Positions 1 to 64,000 of a stretch of DNA of 64,000 bases are shown in pieces; positions within the stretch are counted from its first letter, which is position 1; the number at the start of each line of letters is the position of its first letter. The notes under the pieces are model-generated. The model was not told the origin of the DNA, made no database searches, and was given only the letters and a program-made list of their open reading frames with translations. Source of the DNA: Actinoallomurus soli (GTDB lineage: Bacteria > Actinomycetota > Actinomycetes > Streptosporangiales > Streptosporangiaceae); assembly GCF_024055715.1 (NCBI RefSeq), contig NZ_JAMXMV010000016.1, positions 124,001-188,000 on the forward strand, in the 5' to 3' direction. A program made the position numbers and the translations under genes.

Positions 1-55
1 TCCCGGCAGGGCCGTTCGTCTTCTCCGGGCTACCTCCGGGTCCGCCGGCGGACGG

Positions 56-1318
56 TCAGGGCGGCGCCCACCGCCAGCGCCGCGGGCAGGACGAGGTAGG
101 CACCGCACGACAGCAGCACCAGGCCGGTGAAGACGGTGGCCGCGCGGCGAGCGCACGGCCGCGGCGGTCCTCGCGGGGCAGGAGGCGGACGGCCGCGGCC
201 GTTCCGACGACCGTGACGGCGGCCAGGCAGGCGGCGGTGGCCCGCATCAGCGTGTCGAGCCCGATCCCGTACGGAACGGCGACGGCGGTGACCAGGCCGG
301 TGAGCGCGGCCAGCAGTCCCAGGCTGCGGTGCGGCACCCGCCCGGCCGCCGCCCCCTTGGCCAGCGGCGCGGGCAGGGCACCGTCGCGGGCGAGGGCCGC
401 GCCGAGCCTGGCCCCGCCCGCGATGTAGGTGTTGACGGCGATGAAGCCGAGGATGACGGCGACGACGCCGGTGGCCGTCCGGGCCCCGCTCCCGATGCCC
501 TCCTGCAGAACCAGGGCGAGCGGGACCGGTGAGGTGGCGGCCCGCCCGCCGAGGACGCCGAGCACGGTGACCACCAGCCCGAGGTACAGCACGCCCACGA
601 TGAGCAGGGTCAGCGCCGTCGCGCGGAGCATCGACCGGCGCGGGTCGGCGAACTCCCCGGACAGGTGGCTTGCCGCCTCCCACCCCGCGAACGCGAAGAA
701 CAGCACTCCGGCCGCGTGCACCACGCCGAGCGCGCCGTGCGGGGCGAACGGCGTGAAGTTCCCCCACGACAGTCGCGGTCCCGCCGTGACGATGGCGGTG
801 GCCAGCAGCGCGGCCAGCCCGCTCACCAGCACCAGCTGAACCCGGCCGGACATGCGCAGCCCGCCGTGGTTGGTCGCGAACGCGGCGGCCAGCAGCCCGA
901 CCGCCACCACCACCGCCCAGGAGTGATCGAGACCGACGGCGGAGGTGACGTAGTCCCCGCCGATGCGCGCCCCGGCCAGGGTGCCCACCGGAACGATGCC
1001 GAAGAACCACCAGCCGACGATCGCCGCGACCCTCGGCCCGAACGCCCGCCCGGCGAACGTCGCCACCCCGCCGCCGTCGGGGTACCGCGCTCCGAGCGCC
1101 GCGAACGTCAGCGCCACCGGCGCGCTCAGGATCAGCAGGGCCGCCCAGGCCAGGATCGAGGCCGGCCCGGCCGCCGCCGCGGCCAGGTGCGGCAGCGCCA
1201 GCACGCCGGGCCCCAGCACGGCCCCGACGAACAGCGCCGTCCCCTGCGCCGTACCCAGCCGGTGCTCGCGCGCCGGAGCGGCCGCCCCCGCCGGTCCGTT
1301 CCGCGTCGACAGCGCCAC
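56..1318 (-). CDS. APC-family amino-acid permease, apparent C-terminal frameshift
   Basis: Inner-membrane amino-acid/polyamine transporter of the APC superfamily. The protein is about 420 residues, mostly hydrophobic helices, with an N-terminal GTAQGTALFVGAVLGPGVLA segment typical of helix 1 of this family. The start is GTG at 1318, preceded by a GGGGGAG ribosome site. It is divergent from an Lrp regulator that probably controls it. Oddity: the last roughly 35 residues read as Arg/Pro/Cys-rich nonsense, while another frame encodes a perfect last helix (TVFTGLVLLSCGAYLVLPAA) ending at position 30. A 1-nt indel near 145-165 is therefore likely, and the natural gene would span 30-1318. Substrate is not predictable. 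Confidence 0.85.
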   Translation of the reverse strand: MALSTRNGPAGAAAPAREHRLGTAQGTALFVGAVLGPGVLALPHLAAAAAGPASILAWAALLILSAPVALTFAALGARYPDGGGVATFAGRAFGPRVAAIVGWWFFGIVPVGTLAGARIGGDYVTSAVGLDHSWAVVVAVGLLAAAFATNHGGLRMSGRVQLVLVSGLAALLATAIVTAGPRLSWGNFTPFAPHGALGVVHAAGVLFFAFAGWEAASHLSGEFADPRRSMLRATALTLLIVGVLYLGLVVTVLGVLGGRAATSPVPLALVLQEGIGSGARTATGVVAVILGFIAVNTYIAGGARLGAALARDGALPAPLAKGAAAGRVPHRSLGLLAALTGLVTAVAVPYGIGLDTLMRATAACLAAVTVVGTAAAVRLLPREDRRGRALAARPPSSPAWCCCRAVPTSSCPRRWRWAPP

Positions 1319-1418
1319 GTCGTCTCCCCCCTGATCGAACGAAACGCCAAGACGCTAGCCATTCGACCGGCCTAAACCGGGGTTCACCGAACATTCGTCC
1401 GAAATCAGGACCAGAATC
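1319..1418. promoter_or_regulatory. Divergent permease/Lrp promoter region
   Basis: This 100-bp gap separates divergent permease and Lrp genes. It contains a CCGG-CCTAAA-CCGG element followed by GGTTCACCGAA and ATTCG repeats. Lrp/AsnC proteins commonly bind such shared promoters; the exact site is inference. Confidence 0.3.
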
Positions 1419-1898
1419 ATGGCCATGGACGAACTAGACGTCGAAATCGTGCGCCTGCTCCAAACGGATGCTCGGCAGTCCAACCGGGAGCTGGCCCGCA
1501 GGCTCGGCATCGCCCCCTCGACCTGCCTGGAGCGGGTCCGGACGTTGACCCGCCGCGGGGTCATCCGCGGCTACCACGCCGACATCAGCCTGGCCGCCCT
1601 CAACCGTGGCGTACAGGGCCTGGTCGCCGTGAAGCTGCGCGTGTCGAGCCGGCCGTTCATCGACGCCTTCCAGGAGTTCGCGTCCCGGCTCCCCGAAGTG
1701 CTGAGCGTGTTCGTCATCTCCGGCGACGACGACTTCGTCCTGCACGTGGCGGTGCAGGACCTGGACCGCCTGCACGCGTTCCTCATCGACCGGCTGAGCA
1801 AGCGCCGGGAGGTCGCCGGATTCCGTACGTCGGTGGTCTTCCAGCAGGTCGGCAACCCGGTCCTCGACCGCCTCGACGACCCTCACCCGACCCCCTGA
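1419..1898 (+). CDS. Lrp/AsnC-family transcriptional regulator
   Basis: Feast/famine DNA-binding protein of 159 residues, the usual family length. The N-terminal helix-turn-helix spans roughly residues 4-60 (MDELDVEIVRLLQTDARQSN, then ELARRLGIAPSTCLERV). A RAM ligand-binding domain follows from about residue 70 (VFVISGDDDFVLHV). ATG at 1419 opens the family-typical DELD start; a second ATG lies two codons later. It is divergently transcribed from an amino-acid permease, so it probably senses an amino acid and regulates that transporter and itself. The ligand is unknown. Confidence 0.92.
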   Translation: MAMDELDVEIVRLLQTDARQSNRELARRLGIAPSTCLERVRTLTRRGVIRGYHADISLAALNRGVQGLVAVKLRVSSRPFIDAFQEFASRLPEVLSVFVISGDDDFVLHVAVQDLDRLHAFLIDRLSKRREVAGFRTSVVFQQVGNPVLDRLDDPHPTP

Positions 1899-2191
1899 GG
1901 CCCCCGAGCCCACGCCCCGCTTCTCACCCGCCCACGCCGCCCCGACAGGCCGATCGCGACACCGACGCCCGGATCGGTCGGCCGCGGCATACAGAAGTCT
2001 CGGCAAGCGCAGCGTCCGCTGCCCGCTTCCCCACCCTTTGCCCCGTCTGCGATGTCGCGTTCAACGAACCGGATGCTCGCCCACCGCCGGCACCGAGCGG
2101 CGAACGCCGTGCGGAGCGATGCCTTGCCGCCGTTGTACACGGGCGAACCCGGCCATTCGGACGGCCGGCCGACGACACCGGCGGCAACGAG

Positions 2192-2989
2192 TCAACAACG
2201 GTCGCTCTCGTCCACGGCGTCGAGGTCGGCGCAGTGGCGGACGATCCGTTCCACCACCTCGACGCGGTCGTACGGCGAGTGGCGGACGACGCCGAGACCG
2301 GGCGCACGGTAGGAGATCGAGCCGTCGCGCACCCAGACGTGCATTCCGGCGCGGACGCAGATCACGGCCATGCCGTAGCCGATGGCCAGTTGCAGCGGGC
2401 CGAGGCCCCGGGCGGCGAGCAGAGCGTGGATCTCCTCCGCCGTCCGCCGCGCGGTGCACGCGCCCGGCGTGACCAGGCCGGCGGGCACGGGCACCGTGAA
2501 GTAGACCGCCTTCCCGAGCACCGGCCCGGCGCCCAGCCGCGACCGCGTCCGGTACATGCCCCACTCGCCGCCGTACTCCGTCGTCAGCGCGTCCACCACC
2601 TCGAAGCCGCGCCCGCCCTCGGCGTCCGGCGGCGGCCGCAGCCGTCCGTCCGGGACCGGCCCGCGCCACGGCGCCGAGTCGTAGACCGCGAACACGACCT
2701 CCGGCCGCGCCCGCCACCGCAGGTACGCCCACAGCTCGGGCAGCCCGGCGATCGGCGGGCACGCCGGGACGACACCGCCGTACGCGTGCACGTGGACGTT
2801 GGTCGCAAGCTCGGAGAGGGCGACGGCGGCGTCGTACGTCGTGACGGCGGGCATCCGCAGCTCGCCGAACACCGCCTTCAGCACGCTCCGCGCGAACCGG
2901 GCCCCCGTGGGGTCCGGCGGAAGAGGCCAGGCGGCGCACCCGCCGGCCGGTACGACCTTCGGATCGATGCCGCCGATCGCTGTCTCCAT
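2192..2989 (-). CDS. ATP-binding anti-sigma-like protein (HATPase_c_2) of a WhiJ-type locus
   Basis: A 265-residue protein with a GHKL/HATPase_c_2 fold in its first 150 residues. The N-box-like SELATNVHVHAYGG and the G-box-like GRGFEVVDAL are visible, as in RsbW-type kinases. The C-terminal 110 residues are unassigned. It is divergent from an XRE regulator followed by DUF397 genes; this three-component arrangement (ATPase, XRE, DUF397) recurs in streptomycetes as WhiJ-like loci linked to development. It probably modulates the XRE/DUF397 pair rather than a true sigma factor. That role is inference; the ATP-binding domain call is firm. Confidence 0.8.
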   Translation of the reverse strand: METAIGGIDPKVVPAGGCAAWPLPPDPTGARFARSVLKAVFGELRMPAVTTYDAAVALSELATNVHVHAYGGVVPACPPIAGLPELWAYLRWRARPEVVFAVYDSAPWRGPVPDGRLRPPPDAEGGRGFEVVDALTTEYGGEWGMYRTRSRLGAGPVLGKAVYFTVPVPAGLVTPGACTARRTAEEIHALLAARGLGPLQLAIGYGMAVICVRAGMHVWVRDGSISYRAPGLGVVRHSPYDRVEVVERIVRHCADLDAVDESDRC

Positions 2990-3136
2990 GGCTCACCTCG
3001 CCGTCCGCTGTCGAAATTCCTTTCCACAGCCTCGCCAACGGACCTCACTTCCAGTAATGACTCGCTCTACACTCCGTTACATCTCGGCCAACCGGCCCCC
3101 GCCGGTTGCGAACACCGGCCAACGGAGGAGCCCCCC
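2990..3136. promoter_or_regulatory. Divergent promoter region of the WhiJ-like locus
   Basis: The 147-bp gap between the divergent ATPase and XRE genes is distinctly AT-richer than its surroundings around 3043-3085. It ends in an AACGGAGGAG ribosome site that fixes the XRE start at 3137. XRE proteins of this type often autoregulate here; no clear palindrome was found. Confidence 0.35.
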
Positions 3137-3937
3137 ATGCCGCGTCACCCGAACCCTCTGGACCCGTCCTCGTCCCCCCTCGCCCTCTTCGGCGCGGAGC
3201 TGCGCTTCCTGCGCGAGCGCGCCGGCCTCACCCAGGACCAGGCCGGAACGAAGGCCAACTACAGCGGCTCCCACATCGGCGCGGTCGAACGCGCCGAGGA
3301 CATGCCGCTCCGGAAGTTCGCCGAGCGGATGGACGACGTCCTCGACGGAAACGGCGTCCTGCTCCGCCTCTGGGACGGCCTCCTCAAGCGCAGCGTCCAC
3401 CCACCCTGGTTCGACTGGCCCGTCCACGAGTCCGCCGCCGACCTGCTGCGCAGCTTCGAGCTCGCCCTGGTGTACGGCCTCCTTCAGACCGAGGCGTACG
3501 CGCGGGTGCTGCTGCAGGGCGACGAGCAGAAGGTGTGCGCCCGGTTGGCGCGTCAGGAGGTCCTCCGGCGCACCGAGCCGGAGCCGCCCTACCTCTCCTG
3601 CGTGCTCGACGAGAGTGTGCTCTGGCGCAAGGTCGGCGGTCCGGAGGTGATGCGCGAGCAGCTCCAGCACCTGGTCGCGGTCGTCTCCGACAAAGTCAGC
3701 GTGCAGATCCTCCCCTGCGGAGCGCACCGCGGCGTCAACGGGTCGTTCGTGCTCGCGACCGTCGACGATCGGCGGGAAGTCGCGTACGTTGAAACGGCGG
3801 CGCACGGGATCACGACCGGCGAGCCGGCCGACCTGGCGAGGCTGACCAAACGGTTCGAGTCGATCCGGTCGCGGGCGCTGCCGGTCGACCAGTCCCTCAA
3901 CCTGATCACGAGGACGGTGAAGGAACGATGGAGCTGA
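3137..3937 (+). CDS. XRE-family regulator with DUF5753 sensor-like domain (WhiJ-like)
   Basis: A 266-residue DNA-binding protein. The XRE helix-turn-helix lies at about residues 14-70 (ELRFLRERAGLTQDQAGTKA, then SGSHIGAVERAED). The DUF5753 domain follows (YGLLQTEAYARVLL, then SVQILPCGAHRGVNGSF). ATG at 3137 is chosen because GGAGGAG lies seven bases upstream and the homologous N-terminus begins here, although the frame stays open further upstream. The stop overlaps the start of the DUF397 gene by ten bases, so they are translationally coupled. The family partners with DUF397 proteins in developmental or secondary-metabolism control in Streptomyces; the targets here are unknown. Confidence 0.92.
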   Translation: MPRHPNPLDPSSSPLALFGAELRFLRERAGLTQDQAGTKANYSGSHIGAVERAEDMPLRKFAERMDDVLDGNGVLLRLWDGLLKRSVHPPWFDWPVHESAADLLRSFELALVYGLLQTEAYARVLLQGDEQKVCARLARQEVLRRTEPEPPYLSCVLDESVLWRKVGGPEVMREQLQHLVAVVSDKVSVQILPCGAHRGVNGSFVLATVDDRREVAYVETAAHGITTGEPADLARLTKRFESIRSRALPVDQSLNLITRTVKERWS

Positions 3938-4110
3938 CCACCACCCCCGAATGGCGCACCTCCACCCGCAGCGGCGACAACGGCGGCCACTGCGTCCAGG
4001 TCACCCTCTGGCGCAAGGCCAGCCGCAGCGGCGACGACGGCGGCAACTGCGTCGAGGTTGCGCTGCTGTCCGTCACCGGCGGCGACCCGGTCCCCGCCGA
4101 CCGCGCGTAG
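3928..4110 (+). CDS. DUF397 mini-protein with duplicated core motif
   Basis: A 60-residue DUF397-like protein coupled to the XRE gene by a ten-base overlap. DUF397 proteins normally have one W-x-K/T-S-S/T-R-S-G...C-V-E-V-A core and then a tail with R-D-S-K and W-x-x-F. Here the core occurs twice in tandem (TSTRSGDNGGHCVQV, then KASRSGDDGGNCVEV) and the usual tail is absent. This suggests internal duplication with loss of the C-terminal half. It presumably binds the XRE partner; function is not shown. Confidence 0.8.
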   Translation: MELTTTPEWRTSTRSGDNGGHCVQVTLWRKASRSGDDGGNCVEVALLSVTGGDPVPADRA

Positions 4111-4140
4111 CGACCTTCCGTCACCAGGACGGCGAGCACC

Positions 4141-4266
4141 ATGGATCCGACCACTACGCCCGAGTGGCGCACGTCCACCCGCAGCGGCGACAACGGCGGG
4201 GCCTGCGTCGAAGTCGCGGTGCTGCCGGTCACCGGCAGCACCACCGCACCCGCCGACCGCGTCTAG
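4141..4266 (+). CDS. Second DUF397-like mini-protein (41 aa)
   Basis: A short gene starting ATG at 4141, 30 bases after the previous stop. It encodes the same N-terminus (TTPEWRTSTRSGDNGG) and a CVEVAVLPVTG segment, then stops. It is a partial copy of the upstream DUF397 gene. Its TAG stop shares bases with the stop of the convergent methyltransferase gene (CTAG at 4263-4266). Whether it is translated or is a decaying duplicate cannot be told from sequence. Confidence 0.6.
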   Translation: MDPTTTPEWRTSTRSGDNGGACVEVAVLPVTGSTTAPADRV

Positions 4267-5033
4267 TCGTCCGACCCGGTAGCCGGTGGCGGCACCTCGA
4301 CGACGAAGAACAGGAAGCAGGGTTTGGTCGAAAGGTCCTGAAAGTCGTCGGGGAACAGTTCCCGGGCGGCCGGGTCGGGCTGCGGCTCGCTGATGGCGGA
4401 AAGACGGAAACCGGCGGTGGTGAGGGCATCGATCATCGCGTGCAATGACTTGCGCCAGAACCTCATCGGGACGGACTGCCCGTTGAACGTCCAGTCGAAG
4501 GTATAGCTGGTGGTCGCGAAGTAGTCGGGCCGAGGGTCCTGGAACGTGTAGGCCACGAAAGGGTGGTCCACCGACGCGATCAGCCGGCCGCCGGGCCTGA
4601 GCACTCGCCGCACCTCGGCCAGCGTCGGCCCCCAGTCCTCCAGGTAGTGCAGCACCAGTGAGGCGACCACGTCGTCGAACGCGCCGTCGGCGAACGGCAG
4701 GCCGTCCCTCAGGTCGACCACGTGCAGGTCCGCGTCGTCACCGAGCCGCCGCCTGGCCAGCGCCAGCATCCCGGCGCTGGCGTCGATGCCGGTGACGACC
4801 GCACCGCGGTCGCGCAGTGCGGCGGACAGGGGGCCCGAGCCGCAACCGGCGTCCAGGACCCGGCGGCCGGCCACGTCTCCGGCGAGGGCCAGCATCGCGG
4901 GCCGCTCGTAGTACGCGTTCACGAGGTTGTTCTCGTTAACCGCCGAGTACGCCTCGGCGAAACCGTCGTAGTCATTCACCCGGTCCCGGTCTGCGGACTG
5001 GGCGAGGCCTTCAGGCACGTCAACGCGGTCCAT
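4263..5033 (-). CDS. Class I SAM-dependent methyltransferase
   Basis: A 256-residue cytosolic methyltransferase of the Methyltransf_11/UbiE type. Motif I VLDAGCGSGPLSAALRDRG lies near residue 60, followed by the acidic VTGIDAS and a VVASLVLHYLEDW motif IV and LRPGGRLI post-motif. The N-terminal YDGFAEAYSAVNENN is typical of stand-alone methyltransferases acting on small molecules. The substrate is unknown. It converges on the DUF397 gene with overlapping stop codons and has no operon partner. Confidence 0.88.
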   Translation of the reverse strand: MDRVDVPEGLAQSADRDRVNDYDGFAEAYSAVNENNLVNAYYERPAMLALAGDVAGRRVLDAGCGSGPLSAALRDRGAVVTGIDASAGMLALARRRLGDDADLHVVDLRDGLPFADGAFDDVVASLVLHYLEDWGPTLAEVRRVLRPGGRLIASVDHPFVAYTFQDPRPDYFATTSYTFDWTFNGQSVPMRFWRKSLHAMIDALTTAGFRLSAISEPQPDPAARELFPDDFQDLSTKPCFLFFVVEVPPPATGSDD

Positions 5034-5226
5034 CGTCGCAGCCTAGTAGTCACGTGATCCACCGAACATCGGCTTGGCGACGCTGGTACCGGGAGCTCGG
5101 ACAACCTCCACAAATCGAACGACCGGGTGGCCTGTCGTCTCCTAGCGGCGTCCGTGGTGGCGGAAGGTGAGGTGCCGCATCGCCTGATCCATGCAGGTCG
5201 CGGGACACCTGGTAGTAGGCTTCGCT

Positions 5227-5234
5227 AACTAGTT
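5227..5234. promoter_or_regulatory. AACTAGTT palindrome upstream of the HxlR gene
   Basis: A perfect 8-bp palindrome 26 bases before the HxlR start. ACTAG elements recur in the promoter of the downstream hydrolase (5756-5763 and 5773-5778), as expected for an autoregulated HxlR circuit. The binding is inference. Confidence 0.35.
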
Positions 5235-5259
5235 GTGTTTCGAGACTACTGGAGGCGTT

Positions 5260-5736
5260 GTGGCCGACCGTACCGGGCACGTCACGTTTCAGCATGGCCA
5301 GGCGTTCCTCGCCACGATCTCCGAGCGGTGGAACTACCAGATCCTGCGGGAGGTGTTCTTCGGCGTCCGCCGGTTCGGCGAGCTCAAGCGCGCCCTCGGC
5401 ATCTCGGCGAACATCCTCACCTCGCGGCTGAACGACCTGACCGAGCTGGGGCTGCTGTCCAGGCGCGCCTACCGGTCCGACAAGCCGTGGTACGAGTACG
5501 AGCTCACCGAGGCCGCCCGCGAGTTGGTCGTCCCGGCCATCGTGACGATCACCCGGTGGGCGGAGGGCCACGCGACCGGAGAAGGCGAGGCACGCCGCCC
5601 CTTGGTGCACACCACCTGCGGCAGCGAGACCGACCCCTACCTCGCCTGCAGCGCCTGCCACCAGCCGATCGTCGCCTCGACCCTCGTTCCGCTGGACGCA
5701 CAGGAGGGGAGACCGGCCGCGGAGTCGTCACAGTGA
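5260..5736 (+). CDS. HxlR-family transcriptional regulator
   Basis: A winged-helix regulator of 158 residues from GTG at 5260. GGAGG at 5251-5255 supports this start, although the frame is open to a TTG at 5233. The HxlR domain runs from about residue 12 to 100 (ERWNYQILREVFFGVRRFGE, then NILTSRLNDLTELGLLSRR). The C-terminus carries Cys pairs (TTCGS, LACSACHQP) that could bind a metal or sense redox state. It lies directly upstream of a hydrolase gene sharing ACTAG elements, so it probably represses that gene and itself. Many HxlR proteins respond to aldehydes, quinones or oxidants. Confidence 0.88.
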   Translation: MADRTGHVTFQHGQAFLATISERWNYQILREVFFGVRRFGELKRALGISANILTSRLNDLTELGLLSRRAYRSDKPWYEYELTEAARELVVPAIVTITRWAEGHATGEGEARRPLVHTTCGSETDPYLACSACHQPIVASTLVPLDAQEGRPAAESSQ

Positions 5737-5744
5737 AGCAGTAG

Positions 5745-5779
5745 TTGCATCTCAGAACTAGTAGCAATATCGTACTAGC
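5745..5779 (+). promoter_or_regulatory. Hydrolase promoter with ACTAG repeats
   Basis: A TTGCAT (5745-5750) and TATCGT (5768-5773) pair with 17-bp spacing resembles a sigma-70 promoter. ACTAG elements at 5758-5762 and 5774-5778 overlap it and match the palindrome before the HxlR gene. Confidence 0.35.
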
Positions 5780-5812
5780 AATGAACGCTTTCGCGTGGAA
5801 GGACGACTGCTC

Positions 5813-6661
5813 ATGACGACGAGCCGACTCGAAGAGGCCACCGAGAAGCTGGTCCCCACCTCTCTCGGGCTGATCAACGTGCGTGAGGGAGGGCGGCTCG
5901 ACGGCCCGGCCATGGTGTGCTGGCCGAGCCTGATGATGGACGGCACCATGTGGCGCTACCAGTACGAGCACTTCGCGCCCACCCACCGCATGGTGCTCAT
6001 CGACAGCCCCGGGCACGGGAAGTCCGACGCCCTCCGCAAGATCATCGATCTGAAGGACTGCTCGGACGTCCTCGTCGAGATCCTCGACGCCCTCGCCATC
6101 GACACGTGCGTACTGGTGGGCAACAGTTGGGGCGGCATGCTCGCCGGGGTCTTCCCCGCCTACCACCCCGAGCGCACCGCGGCGGCGATCGGCATCAACT
6201 GCACCGCCTCACTGCCCACGATGTTCGAGAGCATCTGGGCCACCGCCTTGGCGACCTACCTCTCGCTGCACGCCAAGATGCCGCCACTGGCAGCCAAGGC
6301 CGCGCGCGCGGCGTTCGCCGGTCCGACCGCCGAAGCCACCAACCCCGAATTCCTGGAGTTCACCGACTTCGTCCTTCGTGACGACCCCAAGTCCGTGGCA
6401 TGGGCACTGCGCAGCATCCTCATCGGCCGCAAGGACGAGCACCGCAGGCTGGCCACCATCAGGAACATTCCCGTCCTGATCATCGCCGGTGAAGAGGACA
6501 GCCAGTTCCCGGTGCATGCCGTGCGCAAGATGGCCGACGCGATCGAGAACAGCACGTTTCGCGTGCTGCTGCACACCGGCCACCTGGCCGCGCGGGAGAA
6601 CCCCGACGCCGTCAACGCCGAGATCGACGCCTTCCTCGCCGCCCTGCCCGCGGCCGTCTGA
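5813..6661 (+). CDS. Alpha/beta-fold hydrolase
   Basis: A 282-residue alpha/beta hydrolase. The nucleophile elbow is GNSWGG with Ser105; Asp229 in AGEEDSQFP and His257 in LHTGHLAARENP complete a plausible triad. ATG at 5813 follows GGAAGGA with good spacing; an upstream GTG at 5795 is less likely. The overall pattern resembles 3-oxoadipate enol-lactonase-like and haloperoxidase-like hydrolases; the substrate is unknown. The next gene starts within its stop codon, so the two form an operon under the adjacent HxlR regulator. Confidence 0.88.
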   Translation: MTTSRLEEATEKLVPTSLGLINVREGGRLDGPAMVCWPSLMMDGTMWRYQYEHFAPTHRMVLIDSPGHGKSDALRKIIDLKDCSDVLVEILDALAIDTCVLVGNSWGGMLAGVFPAYHPERTAAAIGINCTASLPTMFESIWATALATYLSLHAKMPPLAAKAARAAFAGPTAEATNPEFLEFTDFVLRDDPKSVAWALRSILIGRKDEHRRLATIRNIPVLIIAGEEDSQFPVHAVRKMADAIENSTFRVLLHTGHLAARENPDAVNAEIDAFLAALPAAV

Positions 6662-7056
6662 TGGAGCCCGCCATGACCCGCGACGCGACCCCGGAGTGGA
6701 TCCTGCAGATCATGCGCGAGATCGACACCCTGCAGTTCGGGGAAGGGTTCGCGCGCATGACCGAGGACACCGAGATGTTCTTCGGCACCGCCCGTGTCCG
6801 CGGCGCCGAGGCCATCAAGGCGTTCTTCGTCAAGATCGACGAACCGCTGAACATCACCCACGACGTGCTCGAATGCTGGAGCGCCGACGGCGTCGTGTTC
6901 CTGCGCGGCGAGGCGACCATGGCCAAGAAAACCGAGCCGGACCGCGAGGTGCGCGCCCCCTTCATGCACATCTACTACCTCGACGACACCCGACCGGCCC
7001 GCATTCGTACGATCCGCATCACCGCCGGGCCGCTGGAGACCGACACGGTGATGTGA
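6661..7056 (+). CDS. SnoaL-like/NTF2-fold protein
   Basis: A 131-residue protein with the size and pattern of the SnoaL/NTF2-like cone fold. FFGTARVRGAEAIKAFFVKI is characteristic, followed by a strand-rich C-terminal half (CWSADGVVFLRGEATM, then RTIRITAGPLE). It starts on the last base of the hydrolase stop (TGATG), so translation is coupled. An alternative ATG is four codons downstream. Members may be isomerases, dehydratases or mere binding proteins; pairing with a hydrolase suggests a shared small-molecule conversion. Function remains unassigned. Confidence 0.8.
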   Translation: MEPAMTRDATPEWILQIMREIDTLQFGEGFARMTEDTEMFFGTARVRGAEAIKAFFVKIDEPLNITHDVLECWSADGVVFLRGEATMAKKTEPDREVRAPFMHIYYLDDTRPARIRTIRITAGPLETDTVM

Positions 7057-7206
7057 CCGGCTCCGACCGCGCCTTGCGACGCTCGTACCAGGTCCTCGTT
7101 CACGGGTACCCGGTCCCGGAACCCCGGTCGGCGGCCGCGTCCGTGCCGGGCATCCGCATGCGGAATTCGTTCGCGGTCGGGTTCGATGCCGGGGAGACTG
7201 CCGGGT

Positions 7207-7722
7207 GTGGCTGTGACGCAACAGCTCGCCCGGGTCTCCGGGGCGGAACTCGATGCCTGCCGGGCATCGGTCGAGACGCTGGACCTGCTGTGCTCGTTCG
7301 ACCTGCGCCCGGAGTCCGACCACCTCGACCTCGACTGGGCCCCTGAGGGTCTCGTGCGGTGCTGCGAGCCGGCGAGGGTCGACGCATCGGCGGTCGTAGC
7401 ACTCCGCCGAGCGCTCGACGGGGACGATGAGGTCAATCCGGCGTACCGCGACGCTCCTGACTCCATCTGGGGTCATCCGGTGACCGCGCTCGCGCCGGGC
7501 GCCGTCGCGGAGATCGCCGGCCTGCTGCGGCGGATCGACCCGCAGGCCGTGCTCGGCGCGCTTCCCGCCGACCCGGACGAGGCGAGGACGCGGATGGGGC
7601 GGAGCCTCGAGTTCCTCACGGTCGACCCCCACCGCTATCTGGAGCCGCATTTCAGCGCACTGCTCTCCTTCTACCGTGACGCGGCCGATCGGGGGCCGGC
7701 GGTCGTCCTGTGGTGGGACTGA
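7207..7722 (+). CDS. DUF1877 (YfbM-like) family protein
   Basis: A 171-residue protein matching the DUF1877/YfbM pattern: an N-terminal helix, an LDLDWAPEGL segment corresponding to the family's conserved LDKxWxGL-type motif, a GHPVTALAPGAVAEIAGLL segment, and a C-terminal LLSFYRDAADRGPAVVLWWD. GTG at 7207 is chosen because GGGGAG lies at 7192-7197; an in-frame ATG at 7186 lacks a ribosome site. It stands alone. Biochemical role unknown for the family. Confidence 0.75.
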   Translation: MAVTQQLARVSGAELDACRASVETLDLLCSFDLRPESDHLDLDWAPEGLVRCCEPARVDASAVVALRRALDGDDEVNPAYRDAPDSIWGHPVTALAPGAVAEIAGLLRRIDPQAVLGALPADPDEARTRMGRSLEFLTVDPHRYLEPHFSALLSFYRDAADRGPAVVLWWD

Positions 7723-8172
7723 CGACCTGAGCGTTCGGTGCTCTCATCCCCGAGGAGCACTCGCGGAGCCGAGCAACGACGGACCTTGCCGCCGTATGTG
7801 ACGCATCAATCCGACTTTCTGGGACTTCGGACCGGCAATACCGACGACGAACTGTCAACCTCGACTGCGAGGTGTCAACGGCGGCGGCAATGCAGCAATG
7901 GCGCTCGGAGCCATGATCTCGTGGTGGCACCGGGGCCGACCTGACTCTCGGGGAACGGGCCCCGACAGTCGCTGAGCGTGGGCGCTTCGCCGTGTTGGCG
8001 ACGCAGCACGCTCGGCGTTGACCGAGTTGCCCACGACACGGCCGAGCGGGGCTGGTCGTCGCCCCGGGGCTGACCGCGTTGACGCGGATCTTGCGCCCGC
8101 GCGTTATCCGGCGGCCTCTTCTGCGACTTCTAGCCGTACCGGCTCGAACGAACGCGAAAGAGAGGAGGTGGC
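7723..8172. other. 450-bp gene-poor region
   Basis: No intact gene is supported. It holds a weak GTGCTC/GAGCAC hairpin at 7738-7760 after the DUF1877 gene, a short-chain dehydrogenase remnant near 8045-8100 (separate entry), and the AGAGGAGGTG ribosome site of the sigma-factor gene just before 8173. Confidence 0.5.
8045..8100 (-). pseudogene. Short-chain dehydrogenase remnant
   Basis: Read on the minus strand, this stretch encodes KIRVNAVSPGATTSP. This matches the highly conserved G-I-R-V-N-A-V-S-P-G strand and loop of short-chain dehydrogenases. No Rossmann motif, YxxxK or continuous C-terminal domain surrounds it in any frame. It looks like a decayed fragment; chance similarity is less likely but possible. 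Confidence 0.4.
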
Positions 8173-8730
8173 GTGGACGAGCGGGAAGCACGATTCACCC
8201 GCCTCTACGAGGCGTATTACCGCAATGTCTTCGGCTACGTCGTGCTGCGGGTCTCACCCGACGCGGCGGAGGACGTCACCGGCGAGGTCTTCGCCGTCGC
8301 GTGGCGCAAGATCGATGACGTTCCCGAACGGGCGCTGCCGTGGCTGCTCGGCGTGGCCCGGAACCTCGCCCGCCGCTCGTACGGGGCGGCGGGCAAGGAT
8401 CGCGGTCTCGTCGACCGGCTCACCGGCCTGACCACCGACGCCGACCTGCCGGCCTGGGACGTCGCCGACCACGTGGTGGCGCGGGACCAGGCGCTGGCCG
8501 CCCTGCGCGACCTGTCCCCCAAGGAGGCCGAGGCCATCACGCTGATCGCCTGGCACGGCCTCACCCCCGCCGAGGCCGCTCGCGCCGTCGGCTGCACGCG
8601 TGCCGCCTTCACCGTACGGCTGTACCGGGGCCGCCGCCGTCTGGCCAGGGCGCTCGGCCCGTCCCAGGAGACCGGGACGGAGACGCCCGGCCCGGCACCG
8701 CGCCCTCGACCCATCCGGGAGAAGCTGTGA
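8173..8730 (+). CDS. ECF-type RNA polymerase sigma factor
   Basis: A 185-residue sigma-70 family ECF factor. Region 2 spans about residues 6-70 (FTRLYEAYYRNVFGYVVLRV, then PWLLGVARNLARR). Region 4 spans about 108-160 (LRDLSPKEAEAITLIAWHGL, then AEAARAVGCTRAAFTVRLYR). GTG at 8173 follows GGAGG. Its stop overlaps the start of the next gene (GTGA), a membrane protein that probably acts as its partner. The target promoter is not identified. Confidence 0.93.
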   Translation: MDEREARFTRLYEAYYRNVFGYVVLRVSPDAAEDVTGEVFAVAWRKIDDVPERALPWLLGVARNLARRSYGAAGKDRGLVDRLTGLTTDADLPAWDVADHVVARDQALAALRDLSPKEAEAITLIAWHGLTPAEAARAVGCTRAAFTVRLYRGRRRLARALGPSQETGTETPGPAPRPRPIREKL

Positions 8731-9899
8731 ACAACGACGATCTCGACCGCACCATCACGGCGCTGCGGCCGGTGGCGGTCGACCGGCTCGCCGGCGCCGC
8801 GTACGAACGACGCCGCGACCCTCTCCTCGTCCGCGCCGACGGCGAGGACGTCCGTACGGCGCGTCTGACCCCGGCACGACCGAGACGCCGGCTGGCCGTC
8901 GTCGCCGGAGCGGCGGTGGCGGCGGCAGCGCTCGTGGTGGCCTCCTCGTCGCTGCCCGGGAAGGACCGCTCCGGCGAGGCCACGGGGAACGGCCCGAAGC
9001 CGTACCACGGGACCCTCGACGCACGCACGTTCCTGCTGGCCAGCGCGGAGACGGCCGCCAAGCAGCCCGCCACGCGCGGTACCTGCTGGTACAGCCGGAC
9101 CCGCATGTGGCTCGACGTCGAACGCGGCGATCCGGCCGGGGCCAAGCCCCAGCCGAGCCACCTCCCGCGATCCATCAAGCCTTACACCGGGCCCGTCTAC
9201 CGGGCTCAGACGGCGAGCACGATGGAGGACTGGAAGTGTGTCCAGCCGGGCACGGCGACCATGCGGTTCCGTACGCGGTGGCCGCTCGACGTCCGCGTCA
9301 CGTTCCCATCGAAGAAGGACGAGGCGGCGTGGAGGGCGGCGGGCTCACCGGCCCTGGAGATCAACGGCGGAACGACGCGGACGAAACCCTCCACCGTCAC
9401 GTACGAGAAGGGCTCTCACCTGGTCAATCCCGACATCGGCTCGCATGAGATCGAGTGGCGGACCATACCCCGGCTGCCCGCGACGAAGAGCGGTCTGGAG
9501 ACCTACCTGCGGAGGCTCTGGAAGGAGGACCGGAGTCACGGCGCGCACGGTTACACCGCCCCCGCCGACTTCGGCGAGTACGTCTTCGTCAGCGCGTGGG
9601 ACCTGTTCATGGCGCCGACGACCCCGGGGACGCGCGCGGCGCTGTACCAGGTCCTCGCGGACAGCCCGTCCGTTCACATCACCGGCCGCGTCACGGACCG
9701 GGAGGGCCGGCCGGGCGTCGTCATCGCCACGGACCGCGCCGATGTCCGGCTGACCGTCGACCCGAGGACCGCCGAACTCCTCGACTACCAGGAGGTGCAG
9801 CCCGCGAGGCCGGGCGGCCCTGCGGACGGTGGCGGCATGTACCGGTCCTTCGAACATCAGGGCTGGGTCGACAAGATCGGTGCCCGACCCGGCTCCTGA
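8727..9899 (+). CDS. CU044_5270-family membrane-anchored protein, ECF partner
   Basis: A 390-residue protein: a cytoplasmic N-terminus of about 65 residues (DLDRTITALRPVAVDRLAG), one transmembrane helix (LAVVAGAAVAAAALVVASSS), then a large extracytoplasmic domain with DARTFLLASAETAAKQPATR. This architecture is common for CU044_5270 proteins encoded directly after ECF sigma genes in actinobacteria. GTG at 8727 overlaps the sigma stop. By position it could be an anti-sigma factor or surface sensor; no zinc-binding ZAS motif is visible, so the mode of control is open. Confidence 0.8.
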   Translation: MNNDDLDRTITALRPVAVDRLAGAAYERRRDPLLVRADGEDVRTARLTPARPRRRLAVVAGAAVAAAALVVASSSLPGKDRSGEATGNGPKPYHGTLDARTFLLASAETAAKQPATRGTCWYSRTRMWLDVERGDPAGAKPQPSHLPRSIKPYTGPVYRAQTASTMEDWKCVQPGTATMRFRTRWPLDVRVTFPSKKDEAAWRAAGSPALEINGGTTRTKPSTVTYEKGSHLVNPDIGSHEIEWRTIPRLPATKSGLETYLRRLWKEDRSHGAHGYTAPADFGEYVFVSAWDLFMAPTTPGTRAALYQVLADSPSVHITGRVTDREGRPGVVIATDRADVRLTVDPRTAELLDYQEVQPARPGGPADGGGMYRSFEHQGWVDKIGARPGS

Positions 9900-10032
9900 C
9901 CGGCCGGCCGGGGGGCGTCGTTCCGATGACCCCCCGGTTCCGGGCAACTTCGGCGGCCCGGCGAGCATCTCTTCTCATGAAGTCGATGATCACGAGTGCT
10001 CGCCGCGCTCAGCCGAACCCGGGGAGAGGCCG

Positions 10033-10641
10033 ATGCAGAGCAGGTTCCGACGGAGGTCGCGTGTGCTGATCACCGCGGTCGGCGTCGTGGGAGGTGTCGC
10101 CGCCGTCGGTGCCGCCCCCGGGCCTTCCGCCTCGGCACCGGCCGCCACGATCCACGCCGCCGCCAGGATGACCGCGCAGGCGCCGATCCCCTCGGCGGCC
10201 GTCGAGGAGCTCCCCTCCGCGCCGACCGCCACGCCGCCGCCATCCGCCGGGAACGCGGGGCGCTGCGCGGCAGAGCACGGGAAGTACCACGGCACGGTGC
10301 TGCGACGGTTCCCCGTCGTCGGTGACATGGGTACGCCGAAGGGGGAACGAGGAGGCACCCTCATCGTCCTGCGGTCCGCCGTCTGCGGCACCGTGTGGGC
10401 CGAGGTGACGAAGGACGGGAGGCACCGAGGGGCGTACGGCACCGATGTCCGGGTCGCCACCTACGCCGACACGCCCACCGACCGCTGGAAGGTGGCCGAG
10501 AACGATGTGGACGTCGCCACCGGCGGTGCCCTCTCCACGAAGGCGGTGCCCGCGCTCGCGCACGGACGGATCGAGGCGGAGGCCCGCTGGGCGGGGCGTC
10601 ACTTCAGCTTCAACAGCCCGCTCGGCAGCGTCCGGTACTGA
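10033..10641 (+). CDS. Secreted protein of unknown function
   Basis: A 202-residue protein with a twin-basic N-terminus (MQSRFRRRSRVLITAVGVVG) and an Ala-rich signal region, so exported. The mature part has two Cys (GRCAAEHGKY, SAVCGTVWAEV). The second half resembles DUF2690-like secreted domains, with WAEVTKDGRHRG and RWAGRHFSFNSPLG; that assignment is tentative. ATG follows GGGGAGAGG. Its leader region and signal peptide resemble those of the 65-residue gene at 11535, suggesting an ancient duplication around the phosphatase between them. Confidence 0.7.
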   Translation: MQSRFRRRSRVLITAVGVVGGVAAVGAAPGPSASAPAATIHAAARMTAQAPIPSAAVEELPSAPTATPPPSAGNAGRCAAEHGKYHGTVLRRFPVVGDMGTPKGERGGTLIVLRSAVCGTVWAEVTKDGRHRGAYGTDVRVATYADTPTDRWKVAENDVDVATGGALSTKAVPALAHGRIEAEARWAGRHFSFNSPLGSVRY

Positions 10642-10668
10642 CCTCACCCCGAGTGACGTCGCGGACGT

Positions 10669-10685
10669 CGCCCCCTACTGGGGCG
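10669..10685. terminator. Hairpin between convergent genes
   Basis: CGCCCC and GGGGCG form a perfect 6-bp stem with a 5-base loop, placed between the stop of the secreted-protein gene and the stop of the convergent phosphatase gene. No U-run follows, as is common in actinomycetes. Confidence 0.4.
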
Positions 10686-10701
10686 GATCGACCATGCGAG
10701 T

Positions 10702-11469
10702 TCACGCGCGGCCGAGGAGCTCCGGAGCCCGAGGTACGGGCTTCAGCGCGAGCACCGCGATGTCGTCCTGACGTCGTCCGCCGGTCCAGTACGTGACACT
10801 GCGTGTCAGCGCGTCGACCAGTTCGCGGGGAGTGGAGGGCCGGATGCGGGCGAGCGCCGCTCTGGGGTCGTAGAAGGTTCCGTTCCGGTCACGGGCCTCG
10901 GTGATCCCGTCGGTCACCAGCAGCAGCGTGGCGTCCAGCGGCAGGGCGACGGTGTCGGGCCTGGTCGTGCCGTCCACCGTCGGCAGGTCCATACCGAGGG
11001 GAAGGCCGGGCGTCTTCGGCTCGACCATGGCCACATGGCCGTCGTTCAGGAGGTACGGAGCGGTATGGCCCCGACTGAGCAGGGACGCCTCGGTCGCTCC
11101 CGGCCGAATCTCGACGAGCAGAGCGGTAACGAAGCTCTCGACGTGGTCCGGGTTGCCGGGGTCCTTTTCCCGGGTGATGGCGTCGTTCAGCCGGTCGGCG
11201 AGTTCCGCCAGCGTCGCCGCCTGCCCGGCTTCGTGACGGAAGGCGCCGACGACCAGGCAGACGGTGGACACCGCCTGCAGTCCCTTGCCGCGGACGTCGC
11301 CGATGATCGCGCGAATGATACCTGGACCCGATCCGTCCTTATGCTCGGGCTGGTCGCCCCTTGCGTCTTCGGGGCGGGCGTCGCTTGGCCGGCCGATACG
11401 GGCGCCGGCGTCCTCTGACGACGAATCCCCGAAAATCCCCGATTCGGGAGAACTTCGAGGGCTCGTCAA
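10702..11469 (-). pseudogene. SpoIIE-type PP2C phosphatase, truncated at the N-terminus
   Basis: The C-terminal 200 residues are a clear SpoIIE/PP2C phosphatase: AIIGDVRGKGLQAVSTVCLV, SLLSRGHTAPYLL, LLLVTDGITEARDRNGTF and GGRRQDDIAVLALK. The N-terminal half is missing. Upstream of about 11320 the frame encodes a low-complexity charged stretch instead of the transmembrane or sensor region and the GGDLY-type metal-binding motif seen in the paralogue at 43367. Without that Asp the metal centre is incomplete, so activity is doubtful. It may be a pseudogene or a non-catalytic remnant. Confidence 0.75.
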
Positions 11470-11534
11470 GCATCATCACTGTCAGGTGAAGGATCAGGAG
11501 CGCTCGGTGCGCTTCGAACTCGGGGAGAGAGCCG

Positions 11535-11732
11535 GTGAGGACCAAGAACCGCCGCAGGTTTCCGGTGCTGATCGCAGCGATGGGCATCGTGGGCATCGCC
11601 GCGGCGATCGCGACCGCGTTCGCTCCCGCCCGCCCGACGACCGCCTCGGCGGCGAAGGCCGCCGAGGCGGGCTCGCATCGCGTGGGCGTGCGACCGGTGG
11701 TCCATCCCGCTCAGTGGCTGCGCCACCGCTGA
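11535..11732 (+). CDS. Small secreted peptide (65 aa)
   Basis: A 65-residue protein with a basic start (MRTKNRRRFPVLIAAMGIVG), a hydrophobic signal core and an Ala-rich cleavage region. That leaves a mature peptide of about 25 residues (AAEAGSHRVGVRPVVHPAQW then LRHR). GTG at 11535 follows GGGGAGAGAG. Its first 35 residues and about 90 bp of leader DNA resemble those of the gene at 10033. It may be a truncated duplicate of that gene or a real peptide. Function unknown. Confidence 0.5.
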   Translation: MRTKNRRRFPVLIAAMGIVGIAAAIATAFAPARPTTASAAKAAEAGSHRVGVRPVVHPAQWLRHR

Positions 11733-11756
11733 GCCGGAGGACGCCCGGACTCGGCC

Positions 11757-12152
11757 TCACATCTCCACGGGGAGCAGGCCGCGTTCGGCGAAGACCTTCT
11801 TGGCGACGAACGTCGCGTTCAGGGCTCGCGGGAAGCCGCAGTAGCCGGCCGAGTGGAGCAGGGCCTCGACGATCTCCTGCGGAGTCAGGCCGACGTTGAG
11901 CGCGGCGTTGATGTGCACTTCGAGCTGCGGTTCGGCCCCGCCGAGCGCGGTGAGCATGCCGAGCGTCACCAATTGCCGGTCGCGCGGGGCGAGGCCTGGG
12001 CGGGCGTAGATCTCGCCGAATCCCCAGGCGACGATCTGGTGGCCGAGCTCCGGCGAGATGTCGGCGAGGGAGTCGACGACCTTCTGCCCGGCCTCGCCGT
12101 CGATCTGGCGCAGGACGTTCAGGCCGTGCTCGTACTTCTCTTCGCGGGTCAT
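11757..12152 (-). CDS. Carboxymuconolactone decarboxylase (CMD) family protein
   Basis: A 131-residue CMD/AhpD-fold protein with GFGEIYARPGLAPRDRQLVT, LTALGGAEPQLEVHINAALN and EALLHSAGYCGFPRALNATF. These match the PcaC-type group that includes gamma-carboxymuconolactone decarboxylase. AhpD's redox CxxC is absent, so a peroxidase role is unlikely. It lies downstream of a LysR gene on the same strand and has a TetR-like palindrome 65 bases before its start. The true substrate is unknown. Confidence 0.85.
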   Translation of the reverse strand: MTREEKYEHGLNVLRQIDGEAGQKVVDSLADISPELGHQIVAWGFGEIYARPGLAPRDRQLVTLGMLTALGGAEPQLEVHINAALNVGLTPQEIVEALLHSAGYCGFPRALNATFVAKKVFAERGLLPVEM

Positions 12153-12216
12153 GGCGACTCCCTGGTCTTCGGTCGTGGTCGGCCGGTTCCGTCCGGCATG
12201 TCCATGACGGTAGGAG

Positions 12217-12232
12217 TTGGAGCGCGCTCTAA
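12217..12232. promoter_or_regulatory. TetR-like palindrome before the CMD gene
   Basis: TTGGAGCGCGCTCTAA is a 16-bp palindrome with one mismatched pair, located 65-80 bases upstream of the CMD start. TetR-family operators often have this form. No TetR gene is adjacent. Confidence 0.35.
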
Positions 12233-13119
12233 CGCAAACCCGGGGCGGCCAGCTCCCGTACGACGCCGGCGAAGCCGTGGACCAGAGGGCTCTCCGTACC
12301 CTCGGGCCAGGCCAGGGCGACCCGGAGCGGCTCCACGTCGGTGAGCGGAACCCAGGCCAGGTCGGGGCGCGCGTAGTACCGCGCCATGCTCGCGGGCGCG
12401 AAGCAGATCGCCGCCCCCTCCGCGACCTGTTCCAGCATCTCCTCGACGTTGTCGTTGGTCGGGCCCCACCGTGGGGGCGAGCCGTCCGGCCGGGGGTTGA
12501 CCGCCCACCAGTCGACCCACGCGCGGGGCGCGCGTTCGGTCCACATCAGGGGCTCGTCCTTGACGTCGAGGATCGACAGTCCCGTACGGCCCGCCAGCGG
12601 GTGACCGGCGGGCAGGCCGACGATCCTCGGCTCGGTGTGCACGACCTCGCTCCGCATTCCCGCCAGGTCCGCGGGCAGCCACACGAAGGCCACGTCGACG
12701 CGGCCGTCGCGCAACGCCGCCGCCTCCTCGCCCCAGTCGAACCGCTTGGGCTCGACCCGTACGCCCGGGTGGCGGCGGGCGAACTCCGCGCGGGCGCGCG
12801 TCGTCAGCTCGCCCGCGCCGCTGGCCTCGAACCCGACCCGCAGCACGCCCGTGGCGCTCCGGCGGTGGCGATCGGCGGCGGCGGTGACGCGGTCGGCCTG
12901 CTGGAGCGTACGCCGGGCCTCGGCGAGGACGTCGCGTCCGGCGGCGGTCGCGGTGACGCCTCCGGCGTGCCGGTCGAACAGCCGCACGCCGAACTCCGCC
13001 TCCAGGTTCTTGAGGGCGTAGGAGAGCGCGGGCTGGCTCACGTACAGCCGCTCGGCGGCTCGGCCGAGGTTCCCCTCGTCGTCGATCACGACCAGGTACC
13101 GCAACTGGCGCAGCTCCAC
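12229..13119 (-). CDS. LysR-family transcriptional regulator
   Basis: A 296-residue LTTR of standard length. The N-terminal helix-turn-helix (MELRQLRYLVVIDDEGNLGR, then AAERLYVSQPALSYALKNLE) is followed by a LysR substrate-binding domain from about residue 90 (LRVGFEASGAGELTTRARAE). It is divergent from a short-chain dehydrogenase with an inverted repeat in the shared gap, and upstream of the CMD gene, so either or both may be targets. The inducer is unknown. Confidence 0.93.
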   Translation of the reverse strand: MELRQLRYLVVIDDEGNLGRAAERLYVSQPALSYALKNLEAEFGVRLFDRHAGGVTATAAGRDVLAEARRTLQQADRVTAAADRHRRSATGVLRVGFEASGAGELTTRARAEFARRHPGVRVEPKRFDWGEEAAALRDGRVDVAFVWLPADLAGMRSEVVHTEPRIVGLPAGHPLAGRTGLSILDVKDEPLMWTERAPRAWVDWWAVNPRPDGSPPRWGPTNDNVEEMLEQVAEGAAICFAPASMARYYARPDLAWVPLTDVEPLRVALAWPEGTESPLVHGFAGVVRELAAPGLR

Positions 13120-13129
13120 GCTGGGATCA

Positions 13130-13149
13130 TAAGCCCCCTTTATGGCTTA
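13130..13149. promoter_or_regulatory. Putative LysR operator
   Basis: TAAGCC and GGCTTA form a 6-bp inverted repeat with an 8-base spacer, ten bases from the LysR start and within the gap to the divergent dehydrogenase. The placement suits LysR autoregulation and control of the dehydrogenase; binding is inference. Confidence 0.45.
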
Positions 13150-13226
13150 AGTGATCTTCTGTCTTGGACGCCGGACGCCATCCGCTGCGTGAATGGAGGC
13201 ATTCCACTTCGACGGGAGTTCGTGAG

Positions 13227-14084
13227 ATGAGCACTGAGAGCACGCGTACGGCGAGCGGCAGGGTCTGGCTGATCACGGGGGCGTCCTCCGGCTTCGGCCG
13301 GGCGATCGCGGAGGCCGCGCTGGCCGCCGGCGACACCGTGGTGGCCACCGCCCGCAAGCCGGAGTCGCTCGACGACCTGGTCGCCGCCCACCCGGACCGG
13401 GTGAGCGCCGTCCCGTTGGACGTCACCGACACGGCGCGGGTGTCCGCCGTCGTCGCGGAGGTGATGCTCTGGTACGGCCGGATCGACGTCCTGGTCAACA
13501 ACGCCGGGCACAGTCAGATCGGCGCGGTCGAGGAGACGACCGACCGGGAGTTCCGCGACCTGATGGACGTGCACTTCTTCGGCCCGGCGGCGCTGGCCCG
13601 CGCGGTGCTGCCGCACATGCGCGAGCGGCGTTCCGGCGCGATCGTGCAGATGAGCTCGATGGGCGGCCAGTTGTCGTTCGCCGGGTTCGGGGCGTACTCG
13701 GCGACCAAGTTCGCCCTGGAGGGCATGTCCGAGGCGCTGGCCGAGGAGGTCGCTCCGTACGGGATCAAAGTGCTGATCGTCGAGCCGGGCGCGTTCCGTA
13801 CGGGCCTGTTCGGCGGCGCGCTGCATCAGTCGGCGGCGATGGACGCCTACGCCGAGACGGTGGGTAACACCCGCGCCATGGCGGAGGGGGCCCACGGTGG
13901 TCAGCCCGGCGACCCGGCCAAGGCCGCCGCCGCCATCCTCACCGCGCTGGACGCGGAGCAGACGCCGCTGCGGCTGCCCCTGGGCAACGACGCCGTCGAC
14001 GCGCTCGTCGCGCACGCCGACGGCATCCGGCGGGAGTGGGCGGAGTGGGAGCCGGTCTCGCGCGGCACCGACTTCGACTCCTGA
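13227..14084 (+). CDS. Short-chain dehydrogenase/reductase
   Basis: A 285-residue classical SDR: TGASSGFGRAIA binds the nucleotide, NNAGH is present, and the catalytic Ser (MSSMGG) and YSATK are intact. The C-terminal EPGAFRTGLFGGAL with a DALVAHADGIRREW tail fits the subgroup of about 280 residues often named oxidoreductase/short-chain dehydrogenase. ATG at 13227 starts the typical VWLITGASSG domain after 12 residues. It is divergent from a LysR regulator sharing an inverted repeat. Substrate unknown. Confidence 0.9.
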   Translation: MSTESTRTASGRVWLITGASSGFGRAIAEAALAAGDTVVATARKPESLDDLVAAHPDRVSAVPLDVTDTARVSAVVAEVMLWYGRIDVLVNNAGHSQIGAVEETTDREFRDLMDVHFFGPAALARAVLPHMRERRSGAIVQMSSMGGQLSFAGFGAYSATKFALEGMSEALAEEVAPYGIKVLIVEPGAFRTGLFGGALHQSAAMDAYAETVGNTRAMAEGAHGGQPGDPAKAAAAILTALDAEQTPLRLPLGNDAVDALVAHADGIRREWAEWEPVSRGTDFDS

Positions 14085-14133
14085 TGTCGGTGGCCGCCGC
14101 TACGGTGGGCGCCGGTCGGTGAAAGGGGTGGGC

Positions 14134-14646
14134 ATGGCGGGCGGCAACGCATCGGGCGTCGTGATCGAGCCGTGGGGCGAGGGGGATCTCGATCTGCTCC
14201 GGCGCATCAACGCGCCGGAGATGATGGAGCACCTCGGCGGGCCGGAGAGTGAGGAGAAGGTGCTCGACCGGCACCGGCGCTACCTCGAGGCGCGGGAAGG
14301 GGGCCCCGAGGCGATGTTCCGCGTCGTCGTGCCGCCCGGGCGGGAGGCCGCGGGCAACATCGGCTACTGGGAGCGCGAGTGGCGGGGTGAGACCGTCTAC
14401 GAGACGGGCTGGTGCATCCTGCCGGAGTTCGGCGGGCGGGGCGTGGCGACCGCCGCGGGGCGGCTCGTCGTCGAGCGGGCCCGCGCGCAGCGCCGGCATC
14501 GATTCCTGCACGCGTACCCGTCCGTCGACCACCCCGCGTCCAACGCGATCTGCCGGAAGCTCGGCTTCACGCTGCTGGGGCCCTGCGACTTCGAGTACCC
14601 GCCGGGGCGCCCGATGCGCTGCAACGACTGGCGGCTGGAGCTTTGA
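14134..14646 (+). CDS. GNAT-family N-acetyltransferase
   Basis: A 170-residue GNAT acetyltransferase of the RimJ/RimL-like type. The acetyl-CoA loop is visible as LPEFGGRGVATAAGRLVVER; the C-terminal HPASNAICRKLGFTLLGPCD is typical. ATG at 14134 follows AAAGGGG; a GTG two codons upstream is possible. A stand-alone gene between an SDR and AlkB; the acetyl acceptor is unknown. Confidence 0.88.
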   Translation: MAGGNASGVVIEPWGEGDLDLLRRINAPEMMEHLGGPESEEKVLDRHRRYLEAREGGPEAMFRVVVPPGREAAGNIGYWEREWRGETVYETGWCILPEFGGRGVATAAGRLVVERARAQRRHRFLHAYPSVDHPASNAICRKLGFTLLGPCDFEYPPGRPMRCNDWRLEL

Positions 14647-14711
14647 CGCCGGCACCGTGAGCCGAGGCCATGATCGAACATGCGTTTGAATCCGGCGCGT
14701 AGACTCCTGGT

Positions 14712-15344
14712 ATGACCAGCGCTTTCCAGGCGTCGCTGCTGGACTCCGAGGACGAGATCGCGTTCCGCCCGCTCGGCCCGTCGGTGCGCCGGACGACGCT
14801 CGACCGCGGAGCCTGGATCGACGTGCGCCGGAGCTGGGTCACCGGCGCCGACACGCTCTTCGAGCGGCTCCGGGACACCGTGCCCTGGCACGCCGAGCGG
14901 CGGCACATGTACGACCGGGTGGTCGACGTGCCCCGGCTGCTGAAGTTCTACGACGAGGACGAGACGCTGCCCGATCCGGCGCTCGACAACGCCCGAAGGG
15001 CACTCAACGTGCACTACGCCGCCGAGCTCGGCGAGCCGTTCCGCACGGCCGGCCTGTGCTTCTACCGCGACGGCCGCGACAGCGTCGCCTGGCACGGCGA
15101 CACCATCGGGCGCGGCAGCACGCAGGACACGATGGTGGCGATCGTGTCGGTCGGCGCGCCGCGCGCGCTCACGCTGCGCCCGCGCGGCGGTGGCGGCGGG
15201 ACCCTGCGGTTCGAGCTCGGCCACGGCGACCTCATCGTGATGGGCGGCAGCTGCCAGCGCACCTGGGAGCACGCCGTGCCGAAGACCGCCCGGCCCTGCG
15301 GCCCCCGCATCAGCATCCAGTTCCGTCCGCGAGGGGTCCGCTGA
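14712..15344 (+). CDS. AlkB-like Fe(II)/2-oxoglutarate dioxygenase
   Basis: A 210-residue AlkB-type dioxygenase, which oxidatively removes alkyl groups from damaged nucleic-acid bases. The iron ligands are His128 and Asp130 (WHGDT) and His187 (WEHAVPK). Arg199 in the GPRISIQFRP tail is placed to bind 2-oxoglutarate. AFRPLGPSVRRTTLDRGAWI is typical of actinobacterial AlkB. No ada gene is nearby. It probably acts in alkylation repair; DNA versus RNA preference cannot be told. Confidence 0.9.
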   Translation: MTSAFQASLLDSEDEIAFRPLGPSVRRTTLDRGAWIDVRRSWVTGADTLFERLRDTVPWHAERRHMYDRVVDVPRLLKFYDEDETLPDPALDNARRALNVHYAAELGEPFRTAGLCFYRDGRDSVAWHGDTIGRGSTQDTMVAIVSVGAPRALTLRPRGGGGGTLRFELGHGDLIVMGGSCQRTWEHAVPKTARPCGPRISIQFRPRGVR

Positions 15345-15350
15345 CGCCCC

Positions 15351-15397
15351 TACGACGTCTGACTCTCGTACGACGTCCGGCTCCCGTACGACGCCCG
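15351..15397. repeat. 18-bp tandem repeat, 2.6 copies
   Basis: Units TACGACGTCTGACTCTCG, TACGACGTCCGGCTCCCG and a partial TACGACGCCCG lie just downstream of the AlkB gene. They are non-coding and of unknown significance. Confidence 0.6.
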
Positions 15398-15478
15398 CCG
15401 AGCCTCGCGTGAGGCGGCCCGAATAGGCGGGCGAAAGCGGGACATACTCGCTGGTGTCCCCGACCCATCGGAGGAGCA

Positions 15479-15901
15479 ATGGCCTGGTTCGGCGCCCTCG
15501 TCCTCTTCGCCGGCGCGATTCTGACCTTCGCCGTCGGGGGTGACATCGGGGCACTCGACGTCCGCACGCTCGGCGTCGTCGGGATGGCGGTCGGCGGCGT
15601 CCTGCTCGTCGCCGGGATCCTGCGGCTGCGCCGACGCCCCCGGGTCGCCGGGCGGCGCGCTCCCGCCCGCGTCGTCCGGAACGGCGTGCAGGCGCGGGTG
15701 CAGGACCGGGTGTACCGGACGAGCAAAGGCAAGATCATCGCGATGATCGCCGTCGTCGTCTACATCCTCTCCCCCATCGACCTCATCCCGGACGTGTTCC
15801 TGCCCATCGGCATCGTCGACGACGCGACGGCGTTCACCTGGCTGCTGTTCGCGATCGGCCAGGAGGTCTCCCGCAAGCGCCGGAGCACGCTCACACCGTG
15901 A
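15479..15901 (+). CDS. DUF1232 (YkvA) membrane protein with an extra N-terminal membrane domain
   Basis: A 140-residue protein. The first 50 residues form two transmembrane helices (WFGALVLFAGAILTFAVGGD, then TLGVVGMAVGGVLLVAGI), resembling the DUF6458-type membrane domain. A basic linker leads to a C-terminal DUF1232 domain (SPIDLIPDVFLPIGIVDD) of YkvA proteins. The fusion is less usual than stand-alone YkvA. It converges on an AraC gene with an 11-base overlap. Function unknown. Confidence 0.8.
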   Translation: MAWFGALVLFAGAILTFAVGGDIGALDVRTLGVVGMAVGGVLLVAGILRLRRRPRVAGRRAPARVVRNGVQARVQDRVYRTSKGKIIAMIAVVVYILSPIDLIPDVFLPIGIVDDATAFTWLLFAIGQEVSRKRRSTLTP

Positions 15902-16871
15902 GCGTGGGACAGGTGTCCGGCGTGCCCGCGCGGTACCGCCCGGGCGCGGTCGCGAACTCGCGCTTGAACGCCCGCGCGAAGGCGAACTCCGAGGTGTAGC
16001 CGGTGCGCTGCGCGATCGCGCGCAGCGGAAGATCGGTGTCGCGCAGCAGCATCGCCGCGACCGTCATGCGCCACCACGTGAGGTAGGCCAGCGGCGGCGA
16101 GCCGACCATGCCCGTGAAACGCCGGGCGAAGGCCGCCCTGGACAGCCCGCCCTCGGCGGCGAGCGACCCGACCGTCCACGGCCGGGCCGGGTCGTCGTGG
16201 ACGGCCCGCAGCGCGGCCGCGACGGCGGGGTCGCGGAGCGCGGCGGCCCAGCCGGTGCCGGCGTCGTCGGACCGGTCCTCGTAGAACGCGCGCAGCAGGT
16301 ACAGCAGGAGCAGATCGAGCAGGCCGGTGAGGGCGGCGTCCCGGCCGAGCAGGCCGGTGAGGGCGGCGTCCCGGCCGGGCCGCGGCCGGGCGCTGAGCTC
16401 GTGGCCGAGCAGCTCGATCGCGCCGCGCAGCGCGGGGTGCGCGCCGACGCGGGCCGGCAGGTGGACGACGTCGGGGAGCTCGGTCAGCAGCGGGTGGGGA
16501 CGCGACTGGTCCAGACGGTAGGCCCCGCACAGCATCTCGGTCTGCGCGCCCGTGCCGTCCGCTTCGACGGGCAGGGCGACACGGCCGGTCGCCAGGTCGT
16601 CGTAGGTGAGGCGGACGTCGGTCAGCGTCCGCGACGGTGTGTCGGCGATCCCGTGACCGAGCTCGCGCGGCAGGAGGACGACGTCGCCGACGCCCAGGAG
16701 CATCGGCTCACCGCGCGCGGGGATCAGCCAGCAGGAGCCCTTGAGGATGACGTGGAACCCGGCGCCCTCCTGCGGGCGGAACCGGATCCCCCAGGGCGGG
16801 CGCAGGCACGTACGCGACGAGTGCGGCCGCCCGGTGCGCATCACCGCCACGGCGTCGCTCAGCACGTCCAT
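15891..16871 (-). CDS. AraC-family regulator with cupin-like sensor domain
   Basis: A 326-residue regulator. The N-terminal AraC_binding_2/cupin_6-like domain (GAGFHVILKGSCWLIPARGE, then GDVVLLPRELGHGIAD) is followed by a double helix-turn-helix (GGLSRAAFARRFTGMVGSPP, then IAQRTGYTSEFAFARAFKRE). ATG at 16871 begins the conserved MDVLSDAV start. A 30-bp tandem duplication inside the gene adds a second GRDAALTGLL to the linker. It is divergent from the saccharopine-dehydrogenase-like gene, its most likely target. Confidence 0.9.
   Translation of the reverse strand: MDVLSDAVAVMRTGRPHSSRTCLRPPWGIRFRPQEGAGFHVILKGSCWLIPARGEPMLLGVGDVVLLPRELGHGIADTPSRTLTDVRLTYDDLATGRVALPVEADGTGAQTEMLCGAYRLDQSRPHPLLTELPDVVHLPARVGAHPALRGAIELLGHELSARPRPGRDAALTGLLGRDAALTGLLDLLLLYLLRAFYEDRSDDAGTGWAAALRDPAVAAALRAVHDDPARPWTVGSLAAEGGLSRAAFARRFTGMVGSPPLAYLTWWRMTVAAMLLRDTDLPLRAIAQRTGYTSEFAFARAFKREFATAPGRYRAGTPDTCPTLTV
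16317..16376. repeat. Exact 30-bp tandem duplication inside the AraC gene
   Basis: The 30-bp unit beginning GAGCAGGCCGGTGAGGGCGG occurs twice in exact tandem and is in frame, adding ten residues to the protein linker. Exact identity suggests a recent event. Confidence 0.85.
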
Positions 16872-17025
16872 GCACCGACCGTACCCCCAGTCGGCTCCGG
16901 CGAGACGATCGGATATGGATGCCGGACGTACGGGCATGGGACGGCCTTCTCGCGAGTCCTAGCGTCGATTTCCGGCGGAGGTCGCGGACGTGCCGTGACC
17001 CGCCGTGGATCTCGGGGAGGACGCG

Positions 17026-18102
17026 ATGAGGATCGCCGTGTACGGGGCGAGCGGATTCACCGGCCGGCTCAGCGTGGCCGAGGTGCGCCGCCGTGGGATG
17101 ACCCCGGTCCTGGTCGGCCGGAACGAGGACCGGCTGCACGCGGCGGCCGTGGAGGCCGGGGCGGCGGACGCCGAGATCCGCCTCGCGTTCCTGGACGCAC
17201 CGGATGCCCTCGTCGGCGCGTTCGCCGGCTGCGACGCCGTGGTCAACTGCGCCGGGCCGTTCACGTCGTGGGGCGAGCCGGTCCTGCGCGCCGCCATCGC
17301 GGCGGGCCGGCCCTATGTCGACACCTCCGGCGAACAGCGCTACATCAGGCGGATCCTGGACACCTACGACGCCGAGGCCGCGCGTGCGGGCGTGGCGGTC
17401 GTTCCGGGCCTGGCCGACGACGGCGGGCCCGGCGACCTCATCGCGCACCTGACCGCGCGGCGGCTGCCGGAGGTGGAGGAGCTGGTCGTCGCGGACCTGC
17501 GGCTGCCCGGCGGGGCCACGCGCGGTACGGCCCGGACCATGGCGACGGCGTTCGCCGAAGGACCCCTCGACCACGTGGACGGCGCGCTCGTCCCCGCCGA
17601 CGGCCAGGGCCCCGCGTCGCTCGGCGTGCCCGGCTCGGACGAGGAGGTGCCGGTCGCGCCGTTCCCGCTGCCGGGGGTGGCCACCGTGCCGCGTCACGTG
17701 CGCGCACGCCGGGTCCGGAGCGTCATCCGGGCCGACGTGGCGGCGCTCTTCCAGAGCCTGACGCCGGACCTCGTGGAGAGCGTCCCGGAGGTCCTGGACG
17801 ACGAGACCCGGCGTGCCGGACGGTGGCTGATGACGGTCCGCGCCGTGGACGGCGCGGGCGGCCGCGCCGAGGGCTGGGTCACCGGCCCCGACCCGTACGG
17901 TCTCACCGCGGTCATCGCCGTCGAAGGCGCGCGGCGGCTCGCCTCCGGCGAGGGGCGCGCCGACACTGCCGGCCGGGCGCGGGCGGGAGCGCTGACGCCC
18001 GCCCAGGCGTTCGACCCGGCGGACCTCCTCGACTTCCTCGTGCCGTACGGCGTCGCCTGGCAGGTCTCGCCGGCGCCGGATCAGGGGACGACGACGCGGT
18101 AG
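17026..18102 (+). CDS. Saccharopine-dehydrogenase-like NAD(P)-binding protein
   Basis: A 358-residue Rossmann protein of the trans-acting enoyl reductase/saccharopine dehydrogenase-like group: RIAVYGASGFTGRLSVAEVR, NCAGPFTSWGEPVLRAAIAA and YVDTSGEQRYIRRIL are characteristic. True saccharopine reductase activity is not implied. ATG at 17026 follows GGGGAGG, preferred over a GTG at 17005. It overlaps the convergent phosphoesterase by 22 bases. It is divergent from an AraC regulator. Confidence 0.85.
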   Translation: MRIAVYGASGFTGRLSVAEVRRRGMTPVLVGRNEDRLHAAAVEAGAADAEIRLAFLDAPDALVGAFAGCDAVVNCAGPFTSWGEPVLRAAIAAGRPYVDTSGEQRYIRRILDTYDAEAARAGVAVVPGLADDGGPGDLIAHLTARRLPEVEELVVADLRLPGGATRGTARTMATAFAEGPLDHVDGALVPADGQGPASLGVPGSDEEVPVAPFPLPGVATVPRHVRARRVRSVIRADVAALFQSLTPDLVESVPEVLDDETRRAGRWLMTVRAVDGAGGRAEGWVTGPDPYGLTAVIAVEGARRLASGEGRADTAGRARAGALTPAQAFDPADLLDFLVPYGVAWQVSPAPDQGTTTR

Positions 18103-18839
18103 TGCGTCGTCAGGCGCCCCTCGTCGTCCAGGACGTGGAAGGCGAACGCCGGCGGGATCTCGTGGTCGACGAGGCCGTCCGTGCCCGCCGTGCCCGTCTC
18201 CCAGGGCAGCCGGATCGTGGAGACGACCCCCGGCGCGACCAGCAGCGGCCGGCCCGCGAACGTCGTCGCCGCCGGGGTGTGGGCGTGGCCGCAGACGACG
18301 GCGCCGACGTTCGGGTGGCGGGCGAGGAGCGCGGCGAGCCGTTCCTCGCCGAACTGCCGGATCCCGTCGACGTACGGGACGTGCAGCACGACGGGCGGGT
18401 GGTGGAAGGCGACCAGCACGGGCGTCGTCGGCGGCGTCCCGGCGAGCACCGCCTCCAGCCAGGCCAGGGTCTCCTCGTCGAGGCGGCCGTCGTCCCGTCC
18501 CGGGATCGACGAGTCGCACAGCGCGAACACCGCGCCCGGTGTGCGGTGCACCCGGTTGACCGGCCCGTCGCCGCCCGGCTCGCCGAGCAGCACCGCGCGG
18601 AACGGCGCGCGTACGTCGTGGTTGCCCGGGCAGACGAGCACCGGGTGGCGGGAGGCCAGGAGACCCCGCGCCTCCTCGTACTCGGCGGGCAGCCCGTGGT
18701 CGGCGATGTCCCCGGTGACCAGCACGGCGTCCAGGTCGTACGGCAGCCGGTCGAGATGGGCCAGGACGGCGCGCGTCCGCGCGGCGGCGCGCGGACCGCC
18801 GTCCAGGTGCGTGTCACTGAGGTGCGCGAAGACGATCAC
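18081..18839 (-). CDS. Calcineurin-like metallophosphoesterase (CpdA/Rv0805-like)
   Basis: A 252-residue class III phosphoesterase with all metal-binding motifs: SDTHLDGG (Asp9, His11), GDIADHG, PGNHDVR, AFHHPP and GHAHTPA. The arrangement matches the cyclic-nucleotide phosphodiesterase Rv0805/CpdA group, which hydrolyses cAMP or related phosphodiesters in the cytoplasm. It overlaps the end of the convergent oxidoreductase gene. Physiological substrate not established. Confidence 0.9.
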   Translation of the reverse strand: MIVFAHLSDTHLDGGPRAAARTRAVLAHLDRLPYDLDAVLVTGDIADHGLPAEYEEARGLLASRHPVLVCPGNHDVRAPFRAVLLGEPGGDGPVNRVHRTPGAVFALCDSSIPGRDDGRLDEETLAWLEAVLAGTPPTTPVLVAFHHPPVVLHVPYVDGIRQFGEERLAALLARHPNVGAVVCGHAHTPAATTFAGRPLLVAPGVVSTIRLPWETGTAGTDGLVDHEIPPAFAFHVLDDEGRLTTHYRVVVP

Positions 18840-18858
18840 ACGGTCGAACGTACGAGGT

Positions 18859-18891
18859 GGGGCGGAGACGGGTTAAGGTCCACTCCGCCCC
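18859..18891. terminator. Terminator-like hairpin after the expansin gene
   Basis: GGGGCGGAG and CTCCGCCCC form a 9-bp perfect stem with a 15-base loop, 17 bases beyond the expansin stop on the minus strand. Confidence 0.45.
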
Positions 18892-18907
18892 GGAAGCCAC
18901 CGGCCAC

Positions 18908-19948
18908 TCAGCCGCCGCTGGTCGTGTAGGTCACGCCCGTGTACGCCGGGCCGCAGGTGTTCGCGCACGGCAGCGAGAAGGAGTAGACGCGGCCGCCGCC
19001 GATCAGGGCGTCCGACGCGTCGACGACCCGGATGCGGTAGTCGCGGCCAGCGGTCGTGGTCGGGGCGATGACGTACGCCTGGCCCATGTCGCCGTCCATG
19101 GTGGCGTTCTTCCACGAGGTCCCGTCGTAGTACTGCACGCCGTAGATGCCGTTCGGCAGGTGGGAGACGGCGATGACGGGCCACCAGACCTGGGCGTTCT
19201 GCAGGAAGCCGATCTTGATGTCGCCGGTGTAGCCGGGCGCGGGCACGAACTGCCAGGCGATGTGCCGGTTGTTCCAGTGGTTCGGGTACATGTCACCGAC
19301 CGGGGCGCCGTTCTCGACGAACCGGTTGAGCGACGCCTGGGACAGGTCGAGGTGGTACGGGTCGTCGCGGCACCAGGCGTTCCCGTCGGCGCAGCTGTCG
19401 GCGACCAGCATGGTCAGCGTCGCGCCGTCGTAGGCGTCGGCGGTCCAGGAGCCGTTGCGGCAGAAGGGCTGGTTCGGCGCTCCGTCGTTGACGCCGGTGC
19501 AGTAGTCGCCGATCGTCACCTGCACGTAGCGGCCGCAGTTGTGGCCGTTGTCGAAGATCCCCATCCGGGCGGCGTCCGACGGCGCGATGGGGCGCGGGTA
19601 GCCGTTGTAGTCGTGCGGCGTGTTGAAGACGTTGAGGGCGACGAAGTCCTGGCTGTCGAGGTTCGCCTGCGGCAGCCCGCATCCGCCGTACGGCGAGCCG
19701 AGCCCGGTGAACCAGGTCGCGTTGCCGGTGAAGGGGGCGTCCGCCGCCGGAGCCGCCCCGCCGGTGGTGCCGGAGACGGCCGAGCCGCCCACGGCCGCCC
19801 CGCCGGTGGCGGCGGAGACGACCGCCCCGCCGGTCGGCGTCCGGTCGGCGGCGAGGGCCTGCGCTCCGGCCGGGGACGCGCAGGCGAACGTCAGGGCGCT
19901 CAGCGCCGGCAGCAGCGTGCGCAGCCGCCTGCGGTTCCGATGGGGCAT
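18908..19948 (-). CDS. Secreted bacterial expansin-like protein
   Basis: A 346-residue exported protein. After a signal peptide and a Gly/Ala-rich linker (to about residue 70), an expansin D1 barwin-like domain follows (TWFTGLGSPYGGCGLPQ, CGRYVQVTIGDYC, and a catalytic-type HLDLS). A D2 carbohydrate-binding domain comes next (IAWQFVPAPGYTGDIKIGFL, then WWPVIAVSHLPNGIYGVQYY). Expansins loosen cellulose/pectin networks without hydrolysis. The gene lies 15 bases after a pectinesterase gene in the same orientation, so the two form a plant cell wall operon. Confidence 0.88.
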   Translation of the reverse strand: MPHRNRRRLRTLLPALSALTFACASPAGAQALAADRTPTGGAVVSAATGGAAVGGSAVSGTTGGAAPAADAPFTGNATWFTGLGSPYGGCGLPQANLDSQDFVALNVFNTPHDYNGYPRPIAPSDAARMGIFDNGHNCGRYVQVTIGDYCTGVNDGAPNQPFCRNGSWTADAYDGATLTMLVADSCADGNAWCRDDPYHLDLSQASLNRFVENGAPVGDMYPNHWNNRHIAWQFVPAPGYTGDIKIGFLQNAQVWWPVIAVSHLPNGIYGVQYYDGTSWKNATMDGDMGQAYVIAPTTTAGRDYRIRVVDASDALIGGGRVYSFSLPCANTCGPAYTGVTYTTSGG

Positions 19949-19963
19949 CGCGGCCTCCAGGGG

Positions 19964-20983
19964 TCAGAACACCGGGTTCCAGCCGTCCGAGCCGGCCAGG
20001 TAGGCGTTGGGGGTGTACGAGGGCGCCTGGGATGCGGCGAGCTGGGGCCGGTTCGCGTTGACCGCCGCGCCGGCGCCCGTGTTCGTGTACTCGGAGAACC
20101 GCGCGCTCTTCCACGAGAAGCCCGACATGTCGGTCCAGGGGTCGTCCCGGATGTGCGCGCCGAGCGTGCACTCGCGGAACAGCACCTGGCCCACCGCGTG
20201 CACGTCGTTCGACGGGTGCCAGGGCCGGCCCAGGTACACCGACTTGGCGGGCGCGTTGCTCGTCAGCGTCGAGCGGTAGAAGAGGAAGCCGTACGGGTTC
20301 GTGTCGGTCGTCGCCGCCGCCGTGACGTACCCGTTGTTGGTCGAGGAGCCGCGGCTCAGCGAGTGGATCTCCGACCGGTCGAACACCGCGGTCCCCCGGC
20401 CGAAGATGAAGTCGACGTCTCCCTCGACGTAGGACTTGCGGATATAGGACCGGCCGACGGTGCCCGTGCCGGCCGTCCACAGCAGGAGCGTGTCCTGGTT
20501 GCCGAGGACGCGCACGTTGTTCAGCACGGCCCGGTCCGCGTTCAGGTCCAGGGCCACCGCCTGGGAGCTCCCGTTCTTCGCCTCGTCGTAGTCGTTGGCG
20601 AAGGTGAGGTTCTCGGCGCGGAAGTCGTTCGCGGACACGGCGACCGTCGCGCTGCCCTGGGTGCCGTACGTGCTCGCCGCGTGGTTCTCGACGATGACGA
20701 CCTGGTCGCGACTGGAGCCGGTGCCCTTAAGCGTGACGTGCGTCTTGGCCGAGGGGATCGAGACCGTCCCCCGGTAGGTGCCCGGCTTGATGTCGATCTC
20801 GTAGCCGGAGCCGCCCGCGGGGGCTGCGTTGACGGCGGCCTGCACGGTGGTGAAGTTCCCGCTGCCGTCCTGGGCCACGGTCACGACCGTGGCCGCCGAC
20901 ACCGGGCCGCCGTACGCCGCGGCCGCCGTCAACGCCAGCGACGCGAGGACCCCCACAGCGCCGACGCGTCGCATCTGGGACAT
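19964..20983 (-). CDS. Secreted pectinesterase (CE8)
   Basis: A 339-residue carbohydrate esterase family 8 enzyme that demethylates pectin. After a Sec signal (to about residue 31, ending PVSAA) comes the right-handed beta-helix with all key residues: Gln141 (QAVAL), Asp164 (NQDTLL), Asp191 (GDVDFIFG) and Arg253 (LGRPWHP). The start ATG is supported by the basic MSQMRRVG leader. It is the first gene of a two-gene operon with expansin. A TGAAAGTTTCA palindrome about 165 bases upstream may be a LacI-type operator. Confidence 0.93.
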   Translation of the reverse strand: MSQMRRVGAVGVLASLALTAAAAYGGPVSAATVVTVAQDGSGNFTTVQAAVNAAPAGGSGYEIDIKPGTYRGTVSIPSAKTHVTLKGTGSSRDQVVIVENHAASTYGTQGSATVAVSANDFRAENLTFANDYDEAKNGSSQAVALDLNADRAVLNNVRVLGNQDTLLLWTAGTGTVGRSYIRKSYVEGDVDFIFGRGTAVFDRSEIHSLSRGSSTNNGYVTAAATTDTNPYGFLFYRSTLTSNAPAKSVYLGRPWHPSNDVHAVGQVLFRECTLGAHIRDDPWTDMSGFSWKSARFSEYTNTGAGAAVNANRPQLAASQAPSYTPNAYLAGSDGWNPVF

Positions 20984-21145
20984 TCCCGCCTCCCGAGAGC
21001 CGACCGGGCGAGGGTGGGCCCGGTCAGGAGCAGGTTCCGGCGCGCGTCACGCCGCGTCAAAGCGGCGGCGAGCGCCGCCGGGACGGCCCGTGCCCGCCCC
21101 GCAGGTCACCGGCCCGGCGAGCGACCGTGAGGGGCGGCTCCGCAC

Positions 21146-21156
21146 TGAAAGTTTCA
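21146..21156. promoter_or_regulatory. Putative LacI-family operator TGAAAGTTTCA
   Basis: A perfect 11-bp palindrome around a central G in the gap between the pectinesterase and epimerase genes. GAAA-N-TTTC palindromes are used by actinomycete LacI-type regulators of polysaccharide-degrading genes; no regulator gene is adjacent. Confidence 0.4.
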
Positions 21157-21240
21157 CCATCGAGACGGCGGTTCTTACGGAATGCGGACGGCTCGCCGCC
21201 ATCCCGGCTCCGGCCGCCCGGCCGCGGTTAGCGTGCGGGC

Positions 21241-22227
21241 ATGCGCGTACTCGTGACCGGCTCGGCCGGGTTCATCGGATCTCACGTCGTCGAGACGCTC
21301 CGGGAGCACGGCCACCAGGTTCGCCTGCTCGACCTGCGGTCGGGCGAGGACGTCCGCGACGCCGCCACGGTCGCGCGGTGCCTCCTCGGCGTGGACGCGG
21401 TCTGTCACCAGGCCGCCAAGGTCGGCCTGGGCGTCGACGTCTCCGACCTGCCCGCCTACGCCTCGACGAACGTCCTGGGCACGGCCGTCCTGCTCGCCGG
21501 GATGGCCGGGGCGGGCGTACGGCGGCTCGTGCTCGCCTCGTCGATGGTCGTGTACGGCGAGGGCGCCTACGACTGCCCGGCACACGGCCGGGTACGGCCC
21601 GGCCCGCGCGCCGAGGAGGACCTGGCGGCGGGACGGTTCGAGCCGCGCTGCCCGCTGTGCGGGACGGCGCTGACGCCGGGCACCGTCGGCGAGGACGCGC
21701 CCGTCGACCCCCGCAACGCCTACGCCGACTCCAAGCTCGCGCAGGAGCACCTGGCGGCGTCGTGGGCCAGGACGACCGGCGGCGTCGTGGTGGCGCTGCG
21801 GTACCACAACGTGTACGGGCCGCGGATGCCGCGCGACACCCCGTACGCCGGAGTCGCCGCGATCTTCCGCTCGGCCCTCGAACGCGGCGAGGCGCCGCGC
21901 GTCTTCGAGGACGGCGGGCAGCGCCGCGACTTCGTCCACGTACGCGACGTCGCCCGCGCGAACCTCCTGGCCCTCGAGGCGGCCGGGCCTCATCCCGGTG
22001 GGCTGCGGGCGTACAACATCGCCAGCGGTGAGCCGCGTACGGTCGGGGAGATGGCGGGCGCGCTCGCCAAGGTGTACGGCGGGCCCGATCCGGTCGTCAC
22101 CGGCGGGTACCGGCTGGGCGACGTCCGCCACGTCGTCGCCTCCCCCGACCGGGCCCGTACGGAGCTCGGCTTCCGCGCCACGATCCCCTTCGAGGACGGC
22201 ACGGCGGAGTTCGCCACCCGCTCCTGA
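21241..22227 (+). CDS. NAD-dependent sugar epimerase/dehydratase with zinc-ribbon-like insert
   Basis: A 328-residue extended SDR: TGSAGFIGSHVVETL binds NAD, and Tyr161/Lys165 (YADSK) are catalytic. Between the SSMVVYGEG motif and the YADSK, an insert carries Cys112-x2-His115 and Cys137-x2-Cys140 (DCPAHG, RCPLCG), which could bind a metal. An insert of this type occurs in dTDP-L-rhamnose 4-epimerase-like proteins, a tentative specificity. It probably belongs with the glycosyltransferase/methyltransferase/molybdoenzyme set at 25-32 kb, from which it is separated by an inserted block. Confidence 0.85.
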   Translation: MRVLVTGSAGFIGSHVVETLREHGHQVRLLDLRSGEDVRDAATVARCLLGVDAVCHQAAKVGLGVDVSDLPAYASTNVLGTAVLLAGMAGAGVRRLVLASSMVVYGEGAYDCPAHGRVRPGPRAEEDLAAGRFEPRCPLCGTALTPGTVGEDAPVDPRNAYADSKLAQEHLAASWARTTGGVVVALRYHNVYGPRMPRDTPYAGVAAIFRSALERGEAPRVFEDGGQRRDFVHVRDVARANLLALEAAGPHPGGLRAYNIASGEPRTVGEMAGALAKVYGGPDPVVTGGYRLGDVRHVVASPDRARTELGFRATIPFEDGTAEFATRS

Positions 22228-22236
22228 GAGCCGTCC

Positions 22237-22602
22237 TCAGTCGCCGGGGAACTCGATCTGCGGTGTCTCGCCGGCGGCGACAAGGAAGTACCCGAGGAAC
22301 GTCACGCCTTCGTCCTGGGCGTCGAAACGGGCGATGCGGACCCCCTCGGGCTCGTAGAACACGTCCCCGGGCCCGAGGACGGAGGCCGCTTCGCCCTCGA
22401 CCTGATAGACCACCGAACCGGTCTCGACGCTGCCGAACACCGGCCCGTTGTGCACGTGCAGCCCGGCCGCGTGGCCGGGCGCGATGGTGATGCGCCGGAT
22501 CTGGACCCGGCCCGTGCTCCGAGGGGCCGGCAGGAACTGGTCGAGCACGACCGAGCGCGTGACCGGCGGGGCGTCCTCCGCCTCGATGGCGTGGTTCGTC
22601 AT
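22237..22602 (-). CDS. Cupin-domain protein
   Basis: A 121-residue single-domain cupin with HVHNGPVFGSVETGSVVYQV (motif 1, His-x-His) and GPGDVFYEPEGVRIARFDAQ (motif 2). This metal-binding beta-barrel family includes many small oxygenases and isomerases. ATG at 22602 is favoured. It is downstream of a TetR gene on the same strand with a TACC-N4-GGTA element before its start, so it is probably controlled by that repressor. Confidence 0.82.
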   Translation of the reverse strand: MTNHAIEAEDAPPVTRSVVLDQFLPAPRSTGRVQIRRITIAPGHAAGLHVHNGPVFGSVETGSVVYQVEGEAASVLGPGDVFYEPEGVRIARFDAQDEGVTFLGYFLVAAGETPQIEFPGD

Positions 22603-22616
22603 GCGATCATCGTACA

Positions 22617-22628
22617 TACCAGTAGGTA
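22617..22628. promoter_or_regulatory. TACC-AGTA-GGTA element before the cupin gene
   Basis: A 4-bp inverted repeat with a 4-base spacer, 15 bases upstream of the cupin start. TACC/GGTA half-sites also flank the TetR promoter (GGTAAC at 23425, GTTACC at 23460), suggesting one repressor acts on both. Confidence 0.35.
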
Positions 22629-22672
22629 CAAAGCGGAGCGCCATCGGCGGCTCCGCAGGGGGCAGCGGATCG

Positions 22673-23416
22673 TCATCGGCTCAGGAGGCTCAGCCAATCA
22701 CGCAGCAGCGCCGCTTCGGTGGCCCTGAATCCGGCGTCCACGAGGGGGTCGGCGCCGCGGCCATCACCGACGGCGGCCAGCAGTGCCAGAGCCCGGTCGG
22801 CGATCGTCGTTCGGACGTCGGCCGCCGGTTCGGTGCTGACGATCGAGTCGATGACGGTGTCACGCAGCCCGGTGAGCGGGGTCGGGTCGCGCTCATCCTC
22901 GGGCTGCGCCAGCAGCAGCAGCACGGCGCCGGTCGTCGACGCCTCAATGGCCCGAGCGGCCGTCTCGACCGGCACGCGGAGCCGGCCCTGCTCGCGAGCC
23001 CGCTCGAGTAGACGGCGCAGGATCTCGCCGTTCTCCTGGGCGGCGGCCGGGCGGCGACCCGGGCGCAGGTTGCCGTACATCAGGGCGTAGAACGCGGGAT
23101 TGCGCAGCCCGAACTCGACGTGGATGTTCCAGCCGCGCCGGATGTCCTCGATCGCATCCTCGCCGGGCTCCATTCCCCGCTTCTCGGCCAGGTAGCTCTC
23201 GAACACGTAGCTGCCGAGGGCGTCGAGCAGGCCGTCCTTGTCCCCGAACAAGCGGTACAGCGCAGGCGTCTGCACCCCGGCGGCGGTCGCGACCGCCCGC
23301 GTCGAGATGCCGGCCGGGCCGTGCTCGGCCAACAGCTCGGCCGCCGCCTTCAGGATCGCCTCCTGCTGGTCGCGTCGTTCCACGCCCGTCTCGGGCGAGC
23401 CAGGGTCGCTGCGCAT
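22673..23416 (-). CDS. TetR-family transcriptional regulator
   Basis: A 247-residue TetR repressor. The N-terminal helix-turn-helix (ILKAAAELLAEHGPAGISTR, then AAGVQTPALYRLFGDKDGLL) is followed by a ligand-binding domain with NPAFYALMYG. ATG at 23416 is preferred over upstream in-frame starts. It is divergent from the broken aldo-keto reductase and flavodoxin genes. This TetR/AKR/flavodoxin layout usually responds to electrophiles or oxidants; the ligand here is unknown. Confidence 0.92.
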   Translation of the reverse strand: MRSDPGSPETGVERRDQQEAILKAAAELLAEHGPAGISTRAVATAAGVQTPALYRLFGDKDGLLDALGSYVFESYLAEKRGMEPGEDAIEDIRRGWNIHVEFGLRNPAFYALMYGNLRPGRRPAAAQENGEILRRLLERAREQGRLRVPVETAARAIEASTTGAVLLLLAQPEDERDPTPLTGLRDTVIDSIVSTEPAADVRTTIADRALALLAAVGDGRGADPLVDAGFRATEAALLRDWLSLLSR

Positions 23417-23424
23417 ATGCCGAT

Positions 23425-23475
23425 GGTAACAAGTTTCCGTTGACATTGACACTACCGTCGTTACCTGCTTAGCGT
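23425..23475 (+). promoter_or_regulatory. TetR/reductase divergent promoter
   Basis: A direct repeat TTGACATTGACA (23440-23451) precedes TAGCGT at 23470-23475. The second TTGACA and TAGCGT have 18-bp spacing, a credible promoter for the rightward genes. GGTAAC and GTTACC half-sites bracket it. Confidence 0.45.
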
Positions 23476-23518
23476 TGACGATGTCACCACGGCGCCTCAT
23501 CGATCGCTAGGAGATCTC

Positions 23519-24162
23519 ATGACCCCCACCGCCGCGACCCGGCCGTCGCGCTGGCCGACTCCATCGGAACGATGGGCGACCTCGTCCAGGCCGGCAAGGT
23601 CCGCCACCTCGGCCTGTCCGAGGTCACCGGCGACGAACTGCGCGAAGCCCACGCCCACCACCCGATCAGCGCGGTGCAATCGGAGTGGTCGCTGTTCACC
23701 CGCGACATCGAACGCGGCCTCATACCCGCCGCCGCCGAACTCGGCGTCGGCGTGGTCGCCTACTCCCCTCTCGGTCGCGGCTTCCTCACCGGCGCCCTGC
23801 CGAGCGAGTTCACCACCGGCGACATCCGCTCCCGGTTCCCCCGCTTCACCGGTGAGAACGCCCAGCGCAACGCAGCGCTCCTGCACCCCATCACCACGAT
23901 CGCCGCCGACCGCGGCGCCACCCCCGCACAGGTCGCGTTGGCCTGGCTGCACCAGCGACGCGCCGTCCACGGCCTCACCGTCGTGCCGATCCCCGGCACC
24001 CGGCACCCGAACCGCCTCCACGAGAACCTCGCCGCACTCGGACTCACCCTCACCGCCGACGAACTCGCGCGACTCGAACCCATCGCCGCCCAGGTCACCG
24101 GCGACCGGTACCCCGACATGACCGAGACGTCCAACGCCCGCGAAAGCCGACCGACCGACTGA
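23519..24162 (+). pseudogene. Aldo/keto reductase with its N-terminal third deleted
   Basis: From 23527 the frame reads HRRDPAVALADSIGTMGDLV then QAGKVRHLGLSEV. This is the middle and C-terminal part of an aldo/keto reductase (YSPLGRGFLTG, VPIPGTRHPNRLHENLAALG, QVTGDRYPDM). A normal member has about 330 residues; the first 110-120, holding catalytic Asp, Tyr and Lys, are gone. A start codon with an AGGAG site remains at 23519 but enters a different frame within four codons. This is the footprint of an internal deletion with frame loss. A product could only begin at an internal ATG (23572) and would be inactive as a reductase. Confidence 0.82.
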
Positions 24163-24203
24163 CCGCACGACCCACCACGAGCATCGAGAACGGAACAACC
24201 ATC

Positions 24204-24815
24204 ATGTCCAGCATCACCGTCGGCATCGCCTACACCTCCGGCTACGGCCACACCCGCGAACTGGCGAACGCCGTCGCCGAGGGAGCCGCATCAGTACCCG
24301 GCACACGCGTCGAAACGATCGACGTCGACGTCGCCGCGATCACCGACGACGACTGGCGCACCCTCGACCGATGCGACGCGATCATCTTCGGCAGCCCGAC
24401 CTACATGGGCAGCGCCTCCGGTGCCTTCCACGCCTTCGCCGAAGCCACCTCCGGCCGATGGACGACCCGCGCCTGGCAGGACAAGATCGCCGCCGGTTTC
24501 ACCAACTCCGGCTCCATGAGCGGCGACAAACTGCACACCCTGCAGTACTTCTCGATGCTCGCCGCCCAACACGGCATGCACTGGATCAGCCTCGGCCTGC
24601 TGCCCGGCTGGAACACCACCACCGCCAGCGAACACGACCACAACCGACTCGGGTTCTACCTCGGCGCCGGCGCCCAGACCTGGAACGACCAGGGCCCCGA
24701 AGCCGTCCACGCCGCCGACCTGGCCACCGCCCGCCACCTCGGCCGGCGAGTAGCCACCCACACCAGCCGGTTCACCCTGGACCGCACCGGCATCCCCGAC
24801 ACCGCAGCCGGCTGA
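24204..24815 (+). CDS. Flavodoxin/WrbA-like NAD(P)H:quinone oxidoreductase
   Basis: A 203-residue flavodoxin-fold protein: VGIAYTSGYGHTRELANAVA binds FMN phosphate, FGSPTYMGSASGAFHAFAEA is the second loop, and FTNSGSMSGDKLHTLQYFSM with LGLLPGWNTTTASEHDHNRL fits the WrbA-like group. It likely reduces quinones to protect from redox cycling. It follows the broken aldo/keto reductase and shares its TetR-controlled promoter. Its stop lies exactly where a stray histidine-kinase fragment begins, so the natural C-terminus may be altered. Confidence 0.87.
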   Translation: MSSITVGIAYTSGYGHTRELANAVAEGAASVPGTRVETIDVDVAAITDDDWRTLDRCDAIIFGSPTYMGSASGAFHAFAEATSGRWTTRAWQDKIAAGFTNSGSMSGDKLHTLQYFSMLAAQHGMHWISLGLLPGWNTTTASEHDHNRLGFYLGAGAQTWNDQGPEAVHAADLATARHLGRRVATHTSRFTLDRTGIPDTAAG

Positions 24816-24883
24816 GGTCGCCGAGGCCGACCCGCTGCCGGGACGGCCGCAGCGCGCCCACTGGGATCCGGGACAACTTGAGC
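24814..24883. pseudogene. Stray fragment of the histidine-kinase gene
   Basis: About 70 bp beginning AGGTCGCCGAGGCCGACCCG match positions 25441-25510 of the neighbouring histidine-kinase gene at roughly 88-90% by eye, same orientation. On the minus strand it reads LSRIPVGALRPSRQRVGLGD, a copy of the kinase's SRIHAGALRLSRQRVGLGD. It has no gene of its own and marks the right edge of the cupin/TetR/AKR/flavodoxin block. Confidence 0.8.
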
Positions 24884-25013
24884 CTTCCCAGCGGCGGGAT
24901 GTGGAGCGTGGGGTCCTTCTCGGACGCCTCCGGCGGTCTGCACCCTTCATCGCACGTCAGGGCTGAGATCCCCGTTCTGGTCCGTCGGCGGCACCCGGAA
25001 GGGCGTCGCCGGC

Positions 25014-26141
25014 TCAGACGCCGAGCGGGAGGCGGACGACGAAGCGGCAGCCGGCGCCCGCGTTCGAAACGCCGATCTCCCCCGCGTGGGCCTCGACGAT
25101 GCCGCGGGCGATGGCCAGGCCGAGCCCGGCCCCGCCGCCGGGCGTGCGCGCGGCCTCGCCACGGAACGCCACGTCGAACAGGCGCGGCAGGTCCTCGTCC
25201 GGGATCCCGCCGCAGGCGTCGGACACCGCGACGTAGGCCATGCCCTCCTCCGCCCCCGCCACGATCTCCACACCGCCGTCCTCCGGGGTGTGCCGGATCG
25301 CGTTGACGACGAGGTTGCGCAGGGCGCGGCCGAGTTCGGCGGCGTCCACCTCGACCGGCAGGACGCCGTCGGCCTGCCCGCGCAGCCGTACGCCCTTCGC
25401 CCGGGCCAGCGGCTCGGTCCCGGCGACCGTCTCCGACACCAGGTCGCCGAGGCCGACCCGCTGCCGGGACAGCCGGAGCGCGCCCGCGTGGATCCGGGAC
25501 AGCTCGAACAGGTCGTCCACCATCGCGGTGAGCCGATCCGTCTCCGCCCGCATCTGCGCGTGGTACTGACGGACGGTGACCTCGTCGGCCACGACCTCGT
25601 CCTCCAGCGCCTCCGCCATCGCCCGCAGCCCGGCCAGCGGGGTGCGCAGGTCGTGGCTGACCCAGGCGACGAGCTCACGGCGGCTGGTCTCCAGGGCGCG
25701 TTCACGGGTGCGGGCCGCGTCGAGGCGGTCGTACGCGGCGGACAGCTCCGCCCCCAACTCGGCGAGCTCGGCGGGCAGTCGGCGCTCCGGCGGCCCGAAC
25801 CGGCCGGTCTCCCCCGCCGTACGTACGGACGCCAGCAGGGACCGGGTGCCGCCGATGAGCCGGTGGCCGAGCAGGAGCGACACCCCGAGGCCGACGAGGC
25901 CGCCGATCACGGTCACGGTCAGCGCGACGGACCGGTCGTGGTCGCTGATCAACATCTTCAGCGTGATCGCCACGATGCCCGCCACGGTGGCGAGGACGGT
26001 CGCGGCCGAGACCACGGCGAGCAGGGCGGTGATGGACCGCCCGCGCAGCGCGTACAGCGCCGAGACCCCGGCCGCGCCCACGAGCAGCGCGGCACCGGCG
26101 GCGTACGCCACCACCTCGACGAACGCGTTGAAAGGGATCAT
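25014..26141 (-). CDS. Sensor histidine kinase
   Basis: A 375-residue two-component kinase. Three or four N-terminal transmembrane helices (to about residue 95) are followed by a short HAMP-like linker. The dimerisation domain carries phospho-acceptor His163 (VSHDLRTPLAGLR), and the ATPase domain has RNLVVNAIRHTP, the G1-like DACGGIPDEDLPRL and GAGLGLAIARGIVEAH. No large extracytoplasmic sensor is present. ATG at 26141 overlaps the response-regulator stop (ATGA). It probably controls the adjacent glycosyltransferase and molybdoenzyme genes; the stimulus is unknown. Confidence 0.92.
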   Translation of the reverse strand: MIPFNAFVEVVAYAAGAALLVGAAGVSALYALRGRSITALLAVVSAATVLATVAGIVAITLKMLISDHDRSVALTVTVIGGLVGLGVSLLLGHRLIGGTRSLLASVRTAGETGRFGPPERRLPAELAELGAELSAAYDRLDAARTRERALETSRRELVAWVSHDLRTPLAGLRAMAEALEDEVVADEVTVRQYHAQMRAETDRLTAMVDDLFELSRIHAGALRLSRQRVGLGDLVSETVAGTEPLARAKGVRLRGQADGVLPVEVDAAELGRALRNLVVNAIRHTPEDGGVEIVAGAEEGMAYVAVSDACGGIPDEDLPRLFDVAFRGEAARTPGGGAGLGLAIARGIVEAHAGEIGVSNAGAGCRFVVRLPLGV

Positions 26142-26836
26142 GTGAGCGGCTCGAATCGGTAGCCCACGCCCCATACGGTGAGGATCCGCCGGGGCGCGGT
26201 GGGGTCCTGTTCGATCTTCTCTCGCAGTCGGCGGACGTGGACCGTCACCGTCGACGAGTCCCCGAACTCCCAGCCCCAGACGTTCCGGAGCAGGTCCGCG
26301 CGGGTGAACGCCTGCCGGGGATGACGCATCAGGAACGCCAGCAGGTCGAACTCCCGCGCCGTCAGCGAGACCTCCGCGCCGCCGAGCCGTACCTCGTGCG
26401 CGGCCGCGTCCACCGTGAGGTCGGCGTCGGTGATCGTCCCGCCGGTCGGCGTGAGCGCGCCGCGCGCCCGGCGCAGGACCGACTTGACGCGCAGCGCCAG
26501 CTCACGGGGGCTGAACGGCTTGGTGACATAGTCGTCGGCGCCCGTCTCCAGCCCGATGAGCCGGTCGGTCTCCTCACCCAGCGCGGTCAGCATGACGATC
26601 GGCACCGGCCAGCGTTCGCGGAGCCGACGGCACACCTCCAGGCCGTCGATGCCGGGCAGCATGAGGTCGAGGACGACGAGGTCCGGAGGGCGCTCCTCGG
26701 CGGCGCGCAGCGCGGCGTGCCCGTCGGCGACGCAGACGACCTCGTGCCCGTCGCGGAGGAGGTAGCGGGACACGACGTCGGCGACGGTCGGATCGTCGTC
26801 GACCACCAGCACGTGCCCCGTCTCGGATCTCACCAT
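26138..26836 (-). CDS. OmpR/PhoB-family response regulator
   Basis: A 232-residue response regulator. The receiver domain has VVDDDPTVADVVSRYLL, phospho-acceptor Asp57 (VVLDLMLPGIDG) and the KPFSPRELALRVK lysine. A C-terminal winged helix follows (LTAREFDLLAFLMRHPRQAF, then STVTVHVRRLREKIE, VWGVGYRFEP). Its stop overlaps the kinase start by four bases and its start overlaps the end of the membrane glycosyltransferase gene by seven, so the three are one operon. Confidence 0.94.
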   Translation of the reverse strand: MVRSETGHVLVVDDDPTVADVVSRYLLRDGHEVVCVADGHAALRAAEERPPDLVVLDLMLPGIDGLEVCRRLRERWPVPIVMLTALGEETDRLIGLETGADDYVTKPFSPRELALRVKSVLRRARGALTPTGGTITDADLTVDAAAHEVRLGGAEVSLTAREFDLLAFLMRHPRQAFTRADLLRNVWGWEFGDSSTVTVHVRRLREKIEQDPTAPRRILTVWGVGYRFEPLT

Positions 26837-28440
26837 GGCGACCTCACCAGCGCCTGGACCGTCAGCGCGGTCACGGCCTGTGCGAGGAGCAGCGTACGGG
26901 CCGGCGGGCGGTGGACGGCGCACGCGATCGTCGTCCAGGCCGCGTACGGGATCCAGATCCGCTCGACCTCGCCCCGGGTGACGCCGGACAGGTCCAGCGC
27001 GACCATCCCGATCAGCGCGGCGGCGACCGGCAGGCCGAGCCGTCCACCGCCGACCGGGGCCGCCCGGCGGACCATCGCGCGGGCGAGGGGGACCGCCCGT
27101 CCCAGCACCGCCGGAAGGGCCATCGCGGTCGCGGGGCCGATCAGCAGCGCGAGCACGGACAGATCCCCGAGCAGGAAGTAGGCGTACGGCCGCGCCCGGG
27201 CTCCCCCACCCGCCGCCCAGGCGGCATGCGTGCCCGCGACGCCCGCGAACCACGAGAACCCCGCCAGCGTGAAGGCGACCGGAACGACCAGGCACCCCAC
27301 GGCCAGCGCGCCCAGGACCGGACGAGGCGGTCGCGTCAGGAGGAGGACGGCGAGCGGCAGCGCGAACACCGGCAGCAGCCCGTAACTCAGGTACGGCAGC
27401 GACCCCAGCAGCAGCCCGCCCGCGAACGCCGCGGCCACCACCCGCCACCGCCCGGCCAGTGCCCCAGCGGACGACACAGCAGACGATGGCACAGCGGACC
27501 GTGCGGCGAGCGGCATGGCGGGTGGCTCAGCGGACCGCGCACCGCGCGGTGCGGGGAGCGGCATGGCGGCGACGGTGAGGAGGGCCACGGCCCAGGCCGC
27601 GACGCCGAGGAACAGGGCGTCCACGCTCGTGGCGACCCACAGGGCCGTGGGCGCGAGGACGAGGAACGGGACCGCGCGGCGGGCCGTCTCCGCGCCGGCC
27701 AGCCTCCGGACGGTGACCGCGATCGCGGCCGAGGCCGAGCCGCCCGCCACGATCACGAGGGCCGCCGCCCAGCCCGCGTCGCGCAGACCCGCGTACCGGA
27801 GCGCCCACAGGATCAGGGTCGGCAGGGGCGGGTGGCCCTTCACGTGCGTGGGGTACGCCTGCATGTCCCGCGCGAAGCCGCGCAGCCAGCGCAGCGGGTC
27901 GTCGCCGACGGCGGGCAGGCCGGCCAGGTACTCGGTCGGCGCGGTGAGGGGCCGGGCCAGACCGTCCGGCAGCTGCAGCGCCACCGCCCACAGCACCGAC
28001 CCGAGCCACGCGACGACGAGCAGCGCGCCCCAGGGCAGCCGCCGCGCCGCGACCGGCAGGACCGCGACCGCGACGAGCGCCAGGGCCGCCGCGGGCAGCA
28101 GCGGGCCGAGCAGCAGCCGTGGCGAGGCGTGCAACGGCGGGAACCGGTCCACCGGCAGGTACCCGGCGGCGCGGAGGACGGCTCCGACCGCGAACCCGGC
28201 CGAGATGATTCCGACCCATGCCGCGAGGGCCGTCCGGGCGTGCCGCCCCGATCCCTCGCCGAGTCCAGTGGCCGGTCGGCCCGGCTCGCCGGCGGCCTGC
28301 CCCGGCCCTTCGCCGAGCCCACCGGCGGCCTTGTCCGGCTCGTCGACGGACTCTTCAGGAGCGCTGCCCGGCTGGTCCGGCGGGTCGGCCGGACGCCTCT
28401 TCCGGCCGGGCGACCTCACCGGCGCGCTGAAGCTGATCAC
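26830..28440 (-). CDS. Polytopic membrane protein, GT-C/mannosyltransferase-like
   Basis: A 536-residue membrane protein. A Pro/Gly-rich cytoplasmic tail of about 70 residues precedes roughly twelve hydrophobic helices. The first periplasmic loop has YPTHVKGHPPLPTLILWALR, a pattern of the PMT-like/GT-C glycosyltransferases that use lipid-linked sugars. A low-complexity loop lies near residues 300-330. It is the first gene of an operon with the two-component system and divergent from a GT2 gene. The glycosyltransferase call rests on topology and context; transport is an alternative. Confidence 0.65.
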   Translation of the reverse strand: MISFSAPVRSPGRKRRPADPPDQPGSAPEESVDEPDKAAGGLGEGPGQAAGEPGRPATGLGEGSGRHARTALAAWVGIISAGFAVGAVLRAAGYLPVDRFPPLHASPRLLLGPLLPAAALALVAVAVLPVAARRLPWGALLVVAWLGSVLWAVALQLPDGLARPLTAPTEYLAGLPAVGDDPLRWLRGFARDMQAYPTHVKGHPPLPTLILWALRYAGLRDAGWAAALVIVAGGSASAAIAVTVRRLAGAETARRAVPFLVLAPTALWVATSVDALFLGVAAWAVALLTVAAMPLPAPRGARSAEPPAMPLAARSAVPSSAVSSAGALAGRWRVVAAAFAGGLLLGSLPYLSYGLLPVFALPLAVLLLTRPPRPVLGALAVGCLVVPVAFTLAGFSWFAGVAGTHAAWAAGGGARARPYAYFLLGDLSVLALLIGPATAMALPAVLGRAVPLARAMVRRAAPVGGGRLGLPVAAALIGMVALDLSGVTRGEVERIWIPYAAWTTIACAVHRPPARTLLLAQAVTALTVQALVRSPW

Positions 28441-28533
28441 GCCCCCACACTAGGACTGACCAGGAGGGATGCGCCGTACACGTCATCACTCCGTAAGGGT
28501 TTCCGGCGCGGGTCCCGGCGTAGCGTCACGAAG

Positions 28534-29277
28534 GTGATCGACGTTGTACTGCCCTGCCTCGACGAGGCCGCCGCCCTCCCATGGGTGCTGACGCGAATGC
28601 CCGAGGGCCATCGCCCGATCGTCGTCGACAACGGCTCCACCGACGGCTCGGCGGAGATCGCCGAAGCCCACGGGGCGCTCGTCGTGCACGAGCCGCGCCG
28701 CGGTTTCGGCGCCGCCTGCCACGCCGGGCTGCTCGCCGCGACCGCCGACATCGTCTGCTTCATGGACGCCGACGCCTCCCTCGACCCGGCCGACCTGCCC
28801 AAGGTCGTCCGCCTGCTGGCGGATGCCCCTCCGGACGCCGATCCGGACGCGGGCCGCGCGGTCGACGTGGACCGGCTCGGCGCGGACGGAGTCGGCGCGG
28901 ACCGGCTGGGCGCGGACCGGCTCGCCGCGGACCGGCTCGGCACGGACTTGGTGCTGGGGCGGCGGCGGCCGGTCTCCTTCCGGGCGTGGCCGCCGCACGC
29001 GCGGCTCGGCAATGCCCTCGTCGCGCGCCGCGCGGGTCTGCGCGACCTCGGCCCGATGCGGGCGGCCCGGCGGACCCGCCTGCTCGACCTGCACCTGACC
29101 GACCGGCGATCCGGGTACCCGCTGGAGATGGTGCTGCGCGCCCGCGCCCAGGGCTGGCGGATCGCCGAGACGGATGTCGCCTACCACCCGCGTACGGGCC
29201 GGTCCAAGGTCACCGGCACCGTACGGGGCACGCTCCGGGCCGTCCGCGACATGCGCCGCGTCCTGGAGACGGTGTGA
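28534..29277 (+). CDS. Family 2 glycosyltransferase
   Basis: A 247-residue GT2 enzyme: VVLPCLDEAAALPWVLTRMP, VDNGSTDGSAEIAEAHGALV, RGFGAACHAGLLAATADIVC and the FMDADASLD metal-binding motif. GTG at 28534 is the likely start. An in-frame 15-bp repeat tract inserts DRLGAD-type repeats between the DxD region and VLGRRRPV, which most GT2 proteins lack. It leads a five-gene set (GT2, DUF2064, methyltransferase, molybdoenzyme, membrane protein) with overlapping starts. The sugar and acceptor are unknown. Confidence 0.88.
   Translation: MIDVVLPCLDEAAALPWVLTRMPEGHRPIVVDNGSTDGSAEIAEAHGALVVHEPRRGFGAACHAGLLAATADIVCFMDADASLDPADLPKVVRLLADAPPDADPDAGRAVDVDRLGADGVGADRLGADRLAADRLGTDLVLGRRRPVSFRAWPPHARLGNALVARRAGLRDLGPMRAARRTRLLDLHLTDRRSGYPLEMVLRARAQGWRIAETDVAYHPRTGRSKVTGTVRGTLRAVRDMRRVLETV
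28869..28947. repeat. 15-bp imperfect tandem repeat inside the GT2 gene
   Basis: GGACCGGCTCGGCGC-type units repeat about five times, encoding DRLGA/DGVGA/DRLGA/DRLAA/DRLGT. The repeats keep the frame and probably form a variable surface loop. Confidence 0.75.
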
Positions 29278-29948
29278 CCGCCCCCGCCGGAGGCGGTCCG
29301 GTGACGCTGCTCGTGATCGCCAAGGAGCCGGTGCCCGGCCGGGTCAAGACCCGGCTGACCCCGCCGTACACGCCCGTGCAGGCGGCGGCCCTGGCGGAGG
29401 CGGCGCTGGCGGACACGCTCGCCGCCGTCTCGGCGGCGCCGGCGGCGCGGCGGGTGCTCGTCCTCGCCGGGCGTCCGGGCCGGTGGCTGCCCGCGGGGTT
29501 CGAGGTGGTGCCGCAACGCGGCGGCGGACTGGACGAGCGGCTCGCGAACGCCTTCGCCGACGTCGGCGGGCCCGCCGTCCTCGTGGGCATGGACACGCCC
29601 CAGGTCACCCCGGCTCAGCTCATGCGGGCGGCCTGGAGCCTCGACGACGGGGACGCGGTGTTCGGCCCCGCCGCCGACGGCGGGTTCTGGCTGCTCGGCC
29701 TGCGGCGGCCCGATCCCCGGTTGCTGCTCGGAGTGCCGATGTCGCGCCCGGACACCGGGGCGTGTCAGCGCGCCCGGCTGCGCGGCCTGCGCGTCACGAC
29801 CCTCGAGACGCTGACCGACGTGGACACCGCCGCCGACGCCGCACGGGTGGCGGACCGGGCCCCCGGCACGCGGTTCGCCGCCACGCTCGCGGCCATCGGC
29901 CGGGCCGGGGATGCCGCGCCCGTCCCCGTACGAGGAGGCGCGCGGTGA
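29274..29948 (+). CDS. DUF2064/TIGR04282-family nucleotidyl- or glycosyl-transferase
   Basis: A 224-residue GT-A-fold protein of the DUF2064 family: LLVIAKEPVPGRVKTRLTPP, QRGGGLDERLANAFADV, VGMDTPQVTPAQL and GPAADGGFWLLGLRRPD. Databases often label the family arsenosugar biosynthesis glycosyltransferase, but no arsenic genes are present here, so that name should not be trusted. GTG at 29274 overlaps the GT2 stop (GTGA). It probably activates or transfers a sugar in the same pathway as its neighbours. Confidence 0.87.
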   Translation: MTAPAGGGPVTLLVIAKEPVPGRVKTRLTPPYTPVQAAALAEAALADTLAAVSAAPAARRVLVLAGRPGRWLPAGFEVVPQRGGGLDERLANAFADVGGPAVLVGMDTPQVTPAQLMRAAWSLDDGDAVFGPAADGGFWLLGLRRPDPRLLLGVPMSRPDTGACQRARLRGLRVTTLETLTDVDTAADAARVADRAPGTRFAATLAAIGRAGDAAPVPVRGGAR

Positions 29949-30559
29949 TCGGCGGGCTGTACGAGGGGTCGCTCGCCGGGCTCGGGTCGGTGGAGATCGA
30001 GCACGCCGACGGGCGGCGGGAGCGCCTCCCGGTCGACCAGTGGTGCGACGGACGGCCCGGCGACGACACCCTGCTGGACCGCTGCGCCGGGCCGACGCTC
30101 GACGTCGGGTCCGGGCCGGGGCGGCTCACGGTCGCGCTCGCCGAACGCGGCCTGCCCGCGCTCGGCATCGACGTCACGCCGTACGCCGTCGAGATGACGC
30201 GGGCGGCGGGCGGGCTGGCCCTGCTGCGGGACGTGTTCGGCCACGTCCCGGGGGCCGGGCGGTGGGAGACGGTGCTGCTGGCCGACGGCAACATCGGCAT
30301 CGGCGGTGACCCCGCCGCGCTGCTGCGCCGCGTCGAGGCGCTGCTGCACCGGCGTGGCCGGGCGATCGCCGAACTCGGCGCGACGACGCGTACGGAGTGG
30401 GTGCGGCTCCGTGACCCGCGGCAGGTGAGCGACTGGTTCCGCTGGTCGCACGTCGCCCGCGACGCGATCGGCGGATACGCGGAGGAGGCCGGCCTGCGGG
30501 TGGCCGAGATCTGGACGGAGGCCGGGCGATGCTTCGCCGACCTGACCCCGCTCGCCTGA
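29945..30559 (+). CDS. Class I SAM-dependent methyltransferase
   Basis: A 204-residue methyltransferase with motif I TLDVGSGPGRLTVALAERG, acidic LGIDVTPYAVEM, and ADGNIGIGGDPAALLRR. GTG at 29945 overlaps the DUF2064 stop; its own end overlaps the molybdoenzyme gene by 31 bases. In this operon it presumably methylates the product of the two transferases. The substrate is unknown. Confidence 0.86.
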   Translation: MIGGLYEGSLAGLGSVEIEHADGRRERLPVDQWCDGRPGDDTLLDRCAGPTLDVGSGPGRLTVALAERGLPALGIDVTPYAVEMTRAAGGLALLRDVFGHVPGAGRWETVLLADGNIGIGGDPAALLRRVEALLHRRGRAIAELGATTRTEWVRLRDPRQVSDWFRWSHVARDAIGGYAEEAGLRVAEIWTEAGRCFADLTPLA

Positions 30560-31683
30560 TCACGGCGATCGGGCGGTTCGCCTCGCGGGAGCGCGACGGA
30601 CGGGACGAGCGGACCGCCGCGTGGCTCGGCGCGGCGCTCGGCGTCAGCTTCACGGTCGCGTTCGTGACCGGACTGATCAGCCACTTCATGCAGCATCCGC
30701 CGGGGTGGGCGGTCTGGCCGTCGCGGCCGGTCGGCCTCTACCGGCTCACGCAGGGCGCGCACGTGATCGGGGGCCTGGCCACGATCCCGCTGCTGCTGGC
30801 CAAGCTGTGGACCGTCTACCCGCGGCTGTGGCAGTGGCCGCCGGTGCGCTCGGCGGGGCACGCGCTCGAACGGGCGCTGGTGTTCCCGCTCGTCGGCGGG
30901 GCGCTGTTCCAGCTCGTGACCGGGCTGTTCAACATCGCGTACTTCTACCCGTTCCCGTTCTTCTTCACGACGGCGCACTACTGGACCGCCTACATCGTCT
31001 ACGGCGCGCTGGTCGTCCACGTCGCGAACGAGTGGGCCAAGGTCCGCGGGCTGCGTCCCGGACACGGGAGTGCGGACGCGCGCCCCACCGGGCCCTCGCG
31101 CCGGGGATTCCTCGCGACCGTCGCGGGAGCGTGCGGGCTGGTCGGGCTGACGACCGTCGGGGAGACGTTCACCCCGCTCGGCGGGCTCGCGCTGCTGTCC
31201 CCGCGCCGGCCCGGTGTCGGACCGCAGCGGCTGCCGGTGAACAAGACGGCGGCCGCCGCCGGCGTCCGCCCGGATCCGGCCTGGCGGCTGGCGGTCACCG
31301 GTGACGTGGCACGTGAGCTGTCCCTGTCGCTCGCCGACCTGCGGGCCATGCCGCAGCACGCCGCGCGGCTGCCGATCGCGTGCGTCGAGGGCTGGAGCGC
31401 CGCGGGGACCTGGGCCGGCGTACGGCTCCGCGACGTCCTCCACGCGGCGGGCGTCCACGCGGGCGCGCGGGTCCGGGTGGAGTCGCTGGAGGCGGGCGGG
31501 CGGTACCGCGCCTCGGAGGTCGACCCGCCGCACTGGCGCGACGAGCTCACGCTCCTCGCCCTCGACCTGAACGGCGAGCCGCTGTCACCCGACCACGGGT
31601 ACCCGTGCCGGCTGATCGCCCCGGACCGTCCCGGCGTGCTGCAGACCAAGTGGATCGCCCGGCTGGTGGTGCACGGGTCATGA
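30529..31683 (+). CDS. Membrane-bound molybdopterin-dependent oxidoreductase
   Basis: A 384-residue fusion. The N-terminal 175 residues are a cytochrome-b-like membrane module of four or five helices with several His (residues 52, 78, 150, 164). A twin-Arg-like SRRGFLATVAGACGL follows at 190-204, then a sulfite-oxidase/YedY-type molybdopterin domain with the probable Mo-ligand Cys285 (IACVEGWS) and a DHGYPCRLIAPDRPGVLQTK tail. It likely transfers electrons between the quinone pool or a periplasmic partner and an unknown substrate. It overlaps the methyltransferase by 31 bases, so it is co-translated. Confidence 0.87.
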   Translation: MLRRPDPARLITAIGRFASRERDGRDERTAAWLGAALGVSFTVAFVTGLISHFMQHPPGWAVWPSRPVGLYRLTQGAHVIGGLATIPLLLAKLWTVYPRLWQWPPVRSAGHALERALVFPLVGGALFQLVTGLFNIAYFYPFPFFFTTAHYWTAYIVYGALVVHVANEWAKVRGLRPGHGSADARPTGPSRRGFLATVAGACGLVGLTTVGETFTPLGGLALLSPRRPGVGPQRLPVNKTAAAAGVRPDPAWRLAVTGDVARELSLSLADLRAMPQHAARLPIACVEGWSAAGTWAGVRLRDVLHAAGVHAGARVRVESLEAGGRYRASEVDPPHWRDELTLLALDLNGEPLSPDHGYPCRLIAPDRPGVLQTKWIARLVVHGS

Positions 31684-32114
31684 GGGTCGGGCGGGGACGC
31701 CTCATCGCGTACGGCCTCGGCGCGGCGCTGATCGGCGTCGGCGGCGCCGGGCTGCTGCGCGACGCCGCCGAGACCGACCCGGTCGGCTGGCTGGTCTGGG
31801 TCGCGGGCGCGGCGCTCGTGCACGACCTGCTGGTGGTCCCGGCCGTGCTCGGCGTGGCCCTGCTCACCGGGCGGCTGCCGACGTCGTACCGCCGGCCGGT
31901 CCGGGTGTCGCTGGTGCTCGCGGCGTCCGTCTCGGCCGTGGCGCTGCCGATGGTGCTCGGGCTCGGCCGCCGGGCCGGGGATCCGTCACGGCTTCCCCAG
32001 GCGTACGGCGTCCATCTCGCGGTCGTCCTCGCCCTGATCGGCCTGGCGGGCGCCGTCGCCACGGCGTTCCGTGCGATCCGGGCCGGACGGGGGCGGTCCC
32101 GCCGCCCCCGGTGA
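31680..32114 (+). CDS. Four-helix membrane protein, last gene of the molybdoenzyme operon
   Basis: A 144-residue protein with four predicted helices (GLGAALIGVGGAGLL, LVWVAGAALVHDLLVVPAVL, VSLVLAASVSAVALPMVLGL, LAVVLALIGLAGAVATAF). ATG at 31680 overlaps the previous stop (ATGA). No characterised family is recognised. Its coupling suggests a membrane partner of the molybdoenzyme, for example an assembly or electron-transfer subunit; no heme ligands are conserved enough to be sure. Confidence 0.75.
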   Translation: MRVGRGRLIAYGLGAALIGVGGAGLLRDAAETDPVGWLVWVAGAALVHDLLVVPAVLGVALLTGRLPTSYRRPVRVSLVLAASVSAVALPMVLGLGRRAGDPSRLPQAYGVHLAVVLALIGLAGAVATAFRAIRAGRGRSRRPR

Positions 32115-32130
32115 GGACGGCGGTTCCCCG

Positions 32131-32364
32131 TCAGTGGAACTGGGGGACGACGAGGTAGATGCCGTAGCAGACGATCAGCGCGCAGGCCAGGAAGCAGAGC
32201 CCGGCGGCGACGGTGGCGAGCGTTCCGTCCCGGTCCCGGCCGGTGTCCGCCGCCGGCCGTACCGACCAGGCGAGGACGCCGACCGCGAAGATCACGACGA
32301 TCGCGACGCCGACGGCGAAGGCGACGACGGCGACCTCCCCGAGGGCGCTCCACTTGACGTTCAT
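32131..32364 (-). CDS. Small two-helix membrane protein downstream of the phosphate transporter
   Basis: A 77-residue protein with two hydrophobic helices (VAVVAFAVGVAIVVIFAVGV and VAAGLCFLACALIVCYGIYL) joined by a charged loop. It starts ten bases after the phosphate-transporter stop on the same strand. Small membrane proteins recur after Pit transporters in actinomycetes, so it may be an accessory. Function unknown. Confidence 0.75.
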   Translation of the reverse strand: MNVKWSALGEVAVVAFAVGVAIVVIFAVGVLAWSVRPAADTGRDRDGTLATVAAGLCFLACALIVCYGIYLVVPQFH

Positions 32365-32374
32365 CGCGCTCCCC

Positions 32375-33514
32375 TCACGCCGCGGTGGTGGCCTGCGACA
32401 TGACCGCCGCCGTCGGCTGGTCGTTGACGTTGGCGGCGTGCACCGGGTCGCGCCGGGACACCGCGTAGATGCCCGTGGCGATGGCGATCGCCGCGACCAG
32501 GACGACGACGATGCCCGCGGTGCCCTGCTCGGCCACCGCCGCCGCGAGCCCGCCGACCGCCGCGGCCGCGGGCAGCGTGAACACCCATGCCAGGACCATC
32601 CGGCCCGCGACGCTCCAGCGCACCTCCGCGAGCCGGCGGCCGATCCCCGCACCGAGGATCGCGCCGGAGCACACCTGCGTCGTGGACAGCGCGAATCCCA
32701 GGTGGGAGGAGGCCAGGATCACGGTCGTGGCAGAGGTCTCGGCCGCGAACCCCTGCGGGGACTCGATGTCGGCCAGCCCCTTGCCCATCGTGCGGATGAT
32801 CCGCCAGCCGCCGATGTACGTGCCGAGCGCGATCGCCAGGCCGGCCATCGTGACGACCCACCAGGGCGGCCCGGAGCCGTGGGACAGCACCCCGGCCGAG
32901 ATCAGCGTGAGGGTGATGACGCCCATCGTCTTCTGGGCGTCGTTCGTTCCGTGCGCCAGCGACACCAGCGAGGCCGAGGCGATCTGCCCGGCCCGGAAGC
33001 CGCGCCCGACCTCGTCCCGGCGGCCGCGCCGCGTGATCACGTACGCGAGGTAGGTCGACGTGACGGCGACCACGCCCGCGATCAGCGGCGAGGCGAGCGC
33101 GGGGATGAGGATCTTCTCCGTGACCACGGAGAAGTGGACGCCCTTGACCCCGGCGCCCACCCAGACGGCCCCGATCAGTCCCCCGAACAGCGCGTGCGAG
33201 GAACTCGACGGCAGGCCGAACACCCAGGTCACGAGGTTCCACACGATCGCGCCGACCAGGCCCGCGAAGATCATCGCCGGTGTGACGAGCGAGTCGTCGA
33301 CGATCCCGCCGGAGATGGTCTTGGCCACCTCCGTGGACAGGAACGCGCCGACCAGGTTGAGCGCGCCAGAGATCAGCACCGCGATCCGTGGCGGTAGCGC
33401 GCCGGTCGCGATGGAGGTCGCCATCGCGTTGGCGGTGTCGTGGAAGCCGTTGGTGAAGTCGAATGCCAAGGCCGTGATGACCACGGCCACTACGAGGAAC
33501 GACCAGTCGCCCAT
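32375..33514 (-). CDS. pit: Low-affinity inorganic phosphate transporter (Pit)
   Basis: A 379-residue Pit-family permease that imports metal-phosphate complexes with protons. Both inverted-repeat signatures are present: FDFTNGFHDTANAMATSIAT near the N-terminus and SLAHGTNDAQKTMGVITLTL near the middle. VWNLVTWVFGLPSSSSHALF is also typical. About ten helices. A GTTCACC-containing inverted repeat upstream could be a Pho-box element. It forms an operon with a small membrane protein. Confidence 0.93.
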   Translation of the reverse strand: MGDWSFLVVAVVITALAFDFTNGFHDTANAMATSIATGALPPRIAVLISGALNLVGAFLSTEVAKTISGGIVDDSLVTPAMIFAGLVGAIVWNLVTWVFGLPSSSSHALFGGLIGAVWVGAGVKGVHFSVVTEKILIPALASPLIAGVVAVTSTYLAYVITRRGRRDEVGRGFRAGQIASASLVSLAHGTNDAQKTMGVITLTLISAGVLSHGSGPPWWVVTMAGLAIALGTYIGGWRIIRTMGKGLADIESPQGFAAETSATTVILASSHLGFALSTTQVCSGAILGAGIGRRLAEVRWSVAGRMVLAWVFTLPAAAAVGGLAAAVAEQGTAGIVVVLVAAIAIATGIYAVSRRDPVHAANVNDQPTAAVMSQATTAA

Positions 33515-33559
33515 TGATCCCGCCTTCGGTCCGGCGGCTCACGTACCCCTGAAACCGTA

Positions 33560-33587
33560 GGTTCACCCGCTTAACACGCCGTGAACC
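33560..33587. promoter_or_regulatory. Candidate Pho-box region upstream of pit
   Basis: GGTTCAC and GTGAACC form a 7-bp inverted repeat 46-73 bases before the pit start. GTTCACCCGCT matches one actinomycete PHO-box unit; the adjacent 11 bases match weakly. Confidence 0.4.
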
Positions 33588-33676
33588 GCGCGGAACGCCC
33601 GAACCGGGAGACGGCGACCACGACGCTAAGCCGGCGGACGGCGACGGCGCGAAGGGCCGGGGTGACGGCGCGAGAC

Positions 33677-33693
33677 GGCGGCGGACCGCCGCC
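33677..33693. terminator. Hairpin after the MBL-fold gene
   Basis: GGCGGC and GCCGCC form a 6-bp stem with a 5-base loop, 16 bases beyond the MBL gene stop on the minus strand. Confidence 0.4.
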
Positions 33694-33708
33694 TCCCCCG
33701 TCCGGGAG

Positions 33709-34347
33709 TCAGAGCTCGACGGTGTCGCCCGGGGAGAACCGCTCGTAGGCGGTGCCGGTGCCCGGGCCGTTCGCGCCGAGCAGGCCGTTCACGACCGTCT
33801 TGCCGATGTCGCTGAGGACCTCGTCGTGTACGGAGAATGCGCGGGCCGGCTTGACGGCGCGGACGTAGTCGATGACCTCGGCGGGCTTCTGCCAGGGTCC
33901 GCTGATCGGCACCATGAGGGCGTCGACCGGCCGCTCCGGCGCGGTGAAGGCGTCGCCCGGGTGGAAGACGCTCCCGTCGATGAGGAATCCGACGTTGCCG
34001 ATGCGGGGGATGTCCGGGTGGATGACCGCGTGCCACTCGCCGTGGACCTCCACGCCGATGCCGTTCACGTCGAAGGCGTCGCCGTGGCCGACCACCGTGA
34101 CCCGGCCGCCGAGGCCCTCCAGCTTGGCGGCGGTGGCGCCGTTGGTCCAGACCCGCAGCCTCGGTGACGCGTCGAGCGCGGCGCGCAGCGCTCCCTCGTC
34201 GAAGTGGTCGAAGTGCTCGTGGGTGATGAACACCGCGTCGGCGCCGTCCAGCGCGCCGGGCGCGGTCAGGCCGCCCGGGTCGACGACCAGTGTGGTGCCG
34301 TCCTTCTCGATCCGGATGCAGGCGTGTCCCAGCTTGGTCAGTCGCAT
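33709..34347 (-). CDS. MBL-fold metal-dependent hydrolase (UlaG-like)
   Basis: A 212-residue metallo-beta-lactamase-fold protein: LTKLGHACIRIEKDGTTLVV, DAVFITHEHFDHFDE, and IDGSVFHPGDAFTAPE provide metal ligands. The small size and KLGHACIRI start fit the UlaG/YtnP-like group. ATG at 34347 follows AAGGGA. It is divergent from a MarR gene across a long perfect inverted repeat, so it is almost certainly controlled by that regulator. The substrate is unknown. Confidence 0.9.
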   Translation of the reverse strand: MRLTKLGHACIRIEKDGTTLVVDPGGLTAPGALDGADAVFITHEHFDHFDEGALRAALDASPRLRVWTNGATAAKLEGLGGRVTVVGHGDAFDVNGIGVEVHGEWHAVIHPDIPRIGNVGFLIDGSVFHPGDAFTAPERPVDALMVPISGPWQKPAEVIDYVRAVKPARAFSVHDEVLSDIGKTVVNGLLGANGPGTGTAYERFSPGDTVEL

Positions 34348-34377
34348 GCGCCGACGTCCCTTCGTCTTCCCCATTTT

Positions 34378-34422
34378 TACAGCCATGCTGTATATCAGTG
34401 CCGAATATACAGCATGGCTGTA
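34378..34422. promoter_or_regulatory. MarR operator: perfect 17-bp inverted repeat
   Basis: TACAGCCATGCTGTATA (34378-34394) and TATACAGCATGGCTGTA (34406-34422) are perfect reverse complements with an 11-base spacer. Each arm is itself nearly palindromic (ACAGC-x-ATGCTGT), so it may bind two MarR dimers. It sits between the divergent MBL and MarR genes. Confidence 0.85.
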
Positions 34423-34433
34423 GAGTCCTCGGC

Positions 34434-34856
34434 ATGGACGAGGTGGACGTGAACGAGGTCGCCCATGAGCTGCGGCTGGTCGTCGGGCGACTGGTGCGCG
34501 GGGCCCGCCGTCCGGAGGACCTGCCGACACCCCAGGCCGCCGTGCTCGGCCACCTCGGCCGGGAGGGCCCGCTGACCACCGCCGACCTGGCCGAACGGCA
34601 ACGAGTACGGCACCAGTCGATGGCCCGTACCGTCGGGCGGCTCACCGCCCTCGGCCTGATCTCCGCCGGGTCGCACCCCAGCGACGCCCGTAAGACCCTG
34701 CTCACCATCACCGACGCGGGCCGTGCCGAGCTGCAGAGCCAGCGGATCCGGCGGGCGGACTGGCTGGCGGAGGCGATGGCGAGCGAGCTCGACCCCGAGG
34801 AGCAGCGGGACCTGGCCCGCGCGGTCGCCCTCCTGGCCCGGCTGGCCGACCGCTGA
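34434..34856 (+). CDS. MarR-family transcriptional regulator
   Basis: A 140-residue winged-helix regulator: TTADLAERQRVRHQSMARTV is the recognition helix region, followed by the LGLISAGSHPSDARKTLLTI wing. ATG at 34434 is 12 bases from the right arm of the operator. It is divergent from the MBL hydrolase and probably represses both genes until a small phenolic or other ligand binds. Confidence 0.92.
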   Translation: MDEVDVNEVAHELRLVVGRLVRGARRPEDLPTPQAAVLGHLGREGPLTTADLAERQRVRHQSMARTVGRLTALGLISAGSHPSDARKTLLTITDAGRAELQSQRIRRADWLAEAMASELDPEEQRDLARAVALLARLADR

Positions 34857-34952
34857 ACGCCTGAACGAGCGGCCGCCGAACGTCCCTCCGACCGACCGCC
34901 GTACGCCCGCCCGACCGGCCGCCGTACGCCCGCCCGGGCGGCCACTGAACGG

Positions 34953-34988
34953 CGTACGGGCCCGGGACGTGGGTCCCGGGCCCGTACG
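34953..34988. terminator. Strong bidirectional terminator hairpin
   Basis: CGTACGGGCCCGGGAC and GTCCCGGGCCCGTACG form a perfect 16-bp stem with a 4-base loop, between the convergent MarR and secreted-propeller genes. No U-run, as is usual in actinomycetes. Confidence 0.8.
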
Positions 34989-35002
34989 CGACTCACCGAG
35001 GC

Positions 35003-36061
35003 TCAGCCGGTGCGGAGGTAGACGCCGTCGCTGGTCGGGTCGTCCGGGTCGCCCTCGGGGGACGAACCGCCGACCGACCAGACGGTCTTCGTGCCCGGCC
35101 GGTTCACCAGCGCGGTCAGGTTGACGTCGTGCCCGGACGGGCGCGGCGCGGCCGAGGAGGTGAACGTGTCACCGGTGACGTGGACGAGCGCCGGGTCCCA
35201 CGCCCCCTGCAGGATCCACACGCCGCCCGACCCGTCGGCCGCCACCTTGGTGTACGCCTGGCCCTTCTCGGTGACGAAGGACTTGGACTTCGTGCCGGTC
35301 AGCCGCAGCGCCAGCCGCGTGTAGCAGGTGTCGTCGCCGTCCTCACCGCAGGACCACGACTGCGCGCCGACCGCCCAGACGTTCTTCCCCGACACGGCGA
35401 TGCCGGTGAGGACCGTGGCCGCGTCGGGTTCCGGCTTGGCCAGGGCGACGGTCTTGACGACCTTCCACGACCTGCCGTCGTAGTGGACCACCGCGGCCTT
35501 GTCCCCGATGGAGCCGGCCGCCCAGATGTTCTTTGCGGACACCGCCTGCAGGGTGACGACGTGGGCGGGGAGCTTGACGCTCGCCCACTTCTTGCCGTTC
35601 CAGTGCCGGGCCGTGGTGCCGCCGTTCACCGCCCACACGTTGGAGGCGCTGACCACGCCGGCGTCGGTGGCGCGGAAGACGCCGGTGAACTTCGCGGACG
35701 TCCACTTCTTGCCGTTCCAGTGCACGACCGAGCCCTCTTCGGCACTGAACGCCCAGACGTTCTTGCTGGACGAGGCGTCGACGACGTTCAGCGCCATCGA
35801 CCAGCCGGCGGGCAGCTTCACGTCCTTCCAGGTCGTCCCGGACAGGCGCTGGACGACCGGCCGCGTCTTGCCGCTGACGGTCCGCTTGCCGACGGCCCAG
35901 GTGCTCCCGGTCGGCGCGACGGTGACGTCGCTCAGGATGTCATCGCCCGGCAGTTTCGTCGTCTGGGTGACCCGCCAGGCCGGCGTGGCGGCGTGCGCCG
36001 TGCCGACGCCCATTCCGAGGGCCAGCGCCGCCGCGCCCGTCCCCACGATCAATCGTCGCAT
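35003..36061 (-). CDS. Secreted beta-propeller-like repeat protein
   Basis: A 352-residue exported protein. The signal peptide (MRRLIVGTGAAALALGMGVG, cut near AHAA) precedes repeats of about 45 residues of the form KNVWAF/SNVWAV/KNIWAAG followed by WNGKKW or YDGRSW. These are spaced like blades of a six- or seven-bladed propeller. Such proteins occur in Actinomadura-type genomes without known role. ATG at 36061 matches the signal start. It is single-gene with a strong terminator. Confidence 0.8.
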   Translation of the reverse strand: MRRLIVGTGAAALALGMGVGTAHAATPAWRVTQTTKLPGDDILSDVTVAPTGSTWAVGKRTVSGKTRPVVQRLSGTTWKDVKLPAGWSMALNVVDASSSKNVWAFSAEEGSVVHWNGKKWTSAKFTGVFRATDAGVVSASNVWAVNGGTTARHWNGKKWASVKLPAHVVTLQAVSAKNIWAAGSIGDKAAVVHYDGRSWKVVKTVALAKPEPDAATVLTGIAVSGKNVWAVGAQSWSCGEDGDDTCYTRLALRLTGTKSKSFVTEKGQAYTKVAADGSGGVWILQGAWDPALVHVTGDTFTSSAAPRPSGHDVNLTALVNRPGTKTVWSVGGSSPEGDPDDPTSDGVYLRTG

Positions 36062-36134
36062 TCGCGTCCTTTCGCTGTTGCGAAGGAAGACGCCGGAAAC
36101 GAGTCCGTGGTTCACCTGATCGTCATTCGACGGC

Positions 36135-38327
36135 TCATTCCCGTTCCGAACGGGCCTCCTCGTCGGGGAACTCCGCCAGCAGCCGCCGGGCCGCCTCGCG
36201 CACGCCCGGGTCGGAGCCGTCCAGCAGCTCGGCCACGGCGGGAAGGAGGTTCACGATCATCAATCGAACGTTCCCCGCCCACTCTTCAGGCTGTTCTCCC
36301 GCGGCGACCGGTCCGGAGACGGCCCGCGCGATGTCGGTCACCAGGGACAGCAGGGGGCCCCGGACGTGGTTCTCCGCCTCGGTGGCCAGCAGGACGAGGA
36401 AGGGAACGGTGGCCACGGTCGCCGGGAAGACCTTCTCACCCTCGATCAGGAGCGCGGGCAGGCCGTTCAGCGCCTCCTCGGCGACCTCGGCGTCGTCGGA
36501 CGCCATCCTGAGGATCCGCTCCGGGAAGTCGGTGGCCGGACCGCGCGCGCTCTCGAGCTCCTCCCACTCGAAGCGGCGCAGGAACCCGTGCAGATCCCGT
36601 TTCGGCCACAGGCGTTCGGGGTCGAGGCGCACGGTGGCGGTCCCCGTCGGGCCGCCGACGGTCAGGACGCCCTCCGGCTCCAGGATGAGCGTCTCGATGC
36701 CGGGCCCGAGGTGGATGACCGCGTCGAGGCCCGACTCGTAGTCCCACAGCCAGACGGCGCCCGTGCTCCAGACGGCGGCCATCGCCGGCCCCGTCTCCAG
36801 GGACTCGATGCCGAGCGCGACCACCTTGCCGCCGCGCCGGCCGATGCCGACCGGCACCGGGTCTCCCTCGCCGGAGGACGGCCACACGTACACCTGCCCG
36901 GCCGCGTCCCCGCTCAGCACCGCGTCACCCGGTCCGTCGAAGTACCGGCAGGCGACCGCGGTCACCGGCGCGTCGTGCGCCGTACGGCTCAACGGAGCCA
37001 CCGGCACCTCCGCGTCCGTATCCGCCGAGACCTCCGCGCCAGGCGGAGTCACCGCGTCCACCGACGCGTCCGCACCCGCCGGGGCCGCCGCGCCCGCCGC
37101 GGTGGCCGGGCGGGCGGGCGGCCACACGTGCAGGCCGCCGGCCTGGTCGCCCGCGACGACGCCGACGTCCGGGTCGGCGGCCCAGACCGTGAGACCGGCC
37201 GGCCGGGCGGCGCCGGTCAGCACCGCCGGAGGCTCGGGCTCCGGAGGGCAGAGCGGCCGGTCGGAGACGGCCTCGACGGTCCACCGCCCGTCGGCGTCCG
37301 TCTGGCCGACGCGCAGGGACAGCGGCTCGGGTTCCGCGGGCTCCGCCTGGTCCTTCGGGTCCGGGCGGTCGGCCTCCGGGGACTCGATCTCGTCGGCCCA
37401 GTCGGCGCCGAGCGTACGGGCCAGGTCCTCCAGGGCCGTACGGGTCCGGGCGTGCACCACGAGGGGGAAGTCGACGAGGCCTCCGTCGTCGAGGTAGACG
37501 ATCGCGTCGAGGGCGCCGTAGGCGAGGGTGTCGGCGCCGAGTTCGCGCCAGGGCAGCAGGCCGAGCTCCGGGAGGTCGCGCCGGACCCGGTCCACCAGTT
37601 CGGGCTCCGGGTCGTACAGCCGTACGGTCCAGCCGTAGTGCGCGGGCAGCCGCGTCACGGCCAGCTGCAGGAAGAACTCCGAGATCGACCGCGCCTGCAC
37701 GACCCAGCCGTCACCGGTGCTCACCAGCACCTTCGGGTCGGGAAGCGCGGCCTCGGCGGCGAGATAGCCCCACTCGTTGCAGTACTGGTACTCCGCCTTG
37801 AACACGCAGACCCGGTGGTCGTCGTCCGGTCCGACGAAGGGGTTGCCCGGTGGCAACCCGTCCGAGACCCCGTATCCCGTGGGATCCGGGCGCACCGTCG
37901 GCGGCCACTCGGGATTCGTCCAGTACAGCCGGGGGCGATAGGTGAAGGAGTTGAACGGCAGGTCCCACCACTCGTCCAGGGCCGCCGGAACGGGCAGCGT
38001 CAGGTCGACGCGGTCCCACTCGTCGCCGTCCTCCTCATCGGTCCCCTCGGCCTTGAGCCGGCGCACGTACGCCTCGTGCTCGGACTCCGACCAGCGCGGC
38101 CAGCGGGGTTCGCCGCCGGGCGGCTCGTAGCCCCACTCCTCCTGGAAGACGCGCAACAGCTCCCACCGCGGGCCGGTGTCCGCGAGATGCTCGGCGAACG
38201 CGGCAGGGGACATGCGGTCGCGGTCGTCCCAGCGCGGCATCACCCGCCGCAGCCGCTCCGCGAACCGCCCGTAATCGATCACTTCCGGCACAGCGGTCAG
38301 CGTAGGGGCAAGCTTCGCCGATCGCAC
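36135..38327 (-). CDS. Large SMI1/KNR4-like protein with WD40-like and HEAT-like regions
   Basis: A 730-residue cytosolic protein. Residues 1-300 contain an SMI1/KNR4-like region (LPVPAALDEWWDLPFNSFTY, VFKAEYQYCNEWGYLAAEAA, ISEFFLQLAVTRLPAHYGWT). Residues about 380-570 carry WD40-like blades (GVVAGDQAGGLHVWPP, VLSGDAAGQVYVWPSSG, AAVWSTGAVWLWDYESG). Residues 600-730 look HEAT-like (ATVPFLVLLATEAENHVRGP). SMI1/KNR4 domains often serve as immunity proteins against contact toxins, but no toxin gene is adjacent. Start choice is uncertain; downstream GTG codons exist. Confidence 0.7.
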   Translation of the reverse strand: MRSAKLAPTLTAVPEVIDYGRFAERLRRVMPRWDDRDRMSPAAFAEHLADTGPRWELLRVFQEEWGYEPPGGEPRWPRWSESEHEAYVRRLKAEGTDEEDGDEWDRVDLTLPVPAALDEWWDLPFNSFTYRPRLYWTNPEWPPTVRPDPTGYGVSDGLPPGNPFVGPDDDHRVCVFKAEYQYCNEWGYLAAEAALPDPKVLVSTGDGWVVQARSISEFFLQLAVTRLPAHYGWTVRLYDPEPELVDRVRRDLPELGLLPWRELGADTLAYGALDAIVYLDDGGLVDFPLVVHARTRTALEDLARTLGADWADEIESPEADRPDPKDQAEPAEPEPLSLRVGQTDADGRWTVEAVSDRPLCPPEPEPPAVLTGAARPAGLTVWAADPDVGVVAGDQAGGLHVWPPARPATAAGAAAPAGADASVDAVTPPGAEVSADTDAEVPVAPLSRTAHDAPVTAVACRYFDGPGDAVLSGDAAGQVYVWPSSGEGDPVPVGIGRRGGKVVALGIESLETGPAMAAVWSTGAVWLWDYESGLDAVIHLGPGIETLILEPEGVLTVGGPTGTATVRLDPERLWPKRDLHGFLRRFEWEELESARGPATDFPERILRMASDDAEVAEEALNGLPALLIEGEKVFPATVATVPFLVLLATEAENHVRGPLLSLVTDIARAVSGPVAAGEQPEEWAGNVRLMIVNLLPAVAELLDGSDPGVREAARRLLAEFPDEEARSERE

Positions 38328-38481
38328 TCCGTGGGACCTTCGCCCCTAGTGACGCCGGGCGCCGCTCGGCGAGCATGCTCATAGTCAGGCGGAGGTCCGG
38401 CCGCGAGGGGGACGGTTCGGCGTTCGCGCCCGGTAGCAGGGACGCACCAGACTCCGCCGATTCCGCAAGCGGGGGAAATCC

Positions 38482-38931
38482 ATGGCAGGCAAGCCGCACA
38501 CACGGACGTCCACGTCGAAACGGACCGCGACCGCGAGGGAGAGCCGGCAGAGCCTCGGACCGATTCTGGCGGCGAGGACGCGGGTGCGCCCGGGGGCGGC
38601 GCCGATCGTGTCGCTGCGCGGCGAACTCGACATCGCCGGCACGGACGCCCTCGAGGACCTGGTGCTCGACGTGCTCCTCCGTCACGGGCCCGACGTCGTG
38701 ATCGACGGGTTCGGGGTGACGTTCTGCGACGCGCGCGGGCTCGGCGCCCTCGTGCGGTGCGCCAATGAGGCGGGCCGGGCGGGCGGCCGGTTGACGCTGG
38801 TCCGTCCGAGTCACCGGCTGCGTCGCCTCATGAGGCTGGTCGGCCTCGACCGTCTGCTGTGCGCCGCCGCGGTCCCGGCGCCTCGCCGACCCGGAGGATC
38901 TTGTTCGACAATGTCGACACATCCGCGTTGA
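38482..38931 (+). CDS. STAS-domain protein (anti-anti-sigma-like) lacking the phospho-serine
   Basis: A 149-residue protein with a basic N-terminal extension of about 35 residues, then a STAS domain (PIVSLRGELDIAGTDALEDL, VVIDGFGVTFCDARGLGALV). In SpoIIAA/RsbV the conserved D-S-S/T-G holds the phosphorylated serine; here it is D83-A84-R85-G86. It therefore cannot be switched by phosphorylation at that site and may be constitutively active or a structural binder. GGGGGAAA precedes the ATG. It could interact with the GHKL protein at 2.2 kb or others; partners unknown. Confidence 0.85.
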   Translation: MAGKPHTRTSTSKRTATARESRQSLGPILAARTRVRPGAAPIVSLRGELDIAGTDALEDLVLDVLLRHGPDVVIDGFGVTFCDARGLGALVRCANEAGRAGGRLTLVRPSHRLRRLMRLVGLDRLLCAAAVPAPRRPGGSCSTMSTHPR

Positions 38932-39109
38932 CGTGCATTAATACCCCACATAGCGTCGTTCATGCGTCAAGAAAACGCCGACGGAGTCTCCTCGGCCGGC
39001 CGACCTGACGCCCGCCTCGTACATGTGGCAGGGATCTCCTTCAGACCCCACCGGGTCACCCGGTCATGCTCGTGTACGGTCGCGGCCCGCGCTTGCCCCT
39101 TCCCCCGAA

Positions 39110-39159
39110 ATACGGGCGGGGTGTTCCCCTCACCCCACAACCCCGCACCCCGCCCGTAT
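39110..39159. terminator. Terminator hairpin after the Rpf gene
   Basis: ATACGGGCGGGGTG and CACCCCGCCCGTAT form a perfect 14-bp stem with a 22-base loop, starting 9 bases beyond the Rpf stop on the minus strand. Confidence 0.65.
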
Positions 39160-39167
39160 GACACTTC

Positions 39168-39968
39168 TCAGCTGAAGAGGAAGTGGCCGCAGTTCGGCCA
39201 CTGGCCCTGCCAGCGGCCGTTCACCCGGTTGTAGAGGAGCTGCGCGCGGTAGGTCTGCTCGGCCGCCGGCGCGTCGCTGGGCAGCCCCGATCCACCGACC
39301 GTCGCCCAGGACTGCCGGTTGAACTGGTACAGCCCGTAGTAGCCGGCCGGGTTCACCGCCCGCGGGTTGCCGCCCGACTCGCACTTGGCCAGCGCCGCCC
39401 AGTTGAGGCGGGCGGCCGAGCCGGCGCCGCTCGGGTGCGGGCCGAGCGCGATGATCCGCGACACCGGCGTGCGCTTGATCTTCTCGTCGATGACGGCCTT
39501 GACCTTCTTGCCGTGCCGCCGGACGTACGCGGTCGTGACCATCTTGTAGCCGGAGCGGCCCGCGCGGGTCACCTTCTGGCTGAAGGCCGGGAGCTTGGCG
39601 TCCTTCTTCTCGACCGTCGGCGCCGGGATCACGACCTTCGTGGTCTTGGGCGCGGACAGCAGCCGCAGCACCTTGACCGTCGCCGTCGGAGCGGCGTCCG
39701 CGGCAGGCGTGACCAGGTCGTACTTGCCCAGTTGGATGCCCACCTGGGTGAGCACGTCACGGACGGTCGACGCCGTCGTCATCGTCTCGGCCTGCTTCTT
39801 GTGGTCGACGAGGACGACCACCTTGACGGGCGTCGCCGTGGGGCGCACCGCCGCGTCGCGCGGCGCGACCGCCGCCGTGTTCTTCTTCGCGTCATCGGCC
39901 TTGCCTCCGCAGGCCGAGGCGGTGATCGCGAGCATCGTCAGACCGGCGACCAACAGGGAACGGCGCAC
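39168..39968 (-). CDS. Resuscitation-promoting-factor-like lipoprotein (DUF348/G5-like and transglycosylase)
   Basis: A 266-residue exported muralytic protein. A lipoprotein signal ends at Cys20 (ITASACGG). Residues 47-110 are a DUF348-like/ubiquitin-like module (TVRDVLTQVGIQLGKYDLVT), 115-165 a G5-like strand region, and 185-266 the Rpf/transglycosylase-like domain with catalytic Glu197 (LAKCESGGNPRAVNPAGYYG). It cleaves peptidoglycan during growth or spore revival. GTG at 39968 follows GGAGGAAA. It resembles RpfB but is shorter, with one clear DUF348-like unit. Confidence 0.87.
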   Translation of the reverse strand: MRRSLLVAGLTMLAITASACGGKADDAKKNTAAVAPRDAAVRPTATPVKVVVLVDHKKQAETMTTASTVRDVLTQVGIQLGKYDLVTPAADAAPTATVKVLRLLSAPKTTKVVIPAPTVEKKDAKLPAFSQKVTRAGRSGYKMVTTAYVRRHGKKVKAVIDEKIKRTPVSRIIALGPHPSGAGSAARLNWAALAKCESGGNPRAVNPAGYYGLYQFNRQSWATVGGSGLPSDAPAAEQTYRAQLLYNRVNGRWQGQWPNCGHFLFS

Positions 39969-40070
39969 ATTTCCTCCGCGTCGGGGGCATCCCGGTACCG
40001 GGCAGACCATAGCGGAGCGTACGACCGCATTCGCCGGAAGCGACGAATTTCATACCAGTTCGTACGGGCA

Positions 40071-40109
40071 GGCGCCGTCGCCCCGGTGATCACACGGGGC
40101 GACGGCGCC
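40071..40109. terminator. Terminator hairpin after the gluconate permease gene
   Basis: GGCGCCGTCGCCCCG and CGGGGCGACGGCGCC form a perfect 15-bp stem with a 9-base loop just beyond the GntP stop on the minus strand. Confidence 0.75.
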
Positions 40110-40114
40110 CGGAG

Positions 40115-41533
40115 TCAGACGACGACCGACAGGAGAAGGACGAAGACGAAGGCGACGACGGAGATGATCGTCTCCATCAGCGACCAGGTCGCGACGGTCT
40201 GGCCGACGTTCAGCCCGAAGTACTCCTTGACGAGCCAGAATCCGGCGTCGTTGACGTGGCTGAAGAACAGCGAGCCCGCCCCGACCGCCAGCACCAGCAG
40301 CGCGACGTGGGTGCTGGACATCCCGGCCGTCAGCGGGGCGACCAGGCCGGCCGCCGAGACGGTGGCGACGGTCGCCGAGCCGGTCGCGAGCCGGATGGCG
40401 ACCGCGATCAGCCACCCGAGGACCAGCGCCGGGATCGACCAGTGCTTCGAGAGGTCGACGATCATCTGGCCCACGCCGACGTCGACGAGCGTCTGCTTGA
40501 AACCACCGCCGGCGCCGACGATCAGGAACACGCCCGCGATCGGGGCGAGCGAGCCGTCGACGACGGACGAGAGGCGCTCCCGCGTGAAGCCGGCCGGACG
40601 GCCCAGCGTGAACATCCCGAGGATGACGGCGGCCAGCAGCGCGATCACCGGCGTGCCGATCACGTCGGCGACACGCTGGGTCATGTCCTTCGGGTCGTCG
40701 ATCACGATGTCGACCAGCGCCTTGATCAGCATGAGCACGACCGGCAGCAGGACCGTGGCCATGGTCGCGCCGAAACCGGGGCGCCGCACGGCGTCCTCGG
40801 CGTTCGACTGCGGGACCATCCGGTCGGGAGCGGAGACGTCGACCCACCGCGCCGCGTACCGGGAGAAGACCGGGCCCGCGATGATCACCGTGGGGACGGC
40901 GACGAGGATGCCGAAGGCCAGCGTGACGCCCAGGTCGGCGTGGACCGCGCCGATCGCGGCGAGCGGCCCGGGGTGCGGCGGGACCAGACCGTGCATGACC
41001 GAGAGGCCGGCGAGGGCCGGGATCCCGATGCGCATCAGCGAGTGGTTCCCGCGCTTGGCGACGAGCAGCACCACGGGGATCAACAGGACGATGCCGACCT
41101 CGAAGAACAGCGGCAGCCCGACGATGCCGGCGATCAGGACCATCGCCCAGGGCATGGCCCGGCCGCTCGCCTTGGCGAGGATCGTGTCGACGATCTGGTC
41201 GGCGCCGCCCGAGTCGGCGAGCATCTTGCCGAGGATGGAGCCGAGGGCGATGAGCACACCGACGCTGGCGACGGTGCTGCCCAGGCCCTTGGTGAAGCTG
41301 TCGACCACCTTGTCCAGGGGTGCGCCCGCGACCGCGCCGAGGGCCAGCGAGCCGAGGGTCAGGGAGAGGAAGGCGTGCACCTTGAACGCGGTGATGAGCA
41401 CGACGATCACGGCGATGCCCACGAGGACGGCGATCAGCAGGTGAGCGTGGCCCGCCGAGGCGATCGGTGGTGGCGCCGCGTCGGCGAGAGGGGTGAGAGC
41501 GGTGAGGGGGCTGAGGGGGCTGAGGGGGACCAA
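40115..41533 (-). CDS. GntP-family gluconate:H+ symporter
   Basis: A 472-residue permease with 12-14 helices. Family hallmarks include LGSTVASVGVLIALGSILGK, GLPLFFEVGIVLLIPVVLLV, VPPHPGPLAAI and SSTHVALLVLAVGAGSLFFS. It imports gluconate or related sugar acids. The start at TTG 41533 gives a Pro/Leu/Ser repeat N-terminus encoded by GCTGAGGGG-type repeats; a later start near AGHAHLLIAVLVG is possible. No gluconate kinase is adjacent; a strong terminator follows. Confidence 0.9.
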   Translation of the reverse strand: MVPLSPLSPLTALTPLADAAPPPIASAGHAHLLIAVLVGIAVIVVLITAFKVHAFLSLTLGSLALGAVAGAPLDKVVDSFTKGLGSTVASVGVLIALGSILGKMLADSGGADQIVDTILAKASGRAMPWAMVLIAGIVGLPLFFEVGIVLLIPVVLLVAKRGNHSLMRIGIPALAGLSVMHGLVPPHPGPLAAIGAVHADLGVTLAFGILVAVPTVIIAGPVFSRYAARWVDVSAPDRMVPQSNAEDAVRRPGFGATMATVLLPVVLMLIKALVDIVIDDPKDMTQRVADVIGTPVIALLAAVILGMFTLGRPAGFTRERLSSVVDGSLAPIAGVFLIVGAGGGFKQTLVDVGVGQMIVDLSKHWSIPALVLGWLIAVAIRLATGSATVATVSAAGLVAPLTAGMSSTHVALLVLAVGAGSLFFSHVNDAGFWLVKEYFGLNVGQTVATWSLMETIISVVAFVFVLLLSVVV

Positions 41534-41841
41534 GGCCTGACCTCCAGGGGGGTTGGGCAGGCCGGCGGGGCCGGCGAGGGGGTTACTGCCTTTGAACGGT
41601 GCCGCCGGACCGTCGACGGCTCAGCGGAGCGGCGACCCGACCGACCGTAGTACAGCCTCCTCAGGCGCCCGCGCCGCCCCTCGTCTCCAGGCAGGTCAAG
41701 GGGCACGGCGGCGGGCCGGTACGGGCTCCGGCGCCGTACCCGCGTGACCCGGGGTCGAGGGAATCGTGTCCGCGCGGGCCTCGCCAACGATCACCAGCTG
41801 TGACAGAGTGACTACGTTCACGTTCCCCCGGGGAGAGCGTT
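41534..41841. other. 308-bp divergent intergenic region
   Basis: It separates the divergent permease and HD-GYP genes. No gene is supported. It ends with GGGGAGAG seven bases before the HD-GYP ATG. A GGTACGGGC...GCCGTACC imperfect hairpin lies near 41716-41743. No clear operator was found. Confidence 0.4.
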
Positions 41842-43179
41842 ATGCGCGGACTGCCTCTCGCCGCACGGGCCTATGCCGGCGGCGTCATCGCACTGGCCAT
41901 CGGCGTCATCGCGACGTCCTCGTTAACGGGTCTGTGCTGGCCGAGACTCGCCGTCCTCGCCGGCCTGTTCGTGGTCACCGAGTCGTCGGCGGCCACCCTC
42001 ACGATCAAACGCGCCCGCGTCTCCATGAGCTTCGCGGCCGGTCTGGCCGCCGTGGTGCTGGCCGGCCCGGTCGGCGCCACGCTGATCGGCGTGACGGCGA
42101 TCCTCACCGGCCGGCGCGACCTCGACCTGATCAAACGCCTGTTCAACGCCGCGCAGTACGCCCTGAGCGGATACGCGGCGGGGGCGGTCTTCCAGACGCT
42201 CGGCGGCCATCCGTACCGCTGGGGTGACGCCAACTGGACCGGCCACGTCATCGGCCCCTTCATCGGCGCCCTCGTCACCTTCGTCACCGTCAACCTCGCG
42301 CTGATGACCGTCGTCCTGCTCGTCAGCCGGCAGGCGACCTGGCGAGAGGTCCTGGCCACCGGGCGCCTGGTCGTCCCCGGTTGCCTCGGCTTCGGGATGA
42401 TCGGGCTGCTCATCGCCGGCATCTGGCCGGCGGCCGGGCCCCTGTCCGCCGTGCTGGTGCTGATGCCGGTGTTCATCGCCCGCTGGGCGTTCACCCAGAT
42501 CGTCGCCCAGCAGCGCGCGCACGCGGCCACCGTCGCCGCACTGTGCCAGGCCGTCGAGACCAAGGACTACTACACCCGCGGCCACAGCGAGCGCGTGGCG
42601 TACGGCTCGGTGATGATCGCCCGGGAGATCGGCATGCGCGTCGACCGGATCAACCGGCTCCGGTACGCCGGCATGCTCCACGACGTCGGCAAGCTCGGCG
42701 TGCCGACGAAGGTCCTGCAGAAGCCCGGCGACCTGACCGAGGAGGAGTTCGCCGCGATCCAGCTGCACCCGATGCGCGGAGAGGAGATCGTGCGCGACAT
42801 CGACTTCCTCGACGAGGCGCTGGGCGGCATCATGCACCACCACGAGCGGGTGGACGGCAAGGGATATCCGATGGGCCTGGCCGGTGAGGAGATCCCCGAG
42901 TTCGCCCGCATCATCGCGGTGGCCGACACCTTCGACGCGATGACCTCCAGCCGGTCCTACCGTCCCGGCCTGCCCGCCGAGACCGCCATCGATGCGCTCC
43001 GGCGCAATGCCGGCACACAGTTCGACCCCGTGCTGGTCGACGCCTTCCTCACCGCGCTGCACCGCGACGGCTGGGTGGAGGCCGAGCCGGTCCCGCCGCC
43101 GGAGAGCGAGGACGTGGAGACCACGCAGCAGGACCACGACGACCCGTCCATGCCGATCGGCGTCGCCGGGGCGCAGTGA
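41842..43179 (+). CDS. Membrane HD-GYP-type phosphodiesterase
   Basis: A 445-residue protein. Residues 1-215 form about seven membrane helices resembling a MASE-like sensor. Residues 230-420 are an HD-GYP domain with HD (AGMLHDVGKLG) and the GYP-type HHHERVDGKGYPMGL, plus ADTFDAMTSSRSYRPGLP. Such enzymes hydrolyse cyclic di-GMP or related dinucleotides; the GYP motif is intact, so activity is plausible. The acidic C-terminal tail (ESEDVETTQQDHDDPSM) is unusual. It is followed by a repeat tract and a SpoIIE phosphatase, both on the same strand. Confidence 0.9.
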   Translation: MRGLPLAARAYAGGVIALAIGVIATSSLTGLCWPRLAVLAGLFVVTESSAATLTIKRARVSMSFAAGLAAVVLAGPVGATLIGVTAILTGRRDLDLIKRLFNAAQYALSGYAAGAVFQTLGGHPYRWGDANWTGHVIGPFIGALVTFVTVNLALMTVVLLVSRQATWREVLATGRLVVPGCLGFGMIGLLIAGIWPAAGPLSAVLVLMPVFIARWAFTQIVAQQRAHAATVAALCQAVETKDYYTRGHSERVAYGSVMIAREIGMRVDRINRLRYAGMLHDVGKLGVPTKVLQKPGDLTEEEFAAIQLHPMRGEEIVRDIDFLDEALGGIMHHHERVDGKGYPMGLAGEEIPEFARIIAVADTFDAMTSSRSYRPGLPAETAIDALRRNAGTQFDPVLVDAFLTALHRDGWVEAEPVPPPESEDVETTQQDHDDPSMPIGVAGAQ

Positions 43180-43345
43180 GGTCGCACGCGGCAGGAGACC
43201 GCGCGCAGTGACGCCGGCGCGCCGTGAGGCCGCACGGAGCAAGGCCGCACGCGGCAGAGGGCCGCGCGGCAGGAGGCCGTGTGCGGCAGGGCACCGCGCG
43301 CGGCAGGAGGCGCGTGCAGTGAGGCCGCGCGTAGCCGGGTGACCG
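43180..43345. repeat. Degenerate GC-rich repeat tract
   Basis: Imperfect units of the form GAGGCCGCACGCGGCAGGAG recur about seven times between the HD-GYP and phosphatase genes. They can fold into many alternate hairpins. No open gene uses them. They could act as a transcription attenuator or be simple replication-slippage DNA. Confidence 0.6.
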
Positions 43346-43366
43346 CGGCGTGATACCCAGGAAGAT

Positions 43367-44488
43367 GTGCGCGTCCGGCGACGCCTTAGGGATCTCCGCC
43401 GGGAGGCCCACCTCGGTCACGTCCTGGTGGTGGTCCCGCTTGCGCTCATTGTCATCATCACGGTCGTCGACGTCGTGACGCCCGAGAGCATCCACCTGAG
43501 GCCGCTGCTCGTGGTCGCCCCCGCGCTGACGGCGTCGTTCGCGGGTTCGCGGTGGACCGCCGCGATCGGAGCGCTCGCCCTGGTGTCCGGCGTCGCGGAA
43601 GGTCTCGAACAACACAATCTGAACAACCCCGAGCAGTGGCTCGAGATGCTGGCGATACTCGCCGTATCCGCGTTCGTGGTGGTGTTCTGCGCGCTCCGGG
43701 AGCGGCACGAGAGAGTCCTGCATCGGGTCCGTTCGGTGTCCGAGATCACCCAGCGGGTCCTGCTCCGGCCCCTGCCCCGCGAGGCGGGCCCGCTGCGCAT
43801 CGCCTCGATGTACCTCGCCGCGGCCGCGGAGGCGCGGATCGGCGGTGATCTGTACGGGGCCACCCGCACGGCCGACGGCACCCGTCTGCTCATCGGAGAC
43901 GTGCGGGGGAAGGGGCTGGCCTCGATCAGTGAGGCCGCCGCCGTGCTCTGTGCCTTCCGTGAGGCGTCACACCACCCCATGGACCTCTGCAAACTCGCGC
44001 TGCGGCTGGATGCCGGCGTCTGCCAGGACGTCGTGGAGTACGCGGAGACCGAGCCGTACGCGGAGGAGTCCTTCGTCACCGCGTGCGTCGTCGACCTCCC
44101 CGACGCCGAGCCGAAGGCGGAGGTGATCTCCTGCGGTCATCCACCGCCGCTCATCCTTCGCGGCGACCAGGTCCTGACCCTGCAGCCGGACCAGGTCGCC
44201 CCTCCGCTGGGACTCGGGCTTCTCACGGCCGGCGAACCCCAGCCGGCCACGTTCTCGTTCGAGCCCGGCGACGTTCTCCTGCTGTACACCGACGGCGTGA
44301 TCGAGGCCCGGGACCGTACCGGCGCGTTCTTCGACCTGCCGGCGCGTCTGAGCCTGCGGGCCGGAGAGGACGTCGACACCCTCGTCGAGCGGCTCCGCCG
44401 GGATCTGTTCGACCATGTGGGCGGCCGATTGGACGACGACACCGCCGTGATCGCGATCGCCCGTGCGCCGGTGCCCGCCCGTGAGTGA
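43367..44488 (+). CDS. Membrane-anchored SpoIIE-type PP2C serine phosphatase
   Basis: A 373-residue phosphatase. Residues 1-115 form three or four membrane helices. A short linker (SEITQRVLLRPLP) leads to the SpoIIE domain with GGDLYGA, LLIGDVRGKGLASISEAAAV, VISCGHPPPLIL and LLLYTDGVIEARDR, all metal-binding Asp present. Such enzymes dephosphorylate STAS anti-anti-sigma proteins. The STAS protein at 38.5 kb lacks the serine and so is not an obvious substrate. The start is GTG at 43367. It is the intact paralogue of the truncated gene at 10.7 kb. Confidence 0.9.
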   Translation: MRVRRRLRDLRREAHLGHVLVVVPLALIVIITVVDVVTPESIHLRPLLVVAPALTASFAGSRWTAAIGALALVSGVAEGLEQHNLNNPEQWLEMLAILAVSAFVVVFCALRERHERVLHRVRSVSEITQRVLLRPLPREAGPLRIASMYLAAAAEARIGGDLYGATRTADGTRLLIGDVRGKGLASISEAAAVLCAFREASHHPMDLCKLALRLDAGVCQDVVEYAETEPYAEESFVTACVVDLPDAEPKAEVISCGHPPPLILRGDQVLTLQPDQVAPPLGLGLLTAGEPQPATFSFEPGDVLLLYTDGVIEARDRTGAFFDLPARLSLRAGEDVDTLVERLRRDLFDHVGGRLDDDTAVIAIARAPVPARE

Positions 44489-44616
44489 CCCACCTCGTCG
44501 ATCCGGACGGCGGGCGGACGCCGCCCAGGGGATGCGGGCCAAAGCCCGGGTAATGATCTGCACCAGTACCGCGCAGGGACGCGATCCGCGGACGGCCACC
44601 GGGTATGCAAGCCGAC

Positions 44617-44664
44617 GCACCGGGCGCCATGGACGTCGAGGCACCGGGTGTCGCGGACGTCGAG
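44617..44664. repeat. 24-bp tandem repeat, two copies
   Basis: Units starting GCACCGGGCGCCATGGACGT and GCACCGGGTGTCGCGGACGT are adjacent 24-mers with four differences, in the leader of the small secreted-protein gene. Confidence 0.65.
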
Positions 44665-44732
44665 CCCGCCGCTCATCGAGCGGGGATTCGACCGGGGCGC
44701 CGCGACGCTCTTCCCGAGAAAGGAGCCTTCGG

Positions 44733-45041
44733 ATGAGAGGAACCGTCCACGGCCGCCTCATCGCCGTCCTCGGCCTCGCGCTGTGCGGAGCGATCGCGTC
44801 GTCGATGAACACCGCCGCGAAGGCCGCGCCGACCCTCCGGAACGCCCTGGCCTACGACAACAACCGGATCGGCAACGGAAGAGCGAACGTCAACACGACC
44901 TCCATCCGGAGCCCGGCCAACGTATCCGGCGTGCAGATCGTCGCGGACGCCAACGCTCTGACACGGATCAGCAGGAACAACGCGATCTGCAAGAGACATC
45001 GCCGCTGCCGGATCTGGCAGTACTCCTACGTGGGGTACTGA
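44733..45041 (+). CDS. Small secreted basic protein (102 aa)
   Basis: A 102-residue exported protein. The signal (MRGTVHGRLIAVLGLALCGA, cut near AAKAA) is followed by an Asn-rich middle (NALAYDNNRIGNGRANVNTT) and a strongly basic tail with two Cys (AICKRHRRCRIWQYSYVGY). A perfect AAAGGAG lies seven bases before the ATG, so it is well translated. No family is recognised. The basic, Cys-paired, Tyr-ended tail is reminiscent of host-defence or signalling peptides, but that is speculative. Confidence 0.7.
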   Translation: MRGTVHGRLIAVLGLALCGAIASSMNTAAKAAPTLRNALAYDNNRIGNGRANVNTTSIRSPANVSGVQIVADANALTRISRNNAICKRHRRCRIWQYSYVGY

Positions 45042-45072
45042 TCTCATTTCCACGCCGGCTATCGATCCGCTC

Positions 45073-45927
45073 TCAGGCGGTCTCGGCCTGGGTCTGGATG
45101 AGGTGGGACTGGCTGAGCCGGAGGGTGCCGTAAAAGATCAGCGCGAAACCCGCCACCTCGGCGATCACCCAGGGTCCCGATCGGACCCTCTCTCCGAACA
45201 TCGTGACCCCGTACAGGATGCTGGCCACCGGGTCGGAGATCGTCAGCGCCGGTTGGGCGGCGACCAGGGTGCCGCTCTGCAGGGCGTTCTGCAGGAGGAA
45301 CAGGCTGCCGAAGCCGGCCGCGATCATCGCGTACGGCTCCCAGGAGGTCAGCAGGACGAGCATGCCCTTGTCCACCAGGTTGGTGGTCGCCTTCATGAAG
45401 GTCGCGGTGAAGGCGAACCCGACCCCGGCGGTCACGCCCAGCAGCGCCGCCCGTGCCGCGCCGGAGGCCGACCTCGACAGCAGCGCGATCCCGACGATCG
45501 CCCCGACCGTGACGATCGCGGCGATCACCCAGATCAGCACGCTCGGGGCGCGCCGCCCGGGTGCGGGTGACGCCGCTCCGAGGAACGCGGCCAGCCCCGC
45601 CGTCATCGCGCCGACCGCCACCCAGACGCCCCGTTCGAGGTGAACGCCCGACAGCCGGGCGAGGAAGATCATGGTCAGCGGCAGCTCCGCGATGAGGAGC
45701 GGCTGCACCAGTGCCAGCCCGCCGTTCGACAGCGCCAGCGCCTGCAGGAGGAAGCCCGCGATGAGGGCGCCGATGCCTCCGAGCCACACCGGCCGGCGGA
45801 CCAGCGCCCAGAGCAGGGCCGGGCGGAAGGCGAACTCGTCGGGCTCCGAGCGTGCGGCGCGGCGCTGCAGCACCGAGGCCAGGGCATTGCTCGCCGCGGC
45901 GAGCAATGCGAACAGGACGGCGATCAC
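45073..45927 (-). CDS. DMT-superfamily transporter, second gene of a pair
   Basis: A 284-residue membrane protein with nine or ten helices in two EamA-like halves (LFALLAAASNALASVLQRRA, then GVGFAFTATFMKATTNLVDK). The N-terminal SNALASVLQRRAA and DPVASILYGVTMFGERV are typical of NIPA/EamA-like transporters in actinobacteria. GTG at 45927 follows GGAGGCGAG and overlaps the stop of the first transporter gene (GTGA). The pair could act as a heterodimer. Substrate unknown. Confidence 0.85.
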   Translation of the reverse strand: MIAVLFALLAAASNALASVLQRRAARSEPDEFAFRPALLWALVRRPVWLGGIGALIAGFLLQALALSNGGLALVQPLLIAELPLTMIFLARLSGVHLERGVWVAVGAMTAGLAAFLGAASPAPGRRAPSVLIWVIAAIVTVGAIVGIALLSRSASGAARAALLGVTAGVGFAFTATFMKATTNLVDKGMLVLLTSWEPYAMIAAGFGSLFLLQNALQSGTLVAAQPALTISDPVASILYGVTMFGERVRSGPWVIAEVAGFALIFYGTLRLSQSHLIQTQAETA

Positions 45928-46805
45928 GGCAGTCTCGCCTCCGCGCACCCGGCGACGTCGTCGTCCCGTTTCGCCATGTACGGCGACCGCCCGAGGATGA
46001 CGATCCCGGCGACCATCATGGCCAGGCCGACGATCTGTCCGGCCAGCGGTCCGGTGCTCAGCCGCAGCCGCTCGGTGAAGACCACGACTCCCAGCAGGAT
46101 TCCCGTGATCGGCTCCGCCGCGGTCGCCGCGGGCAGAGAGACGCGGAGCGGCGCGGCGTCGAAGGCCGACTGGGCCAGCAGGAGCCCGCAGATCGCGACG
46201 ATGACCAGCGCGTACGGCTGCCAGCTGGTGAAGATCGCGCCGAGCCCGTGCCCGATCCTGATCAGCACTCCCCGGGTGACGGCGTCCTGCAGGCCGAACA
46301 GGATGCCGGCCGCCGCGGCCAGCAGCATCGCCCGGATCTGCAGCGAGGAGCGCCGTCCGATCCCTACGAGGATCAGCACGATGAACACGATTCCGGCGGC
46401 CGCCAGCCAGCGACCGGACTCCGGGCCGGTGGGGTGCTCACCGTGCGGCCGGCCGAGCAACAGGAACAGCGCGATCCCTCCGGACGCCATGAGGCCGCCG
46501 AGCCACTCGTTCCACTTCAGGTTCTCCTTGCAGACGATGCGCCCGATGACGAGGGCGAACACGAGGTTGGTCGCCAGCAACGGCTCGACCTTGGACACGT
46601 CCGCTCCGGACAGTGCCACCGCCCCGAGGATCTGGCCGCCCACCATCGCGGCGAGCCCCGCGAGCCAGAGCGGTTTGTGGAGAAGATCCAGCAACAAGGA
46701 CGGGTGCAGCATCCGGCCGAGCGGCTCCCGGTACGCCGCGTGCTGCTGGGCCACGAAGCCCAGCCCCAGAAGGCCGGCGGCCGCCAGCCCGATGATGAAG
46801 ATCAT
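45924..46805 (-). CDS. DMT-superfamily transporter, first gene of a pair
   Basis: A 293-residue protein with about ten helices: FIIGLAAAGLLGLGFVAQQH, QILGAVALSGADVSKVEPLL, and EPITGILLGVVVFTERLRLS near the end mirror the partner gene. AGGGGGCTGA precedes the ATG. Translation is coupled to the next gene. Members of this superfamily move small metabolites or metals; nothing here fixes the substrate. Confidence 0.85.
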   Translation of the reverse strand: MIFIIGLAAAGLLGLGFVAQQHAAYREPLGRMLHPSLLLDLLHKPLWLAGLAAMVGGQILGAVALSGADVSKVEPLLATNLVFALVIGRIVCKENLKWNEWLGGLMASGGIALFLLLGRPHGEHPTGPESGRWLAAAGIVFIVLILVGIGRRSSLQIRAMLLAAAAGILFGLQDAVTRGVLIRIGHGLGAIFTSWQPYALVIVAICGLLLAQSAFDAAPLRVSLPAATAAEPITGILLGVVVFTERLRLSTGPLAGQIVGLAMMVAGIVILGRSPYMAKRDDDVAGCAEARLP

Positions 46806-47128
46806 TCAGCCCCCTGTAGGGAACGTGTCATCGCCCCGCCGACGGCCGCCGCGCGCCCCGGCCGGCCTCCCCGGTCTCCGGTCCGCGCACGCTCTTGACG
46901 GCCCGGCTTCGCCGCATCAGCGCCCTGATCTGCCCCGTTATCTGGCCTCTTCCCCCAATTGATGCCTCGCTATCACCGTCCGTCCGATCCGGCAGTCCAT
47001 GTCAACTGACAAATTTTGACATCTGTTACTCGCCCGCTTAGTGTCCCCGTATGGAGCAGCGAACACTCGGCTGCCCGAGGGCCTTCGCGCCCATCACCAC
47101 CCGCGCGGCAACGAATGAGGAGTGACCG
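46806..47128. other. 323-bp divergent intergenic region
   Basis: No gene is supported. The right half carries a consensus-like promoter and an inverted repeat (separate entry) for the quinone reductase gene. GAGGAG at 47117-47122 is its ribosome site. The left half next to the transporter gene shows nothing recognisable. Confidence 0.5.
47000..47044 (+). promoter_or_regulatory. Sigma-70 promoter overlapped by TGTCAA-N10-TTGACA
   Basis: TTGACA at 47016-47021 and TAGTGT at 47039-47044 have 17-bp spacing, an excellent HrdB-type promoter. TGTCAA at 47000-47005 makes an inverted repeat with the -35 box, so a repressor bound there would block it. Confidence 0.65.
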
Positions 47129-48070
47129 ATGACCATGGTTCGAGCGATCGGAGTGACGCGGCCAGGCGGACCGGACGCTCTCGGCGAGCTCGACCTGACG
47201 GCCGAGGCGATCGGTCCCGGTCAGGTCAGGATCCGGGTGAGCAGCGCCACGGTGAACCCGACCGACGCGATGATCCGTTCGCGCCCGCGGCAGAACGACG
47301 CGGACACGGTGCGGGTGCCGGGCATGGAGGTCGCCGGTGTGATCACCGAGATCGGCCCCGCCGTCGACCGGCCGTTCGCGATCGGGGACGCCGTCATGGC
47401 CATCGTGGTGCCCTCGGGCGAGCACGGCGGCTACCGCGCGGACCTCGTCGTGCCGGCGCGTTCGGTCGCGAAGATCCCGACCGGGCTCTCCGACGTCCAG
47501 GCCGCCACCATCCCGATGAACGGCCTCACCGCCCGGCTCGCACTCGACACGCTGGCGCTCCCGGCCGGCGCGACGGTCGCCGTCACCGGCGCCGCCGGCA
47601 CCGTCGGCGGGTACTTCGTCCAGCTCGCCAAGCAGGCCGGGCTGGTCGTCGTCGCCGACGCCGCCCCGCAGGACGAGGCGTTCGTCCGCGACTGCGGAGC
47701 CGACGAGGTCGTGCCGCGGGGCGACGACTTCGTCGCAGCGGTACGCCGCCACCACCCCGGCGGCGTCGACGGGCTTCTCGACGCCGCCGCGCTGGAGGCC
47801 GCCGTGCTCCCTGCCGTCAAGGACGGCGGCACCGTCGTCACCGTCCGCGGCTACCAGGGCGACGGGACCGACCGGGTCCGCGTCGCCCCGATCTTCGTCC
47901 GCGACTACGTCGAGGCCGCGGCCGAGCTCGACCGGCTCGCCGAACTCGCCGGCGAAGGACGGCTCACCGTCCGCGTGGCCGGCGAGCTGCCCGCATCCCG
48001 GGCCGCCGACGCGCACCGCTCGCTCGAACGGCGCGGCGTTCGCGGGCGGTTCGTCCTGCGGTTCGGCTGA
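47129..48070 (+). CDS. Zinc-less MDR quinone oxidoreductase/alcohol dehydrogenase-like protein
   Basis: A 313-residue medium-chain reductase: VRAIGVTRPGGPDALGELDL, VSSATVNPTDAMIRSR, PGMEVAGVITEIG and VTGAAGTVGGYFVQLAKQAG (NADPH site). The catalytic zinc Cys/His set is absent, as in quinone reductases. The start ATG follows GAGGAG with six-base spacing. It is followed 22 bases later by a beta-lactamase-like esterase gene in the same direction, likely an operon under the strong promoter upstream. Confidence 0.9.
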   Translation: MTMVRAIGVTRPGGPDALGELDLTAEAIGPGQVRIRVSSATVNPTDAMIRSRPRQNDADTVRVPGMEVAGVITEIGPAVDRPFAIGDAVMAIVVPSGEHGGYRADLVVPARSVAKIPTGLSDVQAATIPMNGLTARLALDTLALPAGATVAVTGAAGTVGGYFVQLAKQAGLVVVADAAPQDEAFVRDCGADEVVPRGDDFVAAVRRHHPGGVDGLLDAAALEAAVLPAVKDGGTVVTVRGYQGDGTDRVRVAPIFVRDYVEAAAELDRLAELAGEGRLTVRVAGELPASRAADAHRSLERRGVRGRFVLRFG

Positions 48071-48092
48071 CCGTTCCTCGAGGAGGTTGAAC

Positions 48093-49379
48093 ATGACCAC
48101 GGAAAGCGCCGTCACCATGGGAGAATCCGTCGCCGTCAAGCCGCGAACGACCGGGACGAATCCGGGCGTGACACTCGAACCCGCGGCGGCCGGCTTCGAC
48201 GAGCGACGCCTCGGGCGGCTCGCCGCCTACCTGGACGAGTGCGTCGCGAGAGGCCTCAATCGGGGCTCGATCGTCCTGGTCGCGCGGCGAGGGGAACTGG
48301 TACACGTCTCGTCGCACGGCACGAGAGACGCCGAGGGGCGGCTCCCCGTCGAGCCGGACACGATCTGGCGGCTCTACTCGATGACCAAACCGGTGACGTC
48401 GGTCGCCGCCCTCATGCTCTGGGAAGAAGGGGTGCTCTCGCTCTCCGACCCGGTCGAGCGGTTCCTTCCCTCGTTCGCGCGAATGCGCGTTGCCCGGCCC
48501 GGCGCGGATGGGGCGACGGTGCCGGCGGTCGAACCCGTCCGAATCCGGCACCTGCTCACGCACACGGCGGGCCTGACCGTCACCGGGCTGGCCGACAACG
48601 CCGTGAACGACGCGTACCGGGCGGCGGGGATCGCCGCTCTCGGCGAGCCGGAGCCCTATACGCTCGACGAGCTGTGCGAGCGGCTCGCCTCGCTGCCCCT
48701 GCTGTTCGAGCCGGGCTCCGCGTGGAACTACTCGCACGCGACCGACGTGCTCGGCCGGATCATCGAGATCGCCAGTGGAATGCGGCTCGACGAGTTCATG
48801 GCGAAGCGCATCTTCGAGCCGCTCGCGATGACCGACACCGGTTACCGGCTGCCGGCCGACGATCGGCCGGCCGCCCTGTACCGGCTCAATCCCCGCACCG
48901 GACGGCCTGAGCTCATGCCGGACCCGGGTGTCGCCGCGGGCGATCTCCCGACGCTCGTCGCGGGCGGGCACGGTCTCCTGTCGACCGCGCGCGACTACCA
49001 GCGCTTCGTCCAGTTGCTCGCGCGCGGAGGCGAACTGGACGGCGAGCGATTGCTCGCGCCGCGCACCGTCGACCTCATGGCGGCCAATCACCTCCCCGGC
49101 GACTCGACCATGTCGGCGTTCAGCCATCCGCCGGCGCGGACCACCGGCATCCACGCGGGGCGCGGTTTCGGGCTCGGCGTCGCACCGCTCCTCGATCCGC
49201 GCTCGGTCGACTCGCTGTCGAGCGCCGGCGAGTACGGCTGGGGAGGCGCCGCGGGCACCAACTTCTGGGTCGATCCCGAGGAGGACCTGACGGTGCTGTT
49301 CATGACGCAGGTCATGCCGCCCCCGGATGACACGTGGCTGGCGCTGCGCCGGCTCGTCTACCAGGCGCTCGTGAGCTAG
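48093..49379 (+). CDS. Serine hydrolase of the class C beta-lactamase/EstB family
   Basis: A 428-residue protein. The SxxK motif is Ser96-M-T-Lys99 (RLYSMTKPVTSV), the second motif is WNYSHATDVLG with the Tyr, and GEYGWGGAAGTNFWVDP is the late GG-type motif of EstB-like esterases. No signal peptide, so cytoplasmic; esterase rather than beta-lactam resistance is likely. ATG at 48093 follows GAGGAGG. It is in an operon with the quinone reductase. Confidence 0.88.
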   Translation: MTTESAVTMGESVAVKPRTTGTNPGVTLEPAAAGFDERRLGRLAAYLDECVARGLNRGSIVLVARRGELVHVSSHGTRDAEGRLPVEPDTIWRLYSMTKPVTSVAALMLWEEGVLSLSDPVERFLPSFARMRVARPGADGATVPAVEPVRIRHLLTHTAGLTVTGLADNAVNDAYRAAGIAALGEPEPYTLDELCERLASLPLLFEPGSAWNYSHATDVLGRIIEIASGMRLDEFMAKRIFEPLAMTDTGYRLPADDRPAALYRLNPRTGRPELMPDPGVAAGDLPTLVAGGHGLLSTARDYQRFVQLLARGGELDGERLLAPRTVDLMAANHLPGDSTMSAFSHPPARTTGIHAGRGFGLGVAPLLDPRSVDSLSSAGEYGWGGAAGTNFWVDPEEDLTVLFMTQVMPPPDDTWLALRRLVYQALVS

Positions 49380-49447
49380 CCCGGCACACCACCACGGCCA
49401 CCGCCGGCCCCGCGCGCCGGATGCCGGATGCCGAACCATCCCGAACT

Positions 49448-49466
49448 CTATTGCATAATGCAATAG
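49448..49466. promoter_or_regulatory. 19-bp perfect palindrome overlapping the ClC start codon
   Basis: CTATTGCATAATGCAATAG is a perfect palindrome around a central A, and its last G is the first base of the GTG start of the chloride-channel gene. TTGCAT/ATGCAA arms fit MarR- or PadR-type operators. No regulator is adjacent and no ribosome site is visible. Confidence 0.7.
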
Positions 49467-51352
49467 TGGTTGACGCTAAGCTGCTCCCTGGAACCGGCAG
49501 GTCGGACGACTCCATCCGTGTGCAGCGAGGCCGCGGTGGCGCGCTCACGGGCCTGCGGGAGGCCCCCTGGGGCATCATCGCCCTCTCTCTCCTCGTCGGC
49601 GCCGGAGCGGGTCTGGGCGCCATCGTCTTCCGCTGGCTGATCAAGACGTTCACGCACCTGTTCTCCGGGCACGCGGACTACTCCGCCGCCGGACGGGTCG
49701 CCAACCCGCACGTCCCCTGGCTGGGGCCCTGGTTCCTCCTCCTTGCCCCCGTGATCGGCGGCCTGGTGTACGGCCCGCTGGTGCAGCGCTTCGCCCGCGA
49801 GGCGCGCGGCCACGGCGTGCCCGAGGTGATGCTGGCCGTCGCCCAGCGCGGCGGACGGATCGGCGCCCAGGTCGCGGTGGTCAAGTCGCTGGCATCGGCG
49901 CTCTGCATCGGATCCGGCGGCTCCGTCGGCCGCGAAGGCCCCATCGTGCAGATCGGCTCCGCGCTCGGCTCGTCCATCGGACGGCTGATGCGGCTCTCGG
50001 AGAACCGCCTGCGGGTGCTGGTCGCCTGCGGCGCGGCGGGCGGGATCGCGGCGACCTTCAACGCCCCCCTGGCCGGGGTCTTCTTCGCGATGGAGCTGAT
50101 CCTGCGCGACTTCACCGCCGAATCGTTCGGCGCGGTCGTGCTGTCCGGCGTCACCGCCTCCGTCGTCGGCCGCGCCGCGATGGGCGACGTGGCCTTCCTG
50201 CAGCTTCCGTCCTTCCACGTGCGGCACCCGGCCGAGTACCTGCTGTACGCCCTCCTCGGCGTGGTCGCCGGCGCCGTCGGCGTCGGCTTCACCCGGATCC
50301 TTTACCTGATCGAGGACTTCTGCGACTGGGCGTGGCGCGGCCCCGAGTGGCTGCGCCCGGCCGCCGGCGGGCTGCTCCTGGGCGGGCTGCTGCTGGCGCT
50401 GCCGCAGATGTACGGCGTCGGCTATCCGGTCCTGGAGAACGCCATCGGCGGCCGCTACCTCATCGGCATGCTGCTCCTGCTCCTCGTCGGCAAGATGGTG
50501 GCGACCAGCCTCACGATCGGGATCGGCGGGTCGGGCGGCGTGTTCGCCCCGAGCCTGTTCATGGGCGCGATGTTCGGCAGCGCGTTCGGACTGGTCGTCC
50601 ACCACCTCCTGCCGGGGACGGTGGGCCCGGCGGGCGCCTACGGCCTGGTCGGCATGGGCGCGGTCTTCGCGGGCGCGGCCCGGGCCCCGATCACCGCGGT
50701 GGTCATCATGTTCGAGCTCACCGGCGAGTACTCGATCATCCTGCCGCTCATGCTGGCGATCGTCCTCGCCACGCTCGTCGGCAAGCTGCTGTCCGCCGAC
50801 ACCATCTACACCCTCAAGCTCCGCCGGCGCGGCATCGACATCGACGACCACACCCGCGCGAACCCCCTGGCCGCCAAGCCGGTGGCGGACGTCATCGAGC
50901 CCGTGCCCGCGCCGCTGCCCCAGGACACGCCGCTTCCGGAGGCCGCCCGCCGGCTCGTCCTGTCCGAGCACGGAGTCCTGCCCGTCACCGGGCCCGACGG
51001 GACCTACCGCGGCACGGTCAGCGCACGGGCGGCCGCCGAGGCCCTCACCGAGGGCGACCAGGCCCCGCCGACCATCGGCGAGCTCACCGAACTGCCCGCC
51101 CCCGTGACCTCCGACCTGTCCCTGGCCGACGCCCTGCACATCCTCGTCGGCGCTCCCGGGACGGGCCTGCCCGTGCTGGACGACTCCCGGACCACCCTCG
51201 TCGGCTGGATCACCCACCAGACCGTCCTGTCCGCCCTCCGCCCCGGGGGCGGCGCCGGGCCCCGGCAACCGGTCACCGACGTTCGTCGCGATCGTTCCCG
51301 CGGTTGGCGACGATCACCGCGACCGGCGGTATCGCGAACGCGACGATCGTGA
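49466..51352 (+). CDS. ClC-family chloride channel/transporter with CBS domains
   Basis: A 628-residue membrane protein. ClC signatures are GSGGSVGREGPIVQIGSALG (with the gating Glu in GREGP) and GIGGSGGVFAPSLFMGAMFG, plus FNAPLAGVFFAMELILRDF. A tandem CBS pair lies at about 480-600 (ARRLVLSEHGVLPVTGPDGT, then LHILVGAPGTGLPVLDDSRT). GTG at 49466 is chosen because upstream sequence is non-homologous, but there is no ribosome site and the codon is part of a palindrome, suggesting a leaderless, repressor-controlled transcript. The 3' end overlaps an antisense gene by 80 bases. Confidence 0.88.
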   Translation: MVDAKLLPGTGRSDDSIRVQRGRGGALTGLREAPWGIIALSLLVGAGAGLGAIVFRWLIKTFTHLFSGHADYSAAGRVANPHVPWLGPWFLLLAPVIGGLVYGPLVQRFAREARGHGVPEVMLAVAQRGGRIGAQVAVVKSLASALCIGSGGSVGREGPIVQIGSALGSSIGRLMRLSENRLRVLVACGAAGGIAATFNAPLAGVFFAMELILRDFTAESFGAVVLSGVTASVVGRAAMGDVAFLQLPSFHVRHPAEYLLYALLGVVAGAVGVGFTRILYLIEDFCDWAWRGPEWLRPAAGGLLLGGLLLALPQMYGVGYPVLENAIGGRYLIGMLLLLLVGKMVATSLTIGIGGSGGVFAPSLFMGAMFGSAFGLVVHHLLPGTVGPAGAYGLVGMGAVFAGAARAPITAVVIMFELTGEYSIILPLMLAIVLATLVGKLLSADTIYTLKLRRRGIDIDDHTRANPLAAKPVADVIEPVPAPLPQDTPLPEAARRLVLSEHGVLPVTGPDGTYRGTVSARAAAEALTEGDQAPPTIGELTELPAPVTSDLSLADALHILVGAPGTGLPVLDDSRTTLVGWITHQTVLSALRPGGGAGPRQPVTDVRRDRSRGWRRSPRPAVSRTRRS

Positions 51353-51479
51353 GCGCCGCGGCCGCCGTCGCCGAGAACCGTACGACGACCGTCCAGGACA
51401 GCAGGAACAGCACCAGGCAGACGGACATCATGGCCAGGTAGGCCCGCCGGCGGCTCCGCTGCCCGCTCACATCGATCAT
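51273..51479 (-). CDS. Small DUF3099-like membrane protein
   Basis: A 68-residue protein with a basic start (MIDVSGQRSRRRAYLAMMSV) and two helices (LVLFLLSWTVVVRFSATA, then ALTIVAFAIPPVAVIVANRG) and a charged NDRDERR tail, a pattern of DUF3099. ATG at 51479 follows GGTGGAG. Its last 80 bases lie antisense to the end of the ClC gene, whose tail there is an Arg/Pro/Gly-rich stretch. Function unknown. Confidence 0.7.
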   Translation of the reverse strand: MIDVSGQRSRRRAYLAMMSVCLVLFLLSWTVVVRFSATAAAALTIVAFAIPPVAVIVANRGNDRDERR

Positions 51480-51581
51480 CCCGATCTCCACCAGGAAGCA
51501 GTCAGACGAGGCCCTACCCGGGCAGGACGGCGCCATGACGGCATCGCCACCCCGCTTCTCGCCACGGGGGGAGTCCCGCCG

Positions 51582-52136
51582 TCAGTCGTCGGTCGGCGGC
51601 CGTGCCGGGAAGCCGGCCGCCTCGCGCAGCCCCTGATCGACGAGATCGGGGCGCTCGACGCTCGACCGGCTCTCCGGAACGATCGTGAGGCCGCCTTTCG
51701 CCTCGTACAGGACGAACCGCACGCCGGACAGGTCGAACACTCCTCGCTGCCGGAGCTGCGCCAGCAGATCGCCCTCCGTCAGGCCGCAGATCGCCAACTG
51801 GTCCCGGCGAATGGCTCCGTGCGCGACGAGCACCCGGATCCGGTGGTCGGTGAGCCGGCGGAAGAGCGGGTGGAACCGCAGCGCGGCGACCACACGGTGC
51901 ATGACGATCAGGGTGACCAGGGCCACGGCCCCGGTGATGAACGACTGCGTCGAAGCGATCGCCGTCCGGCCCACGATCGCGCCGACGGCCACCGCGGCGA
52001 TGAAGTCGGTGATCGTCCACTGGGCCAGCGTGCGCCTCTCGCCCAGGCGCAGTGCGATCAGCGCCGTCCCGTACATGAGCGCGGCCTTGCCCGCAGTCGC
52101 CCCCAGGTGCATCCAGTTGCCAATGAGCCACGACAT
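51582..52136 (-). CDS. DUF421 (YetF-like) membrane protein
   Basis: A 184-residue protein: three N-terminal helices (ALMYGTALIALRLGERRTLA, TITDFIAAVAVGAIVGRTAI, SFITGAVALVTLIVMHRVVA) then a soluble YetF-type domain (RFHPLFRRLTDHRIRVLVAH, LTEGDLLAQLRQRGVFDLSG, VRFVLYEAKGGLTIVPE). The family is broadly distributed; in spore-formers members act in spore or membrane functions. It stands alone. Confidence 0.87.
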   Translation of the reverse strand: MSWLIGNWMHLGATAGKAALMYGTALIALRLGERRTLAQWTITDFIAAVAVGAIVGRTAIASTQSFITGAVALVTLIVMHRVVAALRFHPLFRRLTDHRIRVLVAHGAIRRDQLAICGLTEGDLLAQLRQRGVFDLSGVRFVLYEAKGGLTIVPESRSSVERPDLVDQGLREAAGFPARPPTDD

Positions 52137-52447
52137 GCCGGCTCTTATCCCCAGCGAGCCGATCGTCCCACCGGAAGGCGGTCCTCAGGCCGGGCTCCGG
52201 CCTGGCTCCGGCCTGGCTCCTCGCGCGGGTCCCGGTCTCCGTCGCCGGCCGGCGTGCCGGATCGCGGCGGGCGCTGGTGGATGCAGAGCTCGCGCCGGTG
52301 GCCGCCTCGCGCAGCGGCGGCAAGCCGCCGGAGCCAAGCAGCTCGCCCTCCGCTTCGGCGAGCAGACGGCGCGACCGAACGAATGACCACGTTCCCGCAG
52401 GCATACATGTCCGGCCGCAAGCTCGGCCACCCGGGAGGTGATCCCGA
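52137..52447. other. 311-bp gene-poor region
   Basis: No gene is supported between the DUF421 start and the ArsR stop. An 11-bp tandem repeat GGCTCCGGCCT (2.5 copies) lies at 52193-52220. A short open stretch ending at 52451 (MTTFPQAYMSGRKLGHPGGD) has no family match that I recognise. Confidence 0.45.
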
Positions 52448-52786
52448 CTAGACCTCAGACGCTTGAGCGGGGCCGTCGGCGAGTATGGCATCGATCAGCC
52501 CGGGGAACCGCTGGTCGAGTGCCTCCCTGCGCAGGACCGGGTAGCGGGAGGTTCCCTCTGCGCGGCACTCGTTGACCCCGGCGCCGAGAAGCTGCTTGAG
52601 GTGGTACGAGCAGGTCGAGGGGGGCAGGCCGACGTGCTCGGCGACCTGGCCGGTGCTGCGGAGCTTCCCGTCCGCGAGCAGCCGCACGATCTCCAGCCGC
52701 ACCGGATCTCCCAGGGTCCGCATGACCGTCGCCAGGTGCAGCTCGGGCGCTGGCGGGGTCGGCTTGGGCCGGCGTGAGGAAGACAT
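52448..52786 (-). CDS. ArsR-family transcriptional regulator
   Basis: A 112-residue winged-helix repressor: VMRTLGDPVRLEIVRLLADG and VAEHVGLPPSTCSYHLKQLL are the helix-turn-helix. Only one Cys pair in weak spacing is seen (STCSYH and NECRAEG), so metal sensing is uncertain; many non-metal ArsR proteins control reductases. It is divergent from a quinone-reductase-like gene with a TTCCAAA-GA-TTTGGAA operator between them. Confidence 0.92.
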   Translation of the reverse strand: MSSSRRPKPTPPAPELHLATVMRTLGDPVRLEIVRLLADGKLRSTGQVAEHVGLPPSTCSYHLKQLLGAGVNECRAEGTSRYPVLRREALDQRFPGLIDAILADGPAQASEV

Positions 52787-52813
52787 GACCCCATGGTACC
52801 GTCATTCCGATAC

Positions 52814-52829
52814 TTCCAAAGATTTGGAA
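52814..52829. promoter_or_regulatory. ArsR operator TTCCAAAGATTTGGAA
   Basis: A 7-bp perfect inverted repeat with a 2-base centre, 28-43 bases upstream of the ArsR start and just before the reductase start. The position suits autorepression and control of the reductase. Confidence 0.7.
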
Positions 52830-52850
52830 ATATGGAAGGAGTGGCGGATC

Positions 52851-53830
52851 GTGAGAGTGGTGTCGATTCCCCGTTACGGGGACCCGAGGTCCTGATCATG
52901 GACGATGTCGACATTCCGCGTCCGGCAGCGGGGCAGGTCACGATCGATGTCGCGTATGCCGGCGTGAACTTCGCCGATGTCATGTACCGGAGGGGAACGG
53001 TTCCGCTTGCCCTGCCGCTGACGCCGGGGATCGAGGTCTCCGGCCGGATCCGTGCGGTGGGCGAGGGAGTGGATCACCTCGCTCCGGGGCAGCCCGTCGC
53101 AGCGTTGACGATCGTCGATGCCGGCGGGTACGCCGAGGTCGTCGCGGTCGACGCCCGCCTCGTCGCTCCTCTTCCCAGCGAGGATGACGACCTGCTCATG
53201 ACCGCTGCGGGTACACCGTCGAACACCACCACGGCAGTGATGGCCCTCACCCGCGCCGGACGCCTCGTCCCCGGCGAGGTCATTCTCGTGCACGCCGCGG
53301 CCAGCGGCCTGGGCAGCCAGATCGGCCAGGTCGCCGCCGCCCTCAAACCGCGGCAGGTCATCGGCACGGTGGGCCATCCGGACAAGACCGACGCGGCCCG
53401 CGCCTTCGGCTACGACACCATTCTGCTGCGCGACCAATGGCTGCAGGATCCCGCCGCTGCGCCGCGGCCTGACCTTGTCATCGATCCCGTCGGCGGACCT
53501 GCCCGTGCCGCCGGCCTGGACGCGCTCGGCCCGGACGGCCGCCTGGTCGTCATCGGCAACGCCTCCGACAGCGCCGAGTTCAGCGTCGGTACCAACGACT
53601 TGTTCTTCACCAGCCGGACAGTCGCCGGGTTCAGTCTCGGCGCGATCAGTGCAGCCCATCCCGAGCCGGCGGGGGACGCGCTGCGGCACGCGGTCCACTT
53701 GGTCGTCTCCGGCGAGGTCCGAGTCGATGTGAACACTGTGCTGCCGCTGGACCAGACGGTCGAGGCGCACCGGCGGGTCGAGTCAGGCGCAACTACCGGC
53801 AAGACCGTCCTGGCGGTCGGCCGCTCCTGA
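52851..53830 (+). CDS. Zinc-less MDR reductase, frameshifted in its first 15 codons
   Basis: A medium-chain NADPH:quinone reductase of about 325 residues: VTIDVAYAGVNFADVMYRRG, PGIEVSGRIRAVG, HAAASGLGSQIGQVAAALKP and DPVGGPARAAGLDALGPDGR. The expected N-terminus MRVVSIPRYGDP begins at GTG 52851 with an AGGAG upstream, but after the GAC-CC at 52881-52886 the frame changes and continues as PEVLIMDDVDIPRP. One base is missing in a C/G run. The continuous frame can only start at 52832 (ATG) with an unrelated MEGVADRESG. It is controlled by the divergent ArsR protein. Confidence 0.85.
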
Positions 53831-53839
53831 TCCGCCCGG

Positions 53840-53859
53840 ACCCGGCGGCCCGACCGGGT
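53840..53859 (+). terminator. Hairpin after the ArsR-controlled reductase
   Basis: ACCCGG and CCGGGT form a 6-bp stem with an 8-base loop, ten bases after the stop. Confidence 0.4.
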
Positions 53860-54022
53860 TACCGCAACGACACGCCTTCGCATCCGACCGCCGGGCCCAG
53901 AACGGGCGTTCCGCCCAGGGGCAGCAGCAGACAGCACCGCACCCTGAGCGACCGGGCGCCAGCCCCCAGTGGCGCCATCTGCTCCTTTCTCTCGTCCATT
54001 GCCTCCAACGAAGGGTTTGATC

Positions 54023-55033
54023 ATGAAGGTCTACCGCCTCGGCCGACGCGGCAGCATCCACAGCCTCGGCCTTCACGAGGAGCCCGTGCCGCGGCCGCAG
54101 CGCGGAGAGGTCCTGGTCCGCGTCCGGGCCGTTTCCCTGAACTACCGCGACCTGGCCATGGTCTACGGCCACTATTTCCCCGACGCTCCCGACGGTCTGA
54201 TCCCGGTCTCGGACGCGGCCGGGGAGGTCGCCGACGTCGGCGAAGGGGTGACCGGCTTCGCCATCGGCGACCGGGTCATCAACGTCTTCAACCCCCGCTG
54301 GTTCGGCGGACCATACCCCGGAACCGCCGCCTACGAGTACGGCACGGCCCAGGACGGCTGGCTGACGCAGTACAAGACCGTCTCGGAAGAGAGCCTGGTC
54401 GCCATGCCCCACGGGATGTCCTTCGAGCAGGCGGCCACGCTGCCCTGCGCGGCCGTCACCGCATGGACCGCGCTGACCGGGCCGCTGCCGGTCACCGCTG
54501 GCGACACCGTGCTCACCCAGGGAACCGGCGGGGTGTCGCTGTTCGCCCTGCAACTGGCAAAACTCATCGGCGCCCGTGTCATCGCCACCACCTCCAGCCC
54601 CGCCAAAGCCGAACGGCTCACGGCGCTCGGGGCCGACGAGGTCATCGACTACACAAGCAATCCCCAGTGGGGCCGGCTCGCGCGAGAACTGACCGGGGGC
54701 CGCGGCGTGGACCGCATCATCGAGGTCGGAGGGGCCGCCACCTTCGCTCAGACCCTGATCGCCGGCAGCGACCGCGCCGAGATCGACGCCATCGGCTTCC
54801 TCGGCCCCAAGGACTGGGGCGTGGAATTCATGGACCTGTTCAACGGCGGCTTCGAGACCATCCGCAGGATCCGTGTCGGCAGCCGCCAGGACACCCAAAG
54901 CCTCCTCCGCTTCCTGGCCCGGCACAACCTCGAACCGGTCATCGACGGCGTCTACCCCTTCGAGCAGACCCTCGACGCATGGCACCGCCTCGACACCCGT
55001 GCGAATTTCGGCAAAGTCGTCATCACGCTGTGA
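54023..55033 (+). CDS. MDR-family alcohol dehydrogenase-like oxidoreductase
   Basis: A 336-residue NAD(P)-dependent reductase: MKVYRLGRRGSIHSLGLHEE, VRVRAVSLNYRDLAMVYGHY, VSDAAGEVADVGEG, LTQGTGGVSLFALQLAKLIG and PFEQTLDAWHRLDTRANFGK. No complete zinc ligand set, so more likely a quinone or enoyl reductase than an alcohol dehydrogenase. It lies 192 bases after the frameshifted reductase, in the same direction, with its own ribosome site, and may share ArsR control or be independent. Confidence 0.9.
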   Translation: MKVYRLGRRGSIHSLGLHEEPVPRPQRGEVLVRVRAVSLNYRDLAMVYGHYFPDAPDGLIPVSDAAGEVADVGEGVTGFAIGDRVINVFNPRWFGGPYPGTAAYEYGTAQDGWLTQYKTVSEESLVAMPHGMSFEQAATLPCAAVTAWTALTGPLPVTAGDTVLTQGTGGVSLFALQLAKLIGARVIATTSSPAKAERLTALGADEVIDYTSNPQWGRLARELTGGRGVDRIIEVGGAATFAQTLIAGSDRAEIDAIGFLGPKDWGVEFMDLFNGGFETIRRIRVGSRQDTQSLLRFLARHNLEPVIDGVYPFEQTLDAWHRLDTRANFGKVVITL

Positions 55034-55061
55034 CCCCCGGCCCTCGCGTACTCGGGCTCTG

Positions 55062-56480
55062 TCATGGCGCGGTACCGAATCCGCGTGGTCCCGCGAGGAG
55101 CCGGTCCACGGCGGCGTCGAGGTCGGCGGGGGCGGTGACGCCCACCGCGCGGACGACGCCGTGCTCGTCGACGAGCACGTTCGTCGGGACCCCGCGGATG
55201 CCGAGGCGAGCCGCGTACGCGCCGGTCTCGTCCAGCAGGATCGTCCCCCGGATGTTCCACACCTCCGCGAAGTGGCGTGCCTCGCGGCCGGCGTCCCGGC
55301 TCTCCCACACGTTGATTGAAATGATCTCCAGCCCCGACCGGGCCGTACGGCGGCGCAGCTCCTCCAGGACCGGCGCCTCCGCGTTGCACGGGCCTCACCA
55401 GCTGGCGAAGAAGTTGATCACGTATTTCTTCTCCGCCCACTCCCGCGTGGTGCGGATCCGCCCGGTGTGCAGGTCCGGCAGCGCGAAACCGGGCAACGGC
55501 CGCCCGACGGCCGGGTGCCGCGCGGGCGGCTCGGGGCCGGGCAGCCACGGCCGGTCCACGACCGTGAGGCTGCCGCTGCCCGCGTTCGACACCAGCAGGC
55601 GGCCCGTCGCAGGATCGACGACGCAGTCCCCCGGCCCGTACCCGACCCGGATCCGGTGGCTCTCGGCGCCGGCGCGCGCGTCGAGCACGCTGACCGTGCC
55701 GGCTCCCCGGTTGCACACGTACACGTGGTGGCCGTCGCGCGAGACGGCCACGCCCACGGGAGCCCGTTCCACCGTGAACCGCCCGCCGATCCGCCCGTCG
55801 GCGAGCGAGAGCCACAGGACCGTGTTCTCCAGCGAGTTCGCGACGTACAGCCGGTCGGTCGCCGGGTCGGCGACGGTCTTGCACGGCCCACGCCCCACGG
55901 CGATGCGGTCCAGCGGGCGCAGCGTGGCCGCGTCGAAGACGGTGAGCGACGCGGCCATGAAGTTCGCGCAGTACCCGCGGTCGCGCCGCAGGTCGATCGC
56001 GATGCTGCCGGCGCCGAGCCCGGCGGGGATCGCCGCGATCGGTTCGAGGCGGTCGACGTCGACCACGGTGACCGTGGACCCGGCGGTGTCGCCGCTGAAG
56101 ATCCGCCGCAGCCGCGGATGGTACCCCAGCCCCGCCGGGTACGCTCCGACGGCGATCCGTGTGATCGGCTCTCCGGTCGCGGCGTCCAGGACGCTGATGG
56201 TGTCCGACCGGGCGTCGGCGGTGAACAACCGCCCGGTCGGAGCGTCGAAGATGAGCGGTATGGGCTCCCGGCCGACGCGCGCCCGCCAGAGGGGCGTCAT
56301 CCGGACGAGGTCGACGGCGGTCACGGCGTCGCTGCGCGAGCAGGCCACGAACGCCCGCCGCCGCCGCACGTCGACCGCGATCGCCTCGGGCCCCATGCCG
56401 ACGCGCACGTGCGCCAGGACGCGGTGAGCACGGTCGAACCCGCCGTACCCGTCGTCCGCCGTCGGCTCCACCGGGCCCAT
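55062..56480 (-). CDS. YVTN beta-propeller/thioredoxin (TlpA-like) fusion, candidate selenoprotein with in-frame UGA
   Basis: Read through one TGA, this encodes 472 residues. Residues 10-320 are YVTN/NHL-type propeller blades (VAFVACSRSDAVTAVDL-like units such as DTISVLDAATGEPITRIAVG and HHVYVCNRGAGTVSVLDARA). Residues 330-472 are a TlpA-like thioredoxin fold (FALPDLHTGRIRTTREW, KYVINFFASW, then GPCNAEAPVLEELRRR, GIRGVPTNVLVDEHGVVRAV with the cis-Pro). The TGA at 55395-55397 is codon 362 and replaces the first Cys of the W-C-G-P-C active site; the resolving Cys is kept. The frame is otherwise open on both sides. Selenocysteine insertion (U-G-P-C) is the best explanation; a nonsense mutation is the alternative. 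No export signal is obvious. Confidence 0.72.
55320..55394 (-). promoter_or_regulatory. Region that should hold a SECIS element if the UGA is recoded
   Basis: In the mRNA, 23 bases after the UGA is a GGUC, the core found in the loop of many bacterial SECIS hairpins. GGCGC and GCGCC arms flank it within a 26-base span that could form a hairpin with an internal loop. I could not fold it, so the structure is only suggestive. Confidence 0.3.
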
Positions 56481-56543
56481 AGGGCTACGCGTTGCCAGCG
56501 GACCACCAGCGGAAACAAGGCGGTGCGCAAAGAACGCGGACGA

Positions 56544-58055
56544 TCATCGGCACCGTGTCGCCCGGTGCTCGGACTCGGCGGCCGTCGCGACGTCCCGGGG
56601 ATAGGCGGGCAGGGCCCGAAGGAGGATCACGGCGTTCGCCACGAGCGGCACGAGCATCACCAGGAAGGCGTACATCAGTCCCTGGGCGCGGTTACCGGCC
56701 CGGGCGCCGAACACGTCGGCCAGGAGACCGAACGTCACGGGCGCGGCGGCCTCGGCTCCCATCCGCAGGACGGTGCGGACGGCCTCGGCGCGCCCCCACA
56801 GGCGGAAGTGGATGACGTCCAGTCGCGCGGCGTCCAGCGGAGGGTTCGCCGCGGTCAGCGACGCGGCAGCGAGCAGGAAGGCCGGCAGCGCGACGACCAC
56901 CGCCGTGGTCAGGAGGCCGGGAAGGAACAGCCCGGCCGCCAGCAGGTAGGCCACCGCGGGGACGACCACGCGGGCGCCGAGGAGCCCGCGGCGGGTGAGC
57001 CGGTCGGCGACCCGTCCCCCGGTCAGCACCCCCGCCAGCGCGCCGGCGCCGATGAGGATCGCCAGGCCGCTGACCGCCGCGTGGCCGAGACCGTAGCGCC
57101 GCATGACGAAGTCGACGCCGAACGTCCGCAGGGCCGCGAAGAAGAAGTACCCGAGCGCGGACGCGACGATCAGCACGACGTTCGTGCGGATCCGCAGCAC
57201 GTAGCGCGCCGCCGCCCACAGCGACATCCCCGCCGGATCACGCCGCAGCACCAGGGCGGGGTCGGGGCGGACGCCGTGTTCCCGCACCGCGGACCGCGCC
57301 ACGTCGTCCTGGTCCGGCCCGCGCTCCGCGTCCTCCTCTCCGCTTCCCTGTGCCCCGCCCGCCCGCTCGTCCAGGCGCACATCACCGGGCCGTAGCCGGC
57401 TCTGGCCGCCGCGCGCCGGCTCGGGAAGCCGGCGCGCGATCACGTACACCAGTCCCAGCCCGAGCACGGCGAGGAACGCGAAGGCCGCCCGCCACGTCAG
57501 CAGGGGCGCCAGGTTCCCGCCGACGAGCAGGCCGAGACCGGCGCCGAGCAACTCGCCGCTGAGCACGAACCCGTAGATCCGGCCGCGCTCTCCGGGCGGG
57601 AAGTAGTCACCGATCAGCGAGGCGACCGGCGGCCCGGAGGTGGCGGTGACGGCGCCGAGCGCGAGCCGCGACAGCAGCAGCCACAGGAACGAACCGGCGA
57701 GCGCGCCGACCACCATGGCCGCGCCCCACAGGACGATGCTCACCGCCAGCAGCCGGGAGCGGTTCACCCGGTCGGTCAGCGCGCCGACGGGAACGGCGGC
57801 CAGCGCGCCGACCCCCGATGAGACCGAGGTGAGCGCGCCCAACTGGGTGTTCGTGATGCCCAGGCTCTGCTTCAGCTCCGGGGCAACCGCTCCGATCGTT
57901 CCCTTGTCGGCGGCGTCCAGCGCCATCACGCCGGCGAGGATCGCGATCACCTGGAAACGCGCCGGGCCTCCGACGAGCTCCAGCAGCCGCCGTCTCGCCC
58001 AGCCGACGGCCTGACGCAGTGGAACGGTGAACCGATGACCTGCCGAGGCCGGCAT
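56544..58055 (-). CDS. MFS transporter
   Basis: A 503-residue major facilitator with twelve helices. AILAGVMALDAADKGTIGAV, GALTDRVNRSRLLAVSIVLW (motif A-like loop) and PPVASLIGDYFPPGERGRIY mark the first half. A hydrophilic insert of about 70 residues (VRLDERAGGAQGSGEEDAER) lies between helices 6 and 7. It is on the opposite strand to the hyp genes, sharing their upstream gap, and next to the candidate selenoprotein. A nickel or other substrate role is not shown. Confidence 0.88.
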   Translation of the reverse strand: MPASAGHRFTVPLRQAVGWARRRLLELVGGPARFQVIAILAGVMALDAADKGTIGAVAPELKQSLGITNTQLGALTSVSSGVGALAAVPVGALTDRVNRSRLLAVSIVLWGAAMVVGALAGSFLWLLLSRLALGAVTATSGPPVASLIGDYFPPGERGRIYGFVLSGELLGAGLGLLVGGNLAPLLTWRAAFAFLAVLGLGLVYVIARRLPEPARGGQSRLRPGDVRLDERAGGAQGSGEEDAERGPDQDDVARSAVREHGVRPDPALVLRRDPAGMSLWAAARYVLRIRTNVVLIVASALGYFFFAALRTFGVDFVMRRYGLGHAAVSGLAILIGAGALAGVLTGGRVADRLTRRGLLGARVVVPAVAYLLAAGLFLPGLLTTAVVVALPAFLLAAASLTAANPPLDAARLDVIHFRLWGRAEAVRTVLRMGAEAAAPVTFGLLADVFGARAGNRAQGLMYAFLVMLVPLVANAVILLRALPAYPRDVATAAESEHRATRCR

Positions 58056-58080
58056 AGGCCCCCTGTTTCCGCGAGACCCG

Positions 58081-58113
58081 GGCGGACACCGGCGCGACGG
58101 TCAAATGTCCGCC
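58081..58113. promoter_or_regulatory. Inverted repeat in the MFS/hyp divergent region
   Basis: GGCGGACA and TGTCCGCC are perfect inverted 8-mers separated by 17 bases in the gap between the divergent MFS and hypC genes. A GGCGGCGGGTGCCGCC hairpin lies just downstream. Possible operator for hydrogenase genes. Confidence 0.45.
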
Positions 58114-58251
58114 ATACCGGCGGCGGGTGCCGCCTTTCCGCGGAGATGACGGCTCCCATGACGGCGCGAGAGACGACCCCGGGTAGGTAGCGCGGAGAAG
58201 CCGAGTCACGCCTGGGGCCGCCGGGCCGACGGTGGGGGCGGGAGTACGCGG

Positions 58252-58521
58252 ATGTGCCTGGGTATCCCTGGAGAACTCGTCGCGTTCGACGACGACCCTC
58301 CGGACCTGGCGACGGTCGACGTGAGCGGAGTCCGGCGGCGCGTCAACATCGGCCTGCTGGAAGGGGAGGACCTGCGGCCCGGGGACTGGGTCCTCGTCCA
58401 CGTGGGCTTCGCACTCTCCAAGATCTCCGAGTCGGAGGCCCAGGCCCTCCTGGAGTTCCTCGAGGACATGGGGCAGGCGTACGACGACGAGATCGCCGCC
58501 TTCCGAGAGTCGAACCCGTAG
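58252..58521 (+). CDS. hypC: Hydrogenase maturation chaperone HypC
   Basis: An 89-residue HypC with the invariant N-terminal MCLGIPGELV; Cys2 carries the Fe(CN)2CO intermediate during [NiFe]-hydrogenase assembly with HypD. VDVSGVRRRVNIGLLEGEDL and PGDWVLVHVGFALSKISESE complete the small beta-barrel. It opens a hypC-hypD-hypE operon with short gaps; the Fe-S/Ni enzyme it serves is not in the window. Confidence 0.96.
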   Translation: MCLGIPGELVAFDDDPPDLATVDVSGVRRRVNIGLLEGEDLRPGDWVLVHVGFALSKISESEAQALLEFLEDMGQAYDDEIAAFRESNP

Positions 58522-58531
58522 GGGGGATCCG

Positions 58532-59659
58532 ATGCGCTTCGTCGACGAGTTCCGGGACGCGGGCAAGGCGCGGGCGCTGGCCGCGCGCATCGCCGCGCTG
58601 TGCGAGCCCGGGCGGTCCTACCGGTTCATGGAGGTCTGTGGGGGCCACACCCACACGATCTACAAGCACGGCATCGAGGACTTCCTGCCCGAGTCGATCC
58701 GGCTCGTCCACGGACCGGGCTGCCCCGTGTGCGTCATCCCGATGGGCCGGGTCGACGACGCGATCACGATCGCCCGGCAACCTGACGTGATCATGACGTC
58801 GTTCGGTGACATGATGCGCGTCCCCGGCGGGCAGGGGTCGTTCTTCGACGCGAAGGCGGCCGGGGCGGACATCCGGATGGTCTACTCCCCGCTGGACGCC
58901 CTGAAGATCGCGCGTGCGGAGCCCGGCAAGCGGGTGGTGTTCATGGCCATCGGGTTCGAGACCACCGCGCCGTCCACCGCGATGACCGTGCTGCGCGCCG
59001 CCGAGGAGGGCGTGGACAACTTCGCGGTGTTCTGCAACCACGTGATGATCATCCCGGCCATCAAGGCGATCCTCGACTCTCCCGACCTGCGCCTCGACGG
59101 CTTCCTCGGTCCCGGGCACGTGTCGGCGGTGATCGGCTGCCGGCCGTACGAGTTCATCGCCCGCGACCACGGAAAGCCGCTCGTGTGCGCGGGGTTCGAG
59201 CCGCTGGACATCCTGAGCTCGGTCCACATGCTGCTGCGTCAGCTCGCCGAGGGCCGGACGCAGGTCGAGAACCAGTACGCGCGGGTCGTGCCGTGGGAGG
59301 GCAACCCGAAGGCGCTGCGGGTCATCGGCGAGGTGATGGAGCCCCGCCCGTACTTCGAGTGGCGCGGCCTGGGGTTCATCTCCCACTCCGCGCTCCGGAT
59401 GAAGGAGGCGTACGCCCGGTTCGACGCCGAGCGGATCTTCGAGCTGCCGGGCGTCCGCGTCGCCGACCCGAAGGCGTGCCAGTGCGGCGAGGTGCTGAAG
59501 GGCGTGCTGCGGCCGTGGGAGTGCAAGGTGTTCGGCACCGCCTGCACTCCGGAGACCCCCATCGGCACCTGCATGGTCTCGTCGGAGGGCGCGTGCGCGG
59601 CGTACTACGCCTTCGGCCGGTTCAGCCGGGAGCGCGTACGGGAGGCGAGCCGCACGTGA
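58532..59659 (+). CDS. hypD: Hydrogenase maturation factor HypD
   Basis: A 375-residue HypD: MEVCGGHTHTIYKHG, HGPGCPVCVIP, FETTAPSTAMT and the [4Fe-4S]-binding C-terminal CQCGEVLKG, FGTACTPETPIGTCMVSSEG with many Cys. It builds the Fe(CN)2CO centre with HypC and HypE. ATG ten bases after hypC; its stop overlaps the hypE start (GTGA). Confidence 0.96.
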   Translation: MRFVDEFRDAGKARALAARIAALCEPGRSYRFMEVCGGHTHTIYKHGIEDFLPESIRLVHGPGCPVCVIPMGRVDDAITIARQPDVIMTSFGDMMRVPGGQGSFFDAKAAGADIRMVYSPLDALKIARAEPGKRVVFMAIGFETTAPSTAMTVLRAAEEGVDNFAVFCNHVMIIPAIKAILDSPDLRLDGFLGPGHVSAVIGCRPYEFIARDHGKPLVCAGFEPLDILSSVHMLLRQLAEGRTQVENQYARVVPWEGNPKALRVIGEVMEPRPYFEWRGLGFISHSALRMKEAYARFDAERIFELPGVRVADPKACQCGEVLKGVLRPWECKVFGTACTPETPIGTCMVSSEGACAAYYAFGRFSRERVREASRT

Positions 59660-60864
59660 GCCGCGACGACGACACCGGCCCCGAGGCGTACGCCGCCTGG
59701 GCCGAGGAGGCCGTCCGTACGGCGGCCACCGCCGAAGACCTCCGTACGGCCGCCGCGGAGGACGTCCGTACGGCGCCGTCCGACGGGGACGCCCCGGACC
59801 GGGAGCGGCAGGTGCTGGACCGCATCGAGCGGGCGCGCCGCCGCAGGCCCCGGCTCCGGGAGGAGCGCGTCACGCTGGCGCACGGGGCGGGCGGCAAGGC
59901 GACGAGCACGCTGATCGACGCGGTGTTCCTGGAGGCGTTCCGCAATCCCCTCCTCGAAGCCCTGACGGACGGCGCGGCCGTCACCGTCGGCGGCACCCGC
60001 CTGGTCTTCACCACCGACTCCTTCGTGGTCTCCCCGTTGTTCTTCCCCGGCGGCGACATCGGACATCTCGCGGTGAACGGCACGGTGAACGACCTGGCGG
60101 TCTGCGGCGCGCGGCCGCTGTTCCTGTCCGCCGGATTCGTCCTCGAGGAGGGCATGCCCGTCGAGGACCTCCGGCGCGTCACCGGGTCGATGGCACGGGC
60201 CGCGGCACGGGCCGGCGTCCAGATCGTCACCGGCGACACGAAGGTCGTGCAGCGGGGACGGGCCGACGGCTGCTACATCACCACGGCCGGTATCGGAGTC
60301 CTCGCCGAGGACGTCCGCCTGTCCCCGGAGGCCGCCCGCCCCGGTGACGCGGTCCTGGTGTCCGGGCCGATCGGCGACCACGGCGTGACCGTGATGCTCG
60401 CTCGCGGCGAGCTCGACATCGACGCGGATCTGACGTCCGACACCGCCCCTCTCCACCAGCTCTGCGCGCTCCTGCTGGAGGCGGCCCCCGGCACGCGGGT
60501 GATGCGGGACGCGACACGCGGCGGCGTCGCGACGGTGCTGGCCGAGATCGCCACGGCGTCCGAGGTCGCGATCGTCGTCGACGAGGCGGCCGTGCCGGTC
60601 CGGCCGGAGGTCGCCGGTGCCGGCGAGCTCCTCGGCATCGACCCGCTCTACGTCGCCTGCGAGGGACGGATGGTCGCGATCGTGGACGGCGCCGACGCCG
60701 AGGCCGCTCTCGCCGCGCTGCGCGGTCATCCCCTGGGCGCCGGGGCGGCGTTGATCGGGCGGGTCGCCGCGGATCCGCAGGGTCTCGTGCTGCTCAACAC
60801 GGCGTTCGGCGGGACCCGGATCGTCGACCTCCTCGTCGGCGACCCGCTCCCCCGGATCTGCTGA
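59656..60864 (+). CDS. hypE: Hydrogenase maturation factor HypE with long N-terminal extension
   Basis: A 402-residue HypE of the AIR-synthase family, which makes the cyanide ligands as thiocyanate on its C-terminal Cys. The core begins near residue 73 (VTLAHGAGGKATSTL), followed by FTTDSFVVSPLFFPGGDIGH, VTGDTKVV and RDATRGGVATVLAEIA, and the protein ends PRIC with the required terminal Cys. Typical HypE has about 340 residues; here about 70 extra N-terminal residues contain RTAATAEDLRTAAAEDVRTA, a three-fold repeat. GTG at 59656 overlaps the hypD stop. A downstream start is possible. Confidence 0.94.
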   Translation: MSRDDDTGPEAYAAWAEEAVRTAATAEDLRTAAAEDVRTAPSDGDAPDRERQVLDRIERARRRRPRLREERVTLAHGAGGKATSTLIDAVFLEAFRNPLLEALTDGAAVTVGGTRLVFTTDSFVVSPLFFPGGDIGHLAVNGTVNDLAVCGARPLFLSAGFVLEEGMPVEDLRRVTGSMARAAARAGVQIVTGDTKVVQRGRADGCYITTAGIGVLAEDVRLSPEAARPGDAVLVSGPIGDHGVTVMLARGELDIDADLTSDTAPLHQLCALLLEAAPGTRVMRDATRGGVATVLAEIATASEVAIVVDEAAVPVRPEVAGAGELLGIDPLYVACEGRMVAIVDGADAEAALAALRGHPLGAGAALIGRVAADPQGLVLLNTAFGGTRIVDLLVGDPLPRIC

Positions 60865-60883
60865 GACGCCCTCGGCCGCGGAC

Positions 60884-61282
60884 TTACGGGCGGCGCTCCG
60901 TCATCGCGTCCGTCTCCCGTGCCGAGACCGACGCATGGCGCCCGAGGTAGTAGTCGAGGAGCGAGCGGGTCTCGGCCAGCACGCCGGCCCAGGCACCGAG
61001 GAGCTCCTCCCCGCGATCGGTGAGGTGGTACGTACGCCGCCGCGGCCCCGCCTCCGACGGCTCCCAGCGCGAGCACAGCATCCCCTGGCGTTCGAGGGCG
61101 CGCAGCCTGCGGTAGAGGGTCCCCGGGTCGCCCTCCGCGAGACCGAAGGGCTTGAGCCGCTCGAACAGCTCGTAGCCGTGCGCGGGTCGTTCCCGCAGCA
61201 GGAGGAGCAGGCAGCACTGCAGGAAGTTGCGCGGCTCCCCGACGGGCCGCGGACCGGGAGGGTCCGTCCGTGGAGACGGCAT
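60884..61282 (-). CDS. PadR-family transcriptional regulator
   Basis: A 132-residue winged-helix regulator: FLQCCLLLLLRERPAHGYEL, LAEGDPGTLYRRLRALERQG, GPRRRTYHLTDRGEELLGAW. It lies inside the hydrogenase maturation set on the opposite strand, divergent from the 544-residue gene, with TAAGTGRC half-sites in the shared gap. It probably represses those genes in response to an unknown signal. Confidence 0.9.
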   Translation of the reverse strand: MPSPRTDPPGPRPVGEPRNFLQCCLLLLLRERPAHGYELFERLKPFGLAEGDPGTLYRRLRALERQGMLCSRWEPSEAGPRRRTYHLTDRGEELLGAWAGVLAETRSLLDYYLGRHASVSARETDAMTERRP

Positions 61283-61384
61283 GCCTCACCTCCGCTCGCC
61301 CTGACCACCGCGGGTAACGACCTGTCAATTCGTGTACCCATGCGATCACCGTCGCACCCCTGCCGGGGCCGGGTCTGGACCCGC

Positions 61385-61420
61385 TAAGTGGCCGCGCCAC
61401 CTAGGGGAGCAGGTCACTTA
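61385..61420. promoter_or_regulatory. PadR operator cluster (TAAGTGRC half-sites)
   Basis: TAAGTGGC-cgc-GCCACCTA at 61385-61403 is a near-perfect inverted repeat, and a further GGTCACTTA at 61412-61420 repeats the half-site. It lies about 100 bases from both divergent starts (PadR and the 544-residue gene). Confidence 0.55.
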
Positions 61421-61512
61421 CCGAACGTGACGACCGTGGCTTATACCGGTAAGGCCCGCCTTTCCGGCGGGTGAGTTCCGGGTCGCGCTCCGGCGCAGGA
61501 GGGATAGCGATC

Positions 61513-63147
61513 ATGGCAGCTGAGCCGGTCACCGCCGGCACCGCCTTCGATCGGGCCCTGGCGGTCGCCGACGCGATCCTCTACGAGGGCTACCTGCTGT
61601 ACCCGTACCGCCGCTCCTCACCGAAGAACCAGGTCCGCTGGCAGTTCGGCGTGCTGACCCCGCGCGCCTGGACCGAGGCGCGCGGCGTGGACGACGAGGG
61701 TCTGGCCGGGTCCGCCGAAGGCTGGTGGCAGCGGACCGAGTGCCTGCTCGAAGCGGATGAGGAGTCCGTCGTCCGGTGCCGTGTCCGGTTCCTGCAGCTA
61801 CGGCGCAGGTCCGTCGAGGAACGCGCCGCGGAGGGCGCCCACCGCCCGGTCGACGGGCTCCGGCCCGGCACCCGGCCGGAGCCCGTCGACTTCGACGAGG
61901 CGATCCCCAGGGAGTTCGACCTGCGGTTCGTGGTCGGCGATGCGCTGTCCGGCGAACGGCGGTTCGCGTTCCGCGCGCCGGGCGGCACGGACGTCGAGAC
62001 GCTCCGGGACGAGGACGGACGCCCGGCTGCGCGGGTCGTGTTCCGGTCCTGGCCGGTGGAGGCGTCGGTGACGGTCTCGGCGGCCCGCTGCCCCTCCCGT
62101 TCCCGGCTGGTCCGGCTGCGCGTCCGCGTCGAGAACGCCGACCGTACGACCCCGCCGGGCGTCCCCCGCGCCGAGGCGCTGCGGCGATCGCTGATCGCCG
62201 TCCACACGATCTACGCGGGGTATGACGCGTCCTCCGCGGGGCGGGACGCGGCGTTCGTCTCCCTGATCGACCCGCCGGAGTGGGCCGGGGCGGAGGCCCG
62301 GGCGTGCGCGAACGTCCGTACCTTCCCCGTGCTCGCGGGGTCGCCCGGCGAGCGGGACCTGCTCCTGTCGTCGCCGATCCTCCTCTACGACCACCCGCGG
62401 ATCGCTCCGGAGAGCCCCGGCGACCTGAACGACGCCACCGAGATCGACGAGATCCTCTCGCTGCGGACGCTCACGCTGACGGACGCGGAGAAACGGGAGG
62501 CCCGCGCGACCGATCCCCGCGCCGCCGCCATCATCGACCGGGTCGACGCGATGCCGCCGGAGGTGCTGTCCCGCCTGCACGGCGCCATCCGCTCCCTCGC
62601 GCCGCTTCCCTCGGCGTCCGCCGCTGCAGCCGACGCCGGCGAGGCGCACACGGACACGGGCGGCGCCGCCGAGAACGCCGCCGCCGCCGAGGCCACCGCC
62701 GCTGAGAACGCCGCCGCCGAGGCCGCCGCCGCCGAGGCCACCGCCGCTGAGAACGCCGCCGCCGAAGCCGCCGCCGCCGAGGCCGCCGCCGCCGAGGCCG
62801 TCGCCGCTGAGGGCGCCCCGCCGCCGTCCCGGTGGAGCCCGCCGGACGAGGCCGGCCTGCCGCCCGGGGCCGACGCCGTCATCGTCGCCGGCCGCCGCGT
62901 CGCCAAGGGCTCGCGGGTGCGCCTCCTGCCACGTGCGCGGGGCGGTGACCCGCAGGACATGTTCCTGGCGGGCAGGACCGGCCGGGTGGAGGCCGTGCTC
63001 CTCGACGTCGACGGCTCCCATCACCTGGCCGTCACCCTGGAGGACGATCCCGGGGCCGGGCTCGACCGCTGGTACGGGCGGTTCCGGTACTTCTCCCCCA
63101 CCGAGGTCGAACCGCTCGACGAGACCGAGACCGGGGACCCCCGGTGA
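61513..63147 (+). CDS. 544-residue protein of unknown function in the hydrogenase cluster
   Basis: A soluble protein. Residues 1-300 are a well-ordered region (AVADAILYEGYLLYPYRRSS, NQVRWQFGVLTPRAW, EIDEILSLRTLTLTDAEKRE further on) that I recall from actinobacterial hydrogenase gene sets but cannot name. Residues 388-437 are an Ala/Glu repeat (AENAAAEAAAAEATA). Residues 470-540 look like a small SH3-like domain (GADAVIVAGRRVAKGSRVRL, RTGRVEAVLLDVDGSHHLAV, LDRWYGRFRYFSPTEVEPL). Translation is coupled to the downstream protease (GTGA). A role in large-subunit assembly is likely from context. Confidence 0.8.
   Translation: MAAEPVTAGTAFDRALAVADAILYEGYLLYPYRRSSPKNQVRWQFGVLTPRAWTEARGVDDEGLAGSAEGWWQRTECLLEADEESVVRCRVRFLQLRRRSVEERAAEGAHRPVDGLRPGTRPEPVDFDEAIPREFDLRFVVGDALSGERRFAFRAPGGTDVETLRDEDGRPAARVVFRSWPVEASVTVSAARCPSRSRLVRLRVRVENADRTTPPGVPRAEALRRSLIAVHTIYAGYDASSAGRDAAFVSLIDPPEWAGAEARACANVRTFPVLAGSPGERDLLLSSPILLYDHPRIAPESPGDLNDATEIDEILSLRTLTLTDAEKREARATDPRAAAIIDRVDAMPPEVLSRLHGAIRSLAPLPSASAAAADAGEAHTDTGGAAENAAAAEATAAENAAAEAAAAEATAAENAAAEAAAAEAAAAEAVAAEGAPPPSRWSPPDEAGLPPGADAVIVAGRRVAKGSRVRLLPRARGGDPQDMFLAGRTGRVEAVLLDVDGSHHLAVTLEDDPGAGLDRWYGRFRYFSPTEVEPLDETETGDPR
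62671..62811. repeat. Ala/Glu-coding tandem repeat
   Basis: A 45-bp unit encoding AENAAAEAAAAEATA repeats about three times with one shorter and one longer copy. It would form a long charged helix linking the two domains and is prone to slippage. Confidence 0.75.
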
Positions 63148-63662
63148 GCGCCCCGGGCGGCCGGGTGCTCGTGGCGGGCATCGGGAACATCTTCCTGGGC
63201 GACGACGGCTTCGGCATCGAGGTCGTCCGCCGGGTCGACGCGTCGGCGCTGCCTTCGACGGTGGACGTCGCCGACTACGGCATCCGGGGCGTCCACCTCG
63301 CGTACGACCTCCTCGACGGCCGCCACGAGACCTTGATCATGGTCGACGCGGTGCCCCTCGACGGCCCGCCGGGCACGCTCGCCGTCCTGGAGGTCGATCC
63401 GGAGCAGGAGCCGACGGCGCCGCCGGCGCTCGACGGTCACGGCATGACCCCGCAGGCCGTTCTGGCGCTGCTCCGCGGGCTCGGCGGCCGGATCGACCGC
63501 GTCCTCGTCGTGGGCTGCCGCCCGGCCGTCCTCGACGAGCGGATGGACCTGTCCGAACCGGTGCGCGCCGCGGTGGACGACGCGGTGTCCCTGGTGACCA
63601 CGCTGGCCCGTGAAGAGGCCGCGAAGACCCTGCGAACGGAGAGGCGGCCCGCCGATGCATGA
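63144..63662 (+). CDS. [NiFe]-hydrogenase maturation protease
   Basis: A 172-residue HyaD/HybD-type endopeptidase that trims the C-terminus of the hydrogenase large subunit after Ni insertion: VAGIGNIFLGDDGFGIEVVR, MVDAVPLDG and LDGHGMTPQAVLALL. The first metal ligand position, usually Glu in GDEG, is Asp here (GDDG), as in some actinobacterial proteases. GTG at 63144 overlaps the previous stop, and its end overlaps hypA by eight bases, one operon. Confidence 0.92.
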   Translation: MSAPGGRVLVAGIGNIFLGDDGFGIEVVRRVDASALPSTVDVADYGIRGVHLAYDLLDGRHETLIMVDAVPLDGPPGTLAVLEVDPEQEPTAPPALDGHGMTPQAVLALLRGLGGRIDRVLVVGCRPAVLDERMDLSEPVRAAVDDAVSLVTTLAREEAAKTLRTERRPADA

Positions 63663-64000
63663 GATGGGACTGTGCGACGCGATCGTCGAGGCGGCCGTAC
63701 GGCGGGCCGGCCGGCATCCGGTGTCGAGCGTGCGGGTCCGGATCACCGGGCACCCGGTCGACGCCGGCGTCCTCGAACAGGGCCTCCGGCTGGCCGCGGC
63801 CGGGACGGTCGTCGAAGGGGCGACCGTCGAGGTGATCGCCCGGCCGCCGTCGGTGCGGTGCCGCGACTGCGGCGGCCGCTTCGAGGCCGTCGACCCGCGC
63901 CTGCTCGCCGCGTGCCCGCGCTGCGGCGGCGTCGACGTCGACGCCTCCGGCGCCGAGGAGGTCGTGCTGGAGGCCATCGCGTTCGACCCGGTGCAGGAGA
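63655..64000 (+). CDS. hypA: Hydrogenase nickel-insertion protein HypA (partial, runs off the window)
   Basis: The visible 115 residues are HypA: MHEMGLCDAIVEAAVRRAGR with the Ni-binding His2, and the zinc site CRDCGG...CPRCGG. HypA delivers Ni to the large subunit with HypB. ATG at 63655 overlaps the protease stop. The 3' end is beyond the window; hypB and the structural subunits may lie there. Confidence 0.95.
   Translation, partial: MHEMGLCDAIVEAAVRRAGRHPVSSVRVRITGHPVDAGVLEQGLRLAAAGTVVEGATVEVIARPPSVRCRDCGGRFEAVDPRLLAACPRCGGVDVDASGAEEVVLEAIAFDPVQE

Follow-up and report, generated by a model that had tools for sequence, protein, structure and literature searches.

A probable UGA-only selenoprotein family of actinomycetes, with a YVTN-type β-propeller fused to a ResA/TlpA-type thioredoxin domain

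The 64,000-nucleotide stretch of Actinoallomurus soli DNA analyzed here (the window) carries on its minus strand a gene whose reading frame is interrupted by a single TGA, which raises the question of whether this codon reflects a damaged gene, separates two genes or specifies selenocysteine (Sec). The earlier note on this DNA had favored the last reading, and its description of the frame is borne out: from 56480 to 55062 the translation runs M...SW-TGA-GPCNAEAPVLEELRRR...TAP-TGA, the sole in-frame stop before the terminal TGA being that at 55397-55395, and a standard ORF listing indeed splits the gene into pieces at 55395-56480 (361 aa) and 55062-55310 (82 aa). The gene truly ends at the terminal TGA (55062..55064, minus strand), and TGA is thus not reassigned throughout. 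Read through the internal codon, the gene (55062..56480, minus strand) is complete and encodes 472 residues, with a propeller at about 17-313 followed by a C-terminal ResA/TlpA-type thioredoxin domain at about 325-450. The internal TGA (55395..55397, minus strand) is codon 362 and supplies the first residue of a W-U-G-P-C motif. We consider it very probable that this UGA is read as Sec and that the gene encodes one full-length selenoprotein. When the window and four further loci (L011-L014) were scanned for reading frames that a single TGA interrupts between coding-like flanks, two hits emerged besides this site (L011 5010 and L014 4973); their translations look like ordinary gene ends.

Profile searches recover a seven-bladed YVTN/YncE propeller in the N-terminal part (PF21783, 44.8 bits against a cut-off of 27.1; TIGR02276 YVTN repeat, 105.5 against 27.85) and a redoxin/thioredoxin domain around and after the TGA (PF08534, 60.8 bits against 26.6), with further Pfam matches to PF10282 in the propeller and to PF00578 and PF00085 in the redoxin/thioredoxin part; the redoxin domain is matched in all 17 orthologues described below. 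TIGR02276 is the only NCBIfam model over its cut-off, and no equivalog model is passed at E 1e-5. An AlphaFold model built from the 17 orthologues has a mean pLDDT of 86, and a VIA fold comparison of its residues 17-313 retrieves the propellers 3vgz (E. coli YncE; Z 37.7, rmsd 1.8 over 288 residues) and 1l0q (Z 38.3, rmsd 1.6 over 275), propeller matches taking up the whole list. The best PDB match of a profile of the thioredoxin part is ResA (4nmu, E 9.2e-15), while a single-sequence phmmer search of this part against the PDB gives no match at 1e-4. Inspection of the alignment of the 17 orthologues shows that both active-site positions and the GVP of the cis-Pro region are invariant, as are propeller cysteines 47, 200 and 256, with Cys 286 kept in 16 and Cys 171 in 15; from their YVxN and VGxxP repeat positions we infer that the propeller cysteines face the central funnel. 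Neither a signal peptide nor a transmembrane stretch is seen by eye at the N-terminus.

The evolutionary behavior of the codon was followed through searches whose queries avoided the Sec codon or read through it. A scan of genome contigs with peptides excluding this codon yielded 23 loci, 13 of which (L015-L027, from Actinoallomurus, Microtetraspora, Planosporangium and Streptomyces) cover nearly the whole protein, the remaining 10 being partial matches of 23-30% identity that were left out of the orthologue count. In all 13 the matched region is interrupted by a single in-frame TGA, always at this codon. Whole-genome searches reading through stops added three orthologues, again with TGA at this position: G086, from another family of the class and 55% identical, and G940 and G1023, from the Streptomyces genus draw. 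Altogether the codon is TGA in 17/17 and Cys in 0/17 (the window gene and 16 orthologues of 55-89% identity). Cys in close homologues, which the earlier note regarded as evidence against Sec, thus stands at the codon in none of the 16 orthologues; the alternation of Cys and UGA that it expected there is not seen, the sampled family being UGA-only. Cys aligns with the UGA codon only when the wider ResA/redoxin superfamily is considered. Past the hairpin described below, the window copy was compared with 11 others, and the dN/dS of 0.17-0.45 indicates purifying selection; no second frame break was found in the orthologues.

The gene is rare, being found in 2/394 genomes of a class draw, 4/297 of an order draw and 7/392 of a Streptomyces draw; a fifth order-draw hit (G440) matches the propeller alone, at 30%, and was not counted. 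A protein encoded on a plasmid of Streptomyces sp. NBC_00046 was considered as a Cys form and set aside, as it is a YVTN propeller with no visible thioredoxin domain, and a search of plasmids with the thioredoxin part gave no match. In viral contigs, six loci match the thioredoxin domain alone, in a search whose pattern contained Cys and was blind to TGA forms.

A Sec reading presupposes the decoding apparatus, and the four genes that the earlier note proposed to look for, selA, selB, selC and selD, are all present in the genome. The matches to tRNA-Sec (75.9 bits), selD (387.5) and selB (278.9) exceed their cut-offs, and these genes, together with selA, which directly precedes selB, lie within about 24 kb on one contig. 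The same genome has two FdhA-like genes with one in-frame TGA each (G000:C11:1085501, here L090, and G000:C23:18303, here L091), in both of which H-S-A-T and the string CCCCGGUCUGGGG come after the TGA; L091 is located some 4 kb away from selD, and L090 is on another contig. Among the gene-bearing genomes, tRNA-Sec is found in 16/17 (the own genome, 13 of 14 tested together, and G940 and G1023), and selA likewise in 16/17. The selB model TIGR00475 is over its cut-off in 6 of 18 genome/locus entries, with two pairs among the six representing the same assembly, and selB-like matches adjoining selA and selC in other genomes fall below that cut-off; since this makes it a poor selB marker here, tRNA-Sec and selA were used as markers. 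In Microtetraspora malaysiensis (G653, L018) there are two tRNA-Sec and two selA genes with selB-like neighbors, which suggests that its Sec cluster is duplicated.

In the Streptomyces draw, tRNA-Sec is present in 7/7 gene-bearing genomes as against 61/385 others (Fisher p 3.6e-6, a value that ignores kinship), five of the seven having been known already from the contig scan. In the order draw, tRNA-Sec occurs in 182/297 genomes, so that Sec decoding looks widespread in actinomycetes of the window's order, and at such a frequency its presence in 4/4 gene-bearing genomes is uninformative (p 0.14). The tRNA-Sec filters in these two draws were stricter and recovered 2 of 5 control genomes positive in an earlier search; because they missed the other three, the background counts may be too low. 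The exception among the gene-bearing genomes is Streptomyces mexicanus Marseille-Q0842 (L023/G658), which keeps the UGA gene while tRNA-Sec, selA and a clear selB were not detected in it. Decay of an orphaned selenoprotein was considered for this copy and rejected: its terminal N/S of 36/27, as compared with 84/94 pooled for three neighbors, is not a significant difference (Fisher p 0.19).

The stretch following the TGA contains a candidate bacterial SECIS hairpin (55347..55382, minus strand; columns 16-51, column 1 being the U of UGA), in which GCGG/CCGU and GGCGC/GCGCC arms are separated by an A.G mismatch and capped by an apical part with GGUC. The position given for this GGUC in the earlier note, some 23 bases past the UGA between GGCGC and GCGCC, is confirmed, its first base being the 24th after the UGA (55371-55368, that is, 55368..55371 on the minus strand). 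Both FdhA-like genes likewise have the string CCGGUC after their UGA, 5 bases nearer to it than in the propeller-thioredoxin gene; for one of these genes the string is predicted to form an apical loop. In E. coli fdhF, SelB needs an unpaired apical G/U; part of the apical GGUC of the window gene is predicted to be paired. A helix within the apical loop, joining C25-C26 with G33-G34, was dropped by eye because columns 33-34 vary. A search of the window with Rfam gives nothing over the gathering scores.

That a SECIS element might be present had been hinted in the earlier note, and the hint finds support in codon-choice statistics and none in free energy alone (53 bases, z -0.77). In such GC-rich DNA the free energy after the UGA is uninformative, so codon-aware tests were used, on 14 of the 17 genes (L018, L025 and L027 were left out as near-duplicates). 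At 10 conserved codons from +6 to +22, a region set after the profile was seen, the excess sharing of synonymous codons is 0.43, as against 0.045 at 132 others; this value is reached by 0/200,000 random draws, and the region is also the top contiguous stretch. Within it, the conserved Arg is CGT in 12/14 genes, while CGT accounts for 55/624 Arg codons overall. When the real codons of the 14 genes are compared with synonymous shuffles, windows of 12-14 codons starting at +4/+5 give a mean z of -1.9 to -2.1, the lowest fold z among 181 windows outside the hairpin being -1.23. The signal is lost when 13 codons are taken from +6 (z -0.43) or the stretch is widened to 25 codons (z -0.40), a dependence to be expected of a compact hairpin, though the stretch of codons had been chosen to fit the hairpin. 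Pairing in the hairpin is preserved in 96.7% of cells, with one double compensatory change (L021); with so little variation, covariation is weak, and 40/500 shuffles reach the observed values. As judged from the sequences, these features fit a SECIS-type hairpin that closely follows the UGA and carries an apical G.

Three other accounts of the interrupted frame can be weighed against these observations. TGC or TGT might have been mutated or misread to TGA, making the gene a pseudogene or a sequencing error, and a Cys codon is indeed one base away from TGA, nothing more specific pointing in this direction. This account is refuted for the family by the recurrence of the same TGA in 17/17 copies from several genera and separate assemblies, and is further opposed by the absence of a second frame break in the orthologues and the purifying selection on the sequence after the TGA; we regard its probability as next to nil. 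The TGA might instead end a propeller gene, with a small protein starting at a GTG/ATG about 27-29 codons later, as the split in the ORF listing and the presence of start codons would allow. However, a product of the small ORF would be missing the two active-site residues together with the β-α unit that opens the thioredoxin fold, conservation is strong in the stretch separating the TGA from its start codon, and the hairpin would be left without a role, so that two separate genes appear exceedingly improbable. A third account is programmed partial readthrough or non-Sec decoding of the UGA (e.g., as Trp or Cys), with a truncated propeller as the main product. Such a propeller could fold alone, and S. 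mexicanus keeps the gene without detectable Sec genes; against this stand the co-occurrence with tRNA-Sec, the placement of the TGA exactly at the redox residue and the fact that the gene itself ends in TGA, and we hold this mode of decoding to be very improbable. The TGA in 17/17 copies, the Sec machinery and the constrained codons of the hairpin together argue for a selenoprotein family rather than a pseudogene, in keeping with the Sec interpretation originally proposed.

Accepting the selenoprotein, its genomic setting could point to a dedicated role in [NiFe]-hydrogenase maturation, since hypC, hypD, hypE, a maturation protease and hydrogenase subunit genes adjoin it in the window and in the congener L015. 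The earlier remark on this adjacency therefore holds for the window and does not generalize, being true of 2/17 loci: the window's HypC, HypD, HypE, protease and large subunit have no match near the gene in the other 15, whose flanks were searched over up to 19 kb in 11 and about 6 kb or less in L017, L021, L022 and L025. In L020 (G655), a hydrogenase small-subunit gene 82% identical to that of the window lies about 7 kb from the selenoprotein gene, and nothing in the 19 kb searched there matches the large subunit of the window. With these absences (flanks of 6-19 kb) set against the two adjoining loci and the small subunit in L020, a hydrogenase-dedicated function seems unlikely. Two transporter genes, both on the minus strand, also lie nearby: an MFS transporter gene directly upstream (56544..58055), with a homologue near the gene in 5/17 loci by raw count and a fragment in L021, and a DMT family transporter (DMT_1, NF038012) about 8.6 kb downstream (45924..46805), with a homologue within 10 kb in 11/17 by raw count, and within about 4 kb in 9 of the 11. 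Separately, a 558-aa ORF at 61471-63147 (plus strand), between hypE and the hydrogenase protease gene, has a C-terminal half with an Ala/Glu-rich repeat and no Pfam or NCBIfam match at 1e-5; its homologue occupies the same place in L015.

For the full-length selenoprotein, established bacterial Sec biology, together with the machinery genes observed, suggests a decoding route in which SelA and SelD would make selenocysteinyl-tRNA, and SelB with tRNA-Sec(UCA) would decode UGA 362 as Sec under the direction of the hairpin in the downstream coding sequence. By analogy with thioredoxins, Sec-362 would be the attacking residue, in place of the Cys of ResA/TlpA-type domains, with Cys-365 as the resolving residue. 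Given the observed parts of the fold, the protein most likely acts as a thiol/selenol-disulfide reductase, with a cellular thiol system returning its Sec-Cys pair to the reduced state, and a substrate or partner would most likely be held by the Cys-bearing propeller. The lack of an N-terminal signal or membrane stretch by eye and the propeller cysteines favor a cytoplasmic Sec-thioredoxin reductase, and we lean slightly towards this reductase role, with a partner docked on the propeller. More tentatively, this UGA-only actinomycete family might be one in which the Cys propeller passes a sulfur, selenium or metal-bound substrate on to the Sec-thioredoxin of the same chain, in association with the DMT and MFS transporters; as the searches turned up no Cys form, the chemistry may require Sec, though we rate this extended scheme as doubtful.

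Comparison with known proteins places both halves in familiar groups. With the ResA/TlpA/DsbE oxidoreductases (PF08534/PF00578; 4nmu, 1st9) the protein shares the thioredoxin fold, a redoxin-type domain, the W-C-G-P-C position and GVP, from which it differs in having Sec for the first Cys, a propeller in front and no export signal by eye. With the YncE/YVTN propellers (3vgz, 1l0q) it shares the fold at 21-24% identity, whereas the conserved propeller cysteines and the C-terminal thioredoxin domain set it apart; its score against the YncE equivalog NF052280 is 48.3 bits, below the cut-off of 400. The NCBIfam model NF041054 (WAxxUGC_long) has a comparable ResA-like domain and, per its name, Sec at the first redox position; however, its motif is UGC as against UGPC here, and the window protein reaches 48.2 bits against a cut-off of 300, over the thioredoxin part only.

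Among published selenoproteins, the thioredoxin-fold UxxC families in Table 1 of PMC13188914 (2026), i.e., 'Redoxin family protein' (PF08534), 'Thiol-disulfide isomerase-like protein' (cd02966) and thioredoxin, have in common with the window protein the fold and Sec as the first residue of UxxC. That paper counts 119 prokaryotic selenoprotein families of which none is named in Table 1 as a propeller fusion; the 'Redoxin family protein' HEU0032618.1 listed there could be a relative. The main text of the deep-Sep paper (PMC12013277) makes no mention of propeller, TlpA, thioredoxin, Streptomyces or actinobacteria, and the word propeller is likewise absent from the available text of PMC5029168, which covers Sec use in bacteria. 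A literature search for a bacterial selenoprotein with a TlpA or thioredoxin domain and a β-propeller found no paper in the collection searched. We hence regard the family as a new domain architecture and a new orthologous family, built on a known kind of thioredoxin-fold UxxC selenoprotein.

The propeller and Sec-thioredoxin combination thereby adds an architecture not found among the 119 families of PMC13188914 as its Table 1 describes them, and does so in bacteria where formate dehydrogenase is the Sec protein found in the literature. In Streptomyces incarnatus, the Sec formate dehydrogenase is accompanied by selABCD and a SECIS (PMC4498112); the Sec machinery and host group are the same as for the window protein, but the protein is unrelated, its counterparts in the window's own genome being the two FdhA-like TGA genes. 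The gene also illustrates a gene-calling trap, in that plain ORF calling splits it at the UGA and would let it pass as a truncated propeller. The lack of Cys forms in the sample, taken with the S. mexicanus gene without detectable machinery, provides a natural test of the need for Sec. Finally, the hairpin offers a second candidate SECIS for actinomycete SelB, one in which the distance between UGA and GGUC is five bases greater than that of the FdhA-like genes.
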